Assembly (NCBI RefSeq): GCF_900186995.1
Contig: NZ_LT906463.1
Coordinates: 248,001 to 312,000, forward strand
Source: Haemophilus pittmaniae
GTDB lineage: Bacteria; Pseudomonadota; Gammaproteobacteria; Enterobacterales; Pasteurellaceae
Reading direction: 5' to 3'
Length of the DNA: 64,000 nt
Positions 1 through 64,000 of the stretch are shown here, piece by piece. The notes under the pieces are model-generated. The model searched no databases. It worked only from the letters and a program-made list of their open reading frames with translations, and was not told where the DNA came from. How positions within the stretch are numbered: position 1 is the stretch's first letter; every line of letters begins with the position of its first letter. The position numbers were made by a program, and so were the translations under genes.

Positions 1-23
1 CTCAAGGCTTGACCGTTTTAAAG

Positions 24-90
24 ACATTTCTAATTAAATCAATCAGTTAAGTTTCTTTTTAAGAAAAACTTCATCTTTCGACAGGGCGAT

Positions 91-92
<2 letters not shown>
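24..92 (-). repeat. Dispersed intergenic repeat, copy A (divergent)
   Basis: This is a divergent member of the ~66 bp repeat family. Read on the minus strand it starts with AAATCGCCC immediately after the yhcH stop codon and ends in a TGATTTAATTAG-like tail. It has no gene of its own. I accept it because it carries both conserved ends at the expected spacing. Confidence 0.55.
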
Positions 93-582
<490 letters not shown>

Positions 583-681
583 TTACACGGACGTTATAAT
601 AACAATCGTCCGCCGTTAAATAAAGTTACCTATTAATTCAAAAGTCTGTATAATGGGCGAGCTTTAATTTCTGCCTTTCGC

Positions 682-801
682 GTGCGGCTATCAAAAGCAA
701 TTTCGCGCCCTCACGAGATTATTTTTGCTAGTCGCAATTGGGAAAATAAAGCTACGCGGCGGGATATCCCGCTCAATTTATTTTTAGAAAAGGAAAACAT
801 T
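682..801 (+). promoter_or_regulatory. pnp 5' leader with palindrome
   Basis: This stretch is open in the pnp frame but precedes the conserved PNPase N-terminus, so I read it as untranslated leader. It holds a perfect 14-bp palindrome, GCGGGATATCCCGC, at 759-772, about 30 bases before the GTG start. In enterics the pnp leader folds into a hairpin cut by RNase III for autoregulation. A similar role here is an inference. Confidence 0.4.
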
Positions 802-2934
802 GTGAATCCAATTGTTAAACAGTTTAAATACGGTCAACACACCGTGACACTAGAAACCGGCGCGATTGCCCGTCAGGCGACGGCAGCCGTAATGGCAAGT
901 ATGGATGACACCACCGTTTTTGTAACGGTTGTCGCCAAAAAAGAAGTAAAAGAAGGTCAGGATTTCTTCCCATTGACCGTTGATTATCAAGAACGCACTT
1001 ACGCAGCCGGTAAAATCCCAGGCGGTTTCTTTAAACGTGAAGGCCGCCCTTCTGAAGGCGAAACCTTAATCGCCCGTTTAATCGACCGTCCAATTCGTCC
1101 GTTATTCCCGGAAGGTTTTTTAAACGAAATTCAAATTATCGCCACTGTAGTTTCCGTCAATCCACAAATTAGTCCGGATTTAGTTGCAATGATCGGTGCT
1201 TCTGCAGCACTTTCTCTTTCTGGCGTGCCATTTAACGGCCCGATTGGTGTTGCCCGCGTTGGTTTCATCAACGATCAATTCGTTTTAAACCCAACCATGG
1301 CGGAACAAAAACAAAGCCGCTTGGATTTAGTGGTTGCAGGTACCGACAAAGCCGTATTAATGGTTGAATCCGAAGCCGATGTATTAAGTGAAGAGCAAAT
1401 GCTTTCCGCAGTAGTATTCGGTCATCAACAACAACAAGTTGTGGTTGAAGCCATTAAAGAATTTGCCCGTGAAGCAGGTAAACCTCGTTGGGATTGGACT
1501 GCTCCAGCAGTTGATACTGACTTAATCAATAAAGTGAAAGCGATTGCCGAAGCCCGTCTTGGCGATGCTTACCGTATTACCGAAAAACAATCCCGCTACG
1601 AACAAATTGATGCTATCAAAGCAGATGTCATCGCACAAATCACTGCAGAAAATGAAGAAGTCAGCGAAGGTAAAATCGTTGATATCTTTACCGCGTTAGA
1701 AAGCCAAATTGTACGTGGCCGCATTATTGCCGGTGAACCGCGTATTGACGGTCGTACCGTGGATACCGTGCGCGCTTTAGATATTTGTACCGGCGTATTA
1801 CCACGCACCCATGGTTCCGCTATCTTCACCCGCGGTGAAACTCAAGCCCTTGCCGTGGCTACTTTAGGTACAGAACGTGATGCACAAATTTTGGATGAAT
1901 TGACCGGTGAACGCCAAGATCACTTCTTGTTCCACTATAACTTCCCTCCGTACTCTGTAGGTGAAACCGGTCGTATCGGTTCGCCAAAACGTCGTGAAAT
2001 CGGCCACGGTCGTCTGGCTAAACGCGGTGTTGCTGCTGTAATGCCAACCTTGGCTGAGTTCCCTTATGTGGTACGTGTTGTTTCTGAAATCACCGAATCC
2101 AATGGTTCCTCTTCTATGGCTTCTGTTTGTGGTGCTTCCCTCGCATTAATGGATGCTGGTGTGCCTATCAAAGCAGCGGTTGCAGGTATTGCAATGGGCT
2201 TAGTGAAAGAAGGCGATAAATTCGTTGTACTTTCTGACATCTTAGGTGATGAAGACCACTTAGGTGATATGGACTTTAAAGTAGCTGGTACCCGTGAAGG
2301 TGTGACTGCACTACAAATGGATATTAAGATCGAAGGTATTACGCCGGAAATCATGCAAATCGCGTTAAAACAAGCGAAAGGTGCTCGCATGCATATTCTT
2401 GGCGTGATGGAACAAGCGATTCCGGCACCGCGTGCTGAAATCTCTGATTTTGCACCACGTATCCACACCATGAAAATCGATCCGAAGAAAATCAAAGATG
2501 TAATTGGTAAAGGTGGTGCTACTATTCGTGCACTTACCGAAGAAACCGGAACATCTATCGATATCGATGATGACGGTACAGTAAAAATCGCAGCTGTGGA
2601 TAACAACGCAGCTAAAGCGGTAATGGCACGTATCGATGAAATCACCGCTGAAGTAGAAGCTGGTGCCATCTATAAAGGTAAAGTCACTCGCTTAGCCGAT
2701 TTCGGTGCATTCGTGGCTATTATTGGTAACAAAGAAGGCTTAGTTCATATTTCACAAATTGCCGAAGAGCGCGTTGAGAAAGTCAGCGACTATTTGCAAG
2801 TCGGCCAAGAAGTGGATGTAAAAGTGGTTGAAATCGACCGTCAAGGCCGCATTCGTTTAACCATGAAAGAACTTGCACCAAAACAAACCGCCGAAGAAGT
2901 TGTTGAAACCGACAACGACACTACCGCGGAATAA
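802..2934 (+). CDS. pnp: Polyribonucleotide nucleotidyltransferase (PNPase)
   Basis: PNPase degrades RNA 3' to 5' by phosphorolysis, as a trimer and within the degradosome. The product is 710 residues, against 711 in E. coli, and is nearly collinear with it. It has two RNase PH domains (residues ~1-220 and ~310-540), a KH domain with the GKGG loop near 565, and an S1 domain from ~620 ([17 protein letters not shown]). I chose the GTG at 802, with AAGGAA upstream, because the E. coli protein starts at the equivalent NPIV residue; the frame is open back to 682. It is the first gene of pnp-nlpI-deaD. A weak hairpin (2943-2961) follows, without a clear T-run. Confidence 0.97.
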
Positions 2935-2984
2935 ACGTAATGAGGGCTGCATTTCAGCCCTTACGTATTTGACTTAAGGCCCTA

Positions 2985-3917
2985 ATGCTCGACTTACGAT
3001 TCTTTCGTTTCCTTTCCTTATTTGCTGCAATGCTATGGCTTGTCGGCTGTGTGCAGTCGCGCGACCAGTTTATTGCACCAAATAAGGTCATCTTGGCTGA
3101 ACAAACACCCAATAGCCATTTTGAACAGGAAGTCATGATCTCAAGAATCGGCCAAGTATTGTTAGTGGGGAAATTAAGTCAGGCGGAACGGGCCGAATTG
3201 CACTTTGAGCGGGGCGTACTTTATGATGCCCTAGGCTTATGGGGCTTAGCCCGTTACGACTTCACCCAGGCTCTTGCACTGCAACCTAAAATGGTTGCCG
3301 TATATAATTATCTAGGGCTATATCTGTTGCTTGAACAGGATTATGACGGTGCATTGGAAGCATTCAATGCCGTGTTGGATCTTGACCCAAGTTATGCCTA
3401 TTCCCACCTTAATCGTGGTTTAAATTTTTACTATGTGCAACGCTACAATCTTGCTCAAGAAGACTTGATGGCGTTTCACCAAGCTGATCCAACAGATCCC
3501 TATCGTGTGTTATGGCTCTATTTGAACGAACAAAAATTAAAACCGCAGCAAGCCTATGCCAACCTAGTTGAACGGGCCAAAGGGCTTTCTAAGGAGTTTT
3601 GGGGAACTAATATCGTTCAATATTATTTGGGAAATATTTCTATTGCCGAATTGCAGGAAAGAGCGCAAAAATTTGCTGAAAACCCGCAACAATTCGCCGA
3701 AATATTAACCGAAACCTACTTTTATCTAGCAAAACAAAAACTCAATTCGGGCGAGACGGATGATGCATCCGCCCTCTTTAGACTCGCCGTTGCAAATCAG
3801 GTGTATAACTTTGTTGAGTATCGTTTTGCCGTGTTCGAGCTGATGAAATTAAATCCGCTAATGAACGATGATGAAACGAAAAATGCGATGCTGCGCAGCA
3901 AATCTAGCGATTTCTAA
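2985..3917 (+). CDS. nlpI: Lipoprotein NlpI, TPR adaptor
   Basis: NlpI is an outer-membrane lipoprotein that scaffolds peptidoglycan hydrolases and the Prc protease in E. coli. The 310-residue product has a signal peptide with lipobox LVGC (Cys22). Tetratricopeptide repeats run from ~60 to 170 (for example AVYNYLGLYLLLEQDYDGALEAF). The ATG at 2985 has AAGG six bases upstream. It lies 50 bp after pnp and 60 bp before deaD, the usual gammaproteobacterial order. It is slightly longer than E. coli NlpI (294 residues). Confidence 0.92.
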   Translation: MLDLRFFRFLSLFAAMLWLVGCVQSRDQFIAPNKVILAEQTPNSHFEQEVMISRIGQVLLVGKLSQAERAELHFERGVLYDALGLWGLARYDFTQALALQPKMVAVYNYLGLYLLLEQDYDGALEAFNAVLDLDPSYAYSHLNRGLNFYYVQRYNLAQEDLMAFHQADPTDPYRVLWLYLNEQKLKPQQAYANLVERAKGLSKEFWGTNIVQYYLGNISIAELQERAQKFAENPQQFAEILTETYFYLAKQKLNSGETDDASALFRLAVANQVYNFVEYRFAVFELMKLNPLMNDDETKNAMLRSKSSDF

Positions 3918-3977
3918 TCAGCTATCACCAAAGTAACCTGAAAGCCGATTGAGCTTTCCTTTTATTCGAGTACTTTA

Positions 3978-5792
3978 ATGACAGAACAAATGACCTTTAA
4001 TGAATTAGGCCTACCTGAATTCATTCTTAATGCCGTTTCCGACCTTGGTTTTGAAACCCCTTCTCCAATTCAACAAGTTTGTATTCCGCACCTGCTAGCA
4101 GGACGCGATGTTTTGGGTATGGCACAAACCGGTAGTGGTAAAACCGCCGCCTTTGCCCTCCCTATTTTGGCTCAAATCGATAGCCATCAAAAACACCCGC
4201 AAATGTTGGTGATGGCGCCAACTCGTGAATTAGCCATTCAGGTTGCTGATGCCTGTGAACAATTTATGAAATATGCCCAGGGTATTAATATCGTGACCCT
4301 TTATGGTGGCCAACGCTATGACATTCAACTACGTGCACTCCGTCAAGGTGCTCAAGTGGTTGTCGGCACACCGGGACGAATTTTGGATCACCTACGTCGT
4401 GGTACTTTAGATTTAAGCGGCTTAAAAGCTATCGTATTAGATGAAGCCGATGAAATGTTACGTATGGGCTTCATTGATGATGTAGAAACCGTGATGGCAG
4501 AATTACCGGAAAATCATCAAACAGCGCTGTTCTCTGCCACAATGCCGGAACCGATTCGTCGTATTACGAAACGCTTTATGCAGGATCCACAAGAAGTCAA
4601 AATCAAGGTTAATCAGGACAATGCACCGGATATCGAACAAAATTGTTGGTATGTCCGTGGCTTCCGTAAAAATGAAGCCTTATTGCGTTTCTTAGAAGTA
4701 GAAGATTTTGATGCAGCAATCCTCTTTACCCGCACAAAATCCGGCACAATGGATGTTACCGAATTACTCACCCGTAACGGATTCCGAGCAGCGGCATTAA
4801 ACGGCGATATGACACAACAAACCCGTGAGCAAACCCTCGATCGTCTACGCAACGGTAGTTTGGATATCGTCGTGGCTACCGATGTCGCCGCACGCGGTAT
4901 TGATATCGAACGCATTAGCTTGGTAGTAAACTACGACATCCCATTGGATGCCGAAAGCTATGTGCACCGTATTGGTCGTACCGGCCGTGCAGGTCGTTCA
5001 GGTCGTGCGTTACTCTTTGTCGAGCCTCGTGAACGCCGCTTACTGCGCAATATCGAACATTTAATGAAAAAACCGATCAATGAAGTCGAATTGCCAAATC
5101 ACGAGATTTTACAAACTTCCCGTCGTAAAAAATTTGTTGCGCAAATCACCAAACAATTGGAACACCATGATTTGGAGCAATACCGTAGCTTATTGGAAGA
5201 TTTGTTCACCGCTGATCAGGATCAAGAAGACATCGCTGCTGCAATGCTAATGCTCTTACAAGGTAAACAAAAACTGATTCTGCCGCCGGATCCTCCGATG
5301 GAAAAACGTAGCCGTCGTGAACGTGATGAGCGTCGTGAAAATCCACGTTCAGCGGAACGTCGTGGTGAACGCAAAGGTTATGGTAATCCACAACCGATGG
5401 ATATGTATCGTATTGAAGTGGGCCGCGGTGATGGCGTGGAAGTGCGTCATATTGTGGGAGCAATTGCCAATGAAGCTGATATCAACAGTCGCTACATCGG
5501 TCATATTAAACTTTATGATAACTACTCCACCGTTGAATTACCGCAAGGCATGCCAAAAGAATTATTACAACAATTAGGCAAAACCCGCGTGCTTAATCGT
5601 CCAATGCAAATGAGTCTGATCGGCGAAGCTAAATCCGACAATGGCCGTGGGGATGATTTTGGCGGTAAACGCCGCGAACGTCGCAATGATCGTTTCCAAG
5701 AACGGAATCAGGATAACTTCCGTGAACGCAAACGCTTTGATAAAGGCTCTCGCAGCTTTAATGACAAGCCTCGTCGCGACCGTCGTTCATAA
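3978..5792 (+). CDS. deaD: DEAD-box RNA helicase DeaD (CsdA)
   Basis: This is the cold-shock RNA helicase involved in ribosome assembly and mRNA decay. The 604-residue product has the Q motif (TPSPIQ) near 28, Walker A AQTGSGKT at ~50, DEAD at ~154, SAT at ~187 and [13 protein letters not shown] near 330. A DbpA-type RNA-binding domain lies at ~470-545, and an Arg-rich tail follows, typical of DeaD. It ends with a strong hairpin at 5801-5828. Confidence 0.97.
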
Positions 5793-5800
5793 CCACCACA

Positions 5801-5828
5801 TAAGCCCTAAGTCTTCGCTTAGGGCTTA
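5801..5828 (+). terminator. Terminator hairpin after deaD
   Basis: An 11-bp inverted repeat (TAAGCCCTAAG / CTTAGGGCTTA) with a TCTTCG loop follows the deaD stop, then ATTCATTT. The T-run is weak, but the stem is strong. Confidence 0.75.
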
Positions 5829-5893
5829 TTCATTTGTCACTACACAAAAATCCCGTTACAATCGCCGCCATTGTAAACATCTGGATATCAGTA

Positions 5894-7288
5894 TTGAAAG
5901 GTCTCTTTTTACGTATTATTGCGGCTCTAGCATTATTGCTTTGGGCCATTGATATGGTATTTCCCTGGCAACAAATTGCCCGCGCAGGAGAAAATCCCTA
6001 TGCGACAATCCGTGAGCGCGGCAGCTTAATCGTTGGAACAATCAATAACCCAATTTATTACTTTATTGGTAACGATGGAGAAGCCGGCTTGGAATATGAA
6101 CTGGCTAAAAATTTTGCTGACTATCTGGGCGTCCGCTTAGAAATCAAAACCTTAGAAAACAATGATGCGCTCTTCAAAGCCTTAGAAAACCACGACATTG
6201 ATATTGCCGCCGCCAACCTATTGTTCCATGGCAAGCGCGCTGAACAATTTCAAGTCGGCCCCACCTATACTTCTGCTTCTTGGCAATTGGTTTACCGCAA
6301 GGGAAATAATCGTCCCAACAGTCTAAATCAATTGCAAAATCCGGTTGAAATCGCCGCAGGCTCGGACTTAGTTGAACTATTAAATGAAGCAAAAGCACGC
6401 AATCCCAAATTACAATGGCAAGTTACTACCAACGCCACTCAAGAAGAGCTATTAATTCAGGTAGCTGAAGGAAAAATTCCTTATACCATCGCCAATAGCA
6501 TTGATGTGGCCGCCGCGCAACAAATTCGTCCGGAACTAGCCGTTGCCTTCGACTTAAGTGACGAAACCGGCGTGCATTGGTATCTCGCCAATAATACTTA
6601 TAATGAACTACAAGCCGGCTTATTGGATTTTATGGATGAGGCCTTAGAAACCGGCTTAATTGACCGCATTGAAGAAAAATATTTCCGTCACCTTTCCCAA
6701 TTTGACTATGTCGATACTAAATCCTATTTAGACGCAGTGGAAAAAGTCCTTCCACAATACCAACCGTTATTTGAAAAGTATCAAGGCGAGTTAGATTGGC
6801 GACTATTGGCGGCCGTGGCCTATCAAGAATCTCACTGGGATCCCGCCGCCACTTCGCCAACCGGTGTGCGTGGTATGATGATGCTAACCAAGGATACCGC
6901 TGATCGAATGAAAATTAGCAATCGTACCGACCCTGAACAAAGTATCAAGGCCGGTTCTGAATATCTTCACTGGTTGCTCGGCCAAATGCCCGATACCATC
7001 AACAAAGAAGAACGCATTTGGTATGCCTTGGCTGCTTATAATATGGGATTAGGTCACATTCTAGATGCCCGCCGCCTTACCAAGAATTTAGGCGGTAATC
7101 CGGATAATTGGCTAGATGTGAAAAATAATCTGCCGTTACTGTCGGAAAAACGCCATTACAGCAATCTCAAATACGGCTATGCTCGCGGTTACGAAGCCCA
7201 TCAATATGTGGAAAATATCCGCCGTTACATGAATAGCATCGTCAACTACCACCGTGTTCAAGAAAATCAGAACGAAGCGACACAATAA
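5894..7288 (+). CDS. mltF: Membrane-bound lytic murein transglycosylase F
   Basis: MltF cleaves peptidoglycan glycan strands by lytic transglycosylation. The 464-residue product has an N-terminal signal or anchor segment (~5-22), a periplasmic-binding-protein-like module (~35-255) and a C-terminal SLT domain. The catalytic Glu is in YQESHW (about residue 312), followed by GVRGMMML and AAYNMG. No ATG fits; I chose the TTG at 5894 (MKGLFLRI) because it gives a normal signal sequence. An alternative in-frame TTG at 5834 lies just after the deaD terminator and would add 20 polar residues. Confidence 0.88.
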
Positions 7289-7308
7289 CGCACTTTTCAA
7301 TAAATAAA

Positions 7309-7337
7309 AAATGGGCTACATTGTCGCGTGCCCATTT
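7309..7337 (+). other. Hairpin between mltF and a small ORF
   Basis: Perfect 8-bp arms AAATGGGC / GCCCATTT enclose a 13-base loop. No T-run follows, so it may be a weak terminator for mltF or a leader structure for the small ORF at 7358. Confidence 0.4.
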
Positions 7338-7357
7338 AAAACCCTCAGGGGGAACTC

Positions 7358-7507
7358 ATGCTAAAACGTAAAACATTTTTAAAGAAAAACAAAAACCTTA
7401 ATACCACCACAGCCCGTAATCGTCGTCTACATCATCTAAAACGCCACAAAAAACGTACCTTCCAGCGTCATGCCTTACAGTTTGTGGTGCAGGACATTTG
7501 TTGTTAG
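7358..7507 (+). CDS. Small highly basic ORF, unknown function
   Basis: This 49-codon ORF starts with ATG and has a strong upstream CAGGGGGAA ribosome site at good spacing. The predicted peptide is very basic: Lys, Arg and His make up about 40% (LKRKTFLKKNKN; RNRRLHHLKRHKKRTFQRH). It ends in a short hydrophobic segment and two cysteines (VVQDICC). It does not match bL34, bL36 or RMF as I remember them, and I do not recognise the family. It may be a nucleic-acid or ribosome-binding peptide, or a fortuitous ORF. Repeat copy B follows directly. Confidence 0.45.
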   Translation: MLKRKTFLKKNKNLNTTTARNRRLHHLKRHKKRTFQRHALQFVVQDICC

Positions 7508-7519
7508 AGAACTTTTAAA

Positions 7520-7588
7520 TCAACCACAATAAAATCAATAACTTAGCATCAATTTTAGCAAAAACTCTAAAAATCAGCCCCGCGTTTT
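7520..7588 (-). repeat. Dispersed repeat copy B; left direct repeat of the nan cluster
   Basis: This copy matches 12085-12153 at 65 of 69 positions in the same orientation, much closer than any other pair. The shared segment ends in GCCCCGCGTTTT. Here the right arm of the GCCCCGC/GCGGGGC terminator seen after the other copy is absent, and different sequence follows at 7589. Confidence 0.85.
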
Positions 7589-7640
7589 AATCTGCATCCT
7601 AAAGGCTATTCATAACATTCCATGCATTAGGATGCAGATT
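7589..7640 (+). terminator. Long-loop inverted repeat, probable terminator
   Basis: Perfect 14-bp arms (AATCTGCATCCTAA at 7589-7602 and its complement at 7627-7640) enclose a 24-base loop, followed by TTCTTCTTTC. It reads as a plus-strand terminator and starts exactly where the homology between repeat copies B and C ends. Confidence 0.6.
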
Positions 7641-7671
7641 TTCTTCTTTCGAAACGGCCCCCAAAGAATAA

Positions 7672-7701
7672 AAAATTTGAGCCCTGCATCACACAGGGCT
7701 C
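7672..7701 (-). terminator. Terminator of the nanY operon
   Basis: On the minus strand, the arms GAGCCCTG / CAGGGCTC (7694-7701 and 7679-7686) are followed by AAATTTTTTA. It lies 50 bases past the stop of the nanY-like gene. Confidence 0.75.
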
Positions 7702-7751
7702 AATATTTAACTAATGTTTTTTGCGGTTTAATAACCCAATTCAGTTTGCTT

Positions 7752-8858
7752 TTATTTACCGATAATTTCTTTTAAATCAACTTTGCGGTTTTCATAACGC
7801 GAACGTGTACAAGCATCGGCGGTTGCAATCGCTGCACGAGCCGCCTCACCGGTGAGCAATTTTTCAAACTCAGCGGTTGGTTTCATGCCATGGAGAATAT
7901 CGTTTAAATAACGCATTTCTTTTTTCATAATGGAGCTCAACCACATCGGTGTTCGTTTACCCGGTTTGCCATATTGGATAGCGCCGTCCATTTCGGTGCT
8001 GTTATAAATACGGGTGCGATCATCATCCTCTTCTTGGCTTTCATGAACTAAGAAATAGGAGTCTTTGCCATCCACTCTAAGCGTGCCTTTGGTGTTGTAC
8101 ATATCGATTTTAATCGCCCCTTTTTCCCCTTGAATTAGCACATAATGTTCGCCCCAACGGAACGCCGAGCCCCATTCTAAAACGGCAAAACGATCATCAT
8201 CGAACTCCATATTCACAAAAATCATATCGTCTTCATCACCGAATTTTTCACCTTTGTGAGCCACGTTAGCCGCGGTCATGGTTACGGTTTTTGGCATGCC
8301 TCCCATGATGAACTGCACACAGTCTAATTCGTGAATGTGGTGATATAGATGGCCACCGGATTTTTCGCGAATTTTTTTCCATGAAATAGTCGGTTGCTCT
8401 TCTTCCCAACCATTACGCGCCGTATGACAATAAAGCACTTTACCAATTACGCCTTGATTGATTAATTCTTTGGCATGGTGAACACCATTAAAGAAATTCA
8501 TTACATGACCAGCCATAAAAGTCACACCATTTTCTTCACAGGCTCGTACCATGTCATCGCAATCCTGGTAACTTAAAGCAATTGGTTTTTCACAGAAAAC
8601 ATGTTTTTTATTTTTGGCGGCTAGGATCACCGGTTCCTTATGCAAATAGTTTGGTGTAGCCACAATAACGCAATCCACATTTGCCGAAGTGACTAATTCC
8701 TCTAAGGATTTTGCTGCCACACAATGCAATTCCTGAGCAATGGTTTCTCCATTTTCAGGATCAAACACCATGGTAATCTGTGCATCATCACATTCATTCA
8801 TGAAACGGGCTAATTCTGCACCAAAATAGCCAACGCCAACAACTCCATATCGCATCAT
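7752..8858 (-). CDS. nanY: NanY-like (YjhC) Gfo/Idh/MocA oxidoreductase for anhydro-sialic acid
   Basis: The 368-residue product is strongly similar along its length to E. coli YjhC (NanY). NanY is an NAD-dependent oxidoreductase that converts 2,7-anhydro-N-acetylneuraminate and related dehydro forms to ordinary sialic acid. The N-terminal Rossmann motif is GVVGVGYFGAELARF, the conserved Lys motif is CEKPIAL near residue 93, and the second-domain motif is GGHLYHHIHELD near residue 168. It is the last gene of a three-gene minus-strand unit (gntR, Gfo/Idh, nanY) and lies 10 bp after its neighbour. Activity is inferred from similarity and from the NanX-like transporter nearby. Confidence 0.88.
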   Translation of the reverse strand: MMRYGVVGVGYFGAELARFMNECDDAQITMVFDPENGETIAQELHCVAAKSLEELVTSANVDCVIVATPNYLHKEPVILAAKNKKHVFCEKPIALSYQDCDDMVRACEENGVTFMAGHVMNFFNGVHHAKELINQGVIGKVLYCHTARNGWEEEQPTISWKKIREKSGGHLYHHIHELDCVQFIMGGMPKTVTMTAANVAHKGEKFGDEDDMIFVNMEFDDDRFAVLEWGSAFRWGEHYVLIQGEKGAIKIDMYNTKGTLRVDGKDSYFLVHESQEEDDDRTRIYNSTEMDGAIQYGKPGKRTPMWLSSIMKKEMRYLNDILHGMKPTAEFEKLLTGEAARAAIATADACTRSRYENRKVDLKEIIGK

Positions 8859-8868
8859 AATAAACTCC

Positions 8869-9942
8869 CTATTTTTTCACTGAGATTTGTTTTTCCGTTA
8901 CCATTGATTGCTTAGCTGCTTCCGCAACCTCAATAGCTTCAGTTAAACATAGACTTAATGGGCTGATTTTTCCTTGCGTTAAGTGATCCACAACGCTTTG
9001 CGCTTCAATTTCGGCCGCACGGCTTAACCAAAGTTGGCAAGGTGCATGGGTGACATTATATTGCTGAGTGCCTTTAGCACTTTCCCGTAAAGATAAGTCA
9101 GCCTCAAATTCATCAAATAAATCAACGTGTTCCGTTGTTCCATCAAGATAATTAAAGGTGACACTGGAGGTAAAGAAATTCACTTCAATGACGCCTCTTT
9201 CACCATGAATTTGGATCCCCCATTGATGTAATCGATAAGCGGTACCCATTTCAAGCGAACCTAACACACCATTTTCAAAGCGAAATAGCAACTGCAATAC
9301 ATCACGGCTATCAGGCGTATCCTGATGAGCTCGATTAGCTGCTTGGGCAAAAACCGCCTCAATATCGCCTACCAACCAACACAATAAATCAAGCTCATGG
9401 ATCAGGTGAAAAAGCTCCCCACCGGTGAGATTCGCATCCAGTTTCCACCATTCTTTATTCGGCAAATTTTCAATCCAGCGCTGACGCATTGCACGAACCA
9501 CGGTAATATTGCCTAACTTGCCTTGCTCCAACACTTTTTTGACCTTTAAAATCCCCGGCAAGGTACGCTCTACATGGCCAACAAAAATATGCTTAGCTTT
9601 CTCTTCAGCCAGACGGCGTAAATGCTGGCTATGGGAAAAACTCAGAGTAAACGGTGTTTCAATAAACACATGACAGCCCGCATTAAGTGCCAAAATAGCC
9701 GGTGAATAATGGGCATAATTCGGAGTGGCAATTACCACTAAATCCGGCTTAGTTTCTGCCAACATTTCTTCAACACTAAAAAAAGCCCGACTGTCGTATT
9801 GCTCTGCCAATTTTTGTGCCAGAGAAGGATTAATATCCATCACGCCGATTAAATTTGCCTGTGCATTATGAAAAGCCGAAGCCAATTGAGCACCAAAAAA
9901 ACCGCAGCCAATTAGGCCTATGTTTAATCCATTAATTTGCAT
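8869..9942 (-). CDS. Second Gfo/Idh/MocA family protein with altered EKP motif
   Basis: The 357-residue product is a paralogue of the NanY-like protein, with Rossmann motif GLIGCGFFGAQLA and a conserved GGELFHLIHELD. The family's EKP motif, whose Lys usually helps bind cofactor and substrate, reads IETPFTL here (Glu95-Thr96-Pro97; codon ACA at 9655-9657). It may be a changed dehydrogenase, a sugar-acid isomerase or a non-catalytic partner. I do not know its substrate. The second ATG of ATGATG (9942) is best spaced from AGGAGG. It overlaps the gntR 3' end by 11 bases, so coupled translation is likely. Confidence 0.85.
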   Translation of the reverse strand: MQINGLNIGLIGCGFFGAQLASAFHNAQANLIGVMDINPSLAQKLAEQYDSRAFFSVEEMLAETKPDLVVIATPNYAHYSPAILALNAGCHVFIETPFTLSFSHSQHLRRLAEEKAKHIFVGHVERTLPGILKVKKVLEQGKLGNITVVRAMRQRWIENLPNKEWWKLDANLTGGELFHLIHELDLLCWLVGDIEAVFAQAANRAHQDTPDSRDVLQLLFRFENGVLGSLEMGTAYRLHQWGIQIHGERGVIEVNFFTSSVTFNYLDGTTEHVDLFDEFEADLSLRESAKGTQQYNVTHAPCQLWLSRAAEIEAQSVVDHLTQGKISPLSLCLTEAIEVAEAAKQSMVTEKQISVKK

Positions 9943-10693
9943 CATGCCCTCCTTGTTGTAAGCGTTGGCGAATACTTTGAAAATACTGCAGGATAGCCCG
10001 TTGCATGCGCACCAAATCATGATTTTCAACCGCATCAACCAATTCCCGATGCTGCATCGCCGATTTTTCAGCTGAGATCAGCGGCGGCGGTAAACCTTTT
10101 TCCACCTGCTGATAAATTTGCCAAAATGCATCTAAATACTGAATAAGTAACGGATTATTTAAGGGTTCGTAGAGCTTTAAATGAATCTGGTATTCATCTT
10201 TAGGAGAAAACTTTTGCTCACGAGCATTTTTTTCCATATTTGCCGCGGATTTTTGCAACATCGCAATTTGTTCCCGACTAATTTTTCCCAACACCATGGG
10301 GGCAAAACCGTATTCCAAAATTTCCCGAATATCTAAAATATTAATCAATTGATTATGGTCATTATGTAAATTCAGTTGAGTATGAAAGGTTAATCCACGA
10401 ATCATTGGCACCAGAGAGGATTCGCTTACAAAGGTACCAACGCCATGACGGATATCCAAAATATGCAATGCTTCCAAGGATTTAATCGCTTCTCGCAAGC
10501 TGGAACGGCTCACCCCAAGTTGCTCAATCAACTCATTTTCTGTCGGCATCAAATCACCCGATTTTAGGTTTTGCTTAATAATGAGCGACTTAATCTTATC
10601 CTGTAAAACGAGGCTTGCTTCTTTTTTACTTGTTTTCTTCATCTCTATTTTCATTTTTAAATCTATTTTCTGAATTTGTGATCCAGCTCTCAT
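9932..10693 (-). CDS. GntR-family (FCD) transcriptional regulator
   Basis: The 253-residue product has an N-terminal winged helix (residues ~25-95) with the GntR signature SGDLMPTENELIEQLGVSRSSLREAIK, seen in pieces, and ends the domain with HGVGTFV. An FCD ligand-binding domain follows (residues ~110-245), with the LDIREILE helix and His residues that could bind metal. It resembles regulators of sugar-acid genes such as NanR or UxuR but cannot be assigned to either. The start is uncertain: ATG at 10693, 10654 or 10642. It is divergent from the nanX-like transporter, with a 21-bp dyad between them that is probably its operator. Confidence 0.88.
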   Translation of the reverse strand: MRAGSQIQKIDLKMKIEMKKTSKKEASLVLQDKIKSLIIKQNLKSGDLMPTENELIEQLGVSRSSLREAIKSLEALHILDIRHGVGTFVSESSLVPMIRGLTFHTQLNLHNDHNQLINILDIREILEYGFAPMVLGKISREQIAMLQKSAANMEKNAREQKFSPKDEYQIHLKLYEPLNNPLLIQYLDAFWQIYQQVEKGLPPPLISAEKSAMQHRELVDAVENHDLVRMQRAILQYFQSIRQRLQQGGHDAN

Positions 10694-10702
10694 TCACTAT
10701 AA

Positions 10703-10731
10703 TTGACATAAGACATCATACGTCTTATCTT
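10703..10731 (+). promoter_or_regulatory. Predicted promoter of the nanX-like gene
   Basis: A consensus -35 TTGACA (10703-10708) and a -10 TATCTT (10726-10731) are separated by 17 bases, reading toward the transporter. The 21-bp dyad at 10708-10728 fills the spacer. Confidence 0.65.
10708..10728. promoter_or_regulatory. Predicted GntR operator
   Basis: The arms ATAAGAC / GTCTTAT flank a 7-base centre. The dyad sits between the divergent gntR and nanX-like genes, exactly within the forward promoter spacer. On the minus strand a TATGAT that could act as a -10 lies inside it, so one bound repressor could block both directions. Confidence 0.6.
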
Positions 10732-10769
10732 TATTTACGCAAGCAGAAATTAGCAATGATTTTAAATTC

Positions 10770-10785
10770 TGTGACCTGGACCACA
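10770..10785. promoter_or_regulatory. Predicted CRP binding site
   Basis: TGTGA-CCTGGA-CCACA differs from the TGTGA-N6-TCACA consensus at one position and has A/T-rich flanks. Its centre is 38 bases before the transporter start, too close to activate that gene. It lies about 84 bases upstream of the gntR start, which suits activation of the minus-strand operon. Confidence 0.6.
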
Positions 10786-10815
10786 AAATTCTCAAATACA
10801 AGGAAGGAGGTTGTT

Positions 10816-12042
10816 ATGGCAACATCGTTACCATGGTATAAAGAAGTCAGCCCTACGCAAAAGAAAGCGTTATTTGCGGCTTGGTTAGGGTATGTTTTTG
10901 ATGGCTTCGATTACATGCTGATCACTTATGTGCTATTGGATATTCAAAAAGAATTCGCCATGAGCACAACGGAAACATCCACATTATTGCTTGCGGCCTT
11001 CGTGGCACGCCCATTGGGCGGAGCGATTTTCGGTAGCTTTGCCGATAAATACGGTCGCCGTTTAGCCATGATTGTTTCCATCATTACGTATTCCGTCGGT
11101 ACATTCCTGTGCGGATTATCCACCAGTTACATTTGGCTATTTATCTTCCGTATGATCATTGGTATGGGAATGGCGGGGGAATATGCTTGTTCTTCCTCTT
11201 ATGCCATTGAGAGCTGGCCAAAACATTTGCGAACCAAAGCCAGTGCCTTTCTGGTGAGTGGCTTCTCCATTGGTAATATTCTCGCCTCCCAACTGATTCC
11301 TTGGATCGCCCAAACTTATGGTTGGCGTACCGCCTTTTTTATTGGTTTGGTACCTGTCGCATTAGTACTCTACGTCCGTCGTCATGCCCCTGAAAGTGAA
11401 GAATGGGCACAAGCGAAAGCGGCCGGTAAAGTAAATAAAGTACCGCTTACCGATCTCTTTACCAAAAAACAATTGCCTATCACCCTGATTATTTTCTTAG
11501 TTTGTTATTCCATTTTCTCCGTAAACTGGCCGGTAGTCGGTTTACTACCGCTTTACCTCAAAGAAAATGGTTATGCTGAAAATGTGAAATCACTGATGTT
11601 CTGGGCTGGTTTCGGTATTCTCATCGGAACCCTTGTCGCAGGCTTCATTGGAGATAAATTGGGTGAGAAGAAAACCTTTGTATACAGCTTACTGTTATCG
11701 CTTTTCTTCCTCTTCCCAGTATTCTATTTGCCAGAAAATAATGTGCTTGCCCTTGGCGCCCTACTCTTCTTCTTACTCGCAACCAACCTAGGTATCGCCG
11801 GTTTAGTACCAAAATATATGGCAACTTTCTTCCCTGCTGAAATGCGGAGTACCGGTATTGGTTTCATCTATAATTTTGCTGCCATTGGTGGCGGTATATC
11901 ACCGGTGATCGCTGCAGCAATTAGTGAAAAAGTAGGACTTGGTTCATCCTTGGTGTATGTAACCTTATTCTGGACTATCGTATTGGTTGCTCTTGTCGGG
12001 TTCAAAGTACCGGAATACATTCAAGCAAGAGTGCAAAAATAA
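10816..12042 (+). CDS. nanX: NanX-like (YjhB) MFS transporter for anhydro-sialic acids
   Basis: The 408-residue, 12-helix major facilitator protein is closely similar to E. coli YjhB (NanX), which imports 2,7-anhydro- and 2,3-dehydro-sialic acid. It is less like NanT, which has an inserted extra helix pair. Conserved features are WYKEVSPTQKKALFAAWLGY at the N-terminus, GYVFDGFDYM in helix 1, the DKYGRR loop 2-3 motif and RMIIGMGMAGEYACSSSYAIESWPK seen in pieces. The ATG at 10816 follows AAGGAGG; the frame is open further upstream but without family similarity. A terminator and repeat copy C follow. Confidence 0.88.
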   Translation: MATSLPWYKEVSPTQKKALFAAWLGYVFDGFDYMLITYVLLDIQKEFAMSTTETSTLLLAAFVARPLGGAIFGSFADKYGRRLAMIVSIITYSVGTFLCGLSTSYIWLFIFRMIIGMGMAGEYACSSSYAIESWPKHLRTKASAFLVSGFSIGNILASQLIPWIAQTYGWRTAFFIGLVPVALVLYVRRHAPESEEWAQAKAAGKVNKVPLTDLFTKKQLPITLIIFLVCYSIFSVNWPVVGLLPLYLKENGYAENVKSLMFWAGFGILIGTLVAGFIGDKLGEKKTFVYSLLLSLFFLFPVFYLPENNVLALGALLFFLLATNLGIAGLVPKYMATFFPAEMRSTGIGFIYNFAAIGGGISPVIAAAISEKVGLGSSLVYVTLFWTIVLVALVGFKVPEYIQARVQK

Positions 12043-12084
12043 ACAGCAGCATCTAACAATATTCACCATTCGATGGTTTATAAG

Positions 12085-12153
12085 TCAATCACAATAAAAT
12101 CAATAACTTAGCATTGATTTTGGCAAAAACTCTAAAAATCAGCCCCGCGTTTT
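12085..12153 (-). repeat. Dispersed repeat copy C; right direct repeat of the nan cluster
   Basis: This copy matches 7520-7588 at 65 of 69 positions in direct orientation. The repeat end forms the left arm and loop of a GCCCCGC/GCGGGGC terminator completed just outside it. Confidence 0.85.
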
Positions 12154-12167
12154 GCGGGGCTATTTTA
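12142..12167 (+). terminator. Terminator after the nanX-like gene
   Basis: The arms GCCCCGC (12142-12148) and GCGGGGC (12154-12160) with loop GTTTT are followed by TATTTTATT. It overlaps the end of repeat copy C. Confidence 0.8.
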
Positions 12168-12338
12168 TTGAAGTGCTTTTAACTATTGGTTGATTTGCTC
12201 GCTATTAAGACGGCCGGGTTATCTTTTGTTCGTTGCTATCATATTTTTCTATTTCCCTTATATGGATTGTTGGAAAAACTGATACTGCAAATATCTATAA
12301 CCACAGTTCATACACAACGATCAGCTGTGAAATACAGG
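12168..12338. other. Gene-free stretch
   Basis: No start codon with a ribosome site, no tRNA and no clear hairpin is visible between the copy C terminator and the nikO stop. A 17-codon minus-strand reading frame inside it is too short to support. Confidence 0.4.
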
Positions 12339-12956
12339 TCATAAACTGATAATTTCTGTGGCGAGTTCGTTAATAAACCCATGATGATGGGATGAAATCA
12401 ACATTGGTAAGGAAAGTTCACGCAAGAGTAAGGTTAGTTTTTCCGTATTTTTGCGATCTAATCCATTGGTTGGTTCATCTAATAATAGAATTTTCGGCTG
12501 CATCGCTAATACACCGGCCAGCGCAGTAAAATTTTTCTCACCACCGGATAAGGTATGTACCATGCGATCTTTTAAGTGTGTGATGCCGAGTCGTTCCAAT
12601 TGTTGCTGCGCAATATGATATGCCTGTTCTCTCGGAATATTTTGGTTTAATGGCCCAAATGCCACATCATCCAACACTGTCGGGCCAAAAAGTTGATCAT
12701 CGGCATTTTGAAAACAAATACCAATAGTGCCACGAAAAGGTGTGAAGTCTTTTTCATCACGACACACTTGCCCAAAGAGTTGAATTTCACCTCGACTGAT
12801 AGGCACAAACCCTAGCAACGCGAGTAGTAAAGTTGTTTTTCCAGAACCAATTTCCCCCTGTACAAACAGGCGTTTTTGTCCCTCTAAGGTAAAACTCAAA
12901 TCCTGAATAATGGCTCGCCCATTACGTTCTATACAAAGATTATTTACCGCTAACAT
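12339..12956 (-). CDS. nikO: Nickel ECF importer ATPase NikO
   Basis: This is the ATP-binding subunit of the energy-coupling-factor nickel importer. The 205-residue product has Walker A GEIGSGKTT near 40, the Q-loop in ICFQNADDQLFGPTV, signature LSGGEKN and Walker B ILLLDEPTNGLD. The ATG at 12956 sits one base after the nikQ stop; the upstream in-frame extension overlaps nikQ and is not conserved. At about 205 residues it is shorter than typical CbiO proteins (~270), as is usual for Pasteurellaceae NikO. It is the last gene of nikKLMQO. Confidence 0.9.
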   Translation of the reverse strand: MLAVNNLCIERNGRAIIQDLSFTLEGQKRLFVQGEIGSGKTTLLLALLGFVPISRGEIQLFGQVCRDEKDFTPFRGTIGICFQNADDQLFGPTVLDDVAFGPLNQNIPREQAYHIAQQQLERLGITHLKDRMVHTLSGGEKNFTALAGVLAMQPKILLLDEPTNGLDRKNTEKLTLLLRELSLPMLISSHHHGFINELATEIISL

Positions 12957-12957
12957 T

Positions 12958-13590
12958 TTATTTTTCTCTCTTTTTACCAAACTGAAAGCCACGACATTTT
13001 AAAGCCATTTGCGCCGTTTCAGCCTTCAATAGGGCATGAATTAATAATAAAGCGACACTTTGAGCCGTCACATATAGAGTTCGGCGATTCAGTCCTGGAC
13101 GAAATCCACGCGCCCGCATAGCAATATCCATTTTTTGGCGCAATTCACCTAGCAACGCAATGTAGCGTACGGTGAGTACAAAAAGCTGAATTAATTTTTC
13201 CGGTAAAGGCAGTTTGCCAATCGCTTGAACCAACACTGCATCGTTGATATTCCACAAAAAAAGCCATAGGGAAATCAGTAATAAATGAGTACGTAAGCTC
13301 AACTTTTCTGCTAATTCTATGCCCTGTAAATTGAGTTCAATGCCATTTTCGCCGACTTTCCAAGTTAATGTTGCCCACATCAAAGCAATAAAAACGACTA
13401 AGGTAAACCAACGTTTCAGATAAGGTCCAAAAGCTCTTTGGCTAAATAGAAGTGAAATAAGAAAGGCTGCAAATGCAAATAAATTAAGGGGGATAAGCCA
13501 AGTGAAATCGCTTAGCCCACTGATGATTAGCCCCCAAATAAACAGATAAATCAACCGAAAGTGCGGTTGAAGTAAACGATGAATTGCCAT
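12958..13590 (-). CDS. nikQ: Nickel ECF importer transmembrane subunit NikQ
   Basis: This CbiQ-type T component couples the ATPase to the substrate-binding membrane protein. The 210-residue product has four to five hydrophobic segments (for example LIYLFIWGLIISGL, LNLFAFAAFLISLLF, LLISLWLFLWNI). The coupling-helix motif with Ala-Arg-Gly is AMRARGFRPG near 160, and a second one is LKCRGFQ at the C-terminus. It overlaps nikM by one base. An exact DNA uptake signal lies at its 5' end. Confidence 0.88.
   Translation of the reverse strand: MAIHRLLQPHFRLIYLFIWGLIISGLSDFTWLIPLNLFAFAAFLISLLFSQRAFGPYLKRWFTLVVFIALMWATLTWKVGENGIELNLQGIELAEKLSLRTHLLLISLWLFLWNINDAVLVQAIGKLPLPEKLIQLFVLTVRYIALLGELRQKMDIAMRARGFRPGLNRRTLYVTAQSVALLLIHALLKAETAQMALKCRGFQFGKKREK
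13559..13567 (+). other. DNA uptake signal sequence AAGTGCGGT
   Basis: This is an exact Hin-type 9-mer, inside the 5' end of nikQ. Confidence 0.8.
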
Positions 13591-14210
13591 TAAGAGAAAT
13601 TCTCGGTGCGATTCAGTACGGCTGGGTACATCTTACAAAGCGAGGTAATGACACCAACACTAATAATGCTATCCAAAATAAATACCGGCACGTGAGAAAC
13701 CAGTAAAAGCCAAACGAGATCCAGATAGCTTTTACCACCGTCCAACATCAGCACAAAAGAGGCTAATGCGCCGGCTCCCCCCACACCAATCACGCCAGCA
13801 CCAATACCGACTAATAAGCGATCTTTTAAGGTCATTTGTGGCTGCAAACGGGAACGGAAAAGATAATGGACGATCACCGCTGGGGCTGCCATTACGCAAA
13901 GATTCACACCTAATACCGCAAATCCACCAAAGGAGAAGAAGATAACTTGCAACAACAGTGCAATAAGAAACGCCGGGAAAACCGCCCAACCAAGAAATAA
14001 ACCGGCCATGCCATTTAAAATTAAATGCACGCTACCAATTCCTACGGGCACATGAATAGTTCCTGCCACAAAAAATGCTGCGGCAAACAGCGCTGTAAGC
14101 GGCAAATTTTCCGATTCTAAACGACGCAATCCTACCGCTATGCCAGCAATTGCAAGCGCCGCGCCGGATAATAAAACAGGCGTATGTAACACGCCCTCAG
14201 ATAAATGCAT
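13590..14210 (-). CDS. nikM: Nickel-binding ECF membrane component NikM
   Basis: This is the CbiM/NikM S component that binds Ni(II). The 206-residue product begins MHLSEGVL; the N-terminal Met1-His2 is the family's metal-binding end, which fixes the start. Further His ligands lie in GTIHVPVGIGSVHLILNG (residues ~50-67). About six to seven membrane segments are visible. It overlaps nikL by one base. Nickel rather than cobalt is inferred from the NikK and NikL partners. Confidence 0.92.
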   Translation of the reverse strand: MHLSEGVLHTPVLLSGAALAIAGIAVGLRRLESENLPLTALFAAAFFVAGTIHVPVGIGSVHLILNGMAGLFLGWAVFPAFLIALLLQVIFFSFGGFAVLGVNLCVMAAPAVIVHYLFRSRLQPQMTLKDRLLVGIGAGVIGVGGAGALASFVLMLDGGKSYLDLVWLLLVSHVPVFILDSIISVGVITSLCKMYPAVLNRTENFS

Positions 14211-14695
14211 TAAATCCGTCCTTGTTTAATTTTACGCGCATTACGCAAAGCAAGAAGCCCGGCAATACCAACGATATAACCGATTCCACCTAAAATATCA
14301 TGCAAATAAATCTTATCTTTTAGATGCGCAATATCTTCACGTAGCAGCATCAAATCTGTCCCACTCTGATTGGATACTGAGGTATGGGCTGCCACTATCG
14401 AAGCGCGATGTCCTTCATCACCTTCTACCACCACCTTTAAGGTGGTGTTCGGCACATCAGCAACCGACAAGCTAAATGAACCTTGACGATCGGTTTTGCC
14501 GCTTAAAATCGGTTCTGAAACACCGGAGCGGAACACCTCTAAATATGTTTCAGCCGCCGGTGTCATATCGGAATAATAGGATTTGCCGGAGAGTGTTTGC
14601 CCATCATATTGGGCAAACACATAGAGCGCGTGGGCATGAGCATTTGGGAAATAACAAGCCGCTAAAAGCGCGGTAAAAAAAGCAAATATTTTCAT
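14210..14695 (-). CDS. nikL: Nickel importer accessory protein NikL
   Basis: This 161-residue protein has a signal peptide (MKIFAFFTALLAACYFPNAHA), an extracytoplasmic beta domain with a GKTDRQGSFSLSV segment, and a C-terminal membrane helix (~135-152: ILGGIGYIVGIAGLLAL). This layout is that of NikL/CbiL in nikKLMQO operons, where it joins the NikM/NikQ membrane complex. It lies 11 bp after nikK. Confidence 0.85.
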   Translation of the reverse strand: MKIFAFFTALLAACYFPNAHAHALYVFAQYDGQTLSGKSYYSDMTPAAETYLEVFRSGVSEPILSGKTDRQGSFSLSVADVPNTTLKVVVEGDEGHRASIVAAHTSVSNQSGTDLMLLREDIAHLKDKIYLHDILGGIGYIVGIAGLLALRNARKIKQGRI

Positions 14696-14706
14696 CCCAA
14701 ATCCAT

Positions 14707-15390
14707 TTATTGCGCATCAAAGGTCAGCATATATTCCACAGAACGACGATCATAATCAGCGTTATTCGTCACATTTTCATGAAATTCAGCCCACACTTTG
14801 TTAAAGCCTTTAGTTGGCGTAAATTGCGCGATACCTTTTTCATCGGTGAGATTAAATGGAGCATCTTCACTCACCCCTACTTTAATCCCTTGTACCGGTT
14901 TTCCATTATGTAGCACAAGAATAGAAAGTGGTTTATTGGCTTGCGCTTTTTCTTGAGGGATCAATTCGTAAGCCTGTTGATGGGATTTAAAAGATTCATC
15001 ATCCCATTTCAAAATCGCTTTACCAAATTTAACCGGATTCGTACTAAATTCAGCGGTAGGTTCTTCACGTTTAGTTTTTTCTACATATTTACCGCTCGGT
15101 AATTTTGACCACACCCCATTATCAAAATGCACGAATACTAAATCCGATTTAGGCGTGATATATGCTTCGCCATTTTTAAATTGATAATCTAGTGAGGCTA
15201 ATTTACCTTGTGAATTTAAGACTTGGATAGACTTAATTTTGGATTGAGGATAGGTTTCGGTTTGTTCATGACCAAATTTCACCACATACTCTCCTTGTGA
15301 TGAAGCCGGTTCAAGCCAAACATTATGCGCATTAGCGAAAGACATTGCGAAAAGGGCAGTAAGTCCTACAGCGATTTTTTTTAATTCCAT
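14707..15390 (-). CDS. nikK: Periplasmic nickel-binding protein NikK (DUF4198)
   Basis: The 227-residue product has a signal peptide ending AFANA-like (MSFANA|HNVW), so the mature protein starts with His, a likely metal ligand as described for NikK. The DUF4198 fold is suggested by HNVWLEPASS and the repeated beta segments, with FTPTKGFNKVWAEFHENV near the C-terminus. The ATG at 15390 follows AAGGAG; the frame is open 39 bases further upstream. It is the first gene of nikKLMQO, behind a MerR-type promoter. The regulator gene (nimR in H. influenzae) is not in this window. Confidence 0.9.
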   Translation of the reverse strand: MELKKIAVGLTALFAMSFANAHNVWLEPASSQGEYVVKFGHEQTETYPQSKIKSIQVLNSQGKLASLDYQFKNGEAYITPKSDLVFVHFDNGVWSKLPSGKYVEKTKREEPTAEFSTNPVKFGKAILKWDDESFKSHQQAYELIPQEKAQANKPLSILVLHNGKPVQGIKVGVSEDAPFNLTDEKGIAQFTPTKGFNKVWAEFHENVTNNADYDRRSVEYMLTFDAQ

Positions 15391-15427
15391 TTTGGATTCT
15401 CCTTGTTTGTTAAAAAAATCTGGGCTC

Positions 15428-15458
15428 ATGATAAAATATAAAGTAACTTTAGAGTCAA
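15428..15458 (-). promoter_or_regulatory. MerR-type promoter and operator of nikKLMQO
   Basis: On the minus strand, -35 TTGACT (15453-15458) and -10 TATCAT (15428-15433) are separated by 19 bases, the long spacer typical of MerR-family control. The perfect dyad TAAAGT-T-ACTTTA (15439-15451) lies inside the spacer. In H. influenzae the MerR-family NimR controls this operon. Confidence 0.7.
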
Positions 15459-15723
15459 GACCTTTTTGAGAAAATTAATGAAAATAAAAAACTAAAACCG
15501 TAAAAACATACATATACATAATGAAGTTTAATTTCCAACACAACGCGCTGTGGTGATAGACTAAACTCACCGTCCTCAATAGTGAGGTAAAACGCCCAGC
15601 AAGAGGATAAAATCTCAATGAAACCACTTTAGGCTACCGAATAATCGTCTTCTCTTATTTATTCCCATTATCTCGGATTTATCTTAGTCGTCATATTAAT
15701 CGGTTAGCCCTTCGGAAAATATT
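15459..15723. other. Intergenic region with two adjacent hairpins
   Basis: There is no gene here. On the plus strand the arms GGTGA/TCACC (15552-15571) and CCTCA/TGAGG (15574-15587) sit side by side, about 140 bases before the DMT permease start. They could be part of a structured leader. I recognise no riboswitch class. Confidence 0.35.
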
Positions 15724-16587
15724 ATGATTTCACCCAGTAATACCCTTAAAGCCATTCTTTGCATGATCCTTGCCTATATCAGCATTGCTTTGATGGGGAT
15801 TTTTGTAAAATTGGCTTCCGATAGTTTACCTTCTAGCGAAATTCTCTTTGCCCGTTTTTTAATTGGCACATTATTTCTATTGCCATTTCTGGCCAAAACA
15901 AGAGATTTCCGGGTAGATCTCAAACAATGGCATTTTCTTGTTTTACGTAATCTGGCCGGGATTTGCAGTATGTTATTGATGTTTTATTCATTAAAAAATC
16001 TACCGGTATCCATCGCCATTTTATTAATGAATACCTCAGCCCTCTTCGTGCCGCTACTACTGTTGTTTCTGAAAGAGAAAACACCGTTAAATATGTTAAC
16101 CTGCTGTGTGTTAGGTTTTATTGGTGTAGCAATCATTTTATTAACCAACCTAAACGGCACGATTGCTATCTCGGCCATTTTTATCGGTCTTGCCGGAGCA
16201 ATGTTGGCTGCCATGGCATTCATTAGTCTACAGGAGCTGAATAAACACAACTCACCACAAAATATAGTGTTCTATTTTCACCTGCTCGGTTCCTTACTCT
16301 TACCGCTATTCTTTTTTCCTCAATGGCAATTCCCCGATACCCATGCTTTTGTTTTGATGCTATTAGTCGGTGGCTTCGGACTGATTTTCCAACTTTTGCT
16401 TACCCGCGCCTTTAAATACGCACCGGCTAACGTCGTGACGCCTTTTGCCTTTACCGGTGTTATTTTTTCCGGGTTATGCGATTGGCTATTTTGGGATAAC
16501 GCACCAAATGGCAATTTCTGGCTAGGTACCTTAGTCATTATCATTGCCGTTAGTAGCCTGGCTAAAATACGCAGTCGAAAACATTAA
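15724..16587 (+). CDS. EamA/DMT-superfamily permease
   Basis: The 287-residue product has ten predicted membrane helices in two EamA halves (residues ~10-140 and ~150-285). The first helix pair is ILCMILAYISIALMGIFVKLASD, seen in pieces, and the second half starts at FIGLAGAMLAAMAFISLQEL. The family exports or imports amino acids, nucleotide sugars or other small metabolites. The substrate cannot be read from the sequence. It stands alone after a 260-base leader with hairpins. Confidence 0.8.
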   Translation: MISPSNTLKAILCMILAYISIALMGIFVKLASDSLPSSEILFARFLIGTLFLLPFLAKTRDFRVDLKQWHFLVLRNLAGICSMLLMFYSLKNLPVSIAILLMNTSALFVPLLLLFLKEKTPLNMLTCCVLGFIGVAIILLTNLNGTIAISAIFIGLAGAMLAAMAFISLQELNKHNSPQNIVFYFHLLGSLLLPLFFFPQWQFPDTHAFVLMLLVGGFGLIFQLLLTRAFKYAPANVVTPFAFTGVIFSGLCDWLFWDNAPNGNFWLGTLVIIIAVSSLAKIRSRKH

Positions 16588-16588
16588 A

Positions 16589-16624
16589 GAAAACTATTCT
16601 CAATTATCCTCTTTTCGTTATAAT
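16589..16624 (+). promoter_or_regulatory. fecB promoter with Fur-like box
   Basis: A perfect -10 TATAAT (16619-16624) stands 30 bases before the fecB start, with a weak -35 TTCTCA (16597-16602). The 19-mer at 16589-16607 matches the Fur box consensus at about 11 of 19 positions and overlaps the -35, fitting iron repression. Confidence 0.5.
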
Positions 16625-16653
16625 GCTTGCGCTTTTTATATCAGGAGAATTTT

Positions 16654-17544
16654 ATGAAACACTTTATCAAAACTGTTATCGGCTGTATTACCCTTGCATT
16701 TGCTCTACAAACCCAAGCGGTTACTGTAAAAGATGCGAAAGGTGAATTTACCCTTGATAAAACCCCAAGCCGTGTTGTGGCATTGGAATATTCTTTTGTG
16801 GATGCGTTAGCCCAAGTCGGCGTAAGCCCTGTGGGTGTGGCTGACGATAACAAAGTCGATCGTATTTTGCCGCAAGTACGCGAAAAAATTGCCGCATGGC
16901 AATCCGTTGGTACACGTTCTCAACCTAGCCTTGAAGTGATCGCTTCCCTCAAACCCGATTTAATTATTGCCGATCCTTCCCGTCACACAGCGGTGTTTGA
17001 AGAATTGAAAAAAATTGCGCCAACGGTGATGTTTGATTCGCGTCATGAGAGCTATCAAGAAAATCTTGAAACCGCGCAAAAAATTGGTGATTTAGTGGGT
17101 AAAAGCGCCGAAATGAAAGCGAAAATCAATGAACATAATAATTACATTGCCAACATTGCGAAAAATCTAGGTGTACAAGGCAAAAAAGCCTCATTTGGTA
17201 CTTCTCGAGAAGATAAATTTAATATCCAAAATGACAATGGCTATGTGGGAAGTTTCTTAACGACATTAGGTTTTGCGCCAACTAAACTCAATAGCGATCA
17301 AGCTTTCGTGGAAATCAACCTTGAACAATTAGTAATGGAAAAACCGGAATACTTGTTCATCGCCCATTATCGTGATGAAAGTATTGCCCGCAAATGGGAA
17401 GCCGAGCCACTTTGGAAAGCCATTCCTGCCGTAAAAGCAAACCATGTTTACAGCGTTGACGCCGACATGTGGGCGCGTGGTCGCGGCTTAGAAGCGAGCA
17501 AAATTATGGCGAAACAAATTGAAGGTTTTGTGAAACAAAAATAA
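16654..17544 (+). CDS. fecB: Ferric citrate periplasmic-binding protein FecB
   Basis: This is the periplasmic receptor for iron(III) dicitrate. The 296-residue product has a signal peptide (MKHFIKTVIGCITLAFALQTQA) and aligns well with E. coli FecB, for example the shared segments WQSVGTR-QPSLE-IA-LKPDLIIAD, FGTSRE and VAHYR-ESI-like FIAHYRDESIARKWE. The ATG at 16654 follows TCAGGAG. It overlaps fecC by one base and starts a four-gene operon. No fecA receptor or fecIR regulator is in the window. Confidence 0.92.
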   Translation: MKHFIKTVIGCITLAFALQTQAVTVKDAKGEFTLDKTPSRVVALEYSFVDALAQVGVSPVGVADDNKVDRILPQVREKIAAWQSVGTRSQPSLEVIASLKPDLIIADPSRHTAVFEELKKIAPTVMFDSRHESYQENLETAQKIGDLVGKSAEMKAKINEHNNYIANIAKNLGVQGKKASFGTSREDKFNIQNDNGYVGSFLTTLGFAPTKLNSDQAFVEINLEQLVMEKPEYLFIAHYRDESIARKWEAEPLWKAIPAVKANHVYSVDADMWARGRGLEASKIMAKQIEGFVKQK

Positions 17545-18533
17545 TGATGAAGTCCACTTTCCGTTGGGGACTTCCCCTTATCATTCTGGCTTTCCTATTA
17601 TGGGGAAGCCTGTTTTTGTATTATCCCATCGAAATTCGACCGCTTGCAGCGTTACAAGCATTCCTCCCCGATGGCGATGAAATTGCCAAAATTACAGTAA
17701 CAGATTTACGTCTACCGCGCGCATTAGTTGGCATGATTTTAGGTGCTAATCTTGCGGTGGCGGGGGCGTTGTTACAAACCATTACGCGCAATCCGCTTGC
17801 TTCGCCTACGCTACTCAGCGTGAACTCAGGAGCCAGTCTTGCGATGGTAACTACTAGTGCGTTTAGCCCCTTGATTCTTTCTGGTTATAGCATTGCCTTA
17901 GTTGCCAGTATCGGTGGTGGTATAAGTTGGTTTGTTGTGATGCTGATCAGCAATGGTTGGAAAGACAACAGTGGGGATCGTAGCCGAGTGATTTTAGCGG
18001 GGATTGCCGTATCACTACTGTGTGCAGCGCTCACGAAATTAGTGCTCATTATCGCTGAAGATCACGCCTTCGGTATTATGAGTTGGCTAGCGGGCGGCAT
18101 TGCACATGCCCGTTGGAATGAATTATTAACGTTATTTCCGTTCTTTATTTTGACTGCACTTTTCTGCCTGTTTTTTGCCAGCCGTTTAAATTTACTCAAT
18201 TTAAGCGATGAATCCGCTCGTTCGCTAGGCATCAATCTTTTCCGCTTACGTTGGTACGCTAACATCATGGCATTATTGATTGTGGGTTCAAGCGTAAGTG
18301 TTGCTGGTCCCGTGGCCTTTATTGGCTTACTCGTGCCCCACCTTGCCCGCTATTGGATTGGTTATGACTTGCGAAAATCGCTCCCTATGGCGATGTTACT
18401 CGGTGCAATTTTAATGCTCGCTGCAGATACCATTGCCCGCGCGGTCAACTTTCCTAGCGAAGTGCCTGCCGGTGCGGTACTTGCCTTAATCGGTGCACCA
18501 GTCTTTGTATTATTTGCCAGAGGAAGACACTAA
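17544..18533 (+). CDS. fecC: Ferric citrate permease FecC
   Basis: This FecCD-type inner-membrane permease subunit has 329 residues and about nine or ten helices. Family motifs are LRLPRALVGMILGANLAVAGALLQ near 60, seen in pieces, NPLASPTLLSVNSGA, the coupling-region SLGINLFRLRW near 228, and GPVAFIGLLVPHLAR near 255. Its start overlaps the fecB stop (TAATG) and its end overlaps fecD. Confidence 0.92.
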   Translation: MMKSTFRWGLPLIILAFLLWGSLFLYYPIEIRPLAALQAFLPDGDEIAKITVTDLRLPRALVGMILGANLAVAGALLQTITRNPLASPTLLSVNSGASLAMVTTSAFSPLILSGYSIALVASIGGGISWFVVMLISNGWKDNSGDRSRVILAGIAVSLLCAALTKLVLIIAEDHAFGIMSWLAGGIAHARWNELLTLFPFFILTALFCLFFASRLNLLNLSDESARSLGINLFRLRWYANIMALLIVGSSVSVAGPVAFIGLLVPHLARYWIGYDLRKSLPMAMLLGAILMLAADTIARAVNFPSEVPAGAVLALIGAPVFVLFARGRH

Positions 18534-19516
18534 TGCGAGCTTCTCATGTATCTTTTCGCGCTATCGGCTTTTATGTCGGCACGCTTAGTCTGATGGTACT
18601 ACTCTTTGGATTGAGTATTCGCCTTGGCACTTACACGCTTTCCTTTGAGGAAATTTGGGCGGCCTTTCAGCCTGACGATAAAAACTATTTTACCTTGATG
18701 GAATATCGCTTACCCCGTGCAGTGTTAGCGATTTTATTAGGTGGTGCCTTAGCGATTTCTGGTGTGTTAGTGCAAAGTGTGGTGCGCAATCCACTTGCCT
18801 CTCCCGACATTTTAGGGATTAACAATGCGGCTGGGTTAGTTGCTGTTTCGGTATTGATGTTCTTGCCAAACTTAGCATTTTACTGGATGCCTATTTTTGC
18901 CTTTTTAGGTGGTGTGCTCTCTTTTGTCATTTTATGGATCGTGTGCGGTTTTAACTTCCGCCCTATCAAAATGGCAATCATTGGGGTCGCACTATCCGCA
19001 TTGTGGGCAGCCATCAGTCATTATCTGATGCTCACTAATCCGGTCGAGATCAATACGGCGATGTTATGGCTCACAGGAAGCCTGTGGGGGCGTAGCTGGT
19101 CTTATTTAAATGTGGTATTGCCATGGTTAGTGGTATTGCTACCCTTGCCATTTATTTTCTGTCGTGATCTCGACACCCTTGGTTTAGGTGAAAACAAAGC
19201 CTCTACCTTGGGTGTGTCCGTGAATAAAGTGCAAATCAGCGTTTTAGTGCTAGCGGTCGCCCTTTCCACTACAGCCGTGGCAATTTGTGGTCCGATTGCC
19301 TTTTTAGGCTTAGTTGCTCCACATCTTGCTCGTCGTTTAGTCGGCGGCAGACATCGCACCCTATTACCGGCAGCCTTGATTATTGGCGCCCTCTTATTAC
19401 AACTTTCGGATATTTTGGCGCGGGTGATTGACCCACCAACGGAACTGCCGGCAGGTATTCTGACCGCGATTATCGGTGCGCCATATTTCTTCTACTTATT
19501 GATGAGAACTAAATAA
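18533..19516 (+). CDS. fecD: Ferric citrate permease FecD
   Basis: This is the second FecCD-type permease subunit, with 327 residues. It shares YRLPRAVLAILLGGALAISG, NPLASPDILGINNAAG, TLGVSVNKVQ and GPIAFLGLVAPHLARRLVGG with the family. FecC and FecD form the membrane channel on which FecE works. The gene overlaps both neighbours by one base (TAATG junctions). Confidence 0.92.
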   Translation: MRASHVSFRAIGFYVGTLSLMVLLFGLSIRLGTYTLSFEEIWAAFQPDDKNYFTLMEYRLPRAVLAILLGGALAISGVLVQSVVRNPLASPDILGINNAAGLVAVSVLMFLPNLAFYWMPIFAFLGGVLSFVILWIVCGFNFRPIKMAIIGVALSALWAAISHYLMLTNPVEINTAMLWLTGSLWGRSWSYLNVVLPWLVVLLPLPFIFCRDLDTLGLGENKASTLGVSVNKVQISVLVLAVALSTTAVAICGPIAFLGLVAPHLARRLVGGRHRTLLPAALIIGALLLQLSDILARVIDPPTELPAGILTAIIGAPYFFYLLMRTK

Positions 19517-20283
19517 TGAGCATTGAAATCAATAATTTATCTTTAGGTTATCAAGATAAACTCGTGGTTAAAAATCTGTCGCTAAAATTCCCGAAAAATA
19601 AAGTGATTGCATTAATCGGCCCAAATGGTTGCTGTAAGTCCACCACATTAAAAGCGGTGGCTCGCTTGCTTAAGCCAAAGCAAGGCTCAATCACCCATAA
19701 AGGCAAGGACATTTGGCAAAAAAGCCCTAAAGAATATGCCCAAGAATTGGCTTTTCTTCCGCAGCAACACTTGGTACCTGAAGGCATTAAAGTACGAGAA
19801 TTGATCGCTTACGGGCGTTCGCCTTACTTAAATCTATGGGGTAAACTCAGTCAAAAAGATGAAGAATTGGTCACTTGGGCAATGGCACAAACGCAAACTG
19901 CCGAACTCGCCGAACAGTTGGTTTCTGATTTATCCGGTGGTCAGCAACAACGGGTATTTTTAGCCATGACTCTTGCGCAAGATGCTGAATTAGTGCTACT
20001 CGATGAGCCCACCACTTATCTGGATTTAAACCGCCAAGCAGAACTGATGGGCATGATGCGACAAATGCAACAAAACGGTAAAACCGTAATTACAGTGTTG
20101 CATGATCTCAACCAAGCCTGCCGTTATTGCGATCACTTAATCGTCATGAAAAAAGGTGCTGTGATGGCACAAGGCACACCTGATGAAGTGATGACCGAAG
20201 AGTTGCTGAAGGATGTGTTTGATTTGGATGTGGAAATTCATCGCGATCCGATAGCCGATAGTCCGATGTTTATTATAAAATAG
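19516..20283 (+). CDS. fecE: Ferric citrate importer ATPase FecE with altered P-loop
   Basis: The 255-residue ABC ATPase ends fecBCDE. The signature LSGGQQQRVFLA, Walker B LVLLDEPTTYLD and H-loop VLHDLNQA are intact. The P-loop reads GPNGCCKST: the glycine before the catalytic Lys is replaced by Cys40 (TGT at 19633-19635, one base from the usual GGT). This glycine is nearly invariant, so the change could weaken ATP hydrolysis or be a sequencing error. The rest of the frame is intact. Repeat copy D follows. Confidence 0.92.
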   Translation: MSIEINNLSLGYQDKLVVKNLSLKFPKNKVIALIGPNGCCKSTTLKAVARLLKPKQGSITHKGKDIWQKSPKEYAQELAFLPQQHLVPEGIKVRELIAYGRSPYLNLWGKLSQKDEELVTWAMAQTQTAELAEQLVSDLSGGQQQRVFLAMTLAQDAELVLLDEPTTYLDLNRQAELMGMMRQMQQNGKTVITVLHDLNQACRYCDHLIVMKKGAVMAQGTPDEVMTEELLKDVFDLDVEIHRDPIADSPMFIIK

Positions 20284-20302
20284 GCTCGTTTTGTTTTTCA
20301 AA

Positions 20303-20369
20303 CACCTCTAATAAAATCAATAACTTAGCCTTATTTTTAGCAAAAAGATTGATTTTCATGGGGGCGTTT
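20303..20369 (-). repeat. Dispersed intergenic repeat, copy D
   Basis: It lies between fecE and emrE. On the minus strand it reads from AAACGCCCCC to TGATTTTATTAGAGG. The AAACGCC end faces the emrE start. Confidence 0.75.
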
Positions 20370-20391
20370 GACGGAGTTTTGAGGAGTAATT

Positions 20392-20721
20392 TTGAATCCG
20401 TGGATGATTTTAGCGCTATCGATTGGCTTAGAGGTTGTCGCCACCAATTTATTAAAGATCAGCGATGGTTTCAGCAAACCGCTACCGACAATTAGCGCCT
20501 TGGTTTTATATGCGGCATCATTTTATGGGGTATCCTTGGTGTTCCGTAGCTTATCGGTGGGCTTGGTGTATGCCGTATGGTCGGGTGTGGGGATAGTGCT
20601 TACGGCAATCGTCGCCTATTTCATCTTCGACCAAAGAATTGACACCGCCGGTCTGCTAGGCATTGCCTTGATCATTGCCGGCATTTTGGTGATCAATCTT
20701 TTTTCTAAAATGTCAGCATAA
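20392..20721 (+). CDS. emrE: Small multidrug resistance efflux protein EmrE
   Basis: The 109-residue, four-helix SMR protein exchanges protons for cationic drugs. The essential membrane Glu14 is present (IGLEVVATNLLK), as is the VYAVWSGVGIVL signature near 60. It aligns well with E. coli EmrE, including the MNPW start. The start codon is TTG at 20392, with GAGGAG eight bases upstream. A relative such as SugE/Gdx is less likely. Confidence 0.85.
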   Translation: MNPWMILALSIGLEVVATNLLKISDGFSKPLPTISALVLYAASFYGVSLVFRSLSVGLVYAVWSGVGIVLTAIVAYFIFDQRIDTAGLLGIALIIAGILVINLFSKMSA

Positions 20722-20745
20722 AAAAACGGCATCTTCAGATGCCGT
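20720..20745 (-). terminator. Terminator of the 20751 gene, facing emrE
   Basis: The arms ACGGCATC / GATGCCGT with loop TTCA have a T-run only on the minus strand (20720-20725). It therefore serves mainly the minus-strand gene. Confidence 0.75.
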
Positions 20746-20750
20746 TATAG

Positions 20751-21146
20751 TTAATGAGCTTTTTTATGCGCCTTGTTCTTCGTCTTGTGCCCTTTCACAT
20801 TGTTGTTGGCCTTTAAGCGTCCACCAGCTTTACGAAAACCCTGCAACCACTGCGCTTGAAAGCGTGAGCCAACAATGCCCTGACTACGACAAAATTGCAC
20901 ACGTTGCGCCAACAGGGTTTGATAATAGGCGGCATAGGTTCTTGCCACCCGATAACCGTCCAAATACCAATCGTCCAAATCACCGCAATCCGCTGTATTC
21001 AAACGTTTTTCCCGACCATTAATATTAAAGGGCTGGCGACCACCGCTATAACTTGGCCCATCACCGAAGATAATGCTGACACCTTCGCCCTGCACCGGCC
21101 CACTTAAAATGGCGCATAATGCCGCCAAGCATACTAATTTTTTCAA
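20751..21146 (-). CDS. Secreted hypothetical protein
   Basis: This is a 131-residue protein with a clear signal peptide (cleavage after ILSGPVQG, about residue 20). The mature part has two cysteines (CGDLDDWY and QFCRSQG) that could form a disulfide, an Asp/Trp/Tyr-rich DWYLDGYRVARTYAAYY segment like the DUF2799 class of exported proteins, and a Lys/His-rich tail (KGHKTKNKAHKKAH). I do not recognise a function. It lies 9 bp upstream of the proB stop region in the same direction and may be cotranscribed after proB. Confidence 0.7.
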   Translation of the reverse strand: MKKLVCLAALCAILSGPVQGEGVSIIFGDGPSYSGGRQPFNINGREKRLNTADCGDLDDWYLDGYRVARTYAAYYQTLLAQRVQFCRSQGIVGSRFQAQWLQGFRKAGGRLKANNNVKGHKTKNKAHKKAH

Positions 21147-21155
21147 TTTCGTATC

Positions 21156-22256
21156 CTATAACACGATCATTTCGTCACGATGCATTGCCACCGAGCCATA
21201 TTCATAGCCCAAAAGCGCTTCGATTTCATGGGATTGTTTGCCCTTAATCAAGCCTAACGCATCACTGTTGTAACGTGGCATTCCTAAGGCTAATGGTGTG
21301 CCCTCACGATCTAAAATACGCACAACTTCGCCGCGAGAAAAACGCCCTTCTAACGCTAAAATACCGGCCGGTAAAAGGGATTTATGCTGCACCAAAATAG
21401 CATTTTTTGCACCATCATCCACGGTTAAGGTACCCACACAAGGTGCAGCAAATAACCATTGTTTACGGCTTTCCAAACGATCCGCCTGATGGGCGATAAA
21501 TTTCGTACCAATCGGTTTTTGGTAAGCTAAATCAACGATCACATTGGCACGGTTGCCCGGTGCGATAATGGTTTCAATCCCCGAACGGGTCGCGACATCG
21601 GCTGCTGCAACTTTGGTCGCCATACCACCGGTACCTTGCGTAGTACCGCTACCGCCGGCAATCTGACGAATTTCTGGCGTAATTTGCGCCACTTCGGCGA
21701 TTAGTTGAGCATGCGGATTTTTGCGCGGATCCGAATCAAACAAGCCTTGCTGATCGGTTAATAAATACAGTTGATCCGATTGCACCAAAATCGCTACCAA
21801 CGCGGATAAATTGTCGTTATCACCAACTTTTATTTCTGCCGTCGCCACCGCATCATTTTCATTGATCACCGGAATAATTCGATTATCTAGCAACGCATGC
21901 AAAGTATCACGGGCATTTAAAAAACGTTCGCGGTCTTCAATATCGGCACGGGTTAATAGCAATTGGCCAATATGAATATCGTAAATTGCAAACAATCTTT
22001 CCCAAGCTTGAATCAACTGACTTTGTCCCACCGCAGCTAATAACTGCTTGGAAGCAATGGTCGGCGGCAATGTAGGATGATTAAGATAATGCCGGCCGGC
22101 AGCGATCGCACCTGAAGTGACAATCACCACGCGGAAGCCTTCCTGATGCAAACGGGCAATTTGCCGTACGATTTCCATCATATGTGGCGAATTCAACTTT
22201 GGTGTACCTTGAGTGAGCGTACTGGTGCCGAATTTAACAACGATCGTTTTGTTCAT
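21156..22256 (-). CDS. proB: Glutamate 5-kinase ProB
   Basis: ProB phosphorylates glutamate in the first step of proline synthesis. The 366-residue product has an amino-acid kinase domain (VVKFGTSTL at the N-terminus, VTSGAIAAG near 50, INENDAVAT near 135, GGMATKV near 215) and a C-terminal PUA domain (~275-355). The ATG at 22256 matches the family start, [10 protein letters not shown]. The upstream open frame to 22310 is not conserved. It is divergent from folA. Confidence 0.95.
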
Positions 22257-22399
22257 TTCAATAAACCTGTGGCGAAAAAAGAGCGCATAAATTAGCACCA
22301 AAAGGGGCAAAAATCACGCAAAAAAGTGAATGATGAAAAAGACTTGCGGGAAAGAGGCTTTTTCGCCAAGATAAGCGGAATTTTTTATAAGGAGTCCTT

Positions 22400-22897
22400 A
22401 TGCAGCTTAGTCTGATTGTTGCCGCAACCCGCAATTGGGTGATCGGTAAAGAAAACCAAATGCCTTGGCATTTGCCTGCCGATTTAGCTTGGTTTCGCCA
22501 AAACACCAGCGGTAAGCCCGTGATTATGGGACGTAAAACCTTTGCAAGCATTGGTCGCCCATTACCAAAACGCACCAATATCGTGCTATCCCGTAGCCCT
22601 TTCGAACATCCTGGCGTCATTTGGCATAGCAGCTTGGAGAACGCCTTAGCAGAGTTGAGCGAATCCCCTGAAGTGATGCTTATCGGTGGTGGTGAGTTGT
22701 TTAAACAATATTTAGCGCAGGCAGATAAACTCTATTTCACACAAATTCAGGCTGAAATCGACGGCGATACTTTTTTTCCGGAAATCCATTGGGCAGATTG
22801 GGATATCACCTTCGAACAATATCGTCCGGCCGATGAAAATAACGCCTACGACTGTCGCTTTATGATTTGTGAACGGAAGGGTAAACCGCAGGTATAA
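22400..22897 (+). CDS. folA: Dihydrofolate reductase FolA
   Basis: This is NADPH-dependent dihydrofolate reductase, 165 residues. The family marks are LIVAATRNWVIGKENQMPWHLPADL (seen in pieces, with catalytic Asp28 in the PADLAWF segment), VIMGRKTFASIGRPLP and MLIGGGELF. The start is ATG at 22400 after AAGGAG. Repeat copy E begins 12 bases after the stop. Confidence 0.96.
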   Translation: MQLSLIVAATRNWVIGKENQMPWHLPADLAWFRQNTSGKPVIMGRKTFASIGRPLPKRTNIVLSRSPFEHPGVIWHSSLENALAELSESPEVMLIGGGELFKQYLAQADKLYFTQIQAEIDGDTFFPEIHWADWDITFEQYRPADENNAYDCRFMICERKGKPQV

Positions 22898-22909
22898 GAA
22901 TAGGGCGGA

Positions 22910-22976
22910 AAACGCCCTAGTGAAAATTGGAATTTTGCCTAAAAAAGCATGTAAGTTATTGATTTTATTAGAAATG
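22910..22976 (+). repeat. Dispersed intergenic repeat, copy E
   Basis: It reads from AAACGCCCT to TGATTTTATTAGAAATG. With the preceding AGGGCGG the repeat end forms a small AGGGCG/CGCCCT hairpin just after folA, which could act as part of a terminator. Confidence 0.75.
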
Positions 22977-23041
22977 AATTCAAAATCTGTCTATTCGAAT
23001 TGCAACCTAAATGAGATATTGGAATAACCAACAGAATTAAA

Positions 23042-23118
<77 letters not shown>

Positions 23119-23152
23119 ATAAACATGGATATTCGGGTGAGAAAAAAAGAAG

Positions 23153-23229
23153 TGGTCGGCGAGATAGGATTTGAACCTACGACCCACTGGTCCCAAACCA
23201 GTTGCGCTACCAAGCTGCGCTACTCGCCG
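23153..23229 (-). tRNA. tRNA-Pro (anticodon TGG)
   Basis: The 77-base gene starts CGGCGAGTAGCGCAG and has an encoded CCA. The anticodon loop TTTGGGA gives TGG. It lies 34 bases upstream of tRNA-Arg on the same strand and is probably cotranscribed. Confidence 0.96.
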
Positions 23230-23391
23230 ACGAATGCGCGCTATTATAGAGGCCTTTGACTATTCGTCAACGGTTTTTTCGCAAATCCCATTTAATTGGT
23301 TATTTTTGCACCCACCGCACAAAGCTTTAAAAAATCCCTTCGCTCAGCTAAAATAACCGCCACTTCCTTATTCTTCACTTCAGGAGTTTCC

Positions 23392-24243
23392 ATGTCTGCG
23401 CAACTTATTTCCGGCACCCAACTAGCCAAATCCATCAAGGCTGAATTAGCACAAAAAATTACCGACTTAGCTGAAAAGCAATGCCGAATTCCCTGCCTTG
23501 CGGTGATTTTGGTCGGCGAAAACCCAGCCTCTCAGGTCTATGTTGGCGCCAAGCGCAAGGCTTGTGAAGAAATTGGCATGCTGTCACAATCCTATGAATT
23601 GCCCGATAGCACAAGCCAAGGGGAACTCTTAGGATTGATCGATAAATTAAATGCGGATCCAACAGTTGATGGCATTCTGGTACAACTACCGCTACCACCG
23701 CACTTGGATTCCACCCAAGTGATTGAGCGCATTGAGCCAACAAAAGATGTGGATGGTTTTCACCCTTACAATGTTGGCCGACTTTGCCAACGCATTCCGA
23801 CACTACGCGCCTGCACGCCTTACGGAGTGATGAAGTTACTGGAAACTACCGGTATTGATTTGCACGGCAAGCATGCGGTCATCGTTGGTGCCTCCAATAT
23901 TGTCGGACGACCTATGGCCTTAGAGTTATTATTGGCCGGTTCAACCGTAACGGTAACCCACCGTTTCACCGAAGATTTAGAGAGCCATATTCGCCGCGCC
24001 GATATTCTAGTGGTCGCGGTCGGCAAACCACGTTTTATTCCGGGTGATTGGATTAAACCAGGTGCAACGGTAATCGATGTGGGGATTAGTCGGGTCGATG
24101 GCAAATTACTAGGTGATGTGGAATTTGAAACAGCCGCCGAAAAAGCCGCTTATATCACGCCGGTACCGGGTGGCGTGGGGCCAATGACCATCGCTATTCT
24201 GATGCAAAATACTCTTGCAGCTTACGAGCATCACCAAGCCTAA
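23392..24243 (+). CDS. folD: Bifunctional methylene-THF dehydrogenase/cyclohydrolase FolD
   Basis: FolD interconverts methylene-, methenyl- and formyl-tetrahydrofolate. The 283-residue product has the [14 protein letters not shown] segment with catalytic Lys near residue 54, the VQLPLP motif near 100, GRPMALELL in the NADP domain and the C-terminal [12 protein letters not shown]. The ATG at 23392 follows CAGGAG; the longer frame back to 23296 is not conserved. Confidence 0.96.
23697..23705 (-). other. DNA uptake signal sequence
   Basis: This is an exact Hin-type 9-mer on the minus strand (ACCGCACTT on plus), inside folD. Confidence 0.8.
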
Positions 24244-24256
24244 CGTGATAAATAAC

Positions 24257-24293
24257 AAAAAACCCGAAAGCCAATGCTTTCGGGTTTATTTTT
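24257..24293. terminator. Bidirectional terminator between folD and ndh
   Basis: The arms AACCCGAAAG / CTTTCGGGTT (24261-24270, 24277-24286) are flanked by an A-run and a T-rich run. It can serve both convergent genes. Confidence 0.85.
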
Positions 24294-24306
24294 GTTCTGG
24301 CAATGA

Positions 24307-25641
24307 TTAGTGCAATTTTAAACGCGGTTTCAAATAATGATTAATTTTATCCACCAGAATAATTAAACCGATTTTGATGCAACCATGTAAGGCATGCTGA
24401 TGCATCCGATATAAGGAAACATATGCAAATTGTGCCAAACGGCCCTGCACCGTCAGTGGATTTTTGGCAAATTTATTAGTTAAACTGCCTAACGCAGTAA
24501 AACTTGAGAGCGACACCAAAGTACCTTTGTCATTATATTTAAAGGCTTTTAACGGTTTATTGGTAAAAATCGCCTCGATATTTTTAGCACAGGCCTTTGC
24601 CATTTGATGGGCTGCCTGCGCACGCGGCGGTACCGGTTTGCCATTCGGTTGAATTAAGGCCGTACAGTCACCAATTGCAAAAATGCTGTCATCATTGCTT
24701 GTTTGTAAGGTATCTTTAATTACCAATTGATTGATGCGGTTAATTTCCAAACCATCAAATTGTTGCGTCACTTTTGATGTGCGCACACCTGCCGCCCAAA
24801 CGATAAGATCCGCTTTAATTTCCTCACCTTCTTTAGTGAGTAAGGTATTTGGTTGAGCTTCCGTAATCATCGTATTCAAACGCACATCTGCTCCCATTTC
24901 CTGCAATTCGGATAATACCGCCGCCGATAAATCCTCCGGTAAGGCCGGTAATAAACGCGGTCCGGCTTCCACCAAAGTCACCTGGAGACAAGAATTGTCA
25001 ATTTTGCCGTAGCCGTAGGAAGATAAATCCTCAGCGGCGTGATAAAGCTCAGCAGTCAATTCCACACCGGTTGCACCACCGCCTACAATCGCAATATTTA
25101 CTTTATGCTCGTCCACTAGCTTTTGCTTAAATTCCGCTTCACCAATATCGTCTAGGGCACGGTTTTCGGAGAATTTTAAAAATAGCTCCAACATTTTTTC
25201 CTGAAAACGCAGCGCTTGATCTGCGCTATCTAAGAAAATGCAATTATCTGCCACGCCTTTGGTATTGAAATCGTTGGATTTGCTGCCAATTGCCAATACC
25301 AAATAATCATATGGAATACGACGAGCGATCACCAACATATCGCCTTCACTGCCATATACCGGTGCCAATTCGACATATTTTTGTTCGCGGTTAATGCGGG
25401 TAATTGAGCCCTGTTCGAAACTGAAATGGTGATTTTTACCATGTGCACGGTAGCTTAAAGAATCCACCCCATCATCTAATACGCCGGTGGCAATCTCATG
25501 TAGGAGAGGTTTCCAAAGATGAGTGGCATTGCGATCCACCAATGTGACCTTCGCCTTTTCGCCTTTACCTAGCTTATCGCCAAGAAAGGTTGCTAACTCG
25601 ATGCCGCCGGCACCACCACCGACGATAACGATGTTTTTCAT
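24307..25641 (-). CDS. ndh: NADH dehydrogenase II (NDH-2)
   Basis: This single-subunit, non-proton-pumping NADH:quinone oxidoreductase has 444 residues. The FAD-binding motif is IVGGGAGGIELATFLG at the N-terminus, the NADH-binding motif is IVGGGATGVELTAEL near 185, and the second FAD motif is IFAIGDCTAL near 315. The C-terminal region, VSLYRMHQHALHG, is the usual membrane-associated end. It is monocistronic, with folD convergent. Confidence 0.95.
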   Translation of the reverse strand: MKNIVIVGGGAGGIELATFLGDKLGKGEKAKVTLVDRNATHLWKPLLHEIATGVLDDGVDSLSYRAHGKNHHFSFEQGSITRINREQKYVELAPVYGSEGDMLVIARRIPYDYLVLAIGSKSNDFNTKGVADNCIFLDSADQALRFQEKMLELFLKFSENRALDDIGEAEFKQKLVDEHKVNIAIVGGGATGVELTAELYHAAEDLSSYGYGKIDNSCLQVTLVEAGPRLLPALPEDLSAAVLSELQEMGADVRLNTMITEAQPNTLLTKEGEEIKADLIVWAAGVRTSKVTQQFDGLEINRINQLVIKDTLQTSNDDSIFAIGDCTALIQPNGKPVPPRAQAAHQMAKACAKNIEAIFTNKPLKAFKYNDKGTLVSLSSFTALGSLTNKFAKNPLTVQGRLAQFAYVSLYRMHQHALHGCIKIGLIILVDKINHYLKPRLKLH

Positions 25642-25784
25642 AAAGTGCTCCTAAATAGCTAAATGTTAAAAATGTTAAAAATGTTAAAAAATTGTAATGC
25701 GCGCAATGATAGCATAAGCCTGTAAAAAGGGTTAGCGTTGATTGGTAAAACCGTTAAAAATACCCCAAAAGAGGTTTTTAAAAA

Positions 25785-25852
25785 CATATCTAATAAAATC
25801 AATGGGTTATATGCTATTTTGACAAAAACTTTTATTTTGAAGGGGGCGTTTA
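25785..25852 (-). repeat. Dispersed intergenic repeat, copy F
   Basis: On the minus strand it begins TTAAACGCCCCC, eight bases after the stop codon of the 25857 gene, and ends TGATTTTATTAGATATG. No separate terminator lies between gene and repeat. Confidence 0.8.
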
Positions 25853-25856
25853 ACGC

Positions 25857-26489
25857 TTAGATTTGATGGGCGCGTTGATAAAGGGGTTCGAGGGCTCGAA
25901 TGGTGTCCACAATAAAAGCTACCGGATCCGCATCGGCCAACGCCGGCTTTTCCAGCGTACGACCGATACACCAATAATCTTGGGCATCGCGTAATTCAGG
26001 CAACGCAGGGGAAAAATTACTCAAGCTTGGAAAGTCGCCATATTCATCGGCATCACCACGCCATACTGCAAAATCTCCAAAACGCTTGAAATCCAACTCA
26101 TCCCACCATTGGTTGTATTGATTCAGATTAATTTGCGAACGATCGGCGCGATAACAATGCCAATCCAAGCATACCCGCAAGCGACGGCGATTTAGCAATA
26201 CCGAAAAAATAGCGGCGGAATGTTGGTTGTATTCGTATTTGAAATAGGCAAAAAAATGGGCCCGCACTTGCCAGCCATTAGTCCAGCTTTCAATATGTGG
26301 TTTTGCAAAAGGGACACCAAGCAACTGGGATACTGCCAAATTAATGGCTTTCCAGCGTTCCCAATGGGATTTGTAATCGGCTTTGATACGTGGAATATCA
26401 GCAGGGCAATATTTTTTCAATTGGGCAAATTGATAAAAAGGAATTTCAAAGAGCTCACAAGCGCTGGCATTCAACATCAAGGAATTCAT
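25857..26489 (-). CDS. HI_0552-like conserved protein
   Basis: This 210-residue cytoplasmic protein is the neighbour of apaH, as I remember for H. influenzae HI_0552. It is rich in Trp and Tyr (HWERWKAINLAV, WTNGWQVRAHFFAYFKYEYN, NQWWDELDFKRFGDFAVWRG). No catalytic motif that I know is visible. Databases may label this family as a glucose-6-phosphate dehydrogenase, but there is no Rossmann G-x-G-xx-G motif, so I do not support that name. The ATG at 26489 has GAGG at good spacing; a TTG 12 bases upstream is possible. It lies 8 bases after apaH. Confidence 0.8.
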   Translation of the reverse strand: MNSLMLNASACELFEIPFYQFAQLKKYCPADIPRIKADYKSHWERWKAINLAVSQLLGVPFAKPHIESWTNGWQVRAHFFAYFKYEYNQHSAAIFSVLLNRRRLRVCLDWHCYRADRSQINLNQYNQWWDELDFKRFGDFAVWRGDADEYGDFPSLSNFSPALPELRDAQDYWCIGRTLEKPALADADPVAFIVDTIRALEPLYQRAHQI

Positions 26490-26497
26490 GTTCGGCC

Positions 26498-27319
26498 TCA
26501 ACGATAGTCCTTCACCGCGGCCTGCGTGAAGTATTGTTTATCCTGCCAACGCAACATGGTCAGCCGATTGCCCCACACACAGCCGGTATCTAGAGCGTAA
26601 ATACCCTGCGGCGTTGGCTCATCGACTAGACTCGCCCAGTGACCAAAGATAATCGGAATTTGTCGATAAAGCGGATTATCTAAATTAAACCAAGGAGTTA
26701 ATTCGCTCGGAGCATCTTTTACAGGGGATTTACAAGCAAAATCCAAACGATGATCGCGATAGCAAAAACGCATACGGGTAAATGCATTAATAATATAACG
26801 TAGGCGATCTAACCCTTGTAAATCGGGAGACCAACGATCCGGCTGCTCAGAATACATATTTTCAATCAGATAATGAAAATCACCTTGACGTAAAATTTGC
26901 TCAACTTCAGCAGCACAGGATTTTGCGGTCTGCAAATCCCAATCTGGAGAAATACCTGCATGGGTCATTAAACAATTTAATTCTTGATCATGTACAAGCA
27001 ATGGCTGATGGCGTAACCAGTCAATCAGTTCATCAAAATCCGCAGCATTAAAAATCGCATCAACACGATCACGTTGCTTCACTTTCTTAATGCCAAGCGC
27101 CGTGGAAATTAAATGCAAATCATGATTTCCTAACACCGTTTGCGCCGCATCGCCAAGAGACTTCACCAAGCGCAAGCATTCTAGGGATTTATCACCGCGT
27201 GCCACTAGATCTCCGACCAAATAGAGTTTGTCTTGGGCCGGTTCGAAATTCACCCGTTCCAATAAAAGCTGTAATTCATCGTAACAGCCTTGTAAATCAC
27301 CAACAAAATAAGTTGCCAT
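26498..27319 (-). CDS. apaH: Diadenosine tetraphosphatase ApaH
   Basis: ApaH hydrolyses Ap4A symmetrically and can decap NpnN-capped RNA. The 273-residue product has the metallophosphatase motifs [30 protein letters not shown] and [10 protein letters not shown], then FGHWASL and [10 protein letters not shown]. The start ATG at 27319 matches E. coli MATYL-GD. A TTG nine bases upstream has a nearer GGAG and is an alternative. Confidence 0.95.
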
Positions 27320-27376
27320 TTTCGTCAATCTAACTCCAATTTAAGTCAGCTAAGAACAAGTTTTATAGCCGGCTGA

Positions 27377-28267
27377 TTAAAATATATGGTAAATCAATTT
27401 ATATCGTATTTCCTTGATTAACCTTTTAATTTTTGTTTTGAAATCAATCTCATCAAATTTAGCTTTAAAGTTAGGATAATTATTACAAATTTGTTTAAAC
27501 AACGAATAACCTAGATTAGCTTTTAAATGGGTGCTTTTTATAGACCAAAACTTATCCGGTCCAGGATAATGATAGATCACAGCAGGGAATTGAATATCAC
27601 GTTTTTTCAGATATTTTATATAACCACATTCAGCCGGAGTAAAATTAAACCTTGAGTTTATAAACTTAACATCATCTTTAAAAATACCATTCAAAATATC
27701 TTGGTCTTGATATTCTATAATATCTTTATACTTAGCCAACCATTCTAAACTCACTTCTAATACATTTAACTCTCGCCATCTTTGCATGTTAATAAGAAGT
27801 ACTCCAGCATTAAAATAGCTATACTCTGCCAGTCCTATTTTAGGTTTATAATCGACCTGGTCAATTTCTATAAAGTAATCCTTACAAGCTGCAAGTGAAT
27901 AATTTTCTATATCCGTATTCCATAATTCATCTAACGGGCCATTAGTTAATGTATCAACATCAATATAAATTAACTTGTCCACATTAGGGATATATTTCGT
28001 TATATTTAATCTGGCATAGGTCGCAGGAGAAATATAACTTATTGTAAGAGGAAAATCAGAAAATGAATCTTTATCTACTTTTATAAAACGTACATTCATT
28101 CCATTTTTAGAAATGATATCCTCTATAATTTTTCGATTATCATCTTCTATCCCAAAATCTAAAATATAAAAATAAATTTTAAAATAAGAATTATTTTTTA
28201 ATATACTTAATATACTAATTGCTAGATATGGCGCATAATTATTATCCGATGAAAAAGCGATATTCAT
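27377..28267 (-). CDS. GT8-family glycosyltransferase, probable LOS synthesis
   Basis: This 296-residue protein has the GT8 layout: MNIAFSSDNNYAPYLAISI at the N-terminus, the metal-binding D-x-D in LIYIDVDTLTNGPL near 100, SYFNAGVLLINMQRWR near 155, and the late HYPGPDKFW motif. GT8 enzymes such as LgtC and RfaJ add galactose or glucose to lipopolysaccharide cores. It sits between apaH and rsmA, the place of lic2A in H. influenzae as I recall, and is visibly AT-rich. The start follows AAGGGAAG. I see no tetranucleotide phase-variation tract. Acceptor and sugar are unknown. Confidence 0.85.
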   Translation of the reverse strand: MNIAFSSDNNYAPYLAISILSILKNNSYFKIYFYILDFGIEDDNRKIIEDIISKNGMNVRFIKVDKDSFSDFPLTISYISPATYARLNITKYIPNVDKLIYIDVDTLTNGPLDELWNTDIENYSLAACKDYFIEIDQVDYKPKIGLAEYSYFNAGVLLINMQRWRELNVLEVSLEWLAKYKDIIEYQDQDILNGIFKDDVKFINSRFNFTPAECGYIKYLKKRDIQFPAVIYHYPGPDKFWSIKSTHLKANLGYSLFKQICNNYPNFKAKFDEIDFKTKIKRLIKEIRYKLIYHIF

Positions 28268-28278
28268 ATTACTTCCCT

Positions 28279-28473
28279 TTAGCGGCATCTATTATTTCCC
28301 TTACCACGGTTATCAAAATCAAATTTATTATTTATTTCTACTGAATTAGGCAAATATTGGACACTAGCATCATCCAAATGGTAAAGATCTTTTGCCTTTT
28401 ATCCAGAAATATCCTAGTGAAATAAATTTTCACTCGGTTTTATTTATAATTAAACCAACTTTTATTTTCTCAT
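28279..28473 (-). pseudogene. Remnant of a decayed gene, probably glycosyltransferase
   Basis: Minus-strand coding-like sequence survives in two frames. AAGG and ATG (28473) open MRK-; if one A is added in the A-run the frame continues as IKVGLIINKTE to a TGA at 28430-28432. A second segment (28282-28398) reads 39 residues, including KDLYHLDDASVQYLPNSVEI and NNKFDFDN, to a TAA at 28279-28281. That stop is 11 bases before the GT8 ATG and abuts its ribosome site, as expected of a former operon partner. Most of the gene is missing. Glycosyltransferase identity is inferred from position and from the KVGLIIN start. Confidence 0.55.
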
Positions 28474-28513
28474 TATTAATCCTTAGGTTATTTATTAATA
28501 TATACTGGGAAAT

Positions 28514-29377
28514 TTATATATCAGCTGATTCAAAAGGAATATTTTCATCATTTGCTGGTGGATTATCCGCCAACCAATTAGCTAAACGGGCATAATCAGC
28601 AATTGAAAGATTTTCGGCTCGGGCATTGAGATCAATACCAAGCGCAGTGAGATTGTCCGCAGAGAATAAGGTTGCTAGGGCGTTACGTAAGGTCTTACGG
28701 CGTTGGTTAAATGCCTGTGAGCAAACTCGATTGAGCCAGTAAAGATCTTTTACCGGATGAGGTAATTGTTGATGAGGCACTAAGCGTACAACTGCTGAAT
28801 CTACTTTGGGAGCCGGTTTAAAGGCACTTGGAGGCACCTCTAACACAGGCATTACCTGACAAAAATATTGCGCCATGATAGTGAGACGTCCGTAGGCTTT
28901 GCTATTTGGTGCCGCACATAAACGTTTCACCACTTCCTTCTGCAACATAAAGTGCATATCTTGAATCACATCATGATACTTAAATAAGTGGAACATCAAT
29001 GGGGTAGAAATGTTATAAGGCAAATTGCCAAATACACGCAATTTTTGGCCTTTTTCGGCTAGTTGTTCTTTTATGTAAAGCTCACCAAAATCAAACTGCA
29101 TAGCATCGGTTTCAATCACCGTGATTTTATGGTGTAAAAATGGATGATGACGTAAACGTTCGGCAAGATCCCGGTCCAACTCCACTACCGTAAGATGATT
29201 CACTAATTCACCAACCGGTTCGGTTAATGCCCCTAGACCTGGGCCGATTTCTACTAAGAATTGGTCCGCTTGCGGATAAATCGCGGAAACAATATTTTGA
29301 ATCACCGAATTATCGTGAAGAAAGTTTTGTCCAAAACGCTTCCGCGCCGTATGACCTAAGTGTTTTTTGGAGCTCAT
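28514..29377 (-). CDS. rsmA: 16S rRNA dimethyladenosine transferase RsmA (KsgA)
   Basis: RsmA dimethylates A1518 and A1519 of 16S rRNA late in 30S assembly. The 287-residue product has [10 protein letters not shown] near residue 15, SAM motif [24 protein letters not shown], and the catalytic motif [10 protein letters not shown] near 117. The C-terminal domain has [12 protein letters not shown]. The gene precedes the decayed ORF and GT8 gene on the same strand. Confidence 0.97.
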
Positions 29378-29500
29378 AAATATGCCTAATAGTAATAAAG
29401 TGAGGGCTATTATAGAGCCTATATCTGCTTTGTAAATCGCCGACAGGTCTTGAAATTGCGCGATTTTATTGGGATTTTCCGAGCAAGATTGATTTTAACC

Positions 29501-29529
29501 TTTCACCAGCCTACAAAAACGGCTATAAT
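29501..29529 (+). promoter_or_regulatory. infA promoter
   Basis: -35 TTTCAC (29501-29506) and a perfect -10 TATAAT (29524-29529) are separated by 17 bases, followed by a G+C-rich start region. Confidence 0.6.
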
Positions 29530-29570
29530 CCGCGCGTTTTTTATTAACCCGCCCAATTGTTAAGGGCTGA

Positions 29571-29813
<243 letters not shown>

Positions 29814-29830
29814 TCCATCATTTCCTGTAA

Positions 29831-29856
29831 AAGCCGATTCTTATCGGCTTTTTCTT
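29831..29856 (+). terminator. infA terminator
   Basis: The arms AAGCCGAT / ATCGGCTT with loop TCTT are followed by TTTCTTTTG, just after the infA stop. Confidence 0.85.
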
Positions 29857-29910
29857 TTGAACGAATATTTGTTCTACCATGAAAATATTCCTTCATTGCT
29901 TGCTTATTCC

Positions 29911-29938
29911 TTGCACAGTCAAAATTTTTCTGTATAAT
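29911..29938 (+). promoter_or_regulatory. Promoter of the rpsF operon
   Basis: -35 TTGCAC (29911-29916) and a perfect -10 TATAAT (29933-29938) are separated by 16 bases. It lies about 95 bases before rpsF. Confidence 0.65.
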
Positions 29939-29947
29939 CCGCAACCC

Positions 29948-29995
29948 TTGGCCACATTCCATTTTAGTTCCTTGCCTTTGCAGATCCGTGGCCAA
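29948..29995 (+). promoter_or_regulatory. rpsF leader hairpin, possible S6:S18 binding element
   Basis: Perfect 8-bp arms TTGGCCAC (29948-29955) and GTGGCCAA (29988-29995) enclose the mRNA leader, with a CCG trinucleotide at the foot of the right arm (29986-29988). The S6:S18 complex is known to bind a CCG-containing element in rpsF leaders to repress its own operon. The assignment is by resemblance. Confidence 0.5.
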
Positions 29996-30032
29996 TCTAC
30001 GTCAAAGGCTGATTAACCCGTAAGGAGCAGTA

Positions 30033-30410
30033 ATGCGTCACTACGAAATCGTGTTTATGGTTCATCCGGACCAAAGCGAGCAAGTACAAGGGATGATTGA
30101 ACGTTATACCGGTTCTGTTACAGAAGCCGGCGGTAAAATTCATCGCCTAGAAGATTGGGGTCGCCGTCAATTAGCTTACCCAATCAACAAATTACACAAA
30201 GCACACTACGTGCTTATGAATGTAGAAGCGCCTCAACAAGTCATCGACGAGCTAGAAACGACTTTCCGTTATAACGATGCTGTATTACGCAGTCTTGTTA
30301 TCCACACTAAGCACGCCGTAACCGAAGCGTCCCCAATGGCTAAAGCTAAAGATGATCGTAAAGCTGTAGCTGAAGTTGAAACCAACGATTTTGAGGATGC
30401 TGAAGAGTAA
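30033..30410 (+). CDS. rpsF: 30S ribosomal protein bS6
   Basis: The 125-residue product begins [20 protein letters not shown] and contains [20 protein letters not shown] and the acidic C-terminal tail that can be glutamylated in E. coli. GTAAGGAGCAG precedes the ATG. It is first in rpsF-priB-rpsR-rplI, and priB starts inside its last codons. Confidence 0.97.
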
Positions 30411-30723
30411 TTCCACTATTGATAATCGCTTTTCCATAATTGGCAAAGTTTGCAAAATTCCGCAACGGAGTAAAAGCCCTAACGGTATTGAACATTGCCG
30501 ATTCTACTTGGAACATCGTTCCCAGCAGATTGAAAGCGGGTTACCGCGCCAAGCCTGGTTGAATATACCGGTGCAAATTAGTGGTAATCAATTAATAGAA
30601 AAAACTCAAAGCATTACGGTCGGTTGTGAATTATTAGTAGTGGGTTTTATTACCTCACATAAAACCGCCAGTGGTTTAAATCAACTAGTATTACACGCCG
30701 AGCAAATCGAATTTATAGATTAG
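30397..30723 (+). CDS. priB: Primosomal replication protein PriB
   Basis: PriB is a single-stranded DNA-binding OB-fold protein of the replication restart primosome. The 108-residue product shares the E. coli features [27 protein letters not shown] and [12 protein letters not shown]. It starts at ATG 30397, overlapping the rpsF end by 14 bases. Its place between rpsF and rpsR is typical. Confidence 0.93.
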
Positions 30724-30966
<243 letters not shown>

Positions 30967-30980
30967 GAAGGAGAAGGTCA

Positions 30981-31430
30981 ATGCAAGTAATTCTTTTAGA
31001 CAAAATTGTTCACCTTGGTAATGTTGGTGATCAAGTAAATGTTAAATCTGGTTTTGCCCGTAACTTCTTAATCCCACAAGGTAAAGCGGTTATGGCAACT
31101 AAAGCAAACATCGAGCATTTTGAAGCTCGTCGTGCTGAGTTAGAAGCTGCTGCAGCTGCAAGCCTTGCTGCTGCTCAAGCTCGTGCTGCACAAGTGACTG
31201 CTTTAGGTTCTGTAACTATCACATCTAAAGCTGGTGATGAAGGTCGTTTATTCGGCGCAATCACTACCCGTGATGTAGCAGAAGCAGTAACAGCTGCCGG
31301 TGTTGAGATTGCGAAAAGCGAAGTGCGTTTACCAAACGGTCCAATCCGTACTCTTGGTGACCATGATGTGCGTTTCCAACTTCATGGCGAAGTATTCGCA
31401 ACATTAGATGTAATCGTTGTTGCAGAATAA
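30981..31430 (+). CDS. rplI: 50S ribosomal protein bL9
   Basis: The 149-residue protein has the L9 N-domain ([33 protein letters not shown]), a long Ala-rich connecting helix, and the C-domain ending [28 protein letters not shown] precedes the ATG. It ends the operon at a strong terminator. Confidence 0.97.
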
Positions 31431-31451
31431 TTATCAAAGCTTTGATAAAAG

Positions 31452-31479
31452 AAAACCCGACATTATGTCGGGTTTTTTG
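31452..31479 (+). terminator. Terminator of the rpsF operon
   Basis: The arms ACCCGACA / TGTCGGGT with loop TTA run into TTTTTT. On the other side it meets the end of the GT9 gene. Confidence 0.88.
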
Positions 31480-32508
31480 TTAGGCTAAATTGTCTATTTG
31501 TTTAATAAGCCAAATCGAGGCTTCTTTCATATCAAAATTTTCAGTGTGATTATTATCGCCTGGCTCTCTGCTTTTAATTACTTTGCAAGGAATTTCAGGC
31601 TCACATTTTGGGGACCAAATCGCTAAATTACGTACATTATCCGCATAAAAAGCCAATAATGGTCTTCTACAGGCACAAGCAATATGGACGGTACCACCAT
31701 CCACACTAAGCACAAAATCTGCCTTATTAATCAAGCCAATATACTCTGCTAACGATACTTTCGGTAAAAGACGAATATCCGGCATATTTTTATAATTATT
31801 TTTTTCAGCATCACTAATCGATACTAACAGATCGCATCTTTCTTTTAGGTTCTCTGGTAGATTATCCAAAAACGCAGCAATTTCTTTTGCCGGTATTCTA
31901 CGAGTACTGCCTTCGGGGGCTATCAGAATTTTTATTTTATTCTTCTGCCATAAATGGGAAACTTCTGGCAAATTGGTTAATAGTTTTGGATAACAGCTCT
32001 CTTCCCTATTCAAATATTGTCCTAACAAGGAATCCATCAAATAATCCGTCACATGAGTTTTATCTGTAATATCAGCATGATGGTTATAATTGTTGATCGA
32101 ATGAATGGAATAATATTTTTTCTCTCTTTTATAAAAGGTAAAAATAAACTTAGGAGATAATATTTTCTCAAGCAACAAACTTCTTGTGGTATAACTTGGC
32201 ATAAAATCTAGGTATAGATCCCAGCGCTTACGCTGCTTAAAATAAGTTATAGCTTTATCTTCAAAAAAAACATCAACTAACCCTGATAGTTCATAAATCA
32301 GACGGCTACGCGAAGAGACAAAAATACCAATCTTTATATTCGGATTTGCTGCTTTTAGTTGTTTTATATGAGCTGAATGAGCAATTGAATCACCTATCGC
32401 ATCACCGATAGGCTTAATTAATACCGATTGAATTTCAGCAAAATTAATTGAGCTAATCTTTGCTCTAGAACCAACAAGCTTAACAATGGCTTTCTTTAAT
32501 AATGACAT
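31480..32508 (-). CDS. GT9-family glycosyltransferase (heptosyltransferase-like)
   Basis: The 342-residue product has the ADP-heptose:LPS heptosyltransferase fold. The N-terminal GDAIGDSIAHSAHIKQLKAANP segment, seen in pieces, stands for the GD-x-x acceptor loop. The C-domain donor-binding segment is ADFVLSVDGGTVHIACACRRPLLAFY, with the usual D-x-G-x-x-H pattern. It lies 2 bases after another GT9 gene and forms an AT-rich two-gene unit. The exact LOS residue added is unknown; the similarity to WaaC/WaaF is distant. Confidence 0.82.
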   Translation of the reverse strand: MSLLKKAIVKLVGSRAKISSINFAEIQSVLIKPIGDAIGDSIAHSAHIKQLKAANPNIKIGIFVSSRSRLIYELSGLVDVFFEDKAITYFKQRKRWDLYLDFMPSYTTRSLLLEKILSPKFIFTFYKREKKYYSIHSINNYNHHADITDKTHVTDYLMDSLLGQYLNREESCYPKLLTNLPEVSHLWQKNKIKILIAPEGSTRRIPAKEIAAFLDNLPENLKERCDLLVSISDAEKNNYKNMPDIRLLPKVSLAEYIGLINKADFVLSVDGGTVHIACACRRPLLAFYADNVRNLAIWSPKCEPEIPCKVIKSREPGDNNHTENFDMKEASIWLIKQIDNLA

Positions 32509-32510
32509 AA

Positions 32511-33554
32511 TTATGCTCTATCACTAACTTCCAACCATTCCGGCTGAATATCATGGGCGGAAATCTCATTTACCGTTTGCTTGAAATATAAAATGTGGCT
32601 CCGAGGTGTATTAGGATGCCATTGCTGTAAATTTTTGGGGTTATTTTCCTGATAAAAGGCAACAATATTTTTCCCTAATCCTGCAGCGATATGAATGATA
32701 GAAGTATCCGGCGAAATCACCGTATCGCAATATTTAATTAAAGCAATACTATCGAAAATGGTTTTACTTGAAGAATACACGAAAACCTGCGGAAAGCGTT
32801 CTGCAATAGACTGTAAGGATTTGGATACAGCAGGAAAACTTAATAAAATAAATTTTTTCTGTGGAAATTTTTGGGTCATCACAGATAAAAATTTAGCGAT
32901 ACTATCCTCACTAAACTTTCTGGAATTTGCAGCACCAAAAAAGTTAATGGCAATAGCATGTTGCAAATGATGGTCTGCAATAAAACCACTAACATTTTGT
33001 TCTGAAAAATCATTCAACGGAACAAGATAGTCTGAATTCACAGACTCTACACCGCATAGTTCAATCGCTTTACGATAAATTTCTGAAAAATGTAAATTAT
33101 CCTCAACAACATTTAAATCAAAAATTTTATAACGGGATTTTTGATAGCCAATATTTACTTTCGCGTGAATTAAACGGGTTAACAATAAATCTCGATTGCG
33201 CAATAGCACAGGTAAATTGATCAAATAATCATAATGTTGATGTGATAATTGACGCCCTATCTTTACGTAACTACATACTTTACGACGATTTACTGTATAA
33301 AAATTATCGATGAATTCATTATCCTGAAATAATTGTAAATTACCGTAAGAACAAACAACATCTAATCTAGCTTTTGGATATTGTTTGCGTAATTCACGAA
33401 AAATAAAACTACTTACAATATAGTCGCCAATTTTACCGTCTTGCTGTAAAACAATTATTTTTGGGGCATCAGTCACCTGAAATGATTGCCCATTAGAATG
33501 ATCTAAACAGAGCTTCCCCAAGAAGAGTCTGATTTTTTGCAGAATTTTTTTCAT
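32511..33554 (-). CDS. GT9-family glycosyltransferase (heptosyltransferase-like)
   Basis: The 347-residue product has an N-terminal IIVLQQDGKIGDYIVSSFIFRELRKQYP (in pieces), the GT9 acceptor side, and C-terminal CDTVISPDTSIIHIAAGLGKNIVAFY, the donor site with Asp, Ser/Thr and His. Only a weak ribosome site is seen before the ATG at 33554, and a TTG at 33599 lies inside the rpmE terminator. It probably acts in LOS core or outer chain synthesis with its neighbour. It could be read through from rpmE or have its own promoter. Confidence 0.82.
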   Translation of the reverse strand: MKKILQKIRLFLGKLCLDHSNGQSFQVTDAPKIIVLQQDGKIGDYIVSSFIFRELRKQYPKARLDVVCSYGNLQLFQDNEFIDNFYTVNRRKVCSYVKIGRQLSHQHYDYLINLPVLLRNRDLLLTRLIHAKVNIGYQKSRYKIFDLNVVEDNLHFSEIYRKAIELCGVESVNSDYLVPLNDFSEQNVSGFIADHHLQHAIAINFFGAANSRKFSEDSIAKFLSVMTQKFPQKKFILLSFPAVSKSLQSIAERFPQVFVYSSSKTIFDSIALIKYCDTVISPDTSIIHIAAGLGKNIVAFYQENNPKNLQQWHPNTPRSHILYFKQTVNEISAHDIQPEWLEVSDRA

Positions 33555-33582
33555 AACAAGAAGATATTGATACTTTAGAGAT

Positions 33583-33611
33583 AAAAATAACCCCCGCAAA
33601 AGCGAGGGTTG
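33583..33611 (-). terminator. rpmE terminator
   Basis: On the minus strand, AACCCTCGC and GCGGGGGTT arms with loop TTTT are followed by ATTTTTAT. Confidence 0.85.
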
Positions 33612-33625
33612 TATTCAAAATCAAA

Positions 33626-33838
33626 TTATTTTGAACTTGGAATTTTGAAACGGCTGTTGAAGCGTTCAACACGACCGCCGGTATCTACAACACGTTGTTT
33701 ACCGGTGTAGAACGGGTGGCAATTACCGCACACATCAAGATTGATGTCTTTACCTAAGGTAGAACGAGTTTTGATTACATTACCGCAAGAACAAGTTGCT
33801 GTAATTTCTTTATATTCAGGATGAATACCTTGTTTCAT
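33626..33838 (-). CDS. rpmE: 50S ribosomal protein bL31 (zinc-binding form)
   Basis: The 70-residue protein has all four zinc cysteines (TCSCGN and [10 protein letters not shown]) of the C+ type L31. The ATG at 33838 follows GAGG. Leader and promoter lie between it and the divergent mutY. Confidence 0.96.
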
Positions 33839-33906
33839 AGAAAACCTCAAAATGAAGCCACGCCGCTATAAGAACTTTCTCCTTACACCGCGTGAGTTAA
33901 TAATAC

Positions 33907-33920
33907 GTCGCTCAAGCGAC
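33907..33920 (-). promoter_or_regulatory. rpmE leader hairpin
   Basis: The inverted repeat GTCGCT / AGCGAC lies 70 bases before rpmE, just downstream of a TATAAT on the minus strand (33935-33940). It may be part of a leader for ribosomal protein autoregulation; this is a guess from position. Confidence 0.35.
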
Positions 33921-34032
33921 ACCAAAGGGCGCAAATTATACTAAAAAATGAGAATTGATCAAGCGTCCGGATTTAATGATAGAATGCCTTTCGTTATTTT
34001 TATTGCCTCAAATAATTGCCTTTTAATATCTC

Positions 34033-35151
34033 ATGCAAGCCCAATCTTCTTCTGATGCACCATTTGCAAAAGCGGTTTTATGCTGGTTCGACAAATTCGG
34101 CCGAAAACACCTTCCTTGGCAACAGAACAAAACCCTTTATGCTGTTTGGCTATCTGAAGTCATGTTACAGCAAACCCAGGTGGCTACGGTTATCCCTTAT
34201 TTTGAGCGTTTTATTACCCGTTTTCCTAACATCAATGCATTAGCCAATGCCGATGAGGATGAGGTATTGCATTTTTGGACCGGATTAGGTTACTACGCAC
34301 GCGCCCGCAATCTACACAAAGCAGCGCAAACCATTCGCGACCAATATCAAGGACAATTCCCCGATACATTTGAGCAGGTTTGGGCACTCAGCGGTATTGG
34401 TCGATCTACCGCCGGAGCTATTTTATCCTCCGTCCTTAATCACCCCTACCCGATTCTGGATGGAAATGTAAAACGGGTGCTTAGTCGCTATTTCGCACTT
34501 GCCGGTTGGCCGGGGGAAAAAAAAGTAGAAGATGAACTCTGGCAATTAAGCGCACAAGTCACGCCAAGGGAACGCGTCGCCGATTTTAATCAGGCCATGA
34601 TGGATCTCGGTGCATTGGTTTGTACCCGCAGTAAACCTAAATGTACGTTGTGCCCATTACATCAAGCATGCCAAGCTAATCAACAACAACGTTGGGCAGA
34701 TTTTCCGGGGAAAAAACCGAGCAAAACCCTCCCGCAGAAACAAGGATATTTCTTGATTTTGCAGGAGCAAGGCCGGGTTTGGTTAGAAAAAAGGCCATCC
34801 TCCGGTATTTGGGGCGGGCTTTATTGCTTCCCACAGTTTGCCGATAAAGAGGAACTTTTGCAGTATTTAAACAGTCAGGGGATCACTCATTATCAAGAAT
34901 GGCCTAGCTTTCGTCATACCTTTAGCCACTTTCATCTGGATATTCACCCGATCTACGCTCAATATAATCCGCCAATCTTGGAGAATAACCTCGGTGATTG
35001 GCGCCAAGTGAAGGAAACCGGCAAAGAATATCAATCAACCCTATCAAGCGAAGGCAAATATTGGTATGATCCGCGCACTTCAAATGCTATCGGGCTAGCT
35101 ACGCCCATGAAGAATCTATTAACCCAATTTGTAAGGAATTATTATGGCTAG
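34033..35151 (+). CDS. mutY: Adenine DNA glycosylase MutY
   Basis: MutY removes adenine mispaired with 8-oxoguanine. The 372-residue product has the N-terminal [24 protein letters not shown] with catalytic Glu, the helix-hairpin-helix [13 protein letters not shown], catalytic Asp in [15 protein letters not shown], and the 4Fe-4S cysteines [23 protein letters not shown]-like 8-oxoG recognition domain occupies residues ~235-365. It overlaps yggX by eight bases. Confidence 0.96.
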
Positions 35152-35416
35152 AACCGTTTTTTGCGAATATTTGAAAAAAGAAGCTGACGGGCTTGATTTT
35201 CAACTCTATCCCGGCGAACTTGGCCAACGTATTTTTAATTCAATTAGCAAACAAGCATGGAGCGAATGGATCAAAAAACAAACCATGTTAGTGAACGAAA
35301 AGAAACTCAACATGATGAATGCCGATCACCGCAAATTATTAGAACAGGAAATGATCAACTTCCTCTTTGAAGGAAAAGAGATCCACATTGACGGTTATAC
35401 TCCACCGGAAAAATAA
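35144..35416 (+). CDS. yggX: Fe(II)-trafficking protein YggX
   Basis: The 90-residue protein protects iron-sulfur clusters from oxidation in enterics. It has the conserved Cys7 ([13 protein letters not shown]), [14 protein letters not shown] and [18 protein letters not shown]. The mutY-yggX-mltC order is the usual one and the start lies inside mutY, so translation is probably coupled. Confidence 0.95.
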
Positions 35417-35422
35417 TTACCC

Positions 35423-36508
35423 ATGATGAAAAAATATTTCGTACTTGCACTAATCCCTTTTTTATTCGCCTGTGGCAGTTCCAACACTCATCATCGCCGC
35501 GGTATTAATTTTGATGAAGTGTTTGCCAAAGATACTCAAGGTTTAGATATCCTGACCGGCCAATTCTCCCATAATATCGACCGTATTTGGGGAGTAAATG
35601 AGCTATTGGTGGCAACCCGTAAAGACTACGTCAAATACAACGACAACTACTATACCCGTAGCCACGTTAGCTTTGACGAAGGTTCAATCATTGTAGAAAC
35701 GCAAAAAGATCTCAATCGTTTACACAATGCTATCGTCCATACCCTATTAATGGGCTCTGACCCGAAAGGTATCGACCTCTTTGCTTCCGGAGATGTACCA
35801 ATAAGCTCGCGTCCGTTCCTCTTGGGGCAGGTTGTGGATAACAACGGCCAACAAATCTCTAATGAGATGATTGCTTCCAATTACGCAACTTGGCTTATCC
35901 AAAACAAGTTACAAACCCGTCGCCTGCAAAATGGCAACGTGGTGCAATTTGTCGTCATTGCAATGATCGCCAACCACGTTGAAGTACGTGCTCAAAAATA
36001 TATACCATTGATTCGTAAAGCAGCTCAGCGCTACGGTATCGACGAAAGTCTGATCCTCGGTATCATGCAAACCGAATCCAGTTTCAACCCATACGCGATT
36101 AGTTATGCCAACGCCGTCGGTTTGATGCAGGTAGTACCAAGTACTGCAGGGCGTGATGTCTTTGCGATGAAAGGCCTTAGTGGTCAACCGACCCAACGTT
36201 ATCTCTACGATCCAGCAAATAATATCGATGCAGGTGTCGCTTATCTATGGTTATTACAAAACAAATACTTGGATGGCATTACCGATCCGGCGTCCAAACG
36301 TTTTGCTATGATTTCCGCCTATAACAGTGGTGCCGGCGCAGTGTTAAGAGTCTTTGATGAAGATAAAGACGAAGCGATTTACCAAATTAACCGGATGTAT
36401 CCGGAACAGGTTTACCGTATCTTGACCACCGCCCACCCATCCTCTCAGGCACGAAATTATCTACTTAAAGTAGATAATGCGCAGAAAAAATTCCGCGTTC
36501 GTCGCTAA
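35423..36508 (+). CDS. mltC: Membrane-bound lytic murein transglycosylase C
   Basis: This outer-membrane lipoprotein cleaves peptidoglycan. The 361-residue product has a signal peptide with lipobox LFAC (Cys17), an N-terminal DUF3393 domain (~25-190) and an SLT domain with catalytic Glu in [11 protein letters not shown] (near 218), then AVGLMQVVP and AYNSGAGAV. It starts six bases after yggX and ends before a strong terminator. Confidence 0.95.
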
Positions 36509-36514
36509 TCCTCA

Positions 36515-36540
36515 AAGCCCGCCTATGCGGGCTTTTTTCT
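36515..36540 (+). terminator. mltC terminator
   Basis: AAGCCCGC / GCGGGCTT arms with loop CTAT are followed by TTTTCT. Confidence 0.88.
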
Positions 36541-36572
36541 TGCATAGGCAACCGACATAGCAATGTGACAAC

Positions 36573-36638
36573 AAACGCCCTTCCATTTGCAAAGTTTTTT
36601 CAAAAACAACATATAACCCATTGATTTTATTACAAATG
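36573..36638 (+). repeat. Dispersed intergenic repeat, copy G
   Basis: It runs from AAACGCCCTT to TGATTTTATTACAAATG in the gene-free stretch between the mltC terminator and the tRNA promoter. Confidence 0.78.
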
Positions 36639-36804
36639 AAATAAAAACAAGGAAAAATGTGACATTTTCAGTAAAAAACAACCCAATTGTCTTCGTTCAT
36701 TCTCGAGGATGTTCAAAAAACGGCATATCTTTGGTGTTTTTCTAGTCATCTTGCTTGTAAAGTATGCAAACTCGCGTTTTTTTTAGATTTTTTTAATTTT
36801 ATTG
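36639..36804. other. AT-rich gene-free stretch
   Basis: Apart from its very AT-rich composition before the tRNA promoter I see nothing here. The open frame across it runs into the tRNA and is not a gene. Confidence 0.4.
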
Positions 36805-36833
36805 TTGACTCAGCATCTAAAAAATCGTTTAAT
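36805..36833 (+). promoter_or_regulatory. Promoter of the tRNA-Phe/tRNA-Asn unit
   Basis: -35 TTGACT and -10 TTTAAT are separated by 17 bases, then a GC-rich discriminator (ACGCCCC) of the kind linked to stringent control. Confidence 0.6.
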
Positions 36834-36867
36834 ACGCCCCGTTGTCCGGCATCGCTGACAACGCCTT

Positions 36868-36943
36868 GCCTCGATAGCTCAGTCGGTAGAGCAGGGGATT
36901 GAAAATCCCCGTGTCGGTGGTTCGATTCCGCCTCGAGGCACCA
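36868..36943 (+). tRNA. tRNA-Phe (anticodon GAA)
   Basis: This 76-base gene has an encoded CCA. The anticodon stem-loop GGGGATTGAAAATCCCC gives GAA. Confidence 0.97.
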
Positions 36944-36948
36944 TCTAT

Positions 36949-37024
36949 TCCTCCTTAGTTCAGTCGGTAGAACGGTGGACTGTTAATCCATATGTCGCAG
37001 GTTCGAGTCCCGCAGGAGGAGCCA
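36949..37024 (+). tRNA. tRNA-Asn (anticodon GTT)
   Basis: This 76-base gene has an encoded CCA. The anticodon loop CTGTTAA gives GTT. It lies five bases after tRNA-Phe, so the two are cotranscribed. Confidence 0.97.
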
Positions 37025-37029
37025 AATTC

Positions 37030-37055
37030 AAAAAGCCGCTAAAGCAATTTAGCGG
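37030..37055 (+). terminator. tRNA operon terminator
   Basis: AAAAGCCGCTAAA / TTTAGCGGCTTTTT arms with loop GCAA follow tRNA-Asn directly. Confidence 0.88.
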
Positions 37056-37094
37056 CTTTTTACTTTTTCAGTTTCCGTAAATGATGATATTAAC

Positions 37095-37118
37095 GCAACC
37101 GTAATTCACTGCGGTTGC
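37095..37118 (+). other. Inverted repeat before yafJ
   Basis: GCAACCG and CGGTTGC arms with a 10-base loop lie in the 260-base gap before yafJ. The role is unknown. Confidence 0.3.
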
Positions 37119-37290
37119 CACCTTCTAAATGGTATTCAAATACTCCCGGGACATATCATCACTCAAATGCTATAACGCTATTTTATGTAACGTTTTTATC
37201 TAAAAATCCTACGGATGAATATTGAAAGCGCCTAATGAAAAGCGTAATCTACGCACTTTATGTAAGGTTATTAATTTAGGTTATTTTTAT

Positions 37291-38133
37291 ATGTGTCAAT
37301 TACTCGGAATGAATTGCAATACGCCAACGGATATTGTCTTTTCCTTTGAAGGCTTCCGCCGCCGTGCAGGACTCACCGATAGCCATTGTGATGGTTTCGG
37401 AATTGCCTTTTTTGAAGGAAAAGGCGTGCGTATTTTCCGTGACAATCATCCGGCTAGTCACTCACCGATTGCCGACTGCGTAAAACAATACAATATTAAG
37501 TCTCTTAACGTCATTGCTCATATTCGTAAGGCCACTCAAGGTAAGGTCACGATTGAAAATACCCATCCGTTTATTCGTGAAATTTGGGGAGAGAACTGGG
37601 TTTTCGCCCATAATGGTAACCTGAAGGATTTACCGGATATGTCGGACAGCTTCTGCCAGCCTATCGGTAACACCGATTCAGAAACAGCATTTTGCTACAT
37701 GGCAGAATATTTGAAAAATCGCTTCAAACGCAAACCATCGGAAATTGAGATCTTTAATGCCATTCAAGAGGTTACCAAAGAACTCGCCCAGCATGGCACT
37801 TTTAACTTCATTCTATCCAACGGTGAATGGATGATCGCGCACTGCTCGACCCATTTGCATTATGTGATGCGTAAAGCACCTTTCGGTAAAGCGCATCGTA
37901 TCGATGATGATGGTGTCATTGATTTCAGCCACTACGCGAAAGATGGCGACAAAGTTAATATTATTACCACCTTCCCTCTCACCAAAGATGAACCCTGGAT
38001 CAAAATGGAGCATGGCGGTTTTGTGTTTTTCAAAGATGGAGACAAAATTGCCGAAGTGCTTGGTACACCGAAGGAAATTGCCGATGATGGTACTTTAGGT
38101 GACTGCGGCATTCCAACCATACAAGCAGCCTAG
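37291..38133 (+). CDS. yafJ: Class II glutamine amidotransferase YafJ-like
   Basis: The 280-residue product starts with the catalytic Cys2 (MCQLLGMN), which fixes the start at ATG 37291 despite a longer open frame. It aligns with E. coli YafJ: DGFGIAFFEGKG, AHIRKATQGKVTIENTHPF, WVFAHNGNL and GNTDSETAFC. These are the glutaminase-domain motifs of the Ntn family. The acceptor partner is unknown. The protein is about 25 residues longer than E. coli YafJ at the C-terminus. The ribosome site is weak (TTTAGG, 11 bases away). Confidence 0.87.
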   Translation: MCQLLGMNCNTPTDIVFSFEGFRRRAGLTDSHCDGFGIAFFEGKGVRIFRDNHPASHSPIADCVKQYNIKSLNVIAHIRKATQGKVTIENTHPFIREIWGENWVFAHNGNLKDLPDMSDSFCQPIGNTDSETAFCYMAEYLKNRFKRKPSEIEIFNAIQEVTKELAQHGTFNFILSNGEWMIAHCSTHLHYVMRKAPFGKAHRIDDDGVIDFSHYAKDGDKVNIITTFPLTKDEPWIKMEHGGFVFFKDGDKIAEVLGTPKEIADDGTLGDCGIPTIQAA

Positions 38134-38149
38134 TTCTTAACATAATAAA

Positions 38150-38183
38150 AAACACCTTTACCAATATGGCAAAGGTGTTTTTT
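38150..38183. terminator. Bidirectional terminator between yafJ and kdkA
   Basis: AAACACCTTT / AAAGGTGTTT arms are flanked by A- and T-runs between convergent genes. Confidence 0.85.
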
Positions 38184-38905
38184 TATCCCTGATAACCGCT
38201 CTTTAGCTGTTGCCAATCGGCCTCAGTAAAGTGAATTCCCATACGGCCAACCTCTTTAAGAAAGGAGCGATGCAAACGCTCAAGATTATTGGATTTCCAA
38301 TGTTCTCCCGGCTGCAAGCCACATTTATCAAAATCCAGTAACCAATATTGCTTTTCGCCTTTTTCTTGTACAAAAATATTATGAGCATTGAGATCCGTAT
38401 GACAAACCTGCAAATCATGCATTTGCCGAATCAATCCACCAATTCTCTGCCATTCCGTTCCGTTCAAGTTATTGCGGACTAAATAGCCACACAAATCCTC
38501 TCCATCTTGCAACTTTTCTAACAAAATATCTGCCTGATAACAAATCCCTAACCGACCTATTGTCACTCTGGCGGCGATTGGTTTCGGCACAGCAAGTCCC
38601 GCTGCATGTAATTGGTGTAATAATCTAAATTCGGCAAAACTGCGGGTTTGCGCAAGCGCGCCCAAACGGTAGCGATCCCGATTAAATTTGCCCCAAAGCC
38701 CACCGCGATAATAATGGCGCAATGCGCAATCACAACCGAAATAATCTTGCGCCGAGACAAAATAGGTTGTTCCACGGCCTTTTGCCGCCCCTAAAACCCG
38801 ACCTTGTTGTTGCCAAAAAGAGGGTTCAAAAAAAGATGATTTCGGCTCAAACGAACAATCCTGGTTAAAAATAAAATATTGATTGCCTTGTTGAAATTCC
38901 TGCAT
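38183..38905 (-). CDS. kdkA: 3-deoxy-D-manno-octulosonic acid (Kdo) kinase
   Basis: KdkA phosphorylates the single Kdo of Haemophilus-type lipid A-Kdo. The 240-residue protein has a Rio/aminoglycoside-kinase-like fold: GRGTTYF near 43, LRHYYRGGLWGK near 62, the catalytic loop CHTDLNAHNI near 168, and the DFD metal motif in LLDFDKCG. It matches H. influenzae KdkA well. The start is ATG 38905 by comparison; ATG 38911 is two codons upstream. It is divergent from opsX, the other inner-core gene. Confidence 0.93.
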   Translation of the reverse strand: MQEFQQGNQYFIFNQDCSFEPKSSFFEPSFWQQQGRVLGAAKGRGTTYFVSAQDYFGCDCALRHYYRGGLWGKFNRDRYRLGALAQTRSFAEFRLLHQLHAAGLAVPKPIAARVTIGRLGICYQADILLEKLQDGEDLCGYLVRNNLNGTEWQRIGGLIRQMHDLQVCHTDLNAHNIFVQEKGEKQYWLLDFDKCGLQPGEHWKSNNLERLHRSFLKEVGRMGIHFTEADWQQLKSGYQG

Positions 38906-38979
38906 AGCCATCACTGAGAGAATAGAAAATGCGGCCATTCTACTTTAAAATATCAGCAATTCAAATGTCAGGAGGCCCT

Positions 38980-40023
38980 ATGCCGCTTTTTACTCAGCCC
39001 CCAAAATCCCTCTGTATTCTGCGCCTATCCGCCATCGGTGATGTGACTCATGCACTTGCCGTTGTCCAACATATTCAACATTATTGGCCAACCACCAAAA
39101 TTACCTGGATTGTCGGTAAAACAGAAATGGCGCTACTTAACGGATTGGAAGGTATTGAGTTAGTGCCCTATGATAAAAAAAGCGGATGGCACGGTATTTG
39201 GGGACTATGGAAATATTTGAAAAATAATAAATTCGATGCTCTGCTCAATATGCAAACGGCTCTGCGGGCATCTCTACTTTCCCTGGGCATTCGCGCAACA
39301 TATAAAATCGGTTTTGGCAACAAACGGTCACGCGAAGGTCAATGGTTGTTTGTAAATCGACGTATTGAAGATCCAATTTCGCCTCATGTGTTGGACGGTT
39401 TTATGGCATTTGCCGAGTATCTCGGTATTCCGCCTGCGACACCACAATGGCAAATTCCACTAACTGATGCAGAGCGTCAATATGCTATGCAATTTATCGA
39501 TCCTAAGCGTAAAAATCTGCTAATTGCGCCCTGCTCCAGTAAATCGGAAAAAGACTGGCTAATTGACCGTTATGCCGAAGTGGCTAACATCGCCCATCAG
39601 CACAACATCAATGTTATTTTTTGTGCATCACCATCAGAACGCGAACAAATGATGGTGAATCAGATTGTGCAAAAATGTGATTTTCAGCCAGTCAATGCAG
39701 CGGCAAAAACCAACTTAAAGCAACTGACTGCACTAATCGGTTTGGTCGATTTAGTCATTGCCCCGGATTCCGGTCCGGCCCATCTGGCTACCACCCAAAA
39801 TACCCCAGTAATCGGGTTATACGCCTATCACAACCCACGACGTACCGCGCCTTATCATAATCTGGCTAATGTGGTTTCGGTGTATGATGAAAATTTATTA
39901 CGGGAAACCGGTAAAACCGCCGCCGAATTGCCCTGGGCTACGAAACTGAAAGGCAAAGAATTGATGTCGCAAATTCAAGTTGCCGATGTGGTCGCTCAAA
40001 TGCAAGCCCTAAAGCTTTTTTGA
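38980..40023 (+). CDS. opsX: Heptosyltransferase OpsX (inner core, first heptose)
   Basis: OpsX adds the first heptose to phosphorylated Kdo. The 347-residue GT9 protein has LCILRLSAIGDVTHALAVVQ at the N-terminus, LLNMQTALRASLLS, NLLIAPCSSKSEKDW, and the donor site VIAPDSGPAHLATTQNTPVIGLY near 262. The ATG at 38980 follows AGGAGG. Pairing with kdkA fits the Haemophilus-type core, in which one Kdo is phosphorylated. Confidence 0.93.
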   Translation: MPLFTQPPKSLCILRLSAIGDVTHALAVVQHIQHYWPTTKITWIVGKTEMALLNGLEGIELVPYDKKSGWHGIWGLWKYLKNNKFDALLNMQTALRASLLSLGIRATYKIGFGNKRSREGQWLFVNRRIEDPISPHVLDGFMAFAEYLGIPPATPQWQIPLTDAERQYAMQFIDPKRKNLLIAPCSSKSEKDWLIDRYAEVANIAHQHNINVIFCASPSEREQMMVNQIVQKCDFQPVNAAAKTNLKQLTALIGLVDLVIAPDSGPAHLATTQNTPVIGLYAYHNPRRTAPYHNLANVVSVYDENLLRETGKTAAELPWATKLKGKELMSQIQVADVVAQMQALKLF

Positions 40024-40137
40024 GCGGCTATAACTTAGTTGGATTGTAGGTTATAATGCGTTCGTTTTAAGACTGATACTGTCAGTCGCACTGATTTAGG
40101 CAACACTCCGTTGCCTTTTATTTTTTGAGGAAGCACT

Positions 40138-41979
40138 ATGTTCGATAAAATTTTCTCATGGTTTGAATGCCGTCTCAATCCCTATCCGGAAGAGATGCCA
40201 AAGACACCGGAAAAAGGTTTATTTCGTTTTATTTGGTCCAGTATTGAGGGTATGAAGGGCTGGATTTTCTTACTTGCCCTACTCACCATCGGTACCGGTG
40301 TCATGGAAGCAGTATTATTCCAATTTATGGGATTATTGGTCGATTGGCTTGGTGCTTATAATCCACAAACCCTGTGGGCAGAAAAAGGCCATTGGTTAGT
40401 TGTAATGGCGCTACTGCTGGTGTTTAGTATCGGTTGGTCATTCCTTGCCTCTGCAGTCCGTTTACAAACCCTGCAAGGGGTGTTCCCAATGCGTTTACGT
40501 TGGAATTTCCACCGTCTAATGCTAGGACAGAGTTTAAGTTTTTACCAAGATGAATTTGCCGGTCGGGTGTCTGCTAAGGTCATGCAAACCGCCCTTGCGG
40601 TACGCGATACGGTATTAACTATCGCGGATATGTTCGTCTATGTTTCCGTTTATTTCATCACTTCGGGATTGGTATTAGCGGCCCTGGATGCTTGGTTCTT
40701 AGTGCCTTTTATCATTTGGATTATTGCCTTCATCAGTATTCTACGTTTGTTGATCCCGCGTTTAGCAAAAACCGCACAACGCCAAGCCGATGCGCGCTCA
40801 CTCATGACAGGACGCATCACCGATGCCTATTCAAATATCGCGACCGTCAAACTCTTTTCCCATGGCGCACGCGAAGCCGCTTATGCCAAACATTCCATGG
40901 AAGAATTTATGGTCACGGTGAATGCGCAAATGCGTTTAGCAACCTCCCTCGACAACCTGACCTATGCCACCAATATTTTTCTTACGCTCAGTACTGCGAT
41001 TCTTGGCGTGTACTTATGGCAAAACGGACAGGTTGGCGTTGGCGCCATCGCTACCGCAACAGCAATGGCATTGCGGGTGAATGGCCTATCCCGTTGGATC
41101 ATGTGGGAGTCAGCCCGCCTATTTGAAAATATCGGTACCGTTAATGATGGCATGGCAACCCTCACCAAACCGCACACTATTTTAGATAAACCGAATGCCT
41201 TACCGCTTAAAATCCAGCGCGGTGAAATTCAATTCCAAGATATTTGTTTCGCCTATGATCCCGCTAAACCGTTGCTCAACCACTTTAATTTACACATAAA
41301 ACCAGGTGAACGGGTTGGCTTGATTGGCCGTTCCGGTGCGGGCAAATCCACCTTAGTCAACCTATTATTGCGTTTCTATGAAGCACAACAAGGTAGCATC
41401 CTAATTGACGGACAAAATATTCAAGAAGTCACACAAGAAAGTCTACGTAGCCAAATCGGTTTGGTGACCCAAGACACTTCGTTGCTACATCGCTCGGTAC
41501 GCGACAATATTATTTACGGCCGACCAAACGCTACAGATAAAGAAATGATCCATGCGGCACAGCGCGCCGAAGCGGCGGATTTCATTCCTTATTTAAGCGA
41601 TAGCCAAGGCCGTCATGGCTATGATGCGCATGTTGGGGAACGCGGTGTCAAGTTGTCCGGTGGCCAACGGCAACGTATTGCGATTGCTCGGGTGATGTTA
41701 AAAGATGCACCAATTTTATTGCTTGATGAAGCAACCAGTGCCTTGGATTCGGAAGTCGAAGTAGCGATCCAGGAAAGTCTGGATAAAATGATGGAAGGCA
41801 AAACCGTTATCGCTATAGCCCACCGCTTATCCACCATTGCCGCCATGGACCGTTTGATTGTGTTGGATAAAGGACAAATCATCGAGCAGGGTTCGCACAG
41901 CGAATTATTGGCGCAAAATGGCTTGTACGCCAAACTGTGGAAACATCAAAGCGGCGGCTTCTTAAGTAGCCACGATTAA
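40138..41979 (+). CDS. ABC exporter, fused permease-ATPase
   Basis: The 613-residue half-transporter has six helices (~residues 40-330) and a C-terminal ATPase. The ATPase has Walker A GLIGRSGAGKST near 398, Q-loop GLVTQDTSLLH, signature VKLSGGQRQRIAIARV, Walker B ILLLDEATSALD and H-loop IAHRLST. It resembles the MsbA/multidrug type, but the PYPEEMPKTPEKGL N-terminus sets it in a separate subgroup. The substrate is unknown; location after opsX hints at an envelope role. It ends at a hairpin. Confidence 0.88.
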   Translation: MFDKIFSWFECRLNPYPEEMPKTPEKGLFRFIWSSIEGMKGWIFLLALLTIGTGVMEAVLFQFMGLLVDWLGAYNPQTLWAEKGHWLVVMALLLVFSIGWSFLASAVRLQTLQGVFPMRLRWNFHRLMLGQSLSFYQDEFAGRVSAKVMQTALAVRDTVLTIADMFVYVSVYFITSGLVLAALDAWFLVPFIIWIIAFISILRLLIPRLAKTAQRQADARSLMTGRITDAYSNIATVKLFSHGAREAAYAKHSMEEFMVTVNAQMRLATSLDNLTYATNIFLTLSTAILGVYLWQNGQVGVGAIATATAMALRVNGLSRWIMWESARLFENIGTVNDGMATLTKPHTILDKPNALPLKIQRGEIQFQDICFAYDPAKPLLNHFNLHIKPGERVGLIGRSGAGKSTLVNLLLRFYEAQQGSILIDGQNIQEVTQESLRSQIGLVTQDTSLLHRSVRDNIIYGRPNATDKEMIHAAQRAEAADFIPYLSDSQGRHGYDAHVGERGVKLSGGQRQRIAIARVMLKDAPILLLDEATSALDSEVEVAIQESLDKMMEGKTVIAIAHRLSTIAAMDRLIVLDKGQIIEQGSHSELLAQNGLYAKLWKHQSGGFLSSHD

Positions 41980-41999
41980 ATGAAATCGATATAACAAAA

Positions 42000-42026
42000 A
42001 TGGCCGCAACTGCGGCCGTTTTTTAT
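42000..42026 (+). terminator. ABC exporter terminator
   Basis: GGCCGCA / TGCGGCC arms are followed by GTTTTTTAT. Confidence 0.85.
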
Positions 42027-42041
42027 ACACGCAAATCGCAT

Positions 42042-42108
42042 AAACGCCCTATCACAAAACAGAGTTTTTGCAAAAATAAGCGCTAAGTCATTGATTTTAT
42101 TAGAGTTG
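42042..42108 (+). repeat. Dispersed intergenic repeat, copy H
   Basis: It reads from AAACGCCCT to TGATTTTATTAGAGTTG between two terminators, after the ABC exporter and before tRNA-Ala. Confidence 0.78.
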
Positions 42109-42116
42109 ATTTAAAA

Positions 42117-42152
42117 ACAAAAAACGCACTACAACTGTAGTGCGTTTTTTTC
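42117..42152. terminator. Bidirectional terminator at the end of the tRNA-Ala transcript
   Basis: ACGCACTACA / TGTAGTGCGT arms are flanked by A- and T-runs. It serves tRNA-Ala on the minus strand and backs up the exporter terminator. Confidence 0.82.
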
Positions 42153-42156
42153 AATT

Positions 42157-42233
<77 letters not shown>

Positions 42234-42309
42234 AAAGTGGCGCTATGATAAATTTCGGACAGCAGGCTGTCAATACGAAATTAGCAATTTGCGCTTGTCC
42301 GCCTAAAAG

Positions 42310-43752
42310 TTAAGCATTTTGCGCCTGAATGAAGGCAATCGCCCGATCAATGCGGGCTAATACGCGTTCACGCCCAATGCCAACTAAGGTCACATCCATC
42401 GATGGCGACTGTCCACTACCGGTCACAGCCACACGCAAAGGCATCCCCACTTTCCCCATACCGACTTCTAATTCAGCTGCAGTTTGCTCAATAGCTTCGT
42501 GAGTGGAATGTAGATCCCAGGTGGTCAATGCAGCTAATTTTTCTTTCACTTTTTTAAGTGGTTCAAGTGCTGCCGCTTTGAAGTGTTTTTTCACCGCAGC
42601 TTCATCAAAGCTATCGAACTCCTCGAAGAAATAACGGCTTGCCGATGCCATCTCTTTCAACGTTTTACAACGTTCGGCCAACATAGTCACGATATCGCTT
42701 AGCACTGGGCCATTTGAAGTATCGATACCTTGATTTTCATAATGCCATGCAAGATGTTTAGCCACATACTCCGGCGGTAATTCGCGCATGTAGTGGTGAT
42801 TCAACCATAATAATTTTTCAGTATTGAAGGCGCTGGCAGAACGGCTAACATGATCCAATTCAAAGAATTCGATCATTTCTTCACGACTGAAAATTTCCTG
42901 ATCACCATGCCCCCAGCCCAAACGCACCAAATAATTCACCAAGGCTTCCGGTAAATAACCGTCATCGCGATACTGCATTACGCTTACTGCACCATGACGT
43001 TTGGATAATTTTTGCCCATCATCACCATTAATCATTGATACATGAGCATACACCGGAATCGGTGCACCGAGGGCTTTTAGGATATTAATTTGACGAGGAG
43101 TGTTATTGATATGATCTTCACCACGCACCACATGGGTAATCCCCATATCCCAGTCATCTACAACAACACAGAAATTGTAAGTTGGCGAACCATCGGTACG
43201 GCGAATAATTAAATCATCCAATTCAGCATTGCTAATTTCAATGCGACCACGTACAGCATCTTCAAACACCACAGAACCTTCCGTTGGGTTTTTAAAACGC
43301 ACCACATGCGGTTCGTCCGGCGAATGGCTATGATCACCTAAACAATGACGGTCATAACGCGGCTTTTCTTTATTTTGTTCTTGGTTTTGACGCAAATCAT
43401 CTAAACGTTCCTTACTACAATAACAACGGTACGCCAATCCTTGCTCAAGCATTTCATCAATTACTTGGTTATAACGGTCGAAGCGCTTGGTTTGGTAATA
43501 AGGTCCATGCTCCCAAGGCAAATCAAGCCATTCCATGCCCTCGATAATGGCTGCCGTTGCCTCCGGAGTAGAGCGTTCTAAATCAGTATCTTCAATACGT
43601 AACACAAATTCGCCCTGGTTATGTTTAGCGAATAACCAAGAGTACAACGCAGTACGAGCACCACCAACGTGTAAATAACCGGTTGGGCTTGGTGCAAAAC
43701 GGGTACGTACTTTCACATTAGGATCCAAATTAAACGGAGGAGCAATTTTCAT
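42310..43752 (-). CDS. gltX: Glutamyl-tRNA synthetase
   Basis: The class I synthetase has 480 residues. The HIGH-type motif is in [19 protein letters not shown], the KMSKS-type motif is [10 protein letters not shown] near 258, and [14 protein letters not shown] is typical. The C-terminal alpha-helical anticodon-binding half is complete. It is divergent from the tRNA-Val array. Confidence 0.97.
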
Positions 43753-43877
43753 TTCTATAACCTATTTATTGACAGAATATTGGCGCTTATTCTACTACGA
43801 GTTGCTAGATGGCTGAATAAAATTTAATTTTTTATGCCTATTTTTGCACCAACCAATGCGTTTTAATCAAAAAAACA

Positions 43878-43905
43878 TTGACTGGAAGATCATTATTCTT
43901 ATAAT
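43878..43905 (+). promoter_or_regulatory. Promoter of the tRNA-Val array
   Basis: -35 TTGACT (43878-43883) and -10 TATAAT (43900-43905) are separated by 16 bases, 18 bases before the first tRNA-Val. Confidence 0.75.
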
Positions 43906-43923
43906 GCCTGCTCACAACGTTAA

Positions 43924-43999
43924 GGGCGATTAGCTCAGTTGGGAGAGCACCTCCCTTACAAGGAGGGGGTCACTGGTTCGAGACCGGTATCGCCCACCA
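43924..43999 (+). tRNA. tRNA-Val (anticodon TAC), copy 1
   Basis: This 76-base gene has an encoded CCA, and anticodon loop CTTACAA gives TAC. It is first of four identical tandem copies. Confidence 0.97.
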
Positions 44000-44045
44000 C
44001 TTTTCATCCAATGAAATCTTAACGTTGTCAGAGTTTGCACCTAGC

Positions 44046-44121
44046 GGGCGATTAGCTCAGTTGGGAGAGCACCTCCCTTACAAGGAGGGGGTCACTGGTT
44101 CGAGACCGGTATCGCCCACCA
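44046..44121 (+). tRNA. tRNA-Val (anticodon TAC), copy 2
   Basis: Identical to copy 1, with a 46-base spacer before it. Confidence 0.97.
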
Positions 44122-44180
44122 CTTCTTTTGAAGTGCCCACCGCGCAAACTTTAAATTCCCTATTTAAATGCATCTTAAGT

Positions 44181-44256
44181 GGGCGATTAGCTCAGTTGGG
44201 AGAGCACCTCCCTTACAAGGAGGGGGTCACTGGTTCGAGACCGGTATCGCCCACCA
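44181..44256 (+). tRNA. tRNA-Val (anticodon TAC), copy 3
   Basis: Identical to copy 1, with a 59-base spacer before it. Confidence 0.97.
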
Positions 44257-44287
44257 CTTAAGCATTTAAATCCACAGAGTATTCTGC

Positions 44288-44363
44288 GGGCGATTAGCTC
44301 AGTTGGGAGAGCACCTCCCTTACAAGGAGGGGGTCACTGGTTCGAGACCGGTATCGCCCACCA
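44288..44363 (+). tRNA. tRNA-Val (anticodon TAC), copy 4
   Basis: Identical to copy 1, with a 31-base spacer before it. The glycosyltransferase gene follows after 79 bases. Confidence 0.97.
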
Positions 44364-44442
44364 CCCTTTCTTTCCAAGGCTATTTAATCCATTATCAGAA
44401 AATGATAGAGTACGCGCACTTTTGATTCATTCGGATTTCATT

Positions 44443-45228
44443 ATGCGTGTTAAATACCAATCCCTTATTTTAATTTCCAACTCATTACTGCGTATTTTGG
44501 GCAATCTGGTAAAAATTGTCGGATACCCCATACATTGGCTATTGCCTAAAAAACGCTTTGTAATTCCGTCATTTAGTCCGGCTAAACGGCGTTCAACCAA
44601 ACAATTAAAAATCAATCGGGTAATTTGGCAAACCAACTATAGTAATCGAGTGACCTTCCCAATTTATTGTAACTATCTGCTTAACCGCCTACTCTCTTTA
44701 AGTTTTGACTACCGTTATGTCAGCACCGAAGAACGCGAGGAATATATCAAACGCTATGCCGATGAGCGGACTTACAAGGCTTATATCCAATTAAATGATG
44801 GTGCAGCTCAGGCAGATTTCTGGCGTTTATTCACTCTTTATAACGAAGGGGGGATTTATCTTGATATCGATGGTCACTTGGTATGGTGTTTGGATTCAAT
44901 CATCGAAGAACAAGACAGTGAAGTTCTCATTACCCGCCGTGGTCGCTACACTAATTTCTTTTTAGCAGCAGAAAAAGGCTCACCTTTCCTACGCGAGACC
45001 TTGGAGCTGATTGTTGATAATATTGAACAACGCCGCGTTGAACATGGCGTATTTACTTTGACCGGGCCACATTGTTTAAATGTCGCCTTAGAGGGAAAAC
45101 AGGTGACTTCCCGTCGTGATAAATTTACCTGTGCACAAGGTACTTTTGCTAATGAATATTTTCAATATATGGATAAAAAGAACGGCAAATGGATCCATGC
45201 AAAAAATGAAGATTTACTCAAAAAATAA
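44443..45228 (+). CDS. GT32-like glycosyltransferase (DXD sugar-binding type)
   Basis: The 261-residue product has an N-terminal hydrophobic segment and the DXD-family pattern: [17 protein letters not shown] near 55, [26 protein letters not shown] near 125 in pieces with the metal-binding D-x-D, and LTGPHCLN near 215. Relatives add sugars in capsule or LOS synthesis. The acceptor is unknown. The ATG at 44443 has GGAT upstream; an in-frame ATG at 44422 is less likely. Confidence 0.8.
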
Positions 45229-45294
45229 ATTTCAAGAAATAAAAAAATGCGGCATAAAGCCGCATTTTTTATATTCGTAATAGATGCTCTAATA

Positions 45295-45930
45295 TCAGTG
45301 ACCGTGACCACCGCAACCGCAGCCACCATGGCCGTGACCATGTCCATGACCGCCACCGCAACAACCTCCGTGACCATGTTCATGATCGTGATCATGATGA
45401 TGGTGACCATGACCGCCACAACCACAACCGTGGCCTTCTTCATCATCGTGATGATGGTGACTATGTGCACCATGTACATGGCCATGTGCGATTTCTTCCA
45501 ATGTTGCTTCGCGAGTTGCTACCACTTCAACAGTGAAGTGTAATTCCTGACCAGCCAACATATGGTTACCATCAACCACAACTTCATCGCCGTCCACTTC
45601 GGTAATTACCACCGGTACTGGACCAATATCGGTATCTGCGAGGAAACGCATCCCCACAACAACTTCGTCAACACCTTGGAAAACATCTTTCGGTACACGT
45701 TGCACCATGTTTTCATTGTATTCGCCGTAACCTTCTTCCGGTTGTACACGCACTTCAAATTTATCGCCGACGTCTTTCCCTTCCAAGGCATTTTCCAAAC
45801 CAATCACTAAATTGTTATGGCCTTGCAAATATTCTAACGGTTGGTTAGCCGGTGCTTCATCCACCAACACACCATCTTGGGTACGTACTTGGTAAGCAAT
45901 GCTTACCACAACATTTTTTGCTACTTTCAT
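45295..45930 (-). CDS. slyD: SlyD-type FKBP peptidyl-prolyl isomerase with His/Cys-rich tail
   Basis: The 211-residue product has an FKBP domain (YQVRTQDGVLVDEAP, PLEYLQGHNNLVIGLENAL) with an inserted IF chaperone domain (~70-125) and returns to the FKBP fold by ~145. A tail of about 65 residues, nearly all His, Gly, Cys, Asp and Glu (HSHHHHDDEEGHGCGCGGHG and more), follows. E. coli SlyD uses such a tail to bind nickel for hydrogenase and urease maturation. The nickel importer in this window gives it context. Confidence 0.93.
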   Translation of the reverse strand: MKVAKNVVVSIAYQVRTQDGVLVDEAPANQPLEYLQGHNNLVIGLENALEGKDVGDKFEVRVQPEEGYGEYNENMVQRVPKDVFQGVDEVVVGMRFLADTDIGPVPVVITEVDGDEVVVDGNHMLAGQELHFTVEVVATREATLEEIAHGHVHGAHSHHHHDDEEGHGCGCGGHGHHHHDHDHEHGHGGCCGGGHGHGHGHGGCGCGGHGH

Positions 45931-45972
45931 TATGTGTCCTTGTGTAAAAAATTCGCGCTATTGTAGCGAAAA

Positions 45973-46665
45973 TCAATCGTTAATCAATGCAATTCGCGCA
46001 TTTATCCGCGCTTTCAAAATCTGTTTACCGGCCGGGTTGAAGGATGCTTCATCCAATTCTGCAGTATAGGCTTTCGCCCTCATCATCTCACGACGCTCCT
46101 CACTAACTGCCTTCGGTAAATCCAAATCTAAATCCACAACGCGATAGCCCTTCGCATTAAGACTTTTTTGAATCAACTGCGCCTTACTATTAAATTCCAA
46201 TAATACCGCTTCAGTTAATTCATTTTCCAACTCCTTACGGGCCTCTTTCGAAACACTTGCGGACATATCTTCAATCGCAAAATGCTCGCTTAATTGATTA
46301 AGTAGCTCACTAAAGGCTTGGAAGTTTTTACTTTCCACAACCAGGCTCGCATCAACAATCCAACCATTTTTCTTACCTTGATTATTATAACGAATCTGAC
46401 TATCGCGATTATTACTGCGCAATACCACCTCTGGCTGGGTTTTTAATAAATTTAATGCGCCCTCTACCTTTTCATTAATTTGCTTATTCAGCATGCCCAA
46501 ATTATTTCCCTCAGTGCGTACATATAAGGTGGCTTGCAACAAATCGCGTGGAATTTCTTTCTCGGTAACTACGGTAAAATTCACATCGCTACGTGGTGGT
46601 TCTTCTGCTGCTAATGTACCTAATGGCAAAGCAGCTAATAACAAAGCACAATATCTTAATTTCAT
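45973..46665 (-). CDS. SIMPL-domain (DUF541) periplasmic protein
   Basis: The 230-residue product has a signal peptide (cleavage near TLAAE) and a SIMPL/DUF541 domain, with the pattern of alternating strands and helices from VNFTVVTEKEIPRDLLQATLYV, in pieces, to ILKARINARIAL. Family members are periplasmic or outer-membrane proteins such as YggE. The function is poorly defined. It lies between slyD and rraB on the same strand. Confidence 0.8.
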   Translation of the reverse strand: MKLRYCALLLAALPLGTLAAEEPPRSDVNFTVVTEKEIPRDLLQATLYVRTEGNNLGMLNKQINEKVEGALNLLKTQPEVVLRSNNRDSQIRYNNQGKKNGWIVDASLVVESKNFQAFSELLNQLSEHFAIEDMSASVSKEARKELENELTEAVLLEFNSKAQLIQKSLNAKGYRVVDLDLDLPKAVSEERREMMRAKAYTAELDEASFNPAGKQILKARINARIALIND

Positions 46666-46688
46666 CTTATCCCCCTAAATTAATGGGA

Positions 46689-47114
46689 TTAATGGGTGGA
46701 ATGACGCAAATCATCCTCGTCATCATCAAAAAACTCACCATCGTCACCATATTCATCATCATCGGCATTAGGATCTTCAAAATATGTTCCCCAACCATCA
46801 TAAATACCTTGGTATTTCTCCAACAATGGTAATAACTCCGCCTGTTGGGCATCAATAATTTCCGGTTTTAATTCCACTTCGCTAATGATGTCGAAACAGA
46901 AAATTGCCCGCCCGTCATCGTCTTCAAACTCTTCCGCTTCGGAAACTTCATAGCCCGCTTTAAAAGCCTCTACGGCAATTTTTTCTAATAAATCGAAATC
47001 ATAATGCGCCACATGATGTTCAATAATATAAAGTGCCTCAGGATCGCTACCATCATTCAATAAATCACTAATGATTTCGCGGGTTTCGGCTTTTAATTCG
47101 GTTAAGTCGGTCAT
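46689..47114 (-). CDS. rraB: RNase E inhibitor RraB
   Basis: RraB binds RNase E and changes mRNA decay. The 141-residue acidic protein starts MTDLTELKAETREIISDLLNDG, contains HHVAHYDFDLLEKIAVEAFKAGY, in pieces, and GIYDGWGTYFEDP, and ends in an Asp/Glu-rich tail. The ATG at 47114 follows GGAGGA. Repeat copy I begins 14 bases upstream of the start codon. Confidence 0.92.
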   Translation of the reverse strand: MTDLTELKAETREIISDLLNDGSDPEALYIIEHHVAHYDFDLLEKIAVEAFKAGYEVSEAEEFEDDDGRAIFCFDIISEVELKPEIIDAQQAELLPLLEKYQGIYDGWGTYFEDPNADDDEYGDDGEFFDDDEDDLRHSTH

Positions 47115-47127
47115 GAGTTCCTCCGAT

Positions 47128-47195
47128 AAAACGCTATGCTGGCTTGCCAACTTTTTGCAAAAACAGCATGTAAGTCATTGATTTTATTAGGGTTG
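47128..47195 (+). repeat. Dispersed intergenic repeat, copy I
   Basis: It lies between divergent rraB and truD and reads from AAACGCTATG to TGATTTTATTAGGGTTG. Unlike most copies, its AAACGC end is next to a gene start (rraB), so it is part of that mRNA leader. Confidence 0.7.
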
Positions 47196-47338
47196 ATTTT
47201 AAAACCCAAATACGCGTTAACGCGCGCGTATTGTAGGCTATCGGCAAGCAAAAGTCCTGTGTTATTTTGCCCAATTTTTTTGCCTTGCTGGGGGCTTCAA
47301 GGTACAATCGGCGTCCCTTTCCGATGAAATGACAACTC

Positions 47339-48352
47339 ATGCAAACACTGCCTTTTTTTGCGCTTAACTGCGCCCCTAGCGAGCACGCCCGTTTAAAAGC
47401 GGAATGTGCTGATTTTATTGTGTTAGAAGATTTAGGTTACAACTTCAGCGGCGATGGTGAATTCGTCGTGGTGAAAGTGCGTAAAACCGATGTCAATACA
47501 CTCTTTGTCGGTGAAAAACTGGCAGACTTTGCCGGCATTTCCGCACGAGATATGGGCTATGCTGGTCTCAAAGATCGACGCGCGGTGACCGAACAATGGT
47601 TTTGCCTACAAATGCCGGGTAAACCAACCCCGGACTTTAACCAATTTCATTTGGATGGTGTAGAGATCCTTGAAGTCGGCCGACACAATCGCAAAATTCG
47701 GGTTGGCAGTCTGCAGGGGAATTATTTTGAACTACTGCTGCGCGATGCCCGTCCCAGCAATGAACTCAATGCCCGCTTAGAGCATCTAAAACAGGGTTTC
47801 CCTAATTATTTTACCGAACAACGATTCGGCCGCGATGGTCATAATTTGACTCAAGCACTGCGCTGGGCGCGCGGAGAAATTCAAGTCAAAGATCGCAAAA
47901 AACGCAGTTTTTATCTGTCTGCTGCCCGTAGTGAAATCTTCAATTTAGTGGTTGCCCAACGATTACAAGCCGGCCAGATCGAACAGGTGATGCCAGGCGA
48001 TATCTTGCAGCTTGCCGGCTCTCATAGTCATTTTAGTGCCGGTTCTGATGAAGATTTCGAGGCGTTACAGCAACGTTTAAACGACGGCGATCTGATGCTC
48101 ACCGCCCCACTTATCGGTGAACCAAACATAGCCGCCGGTGAATTGGAAAATGCCATCGTGGCACAACATCAAGAATTTGCGCCATTGATGCAACAACAAA
48201 AAATGAAGGCGGCACGACGCCCCATGCTTTGTTGCCCAATGCATTTACAATGGGCCTTTGAAGATACCGGATTACGTTTAAAATTCTGGCTACCGGCAGG
48301 CAGTTACGCCACTGCATTGGTGCGCGAATTAGTGCAAATTGAGGAGTTATAA
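47339..48352 (+). CDS. truD: tRNA pseudouridine(13) synthase TruD
   Basis: The 337-residue product has the catalytic motif [16 protein letters not shown] with Asp80, [14 protein letters not shown], and the TruD insertion domain around residues 155-300. The frame starts at ATG 47339. Its stop overlaps the surE start (TAATG). Confidence 0.94.
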
Positions 48353-49092
48353 TGCGAATTTTAATTAGCAACGACGATGGTTTTCACGCCGAGGGAATTC
48401 AAACTCTCGCTCAGGAGTTACGCAAAATTGCCGAAGTAATTGTAGTGGCTCCGGATCGCAACCGTAGTGCAGCCTCTAGCTCTCTCACGCTAGTGGAACC
48501 TTTGCGTCCACGCCATTTGGATAACGGTGATTACTGCATTAATGGCACGCCGGCCGATTGCGTCCATTTAGCCCTCAATGGTTTTTTAGCCGGGCAAGTA
48601 GATTTAGTCGTATCCGGAATTAATGCCGGTTGTAACATGGGCGATGATACGCTGTATTCAGGTACCCTAGCCGCCGCCTTGGAAGGTCGCCACTTAGGCT
48701 TACCGGCCATTGCGGTATCGCTGGATGGACGTCAACATTATGATACCGCCGCCAAAGTGGTGTGTGACTTGATTCCTAGACTACACCATCAATTATTACG
48801 CTCACGCGAAGTGTTGAATATTAATGTGCCTGATTTGCCCTACGAGCAACTCAAAGGTATCAAAGTCTGCCATTTAGGCTATCGTGCTTCCGCAGCGGAA
48901 GTCATTGCGCAAAACGATCCCCGCGGTGAAAAAATCTATTGGATTGGCCCTGCCGGATTACCGGAAAATGAACAACCTGGTACCGATTTTCATGCGGTCC
49001 AAAACGGTTATGTCTCAATCACGCCAATTTCAGCCGATATGACCGCGCATCACTCAATTGGCGCTTTACAAGACTGGCTGGAACGTGAATAA
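48352..49092 (+). CDS. surE: 5'-nucleotidase SurE
   Basis: SurE is a metal-dependent 5'/3'-nucleotidase. The 246-residue product has the metal site [42 protein letters not shown], and [23 protein letters not shown], in pieces. It overlaps truD by one base. Confidence 0.95.
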
Positions 49093-49122
49093 TGTGGCGT
49101 TTTTTCACACAGAGATCTCATC

Positions 49123-49698
49123 ATGAAAATTTTTGGCGCCCTTTATGACAAAACCATGCAATGGTCAAAACACCGCTTAGCGGCTTTTTGGCTATGCTTT
49201 GTCAGCTTTATTGAAGCCATTTTCTTTCCGATCCCACCTGATGTGATGCTGATTCCAATGTCTATGTCAAAACCGCGACAAGCATTTAAATTTGCCCTTT
49301 ACACCACATTAGCTTCCGTAATCGGCGGTATGATTGGATATGCCATCGGTTACTATGCTGCAGACTGGGTAGAAGATGTCGTGGCCGCTTGGGGTTACCA
49401 AGGTCATTGGCAACAAGCTGTAAGTTGGTTCCAGCAATGGGGCGTACTGGTCGTATTCGTAGCCGGCTTTAGTCCGATCCCTTTCAAAGTATTTACCCTT
49501 TGCTCCGGCGTTATGCAAATGGCATTTTTTCCATTTGTGATTAGTGCCTTTATTTCCCGTTTTGCGCGTTTTATTTTAGTGGCCAAACTGGCGGCTTGGG
49601 GCGGTGAGAAATTTGCCGCGAAACTGCGTAAATCTATTGAAGTTATCGGCTGGTCGGTTGTCGTACTCGCCGTCATCGCTTATTTCATCTTAAAATAA
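49123..49698 (+). CDS. yqaA: DedA/YqaA family inner-membrane protein
   Basis: The 191-residue product has four to five membrane segments. The VTT-domain features are SFIEAIFFPIPPDVMLIPM near 30, GYAIGYYAADW near 70, and FVAGFSPIPFKVFTLCSGVM near 115, with the G-x-x-P-x-P motif. DedA proteins are linked to lipid carrier recycling and proton-motive force. It follows surE by 30 bases. Confidence 0.85.
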   Translation: MKIFGALYDKTMQWSKHRLAAFWLCFVSFIEAIFFPIPPDVMLIPMSMSKPRQAFKFALYTTLASVIGGMIGYAIGYYAADWVEDVVAAWGYQGHWQQAVSWFQQWGVLVVFVAGFSPIPFKVFTLCSGVMQMAFFPFVISAFISRFARFILVAKLAAWGGEKFAAKLRKSIEVIGWSVVVLAVIAYFILK

Positions 49699-49711
49699 TT
49701 AAGGAAATTCC

Positions 49712-49897
49712 ATGAATAAGTTTGCTTTTATTTTGTCTATGGTTGTTGTTTTGAGCGCCTGTTCAAGCGCACCGCCGAAAGATCCTGATGCATTACCGGA
49801 TGGTATCATGCAACCGGTCGAAGGCACCGGTGCGATTGCCGGCGGAAGCTTTATGCCTGAAATTGAAAAAAATGCTATGCCAACCCAAATGAAATAA
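49712..49897 (+). CDS. Small lipoprotein resembling the NlpD N-terminus
   Basis: The 61-residue product has a lipobox signal peptide (VLSAC, Cys17). The mature 44 residues carry a DGIMQPVEGTG ... GSFMPEIEKNAMP ... M pattern that recurs in the next gene as PGIMQPVDGGT ... GSWQPEIQQNSMP ... M. I read it as a duplicated N-terminal lipoprotein module. AAGGAA precedes the ATG, and 13 bases separate it from nlpD. The function is unknown. Confidence 0.75.
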   Translation: MNKFAFILSMVVVLSACSSAPPKDPDALPDGIMQPVEGTGAIAGGSFMPEIEKNAMPTQMK

Positions 49898-49910
49898 TAA
49901 GGAAAAATAA

Positions 49911-51134
49911 ATGAAGAAACGTTTTTTATTGTTACCGGTCAGTATTGCCATTCTGACTGCTTGTAGCTCTTCCACTCCGGCACCAATTCAAAGTGCTGAT
50001 GGTAATCTTTCTCCAGGCATCATGCAGCCGGTAGACGGCGGCACTGCCGGTAGTTGGCAACCGGAAATTCAACAGAATTCCATGCCAAACAGCATGGGTT
50101 CCAGTGTGCCAAGTGGTACCCAAAACCCACAACCTAATTTCCAACCGACCTATCAGCCGGTACAAAATAACCAAGCCGCAGCGACTCAACCGACTTATCA
50201 ACCAGTGCAAAGTGAGCCGGCTGCCCCAAAAACTAAAACCGTGACTAAAACGGTTTCCGATTGTAGTGGCTCTAAATCCGTTGATATCCCGCGTAACCCA
50301 AATACCAATGCGCCGGACTACAGCCAAATTCAAAAAGGCTCTTACAAAGGTAACACCTATAAAGTCAACAAAGGCGATACCATGTTCTTAATCGCCTACT
50401 TGTCGGGAATGGATGTAAAAGAATTGGCGGCTTTGAACAATATGTCCGAGCCATATAGCTTAAGTGTTGGACAAACCTTAAAAATTTCCAATTGCACAAC
50501 CAAAACCATTACCACCACCGTACCGGTTAAAGAGAATGTGAACACAGCTGCAGCTACACCGGCTGAACCAGCTGTCACCTATACCCCAGGCGCAAATGGT
50601 ACTCAAATCGGCTCTGATGGTAGTATCATCGGCCCGATTAAATCCGGTGCCGGCGTACCATCTGCCACACCAAGCGTACCGGTTGCTAGCCAAACAACAA
50701 GCCAACCGGCTAATGTCAATACCACCGCCGACAACGCGAATGTGGTTGCACCAATTGCGTCCAATGTGGCTTGGCAATGGCCAACCAGCGGTAACGTGAT
50801 TCAAGGCTTCTCCAGCTCCGATGGCGGCAATAAAGGGATTGATATCAGCGGTAGCCGTGGCCAAGCTGTAAAAGCAGCAGCCTCCGGCCGTGTGGTATAT
50901 GCCGGTAACGCATTGCGTGGTTACGGTAACCTAATCATCATCAAACATAATGATGATTTCTTGAGTGCCTACGCTCACAACGACAAGATCTTAGTCTCTG
51001 ACCAACAGGAAGTAAAAGCCGGTCAAGAAATTGCTAAAATGGGCTCCAGCGGCACCAATAACGTGAAACTGCACTTTGAAATCCGCTATAAAGGTAAATC
51101 CGTCGATCCGACCCGTTATTTACCAAGACGTTAA
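49911..51134 (+). CDS. nlpD: Murein hydrolase activator NlpD (LppB)
   Basis: This outer-membrane lipoprotein, called LppB in Haemophilus, has 407 residues. It has a lipobox (ILTAC, Cys19), a Pro/Gln-rich linker with repeated PTYQPVQ, and a LysM domain near 145-190 (YKVNKGDTMFLIAYLSG, LSVGQTLKI). A C-terminal M23/LytM domain spans ~305-405. The zinc ligands are incomplete (NKGIDIS in place of H-x-x-x-D), so it should activate an amidase rather than cut peptidoglycan itself. Confidence 0.92.
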   Translation: MKKRFLLLPVSIAILTACSSSTPAPIQSADGNLSPGIMQPVDGGTAGSWQPEIQQNSMPNSMGSSVPSGTQNPQPNFQPTYQPVQNNQAAATQPTYQPVQSEPAAPKTKTVTKTVSDCSGSKSVDIPRNPNTNAPDYSQIQKGSYKGNTYKVNKGDTMFLIAYLSGMDVKELAALNNMSEPYSLSVGQTLKISNCTTKTITTTVPVKENVNTAAATPAEPAVTYTPGANGTQIGSDGSIIGPIKSGAGVPSATPSVPVASQTTSQPANVNTTADNANVVAPIASNVAWQWPTSGNVIQGFSSSDGGNKGIDISGSRGQAVKAAASGRVVYAGNALRGYGNLIIIKHNDDFLSAYAHNDKILVSDQQEVKAGQEIAKMGSSGTNNVKLHFEIRYKGKSVDPTRYLPRR

Positions 51135-51137
51135 TCC

Positions 51138-51186
51138 TCAAACAAAAGACGGTCAAACCAATGTGGTTTGACCGTCTTTTGTTTGA
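51138..51186 (+). terminator. nlpD terminator with 23-bp arms
   Basis: Perfect 23-base arms (51138-51160 and 51164-51186) are joined by the loop ATG. The inner part is GGTCAAACCA / TGGTTTGACC, and a TCTTTTGTTT segment lies in the right arm. Confidence 0.82.
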
Positions 51187-51215
51187 AATATCAATGCGTT
51201 AATGCATTTTTATAA

Positions 51216-51282
51216 CAATATTAATAAAATCAAATACTTAGCATTTGTTTTGGCAAAAACTTTTGTTTTTAAGGGGGCGTTT
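51216..51282 (-). repeat. Dispersed intergenic repeat, copy J
   Basis: On the minus strand the dgkA stop codon TAA is itself the first bases of TAAACGCCCCC. The repeat then runs to the TGATTTTATTAATATTG end. An AAAAAC/GTTTTT mini-stem lies in the middle. Confidence 0.8.
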
Positions 51283-51640
51283 AGCCACCGATAATAACCC
51301 CGAGCCAAATCACTGCAGCAATGCCAATTGCTATAAAAACCGCTGCTGATCCCTGATCCTTGGCGCGACCAGATAGCTCATGACGCTCCGTACCAATACG
51401 ATCCACCACCGCTTCGATGGCACTATTGAGTAATTCTACAGCCATAACCAGCAATACCGCGCCGATCATCAAGGCTATTTGCAGAGCGCTATGTCCGAGC
51501 AAAAATGCCAATGGCACTAAAATCACTGCAGCAAAGCATTCATGGCGAAACGCCGTTTCATGCTGAAAAGCACTACGTAATCCCTGCAGAGAATATTTGG
51601 TAGAGTTGATTAAATGGGTTAATCCCGTGGTTTTGTACAT
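51281..51640 (-). CDS. dgkA: Diacylglycerol kinase DgkA
   Basis: This small integral-membrane kinase recycles diacylglycerol to phosphatidic acid. The 119-residue product has three helices and the family motif VELLNSAIEAVVDR near 68-81, with catalytic Glu, followed by HELSGRAKDQGSAAV. Its stop codon lies in repeat copy J. It is nine bases after relA. Confidence 0.94.
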   Translation of the reverse strand: MYKTTGLTHLINSTKYSLQGLRSAFQHETAFRHECFAAVILVPLAFLLGHSALQIALMIGAVLLVMAVELLNSAIEAVVDRIGTERHELSGRAKDQGSAAVFIAIGIAAVIWLGVIIGG

Positions 51641-51648
51641 AAGGTTCC

Positions 51649-53883
51649 TTATAAACGTTTTGCTTCAATCACATCGTCAAGCTTCGCCAGACGCGCGAGA
51701 ATTTTGCTGAGAATCTCAACATTTTGTAGCTCAATTTCCATATCAATGGTCGCGAGCTGTTTTTTGCTATCCATGCGACTGCTGACCCCCAACACACTGA
51801 TTTTTTCATTGGCCAGTACGGTTGTGATGTCCCGTAATAGACCATTACGATCGCTGGCAACAATGCGAATATTTAGGTGGAAACCACCGGCGTAGTTATC
51901 CCCCCAAACCGACTCAACAACCCGTTCCGGATGCGAAGCCTGTAAATCAAGGAATTGTTCACAATCACTACGATGAATTGAAATACCGCGTCCCATAGTG
52001 ATGTAACCGGCAATAGCATCTCCTGGGATAGGTTGACAGCAACGCGCCATATGGTGCATCAAATTACCAACCCCTTCGACAACAACATAGCCTTTTTTAC
52101 CATTATCAGCTTTTTGTTGGGCAATATTGGCACTTTTATTGCTTACATGACGTAGAATTTCCTTATCGGCTTCCTCTGCGGTCACCTTGATTAATTTATT
52201 TTGTAAAAAATTAATCAGTTGATTGAGACGAATATCACCGCTACCAATGCCTGCATATAAATCCTCTAAGGTTTTCAGGTTATAACGAGCTAAAGCATGC
52301 TGCTCTACCTGTTTGAGGCTAATGTTCAATCGGTTAATTTCACTCTCCAACAGCTCTTTTCCGGCCGGAACATTTTTCTCCCGATCCTGCTTTTTAAACC
52401 AAGCAATGATTTTAGAACGGGCTTTCGCTGTATGGGTAAAACCTAGATTTGGGTTAACCCAGTCGCGACTCGGGTTTGGATTTTTTTGCGTAATGATATC
52501 AATTTGATCACCCATTTGTAGATGATAGGTGAAGGGTACGATACGTCCGCCTACCTTAGCGCCGATACAGCGGTGACCGATTTCACTATGAATGGCATAA
52601 GCAAAATCCAACGGCGTAGAACCTGTTGGTAAATCAACCACCTCGCCCTTCGGAGTAAACACATAAACCCGATCGTCAAATACTTGGCTGCGTAATTCTT
52701 CAATCACCTCGCCAGAATCAGTAATATCATCTTGCCATGCGAGGAGTTTACGTAACCAGCTGATTTTCTCTTCATAGGCAGATAAGCTACCGGTGGTACC
52801 CTCTTTATATTTCCAATGGGCTGCAACACCTAATTCAGCATCATCATGCATTTGTTGGGTACGGATTTGTACTTCAATCGGCTTGCCCCCTTTACCCAAC
52901 ACCACGGTATGAATCGATTGATAACCATTTGGTTTTGGATTTGCCACATAATCGTCAAACTCCTTTGGTAAATGCTTGAAATGGGTGTGCACAATCCCTA
53001 ATGCGGTGTAGCAATCCTGTAAACGCTGAACAATAATACGCACAGCCCGAACATCGTAGAGGCCACTAAACTCCAGGTGTTTTTTCTGCATTTTGCGCCA
53101 AATACTGTAGATATGTTTCGGACGCCCATAAACCTCTACCTGATCGATATTCTCTTTTAAATAACCGGTTAACTCACTTACAAAATCTGCGATATAACGC
53201 TCACGATCCAAACGACGTTCATGTAATAGGGTAGCAATATTACGATACTGCTCAGGATGCAAATATCGGAAACAGTAATCTTCTAATTCCCATTTCAACT
53301 GACCGATCCCAAGACGGTTGGCTAAGGGGGCATAAATATTGGAACATTCCTTGGCTGCCAATACTTTTTCTTCTTCCGAACAACGATTTTCTGCATCGCG
53401 TAAGAAGGTAATACGCTCTGCCAATTTTATAATCACACAACGGAAATCCTCCACCATGGCAAGTAGCATACGACGTACATTATCGACCTGTAGCGCATTA
53501 GCGGAATGGCTAGCGTTTAATTGGCGGATGTTGTCCATTTCTTCAACGCCTTTTAATAATTTCACAATATTGGCGCCAAAATGATTCTGTAAATCTTCCC
53601 AATCTATTAACTGATTAGCGACGGCGGGGAGCAACATGGCGGTGACTAAACTTTCAGCATCCATATTCAATTCATGCAGAATTTCCACCATTTCTACACC
53701 TGAATGTAGGCTGAGCGTAGCATATTGCATTTTTTCCTGATGGCTTTCGATCAAGACTTTACTGTAATACCAGGCTTGAATAAGCAATTGCTCGGTCGGT
53801 TCGGCAAGCTTGAGACTCGAACACCATGATTCGATTACAAAGTCTTGCGGATTGAGTAAATGTGAGCCGCGCACTGCAACCAT
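51649..53883 (-). CDS. relA: GTP pyrophosphokinase RelA
   Basis: RelA makes (p)ppGpp on stalled ribosomes. The 744-residue product has an inactive HD domain (~60-190), a synthetase domain (~235-350, with YDVRAVRIIV and GYQSIHTVV), a TGS domain (~405-465, VYVFTPKGEVVDLPTGSTPLDFAYAIHSEIG in pieces), a zinc-finger region (MARCCQPIPGD) and a C-terminal ACT/RRM domain. The MVAVR start is conserved with E. coli. Confidence 0.96.
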   Translation of the reverse strand: MVAVRGSHLLNPQDFVIESWCSSLKLAEPTEQLLIQAWYYSKVLIESHQEKMQYATLSLHSGVEMVEILHELNMDAESLVTAMLLPAVANQLIDWEDLQNHFGANIVKLLKGVEEMDNIRQLNASHSANALQVDNVRRMLLAMVEDFRCVIIKLAERITFLRDAENRCSEEEKVLAAKECSNIYAPLANRLGIGQLKWELEDYCFRYLHPEQYRNIATLLHERRLDRERYIADFVSELTGYLKENIDQVEVYGRPKHIYSIWRKMQKKHLEFSGLYDVRAVRIIVQRLQDCYTALGIVHTHFKHLPKEFDDYVANPKPNGYQSIHTVVLGKGGKPIEVQIRTQQMHDDAELGVAAHWKYKEGTTGSLSAYEEKISWLRKLLAWQDDITDSGEVIEELRSQVFDDRVYVFTPKGEVVDLPTGSTPLDFAYAIHSEIGHRCIGAKVGGRIVPFTYHLQMGDQIDIITQKNPNPSRDWVNPNLGFTHTAKARSKIIAWFKKQDREKNVPAGKELLESEINRLNISLKQVEQHALARYNLKTLEDLYAGIGSGDIRLNQLINFLQNKLIKVTAEEADKEILRHVSNKSANIAQQKADNGKKGYVVVEGVGNLMHHMARCCQPIPGDAIAGYITMGRGISIHRSDCEQFLDLQASHPERVVESVWGDNYAGGFHLNIRIVASDRNGLLRDITTVLANEKISVLGVSSRMDSKKQLATIDMEIELQNVEILSKILARLAKLDDVIEAKRL

Positions 53884-53952
53884 AATTCCCCCTTGTCATT
53901 GGATGTTTATACGACGATGTCCGTATCGTCGAGGTTGGACAGTTAAAATGTC

Positions 53953-55269
53953 CTAAGATTTGCTAAATAATGTGATTGATTCCAAATGTGCCGTATGCGG
54001 AAACATATCAATCATAGCAGTTCGTTGAATCCTGTAACCTGCGTTGCAGAGAATCTCCGCATCGCGTACTAATGTTGCCGGATTGCAAGAAACATAAAGT
54101 ATTTTCTCGGCGTTTAAATCACATAAGGCTTGGAGAGCAAAAGCCGCACCACTACGTGGGGGATCCAACAAAATTTTATTAAAGTGCTCTCTAGCCCAAG
54201 GCTTATCAACAAAAGAGGCGCTAAGATCCGTTTGATAGAATTGAATATTCAGACAATGATTAGCGATGGCATTTTGTTCAGCCTTTATCACCATTTCCTG
54301 TACACCCTCCACTCCGACCACAACGCCGGCTAAACGGGATAACGGCAAGGTAAAATTCCCCATACCGCAAAACAAATCAAGCACTCGATCGTTTGCTTGT
54401 AACTCCAGCCAATCAAGTGCGGTAGTGATCATCTGTTGATTTAACGGCCCATTAACCTGAATAAAATCCCGAATATCAAATTGTAAGCGACTACCATCAT
54501 TCAACTGATATGCGGGTTCCTCCCCATAAAACCGCTCTATTCCATTATCGCTTTGTAAGAATAAATGAATCCCCTCAACTTGAGCAAAATGGCATAACCG
54601 TTGGCGATCGCTAGCATTCAATTCCCGGCTATAGCGGAGTAACATAGCGATGCCATTATCTGCGTTCACTAGCTCAATATGTCCGAGTTGTTTAGGTTGA
54701 GAAAATTGACTTAACAGCGATGTTAATTTAGGAAGTAAATTATTCAGCGCAGGCTCTGTAACTAAACACTGCTGAATAGCCACTAACTGATTAGAGTTTT
54801 TCTGACGAAACCCCATATCAAGGCACTTATTCTTGGCATTCCATAGCAGACTTAAGCGTATTCTGCGACGATACCCCCATTGCGCCCCCGAAATCATCGG
54901 CATCAACTCAATGGGCTCGCGCTGCAATTTACTCAAACGAGAAAATAAGGCTTTTTGCTTAGCCTGACACTGCATTTCAAGAGGGATATGTTGCCCTTGG
55001 CAACCGCCACAATACTTGTAATAACCACAGGCAGGAGTTAAGCGTTGTGTATTCTTTTGCAACCATTTTTGAGCTACGGCCAAACCATATTGACGTTTTT
55101 CCTCGGTCACCCGCGCTATTACTTTTTCTCCCGGCAAAGCATTTTCAATAAACCAAGTTTTGCCGTTAACTTTTGCAACACCTAATCCTTGATAATCTAA
55201 ATCAAGAATTTCAGCTGTAATTGTATGGATGGTTTGAGGTTTCTTTTGGGGAGCGTAAAGTAAGGCCAT
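53953..55269 (-). CDS. rlmD: 23S rRNA (uracil-1939-C5)-methyltransferase RlmD
   Basis: The 438-residue SAM-dependent enzyme has an N-terminal TRAM domain (TITAEILDLDYQGLGVAKVN), 4Fe-4S cysteines in CGYYKYCGGCQGQH, SAM motif DLFCGMGNFTLPL near 300, and catalytic LDPPRSGA and VSCNPATL. It was formerly called rumA. It lies between recO and relA, as in H. influenzae. Confidence 0.95.
   Translation of the reverse strand: MALLYAPQKKPQTIHTITAEILDLDYQGLGVAKVNGKTWFIENALPGEKVIARVTEEKRQYGLAVAQKWLQKNTQRLTPACGYYKYCGGCQGQHIPLEMQCQAKQKALFSRLSKLQREPIELMPMISGAQWGYRRRIRLSLLWNAKNKCLDMGFRQKNSNQLVAIQQCLVTEPALNNLLPKLTSLLSQFSQPKQLGHIELVNADNGIAMLLRYSRELNASDRQRLCHFAQVEGIHLFLQSDNGIERFYGEEPAYQLNDGSRLQFDIRDFIQVNGPLNQQMITTALDWLELQANDRVLDLFCGMGNFTLPLSRLAGVVVGVEGVQEMVIKAEQNAIANHCLNIQFYQTDLSASFVDKPWAREHFNKILLDPPRSGAAFALQALCDLNAEKILYVSCNPATLVRDAEILCNAGYRIQRTAMIDMFPHTAHLESITLFSKS
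54415..54423 (+). other. DNA uptake signal sequence AAGTGCGGT
   Basis: This is an exact Hin-type 9-mer inside rlmD. Confidence 0.8.
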
Positions 55270-55308
55270 GACATGATTTCTTATTATTGTTCGAATAAAG
55301 AGAGCGGA

Positions 55309-56013
55309 TTATTTCAAATAAAGTATATTTTGCGTAAATAACTCACGACTTTTTAGTGGTTTATCACCTAAATAAGGTTTTAATGCCTGTCGGGTAAAAC
55401 GTTTGGCAGCCGGTAAAACCGATGCATCGGAAAAATCTAAAGCAGCAAAAGCCAATAACTCCTTACCGTAAAAGGCCGTGTTATCCCGTACCAATGAAGC
55501 AATAAACCCTTGTTCAGGACGATAACGATAAGTCATCGTTGGTTCAACAACAGCGCCGCTTCCCGCACAATGGGTAAAATCAACACCGTAACCCAAAATT
55601 TGTAATAGTTGAAACTCAAATCGACGCAATACTGGCTCAATATTAGTTTGTGATGCCAAGCCCGTCAAACAAGCGATATAGTATTGAAATAGCTGCGGTT
55701 GTGCCGTTTCTGCCTCAAGCACCCGAGTGATCAATTCGTTCACATAGAAACCGCTATAAAGCGCAGTTTGTTCTAAGGGAAGACTGATTGCAGCAGACTC
55801 CGCGTGAGTTAAAACTTTTAATGCTCCTTTTCCGCTCCAACGTAATAATAATGGTGTAAATGGTTGCAGCACCGACTTCCAAGCCGAACGTTTGGCTCTT
55901 GCCCCCTTGGCTAAAACACTCAGACGTCCACTTTCTTCGGTAAACACGTCAAGCAATAAACTGCTTTCACTATAAGGCCGACGATGAAGAACAAAACCTC
56001 GTTGTAATTCCAT
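55309..56013 (-). CDS. recO: DNA repair protein RecO
   Basis: RecO anneals complementary strands and loads RecA with RecR. The 234-residue product has an N-terminal OB fold ([36 protein letters not shown]) and a helical C-domain. The zinc-site cysteines of some RecO proteins are mostly lacking, as in other gammaproteobacteria. Its start overlaps the oapB stop (TAATG). Confidence 0.93.
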
Positions 56014-56408
56014 TAATTGGTATTGATCTCACTACGTTGCAATACACATTGCTCAGCAAGCACAACGCCCACAGATGTGGTTAAAGAACTATAGTCATCC
56101 CTTTGTGACCAGTTCCAACGAACATTACTGTAGTTTTGGCCACGCTCGGAAATACCTAACAATAATTTTTCAGAAATCTCATTAAAAGTCACCGTCACTT
56201 GGCTGAGCTTTTTAGTATTCTTTCCCCTTATTTTATTTTGCACCACACGAACGGTTTTTCCGCCCTTGCATAAATACACATTTGCTTTACCATTTTGTGA
56301 AAGCTTATCAATCGAAACTTTACGTTTCGGCGGGGAAGTTAATGATTGGTGCGTACAACCACAAAATAGCAATGCAGTTGAAATTAACAAAACCTTGCGC
56401 AGCATCAC
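56013..56408 (-). CDS. oapB: Opacity-associated protein OapB
   Basis: The 131-residue lipoprotein has a lipobox LLFCGC (Cys18). Between oapA and recO this is the place of oapB in H. influenzae, where it is needed for the colony opacity linked to OapA. The mature part has [14 protein letters not shown] and a late [15 protein letters not shown] stretch, with a C-terminal Cys. This pattern also recalls MliC-type lysozyme inhibitors, so that function is possible. Confidence 0.82.
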
Positions 56409-56453
56409 GTCTCCTTATGCCATATAAAAAGGGGCGATTGCTCGCCCTTTTCA

Positions 56454-57671
56454 CTATTTTTTATACTGGTAAGTACCATTCGCCTGACGAATGAATCTTG
56501 TACCATTCGATAAACGTAGTTCACTCACTCTTCCTTGCCCATCGAGGGAAACCTGTACTTTATCACCAGGTTTGAAATTACTAAGCGCATTCCCTGCACC
56601 GCTAGCTTTAGTCATAGCATTTACATCCGCAATATTCAGTTTGTTATCACGGAATACTTGCATTAATGATACCCCTTGTGGAACCGTTAGGGTTTTACTT
56701 GTTCCATTAGTAGCAGCCTGAGTAACTGTAGGCTTAGATTCTTGAATCTTAGCCGAAGATTCTTTTTTCATTACTGGAGCTGTTGCAGCCGTTTTTTCCG
56801 TTGTCGGCTTGGCATTCTTTTTCTCCTGAGACGTCACCGCGTGTTCACGATGTGATTCAACTTTACGTTCAATCGGAGCTGTTTGTTTTTCTACCGCCGG
56901 AGTATGTTTAGGGGATTCCTTAACTGTTGTTTGCGCCACTGGAGCTTGTGTTGGCTGGCTCGGTTGTTGCATTGTTGGGCTTTGAGTTTCAACCGTTTGA
57001 GGGTTTACTGTTTCGTTTTTAGCCTCACTATTTCCCACATACTCCATTGCCGGGGGAACATCAGATTTAGTTTGTTCCGCAGAAGCAGGAGCAGTCGTTG
57101 CATTATCTAAAATACTAGTTTCTACCGGTTGGGATTGATCCAAGGATTGAAATTGCACCGGAATCTCATTGGTATTTTGCTGTTCAAAGGACTCCACCGT
57201 ATCTGAGCTTGGTTTCAAGCTAAAGAATACAATGAGCAATATTACCAAGCCTAAAATAGCAATAAATAGACGGCGATGTTTTTCTGGAAGAATTTGTAAT
57301 ACTTTCCATTTTTCCGGCTGTTTTAAGTTATCAACCTTATTAGCATTGGACGCTGCAGCCACAAATGGGGCACTTTGTTGTGCAACCTGTTGATGTTCTT
57401 CTGCATCAATGAATTCTTCTTTTTGCTCTAAAGGTTGTTCCTCAAAAGGAGATGTTTGCAATGTTTGAGGTTGCTCGCTCTGTGTACCAAATGTAGGTTC
57501 TTTACGGACATGGAATTGAGTTTGAGCCTGTTCTTTCTTAGCAAAAAGACCTTTAGCCTTATCAAGCAATGAGCCTGCACCTTGTGCATTTTTGCTGTCC
57601 GTATTATGTAAACCTAAATCTAATTCATTTTGAGATTGGTCATTTTGTTGGTTTCCATTATGAGAATCCAC
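56454..57671 (-). CDS. oapA: Opacity-associated protein OapA
   Basis: The 405-residue inner-membrane-anchored protein starts at GTG 57671 (with AGAGG upstream). It has a hydrophilic N-terminus, a single helix near 160-180 (LFIAILGLVILLIVFF), a long Pro/Gln/Thr-rich periplasmic linker, and a C-terminal OapA/LysM-like domain (LTVPQGVSLMQVFRDNKLNIADVNAM in pieces). H. influenzae OapA affects colony opacity and nasopharyngeal colonisation. The frame is open upstream of the GTG without similarity. Confidence 0.88.
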   Translation of the reverse strand: MDSHNGNQQNDQSQNELDLGLHNTDSKNAQGAGSLLDKAKGLFAKKEQAQTQFHVRKEPTFGTQSEQPQTLQTSPFEEQPLEQKEEFIDAEEHQQVAQQSAPFVAAASNANKVDNLKQPEKWKVLQILPEKHRRLFIAILGLVILLIVFFSLKPSSDTVESFEQQNTNEIPVQFQSLDQSQPVETSILDNATTAPASAEQTKSDVPPAMEYVGNSEAKNETVNPQTVETQSPTMQQPSQPTQAPVAQTTVKESPKHTPAVEKQTAPIERKVESHREHAVTSQEKKNAKPTTEKTAATAPVMKKESSAKIQESKPTVTQAATNGTSKTLTVPQGVSLMQVFRDNKLNIADVNAMTKASGAGNALSNFKPGDKVQVSLDGQGRVSELRLSNGTRFIRQANGTYQYKK

Positions 57672-57788
57672 GATATACCTCTTACTTGCTAAACTATTTA
57701 TTAACGATAACCGACCAATTGAAATGCAACTTATTAACACAAAAATGACTAAGCGTTTTCTATTGGTTTTGACATGAAAAATTTCGCG

Positions 57789-58820
57789 CTATTCTAGCGG
57801 ATATTGGTCACCGTATAAAGTTTTATTTGGCTCTCCTGCTATCTCTCGGGCAAGCTTGGGTACCAAATATCCGGAAGTTTTCGCCTGTAATTGCCGATAA
57901 ATATAAAGAGCCTGTTCATCGGGAATATAGAAATGTGCAGCCCCTTGCACTTTATCCAATAAATGCAGGTAATAAGGAAGAATGCCACTTTGAAATAATT
58001 TATCACTCAATGACTTTAAAATTATAGGATCATCATTGATCCTTCTGAGTAAGACAGATTGGTTTAACAACGTTACATTCGCGTCCCTTAACTTTTGCAT
58101 TGCCAATGTAAAATATTCATCAATCTCATTTGGATGATTAATATGGGTGACTAACACCACCTGAAAGCGACTATTTTTCAATAAACTACAAAATGTTGCC
58201 GTAATCCGTTGTGGAATAACCACAGGTAAACGACTATGAATACGGATACGTTGCACATGAGGTATCAATTCTAAAGATGCAAGAAGCCATCGCCATTCAC
58301 TATCTTTAGCCATAAGAGGATCTCCACCAGAAAAAATCACCTCCTCAATCTCATCATGCTGAGCAATATAATCTAACGCTCTTTGCCAACTGCGTTTATT
58401 CCCCGGATTTTGTTCATAAGGGAAATGACGACGGAAACAATAACGACAATTTATGGCACATCCGCCTTTAAGCATAAAAAGGAGACGATTATGATACTTG
58501 TGCAAAATATTTGGAATTGCATTAGCCTGATTTTCAGATAATGGATCCTGGGTAAAACCAACAACGTCGGAAAACTCCTCTGCGCCGGTCATAACTTGTA
58601 AAAAAAGTGGATCTTGAGGATTACCAATTTCCATCTTTTCAATAAAGGGAGTAGGGACTCGCATTGCAAATAATTGGCGAGCCTTTATATCTTCAAGAAA
58701 ATAGGATTCAGAAAGATTGAGTCTTTTGAGTAATAAAATAGGATCAGAAACGGCATTTTTTAAAATATCGAGCCAATTTTGTTCTTCTCTCTCCGCGATG
58801 TTTTGGGTTAGAATGTGCAC
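57789..58820 (-). CDS. epmB: EF-P (R)-beta-lysylation aminomutase EpmB
   Basis: This radical-SAM enzyme turns alpha-lysine into beta-lysine for attachment to EF-P. The 343-residue product has the cluster motif GGCAINCRYCFRRHFPY near 110, GGDPLMAKD near 165, and the PLP-Lys region near the C-terminus (KVQGAAHF, SGYLVPKLAREI). I chose GTG 58820 by comparison with E. coli (MAHIVTLN); a TTG at 58850 is also open. It is divergent from its target gene efp with only 33 bases between the starts. Confidence 0.93.
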   Translation of the reverse strand: MHILTQNIAEREEQNWLDILKNAVSDPILLLKRLNLSESYFLEDIKARQLFAMRVPTPFIEKMEIGNPQDPLFLQVMTGAEEFSDVVGFTQDPLSENQANAIPNILHKYHNRLLFMLKGGCAINCRYCFRRHFPYEQNPGNKRSWQRALDYIAQHDEIEEVIFSGGDPLMAKDSEWRWLLASLELIPHVQRIRIHSRLPVVIPQRITATFCSLLKNSRFQVVLVTHINHPNEIDEYFTLAMQKLRDANVTLLNQSVLLRRINDDPIILKSLSDKLFQSGILPYYLHLLDKVQGAAHFYIPDEQALYIYRQLQAKTSGYLVPKLAREIAGEPNKTLYGDQYPLE

Positions 58821-58853
58821 CTTTAAAAAACCATTCTTAGGATAATTCAAATT

Positions 58854-59420
58854 ATGGCTACATATACTACCAGTGATTTCAAACCGGGTCTAAAATTTAT
58901 GCAAGACGGCGAGCCTTGCGTTATTGTTGAAAATGAATTCGTCAAACCGGGTAAAGGGCAAGCATTCACCCGCACCCGTATTCGTAAATTAATTTCAGGC
59001 AAAGTATTAGATGTCAACTTCAAATCCGGTACTTCAGTTGAAGCAGCTGATGTTATGGATCTTAACCTGACTTATTCATACAAGGATGATGCATTCTGGT
59101 ACTTCATGCACCCTGAAACATTTGAACAATATTCTGCTGATGCGAAAGCAGTTGGTGATGCAGAAAAATGGCTATTAGACCAAGCAGATTGTATCGTAAC
59201 TTTATGGAACGGTGCGCCAATCAGCATTACTCCACCAAACTTCGTAGAACTAGAAATCATCGACACCGACCCTGGTCTTAAAGGCGATACTGCAGGCACA
59301 GGCGGTAAACCAGCCACATTAAGTACTGGCGCAGTAGTGAAAGTACCTCTCTTTGTTCAAATTGGCGAAGTAATCAAAGTAGATACTCGCTCAGGCGAAT
59401 ACGTTTCTCGTGTGAAATAA
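58854..59420 (+). CDS. efp: Elongation factor P
   Basis: EF-P helps ribosomes pass polyproline stretches. The 188-residue, three-domain protein has the modified Lys34 in [12 protein letters not shown], and C-terminal [25 protein letters not shown], in pieces. Lys34 together with EpmB implies the beta-lysyl modification pathway (EpmA is not in the window). A strong terminator follows. Confidence 0.97.
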
Positions 59421-59438
59421 TTTTTCATAGTAATCTGT

Positions 59439-59478
59439 AAAAAACGGTCAATATTTGATAAATATTGACCGTTTTTTA
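59439..59478 (+). terminator. efp terminator
   Basis: AAAACGGTCAATATT / AATATTGACCGTTTT arms with a 5-base loop run into TTTTTT. Confidence 0.9.
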
Positions 59479-59511
59479 TCATCTGCCTATAACTACTTAA
59501 TTAAGCATAAA

Positions 59512-59539
59512 AAATGCGGTTATTTCTAACCGCACTTTG
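59512..59539 (-). terminator. Protein E terminator containing an uptake signal
   Basis: On the minus strand AAGTGCGGTTA / TAACCGCATTT arms with a 4-base loop end in a T-run. The left arm is an exact uptake signal. Confidence 0.8.
59529..59537 (-). other. DNA uptake signal sequence in a terminator
   Basis: Exact AAGTGCGGT on the minus strand, used as a terminator arm, a common arrangement in H. influenzae. Confidence 0.82.
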
Positions 59540-59544
59540 ATTGA

Positions 59545-60048
59545 TTATTTCACTTGTGAGCCTTCTAACTCTAAAGAAGGCTTTCTATCTGAATTCACAC
59601 AAATAATTTGAGCGGCAGCATAAAGCGTCGTATTCGGTTTTAAGCTAATGGAATATTTTTCCTGTTTTTTCGGTGCTGCACGCAAACCTTCGCCCCAAAA
59701 GTCATCATAAAAATCTGTACGAACCTGAGTTAAGTGGAAATTCTTACAGTTTAGGATTTTATATTGGCGAACGGAACGCGCATAACGTCTTGTTTCTTTT
59801 GGATACACATATAAACCCTTATCCAAATTCACCACTGCATCAAAATGCACTTGATTTAAATCTTGGTTATCCACCCAGATAGAACTAGTATCAATATAGT
59901 AGTTTTTATCTTTTACTAACCGAACATAGCCTTCTCTATCTTTAGAGGGAGGGCTTAATGTCACCTCTTCTTGTGGAAGGGGGGATTGAACAGCAGAACA
60001 ACCTGCTAAAAGGGCTACACCTAAAAATGTGAATACCAATTTTTTCAT
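59545..60048 (-). CDS. pe: Surface adhesin protein E (lipoprotein)
   Basis: The 167-residue lipoprotein has lipobox LLAGC (Cys16). It closely matches H. influenzae protein E, with GYVRLVKDKNYYIDTSSIWV, HFDAVVNLDKGLYVYP, RYARSVRQYKILNC, and DFWGEGLRAAPKKQ. Protein E binds vitronectin, laminin, plasminogen and hemin on the cell surface. The two cysteines of the known disulfide are present (LNC and IIC). The ATG at 60048 follows AAGGAGAG. It is next to pflA, as in H. influenzae. Confidence 0.92.
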   Translation of the reverse strand: MKKLVFTFLGVALLAGCSAVQSPLPQEEVTLSPPSKDREGYVRLVKDKNYYIDTSSIWVDNQDLNQVHFDAVVNLDKGLYVYPKETRRYARSVRQYKILNCKNFHLTQVRTDFYDDFWGEGLRAAPKKQEKYSISLKPNTTLYAAAQIICVNSDRKPSLELEGSQVK

Positions 60049-60109
60049 TTTTCTCTCCTTAAAGCTCATTCCCAAAGCCTGCTGTTGAACTACTCCACAT
60101 TATCACAAT

Positions 60110-60850
60110 CTAGTATTTTACGGTATGACCGTATCCTTCCAAGATAGTTTTAATATGCTCAAGTGATTCTTTTGTTGGTGGTAATACATCTTGCAACTCA
60201 TAATCAAATCCTAGCGTTTTCCATTTATGGGCACCTAATCGATGATAAGGTAAAAGCTCCACTTTTTCGATGTTCTGCATTCCTTCAATAAACTGACCAA
60301 GTAAATGTACATCGTGATCATTATCTGTATATCCCGGTACCACAACATAACGAATCCAGGTACGTTGATTACGTTTTTGCAAATACTTAGCGAATTCTAA
60401 TGTTCTCTTATTTGGCACACCAATAAGGTTCTGATGTACTTTATCATTAAGTTCTTTTAAATCCAGTAATACCAGATCAGTTACATCAAGCAATTCGTCA
60501 ATAATATGATCATAATGACGAACAAAACCATTCGTATCTAAACAAGTATTAATTCCCTCAGCCTTACAAGCACGAAACCAATCACGCACAAATTCTGCTT
60601 GAAGAACGGCCTCACCACCTGATGCCGTTACACCTCCGCCCGTTGCGTTCATAAAATGGCGATAGCTCACCACTTCCTTCATTAATTCTTCAACGCTAAT
60701 TTCACGACCGCCATCAAGGTCCCAAGTATCACGGTTATGGCAATATTTGCAACGCATTAAACAACCTTGCATAAATAAAATAAAACGAATCCCTGGACCA
60801 TCTACAGTACCACAGGATTCAAAAGAGTGAATTCTACCTAAAACTGACAT
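60110..60850 (-). CDS. pflA: Pyruvate formate-lyase activating enzyme
   Basis: This radical-SAM enzyme installs the glycyl radical on PflB under anaerobic conditions. The 246-residue product has C30-x3-C34-x2-C37 in [14 protein letters not shown], the SAM-binding [10 protein letters not shown] near 78, and [10 protein letters not shown]. It lies downstream of pflB past a terminator-like hairpin. Confidence 0.95.
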
Positions 60851-60904
60851 ACATAAGTTCCCAAACTAAACATGGCTAAATTGTACCTGAAATATTACCT
60901 ATAA

Positions 60905-60935
60905 AAAATGAGCCTGACGTAAATCAGGCTCATAA
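60905..60935 (-). terminator. pflB terminator
   Basis: ATGAGCCTGA / TCAGGCTCAT arms (60908-60917, 60924-60933) are followed on the minus strand by TTTTTTAT. Confidence 0.82.
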
Positions 60936-60977
60936 CTTTTACATTACCGTTAAAATACGGTTAGATTTTATTGTAAC

Positions 60978-63290
60978 TTAGAACGATTCAGTGAATGTAC
61001 GAGTTACTACGTCTTGTTGTTGCTCTTTAGTTAAAGAGTTAAAACGTACGGCATACCCAGAGACACGAATTGTCAATTGCGGATATTTGTCCGGATTTTC
61101 CATCGCATCTAATAACATTTCACGGTTTAATACATTCACATTTAAGTGTTGACCACCTTCTACTGTCGCTTCATGATGGAAATAGCCATCCATCAAGCCA
61201 GCAAGATTACGGCGTTGAGCCTCCGCATCTTTACCTAACGCATTTGGCACGATAGAGAAGGTATAAGAGATACCATCTTTCGCGTAAGCAAATGGCAGTT
61301 TAGCCACAGAAGTTAATGATGCTACAGCACCTTTTTGGTCACGACCATGCATTGGGTTTGCACCTGGTCCAAATGGAGCACCTGCGCGACGACCATCTGG
61401 GGTATTACCTGTTTTCTTACCATAAACCACGTTAGAAGTAATGGTTAACACAGATTGTGTTGGTACAGCATTACGGTAGGTTTTGAGTTTCTGAATTTTC
61501 TTCATGAAACGTTCAACTAAATCGCAAGCGATCTCATCCACACGGTTATCATTGTTACCATATTGTGGATATTCACCTTCGATTTCAAAGTCGATTGCTA
61601 CATTGCTTGCAACAACATTGCCATCTTTGTCTTTGATATCCCCACGAACAGGTTTAACTTTCGCATATTTAATTGCAGAAAGTGAGTCAGCTGCAACTGA
61701 AAGCCCTGCGATACCACAAGCCATAGTACGGAACACATCACGGTCATGTAACGCCATTAGTGCTGCTTCGTATGAATATTTATCGTGCATATAATGGATG
61801 ATGTTCAAGGCAGTCACATATTGTTTTGCCAACCAATCCATAAAGCTGTCCATACGAGTCATTACGGTGTCGAAATCTAACACTTCATCAGTGATTGGTG
61901 TAGTTTTCGGACCTACTTGCATACCTAATTTTTCATCGATACCGCCGTTGATTGCGTATAACAATGTTTTCGCTAAGTTTGCACGAGCACCGAAGAATTG
62001 CATTTGTTTACCTACAACCATTGGTGATACACAACATGCGATTGCATAGTCATCATTGTTGAAGTCTGGACGCATTAAGTCATCGTTTTCATACTGAACA
62101 GATGAGGTATCAATAGATACTTTCGCACAGAAACGTTTGAAGTTTTCAGGTAATTGTTCAGACCAAAGGATAGTTAAGTTTGGTTCTGGAGAAGTACCCA
62201 TGTTGTAAAGGGTATGCAAAATACGGAATGTATTTTTAGTTACCAAGGTACGACCATCCAATCCCATACCCGCGATGGTTTCAGTTGCCCACATTGGGTC
62301 ACCAGAGAATAATTGATCATATTCAGGTGTACGTAGGAAACGAACCATACGAAGTTTCATCACTAAGTGATCCACTAATTCTTGTGCTTCAGTTTCTGTG
62401 ATTTTGCCTTCTTTCAAATCACGTTCAATATAAATATCAATAAAGGTTGCAGTACGGCCAAATGACATCGCTGCACCATTTTGTGATTTGATAGCGGCTA
62501 AATAAGCGAAGTACATCCATTGAATGGCTTCTTGTGCATTACTCGCCGGATTAGAAATATCGAAACCATAGCTTGCAGCCATTTGTTTCAGTTGACCTAA
62601 TGCACGATGTTGCTCAGCGATTTCTTCACGTAAACGAATTGTCGCTTCAAGGTTCACCCCATTTTCGAGATCTGCTTGCAAAGAAGTAAACTGAGCATAT
62701 TTATCTTTCATTAAGAAATCTACACCATAAAGCGCTACTCGACGATAGTCACCGATAATACGACCACGTCCATAGGCATCCGGTAAACCGGTTAACACAC
62801 CGGATTTACGGCAACGGAGAATATCTGGTGTATAGACATCAAATACACCTTGGTTATGAGTTTTACGGTATTCGGTAAAGATTTTTTTAACTTCAGGATC
62901 TAGTTCACGACCATAAACTTTACATGACCCTTCAACCATTTTAATACCACCAAATGGCATAATGGCACGTTTCAACGGAGCATCAGTCTGTAAACCAACA
63001 ATTTTTTCCAAATCTTTGTTGATATAACCCGGCGCATGAGAAGTGATTGTTGATGGAGTATGCTCATCAAAATCTAATGGCGCATGAGTTTTATTCTCAA
63101 CCTTAATACCTTCCATCACGGCTTCCCAAAGTTTAGTTGTTGCCTCGGTTGGTCCAGCTAAGAATGAATCATCGCCTTCATACGGGGTGTAATTCTTTTG
63201 GATAAAGTCACGTACATTTACATGCTCTTGCCAATCACCACCGGTGAACCCTGCCCAAGCTGATTTCTGAGCTTCATTAAGTTCTGACAT
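60978..63290 (-). CDS. pflB: Pyruvate formate-lyase PflB
   Basis: PflB converts pyruvate and CoA to acetyl-CoA and formate. The 770-residue product has the catalytic cysteine pair Cys419-Cys420 in [11 protein letters not shown] and the glycyl-radical Gly near 745 in [11 protein letters not shown]. The second ATG (63290) is better spaced from AAAGGAA than the first (63296). It is about ten residues longer than the E. coli enzyme. It follows focA by 54 bases. Confidence 0.97.
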
Positions 63291-63344
63291 AGTCATTTCC
63301 TTTGTTAATTAATAAAAAATAAATCGTTTCAATTCGTTAGAGAA

Positions 63345-64000
63345 CTAATGGGCCTTCGTTAAATAACGTTGGAATAAACCGATGCAGACTGCACCCCCCA
63401 CTATATTTCCCAAGGTAACTGGAATTAAATTTTTGATAATAAAATTCGCTAAATTAAGATCGGCATACTTAGCGGCATCTACACCGATTTGTTGCCAGAA
63501 TTCAGGTGTACTGTAATGCGCCGTAATAATTCCCATTGGAATCATGAACATATTAGCCACACAGTGCTCAAAACCTGATGCAACGAATAAGCCTATCGGC
63601 ATAATCATGATAAATGCTTTATCTACAACGGTTTTACCCGAATAAGAAAGCCATACGGCCAAACATACCATGATGTTACATAAAATACCTAAGTTAAAGG
63701 CCTCAAACCAAGTATGATGAATTTTATGTTGGGCTGTTGATAAAATGGTCAAGCCCCATTGCCCAGCGGCAGCCATCGTCTGACCACCAAACCAGATGAA
63801 TAACACAATAATCAAACCACCGGCAAAATTACCAAAATACACGGCAATCCAGTTCCGGATCATTTGTCCTGTAGTAATTTTGCCCCCCACTCGGGCAACT
63901 GCTGTTAAAGTAGATGAAGTAAACAACTCGGAGCCTAAAAGCACAACCATAATAACACCAAGGGAGAATACTAAACCGCCGACCAACTTCGTCAGCCCCC
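63345..64000 (-). CDS. focA: Formate transporter FocA, 5' end outside the window
   Basis: The formate/nitrite channel is visible for about 218 C-terminal residues and the frame continues past the window edge. Features are GSELFTSSTLTAVAR, NWIAVYFGNFAGG, HKIHHTWFEAFNLGILCNIMVCLAVW in pieces, FVASGFEHCVANMFMIPMGI, and NLIPVTLGNIVGGAV. The His and surrounding residues of the central channel (GFEH) are kept. It heads the focA-pflB unit; its promoter is outside the window. Confidence 0.95.
   Translation of the reverse strand, partial: GLTKLVGGLVFSLGVIMVVLLGSELFTSSTLTAVARVGGKITTGQMIRNWIAVYFGNFAGGLIIVLFIWFGGQTMAAAGQWGLTILSTAQHKIHHTWFEAFNLGILCNIMVCLAVWLSYSGKTVVDKAFIMIMPIGLFVASGFEHCVANMFMIPMGIITAHYSTPEFWQQIGVDAAKYADLNLANFIIKNLIPVTLGNIVGGAVCIGLFQRYLTKAH

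What the first reader, a model, noticed from the sequence alone, without database searches (positions are those of the whole stretch)
7520..12153. The nan-like cluster is bracketed by near-identical direct repeats
The 69-bp segments at 7520-7588 and 12085-12153 agree at 65 positions and share subfamily features absent from all other copies (GCCCCGCGTTTT end, CTCTAAAAATCAG). After the right copy the GCGGGGC terminator arm is complete. After the left copy it is replaced by unrelated sequence. Inference: about 4.6 kb entered, or can leave, by recombination between repeats; the ancestral locus would hold one repeat plus the complete terminator.
Basis: partly seen in the sequence, partly recalled or inferred. 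Interest (0 to 1): 0.75.

Follow-up and report, generated by a model that had tools for sequence, protein, structure and literature searches.

The report
Sugar-acid gene cluster between sister repeats
A set of genes that look built for using a sialic-acid sugar sits in an unusual place in this Haemophilus-type chromosome, between two sister copies of a short repeat that this genome carries about 340 times, which fits an old move of the genes into a repeat but shows no sign of a mobile element at work today.

Summary
In detail: 65 of 69 positions agree; the whole element is 7513-7588 / 12078-12153, 70 of 76. The pair belongs to a ~77-nt intergenic family: 343 core matches in this genome (inferred Haemophilus pittmaniae) against 2-36 in each of 139 other genomes of the family. 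All 67 copies sampled carry the IHF consensus WATCAANNNNTTR (the seed included it) and they favour gene ends: 25 of 44 convergent gaps against 3 of 46 divergent. Bracketing alone is therefore ordinary. The similarity of the two copies is not: second of 2211 pairs, behind a pair in one tandem array.

The cluster (NanX/NanY-type genes) is whole in 9 of 10 congeners and a remnant in the tenth, with other flanks; pdxH lies within 1.7 kb of it in all 10 and near it in 2 Aggregatibacter loci. Its place here is probably derived.

Entry through a resident repeat is the best single explanation (0.45); local copying of the element after arrival is a close rival. "Can leave" is unsupported: 6 of 76 differences, longest identical run 31 bp, no recombinase gene in the segment, no second strain to compare. 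The larger find is the repeat family itself, with few uptake sequences in the same genome.

The parts
7513..7588 (+). left copy of the ~77-nt IHF-site repeat
12078..12153 (+). right copy of the repeat, direct orientation, 70 of 76 identical
7528..7548 (+). conserved core of the left copy, holds the IHF consensus
12093..12113 (+). conserved core of the right copy, holds the IHF consensus
12141..12169 (.). complete terminator-like hairpin AGCCCCGC-GTTTT-GCGGGGCT after the transporter gene, T-rich downstream on both strands
7589..7650 (+). different hairpin (14-bp stem) and T-rich tail that follows the left copy in place of the GCGGGGC arm
7666..7701 (-). terminator-like hairpin downstream of the nanY-type gene
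7752..8858 (-). NanY/NanOx-type oxidoreductase
8869..9945 (-). second Gfo/Idh/MocA oxidoreductase
9932..10642 (-). GntR/FCD regulator; best NCBIfam model NanR, far below cut-off
10816..12042 (+). MFS transporter, best informative model sialate:H+ symport type, below cut-off
5834..7288 (+). mltF, left neighbour
   Evidence: above cut-off
7358..7507 (+). 49-aa basic ORF conserved after mltF in the genus; ends 5 nt before the left copy
12339..12956 (-). cobalt/nickel-type ECF ATPase (called nikO here), right neighbour, convergent
   Evidence: below cut-offs; its neighbour 13590-14210 is CbiM above cut-off

Best explanation
In the lineage of this genome the sialic-acid-type cluster came to lie in the convergent gap between the mltF-orf pair and the nikO operon, a gap that held one copy of a common intergenic repeat with a two-way terminator. 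Entry most likely ran by recombination between that resident copy and a sister copy carried next to the cluster (a one-crossover, circle-type integration or an equivalent double exchange). It left one copy on each side, with the old terminator kept only on the right. Shown: the two copies are each other's closest relatives among those compared, similarity stops at the element ends, and the cluster lies elsewhere in congeners. Inferred: the resident copy, the crossover in the repeat, the direction of the move. The event is old (6 differences in 76), and the four ORFs between the repeats include no mobility gene.
For: Sister copies: second highest of 2211 pairs among 67 sampled elements, and the highest outside one tandem array. 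Boundaries of similarity coincide with the family element at both ends, as element-to-element recombination predicts and a random target duplication would not. Cluster homology to congeners covers 7750-12043 at about 85% in 9 of 10 genomes and three pieces in the tenth, with no homology in the flanks at the blastn setting used. pdxH (name recalled) lies 76-78 nt from the cluster in 6 of 10 congeners and 702-1661 nt in the other 4, the same right neighbour is 154-157 nt away in 9 of 10, and pdxH lies near the cluster in two Aggregatibacter loci with two ORFs between; here pdxH is at 658192, about 400 kb away, with another gene 74 nt downstream. The left copy lacks the terminator arm that three of four comparable copies keep. 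Cluster genes are closer to congeners than other genes are: aa 91-96% against 54-84%, four-fold sites 46-57% against 33-41% (G003 set).
Against: 25 of 44 convergent gaps hold an element anyway, so two flanking copies need no common cause. A crossover between two older copies does not by itself make them alike: both parents must already have shared the unusual tail. Elements can be duplicated locally without cargo. One comparable copy (1393150) also lacks the arm. Four-fold sites are near saturation, so the later-exchange signal is weak. The Rodentibacter (L056) and Macca (L059) loci show no pdxH, so the pdxH side is not the place in all bearers. No empty site or second strain could be examined.
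Confidence: 0.45

Rival explanations
1. The cluster arrived by ordinary illegitimate or flank-borne recombination, and the repeat was copied afterwards (or during repair) from one new convergent gap to the other, because this family tends to fill gene-end gaps.
For: 25 of 44 convergent gaps are occupied. A ~93-nt-period array of four elements at 1299091-1299371, three of them 67-71 of 76 identical, shows local copying. The duplicated unit is just the element.
Against: Apart from this pair and the array, neighbouring elements are no more alike than distant ones: variable-column identity 0.45 at 3-10 kb, this pair included, against 0.43 overall. No copying machinery was identified.
Confidence: 0.3
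2. Two unrelated resident copies became alike by gene conversion over 4.6 kb.
For: Direct orientation and short distance would allow it.
Against: No distance effect in 13 pairs at 0.5-3 kb or 65 pairs at 3-10 kb.
Confidence: 0.12
3. The repeats are attachment or end sites of a small mobile element that moves or excises the cluster.
For: Direct repeats at both ends; IHF sites are typical of recombination sites (general knowledge).
Against: The four ORFs between the repeats are two oxidoreductases, a GntR regulator and a transporter. Hundreds of copies lie elsewhere in the genome. 6 of 76 differences argue against recent excision.
Confidence: 0.05
4. The cluster is ancestral at this site and moved away in the lineage of the congeners.
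For: The cluster is sporadic in the family: transporter matches at E <= 1e-100 in 16 of 140 genomes, 4 of 43 genera, and not near pdxH in the Rodentibacter and Macca loci.
Against: pdxH is near it in 10 of 10 congeners and 2 of 2 Aggregatibacter loci, which makes that place the likelier old one.
Confidence: 0.08

Closest known systems
REP/BIME elements, RIP/RIB type with IHF site (enterobacteria; features recalled)
   Same: Hundreds of short intergenic copies at convergent and tandem gene ends, few in divergent gaps; an IHF site inside.
   Different: No palindromic REP unit seen in the consensus; fixed ~77-nt layout of several blocks; no repeat-specific Y1 transposase: one Y1_Tnp gene here and one each in 2 of 10 congeners that lack the repeat.
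Correia/NEMIS elements of Neisseria
   Same: Small repeats; the 155-bp form has an IHF site and is almost only intergenic (PMC2229807, passages seen).
   Different: Correia elements have ~24-bp terminal inverted repeats and target duplication (PMC2229807); the consensus here has no inverted ends (read by eye).
E. coli nanXY (yjhBC) and R. gnavus NanOx system
   Same: The NanY-type enzyme matches 6z3b/6z3c (E about 1e-190; R. gnavus NanOx by recall) and YjhC 6o15 (E 5e-170) over its whole length, beside a sialate-type MFS transporter. In E. coli both genes are needed for 2,7-anhydro-Neu5Ac (PMC7535918, passages).
   Different: Adds a second oxidoreductase and a GntR regulator; substrate not tested.
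Composite transposons and IS-bracketed cargo
   Same: Cargo between direct repeats.
   Different: The repeats are 76 nt and carry no gene; no transposase among the four ORFs between them.

Membership tests
REP/BIME (RIP type) | many short intergenic copies | tested here: met
   161 + 203 core matches in the genome against 2 + 4 for the reversed control; 1 of 66 sampled copies lies mostly in an ORF
REP/BIME (RIP type) | rarity in divergent (promoter) gaps | tested here: met
   3 of 46 divergent, 33 of 125 tandem, 25 of 44 convergent gaps; conv. vs div. Fisher p 1.8e-7 (gaps of 60 nt or more from a simple ORF rule)
REP/BIME (RIP type) | palindromic REP units | tested here: not met
   consensus of 67 copies read by eye; no dedicated palindrome scan was run on all copies
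REP/BIME (RIP type) | partner RAYT (Y1_Tnp) | tested here: inconclusive
   one Y1_Tnp gene in the own genome, also in 2 of 10 congeners without the repeat
Correia/NEMIS | terminal inverted repeats of ~24 bp | tested here: not met
   consensus, read by eye; feature
Correia/NEMIS | IHF site | tested here: met
   67 of 67 copies match WATCAANNNNTTR at one place; the copies were seeded by a core that includes it; consensus; binding not tested
Composite or integrative mobile element | transposase or integrase gene in the bracketed segment | tested here: not met
   four ORFs, none a recombinase
Composite or integrative mobile element | excision product or empty site | not testable with these tools
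   the genome collections hold one genome per species; no reads
nanXY anhydro-sialic-acid locus | NanOx/NanY enzyme linked to a sialic-acid-type transporter | tested here: met
   the transporter scores 507.7 bits against a cut-off of 637 for its nearest equivalog model and 450 against 604 for the sialate model, so its exact type stays open
nanXY anhydro-sialic-acid locus | growth on 2,7-anhydro-Neu5Ac | not testable with these tools
   needs an experiment

The most novel reading that the evidence does not exclude
The ~77-nt IHF-site repeat is an element expanded in one Haemophilus lineage that is copied into gene-end gaps and, when two sister copies flank a gene set, can carry it from gap to gap. 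In the same lineage it took over gene-end space from the uptake-sequence pairs that were lost.
Probability: 0.08. Interest if true: 0.75.

Novelty: new member of a known kind. Interest (0 to 1): 0.4.

Why it matters
For the finding itself: it offers a case of a metabolic gene set changing place in a naturally transformable group with a common short repeat at both seams. More widely, this genome has about 340 copies of an IHF-site repeat that the ten congeners examined lack, and 205 uptake cores where they hold 1276-1481. That makes the spread of short intergenic repeats, and the loss of uptake sequences, testable between sister species.

Tried and rejected
Chance similarity: rejected. General gene conversion between neighbours: no distance trend. 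Target-site duplication by random insertion: the duplicated unit ends with the family element, so the simple form is rejected. RAYT-driven REP spread: one Y1_Tnp gene here and in 2 of 10 repeat-free congeners, not informative. Known RNA family: the Rfam scan of the window at gathering scores gave nine tRNAs and two leaders. Short duplications flanking the elements: mean longest shared word 4.47 against 4.23 (sd 0.13) in shuffles; the longest belong to a TGTCAC subtype, so not a general feature. Uptake cores in the cluster as a donor mark: none within one mismatch in 7589-12077, against 3-4 exact ones in each of nine congeners counted with 100-200 nt of flank (G006 not counted); uninformative because this genome is poor in them. 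A comparison of synteny breaks with element positions was not done: it would need whole relatives.

Full report
What is there. The segments 7520-7588 and 12085-12153 agree at 65 of 69 positions; the full alignable unit is 7513-7588 and 12078-12153 with 70 of 76 identical, in direct orientation, 4565 nt apart. Similarity ends with the unit: the 40 nt before and after agree at 30% and 27.5%. Twenty shuffles of the window (+ strand) gave at most 38 of 69.

The unit is a family element. A core pattern (TAATAAAATCAATNNNTTA, up to 2 mismatches) matches 161 + 203 times in the 2.18-Mb genome against 2 + 4 for the reversed control. With a core one base shorter and one mismatch the count is 343 here and 2-36 in each of 139 other genomes of the family. 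The ten congeners gave no hit to a consensus-like 77-mer. In the family 11 of 140 genomes had a hit, with few candidates scored per genome; besides the own genome only G080 matched over most of the length, 81% over 68 nt. In 482 kb of this genome (window, 20 stretches of 20 kb and one of 18 kb; 22%) a profile finds 67 copies, all scoring above 40 with nothing between 18 and 40, and none in one shuffled version. Several blocks are fixed in sequence and spacing: TTTT at the 5' end, AATAAAATCAATNNSTTA, TTTT, AAAAC, and GGGGCGTTT at the 3' end; the rest varies. Mean pairwise identity is 68%.

What the element may do. All 67 copies match the IHF consensus WATCAANNNNTTR at one place (consensus as printed in PMC6011942, one passage seen). 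The seed contains this core, so 67 of 67 is partly built in; the three most variable columns of the core fall on N positions of the consensus. The 482 kb hold 142 matches to the consensus on both strands, reversed control 30. The element is intergenic (1 of 66 mostly inside an ORF) and sits at gene ends: 25 of 44 convergent, 33 of 125 tandem and 3 of 46 divergent gaps of at least 60 nt hold one (gaps from a simple ORF rule, not a gene caller). In some copies the 3' block is one arm of a terminator-like hairpin (for example 260092, 361219, 364327, 1371518, 1405921); in most it is not. IHF binding, a role at transcript ends and spread by copying are inferences.

The pair is special. Of 2211 pairs among the 67 copies this pair ranks second, after two members of a tandem array of four elements; ranks three and four belong to that array. 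In that array three members share 67-71 of 76 positions and the fourth shares 60-62 with them. In the own-genome search the right copy is the best match of the left by a wide margin (40 of 308 candidates scored). Beyond 500 nt, neighbouring elements are not more alike than distant ones. So the two are sisters, whereas an element in both of two convergent gaps would be expected in roughly a third of cases, and in direct orientation in half of those (my arithmetic).

The cluster. NanY-type oxidoreductase, second Gfo/Idh/MocA oxidoreductase, GntR/FCD regulator and sialate-type MFS transporter. All 10 congeners have the NanY-type gene, truncated and with a stop in G006; 9 of 10 align over 7750-12043 at about 85%, and G006 keeps three pieces. 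It is not within about 1.3 kb downstream of mltF in any of them, and mltF and nikO are far apart or on different contigs in all 10. pdxH lies 76-78 nt from the cluster in 6 of 10 and 702-1661 nt in 4 of 10; the same right neighbour lies 154-157 nt away in 9 of 10, not found in the G010 stretch. In two Aggregatibacter loci pdxH is near with two ORFs between. The Rodentibacter (L056) and Macca (L059) loci show neither gene. Here pdxH is about 400 kb away. The names pdxH and deaD are recalled, not scanned. The transporter occurs at E <= 1e-100 in 16 of 140 genomes and 4 of 43 genera of the family. Protein identity to G003 is 91-96% for the cluster and 54-84% for deaD, mltF, pdxH and the nikO operon; four-fold sites 46-57% against 33-41%, and 45-57% against 27-42% in the G004 set. 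That hints at exchange after the species split, but the sites are near saturation.

Reading. The place of the cluster here is probably derived. The simplest account is entry through a resident repeat with a two-way terminator. Right of the cluster that terminator stands (12141-12169); left of it the copy is followed by another hairpin (7589-7640) that could serve the same + strand role, and by a - strand hairpin after the nanY-type gene (7666-7701). Six differences in 76 and identical runs of at most 31 nt make the event old and excision by general recombination presumably rare. Copying of the element into the newly made gap is nearly as good an account.

Window GC is 42.4%, genome size 2.18 Mb; H. 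pittmaniae is described as sister of H. parainfluenzae with 42.4% GC and 2.20 Mb (PMC13076348, one section and passages seen). I infer H. pittmaniae.

Literature. Searches for H. pittmaniae with genome and repeat (24 papers, 10 listed), at least two of Pasteurellaceae, IHF and intergenic repeat (21 papers, 12 listed), and Haemophilus with interspersed repeat and integration host factor (1 paper) showed no title or abstract start on this repeat (listings only); the library holds open-licence papers only. Uptake-sequence background is from PMC1626085 (passages); PMC10955332 on anhydro-sialic-acid transporters has no mention of Haemophilus (passages).

Noticed in passing
whole genome (G000): Only 205 exact Hin-type uptake cores AAGTGCGGT, against 1276-1481 in each of ten congeners; still above the reversed control (36).
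   Followed up: partly
G000:C1:1299091-1299371: Tandem array of four elements with ~93-nt period, three of them 67-71 of 76 identical.
   Followed up: partly
G000 sampled stretches, e.g. C1:1287086, 1397541, 284632: TGTCACATTT occurs 8 times in 482 kb, 7 of them at a fixed offset from an element; some elements have related motifs on both sides as direct repeats about 97 nt apart.
   Followed up: partly
window 7358-7507: 49-aa basic ORF after mltF, conserved in all ten congeners, no Pfam match at E 0.01; in congeners a hairpin (by eye) follows its stop.
   Followed up: partly
L024 (G006): Cluster reduced to pieces of the nanY-type and transporter genes, an internal deletion.
   Followed up: no
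L090 (G080, another genus): Single good copy of the element, just upstream of an ORF start.
   Followed up: no
L019, L020, L024, L028: In 4 of 10 congeners extra sequence (about 0.7-1.7 kb between pdxH and the cluster) lies where the other 6 have 76-78 nt, so that junction is variable too.
   Followed up: no
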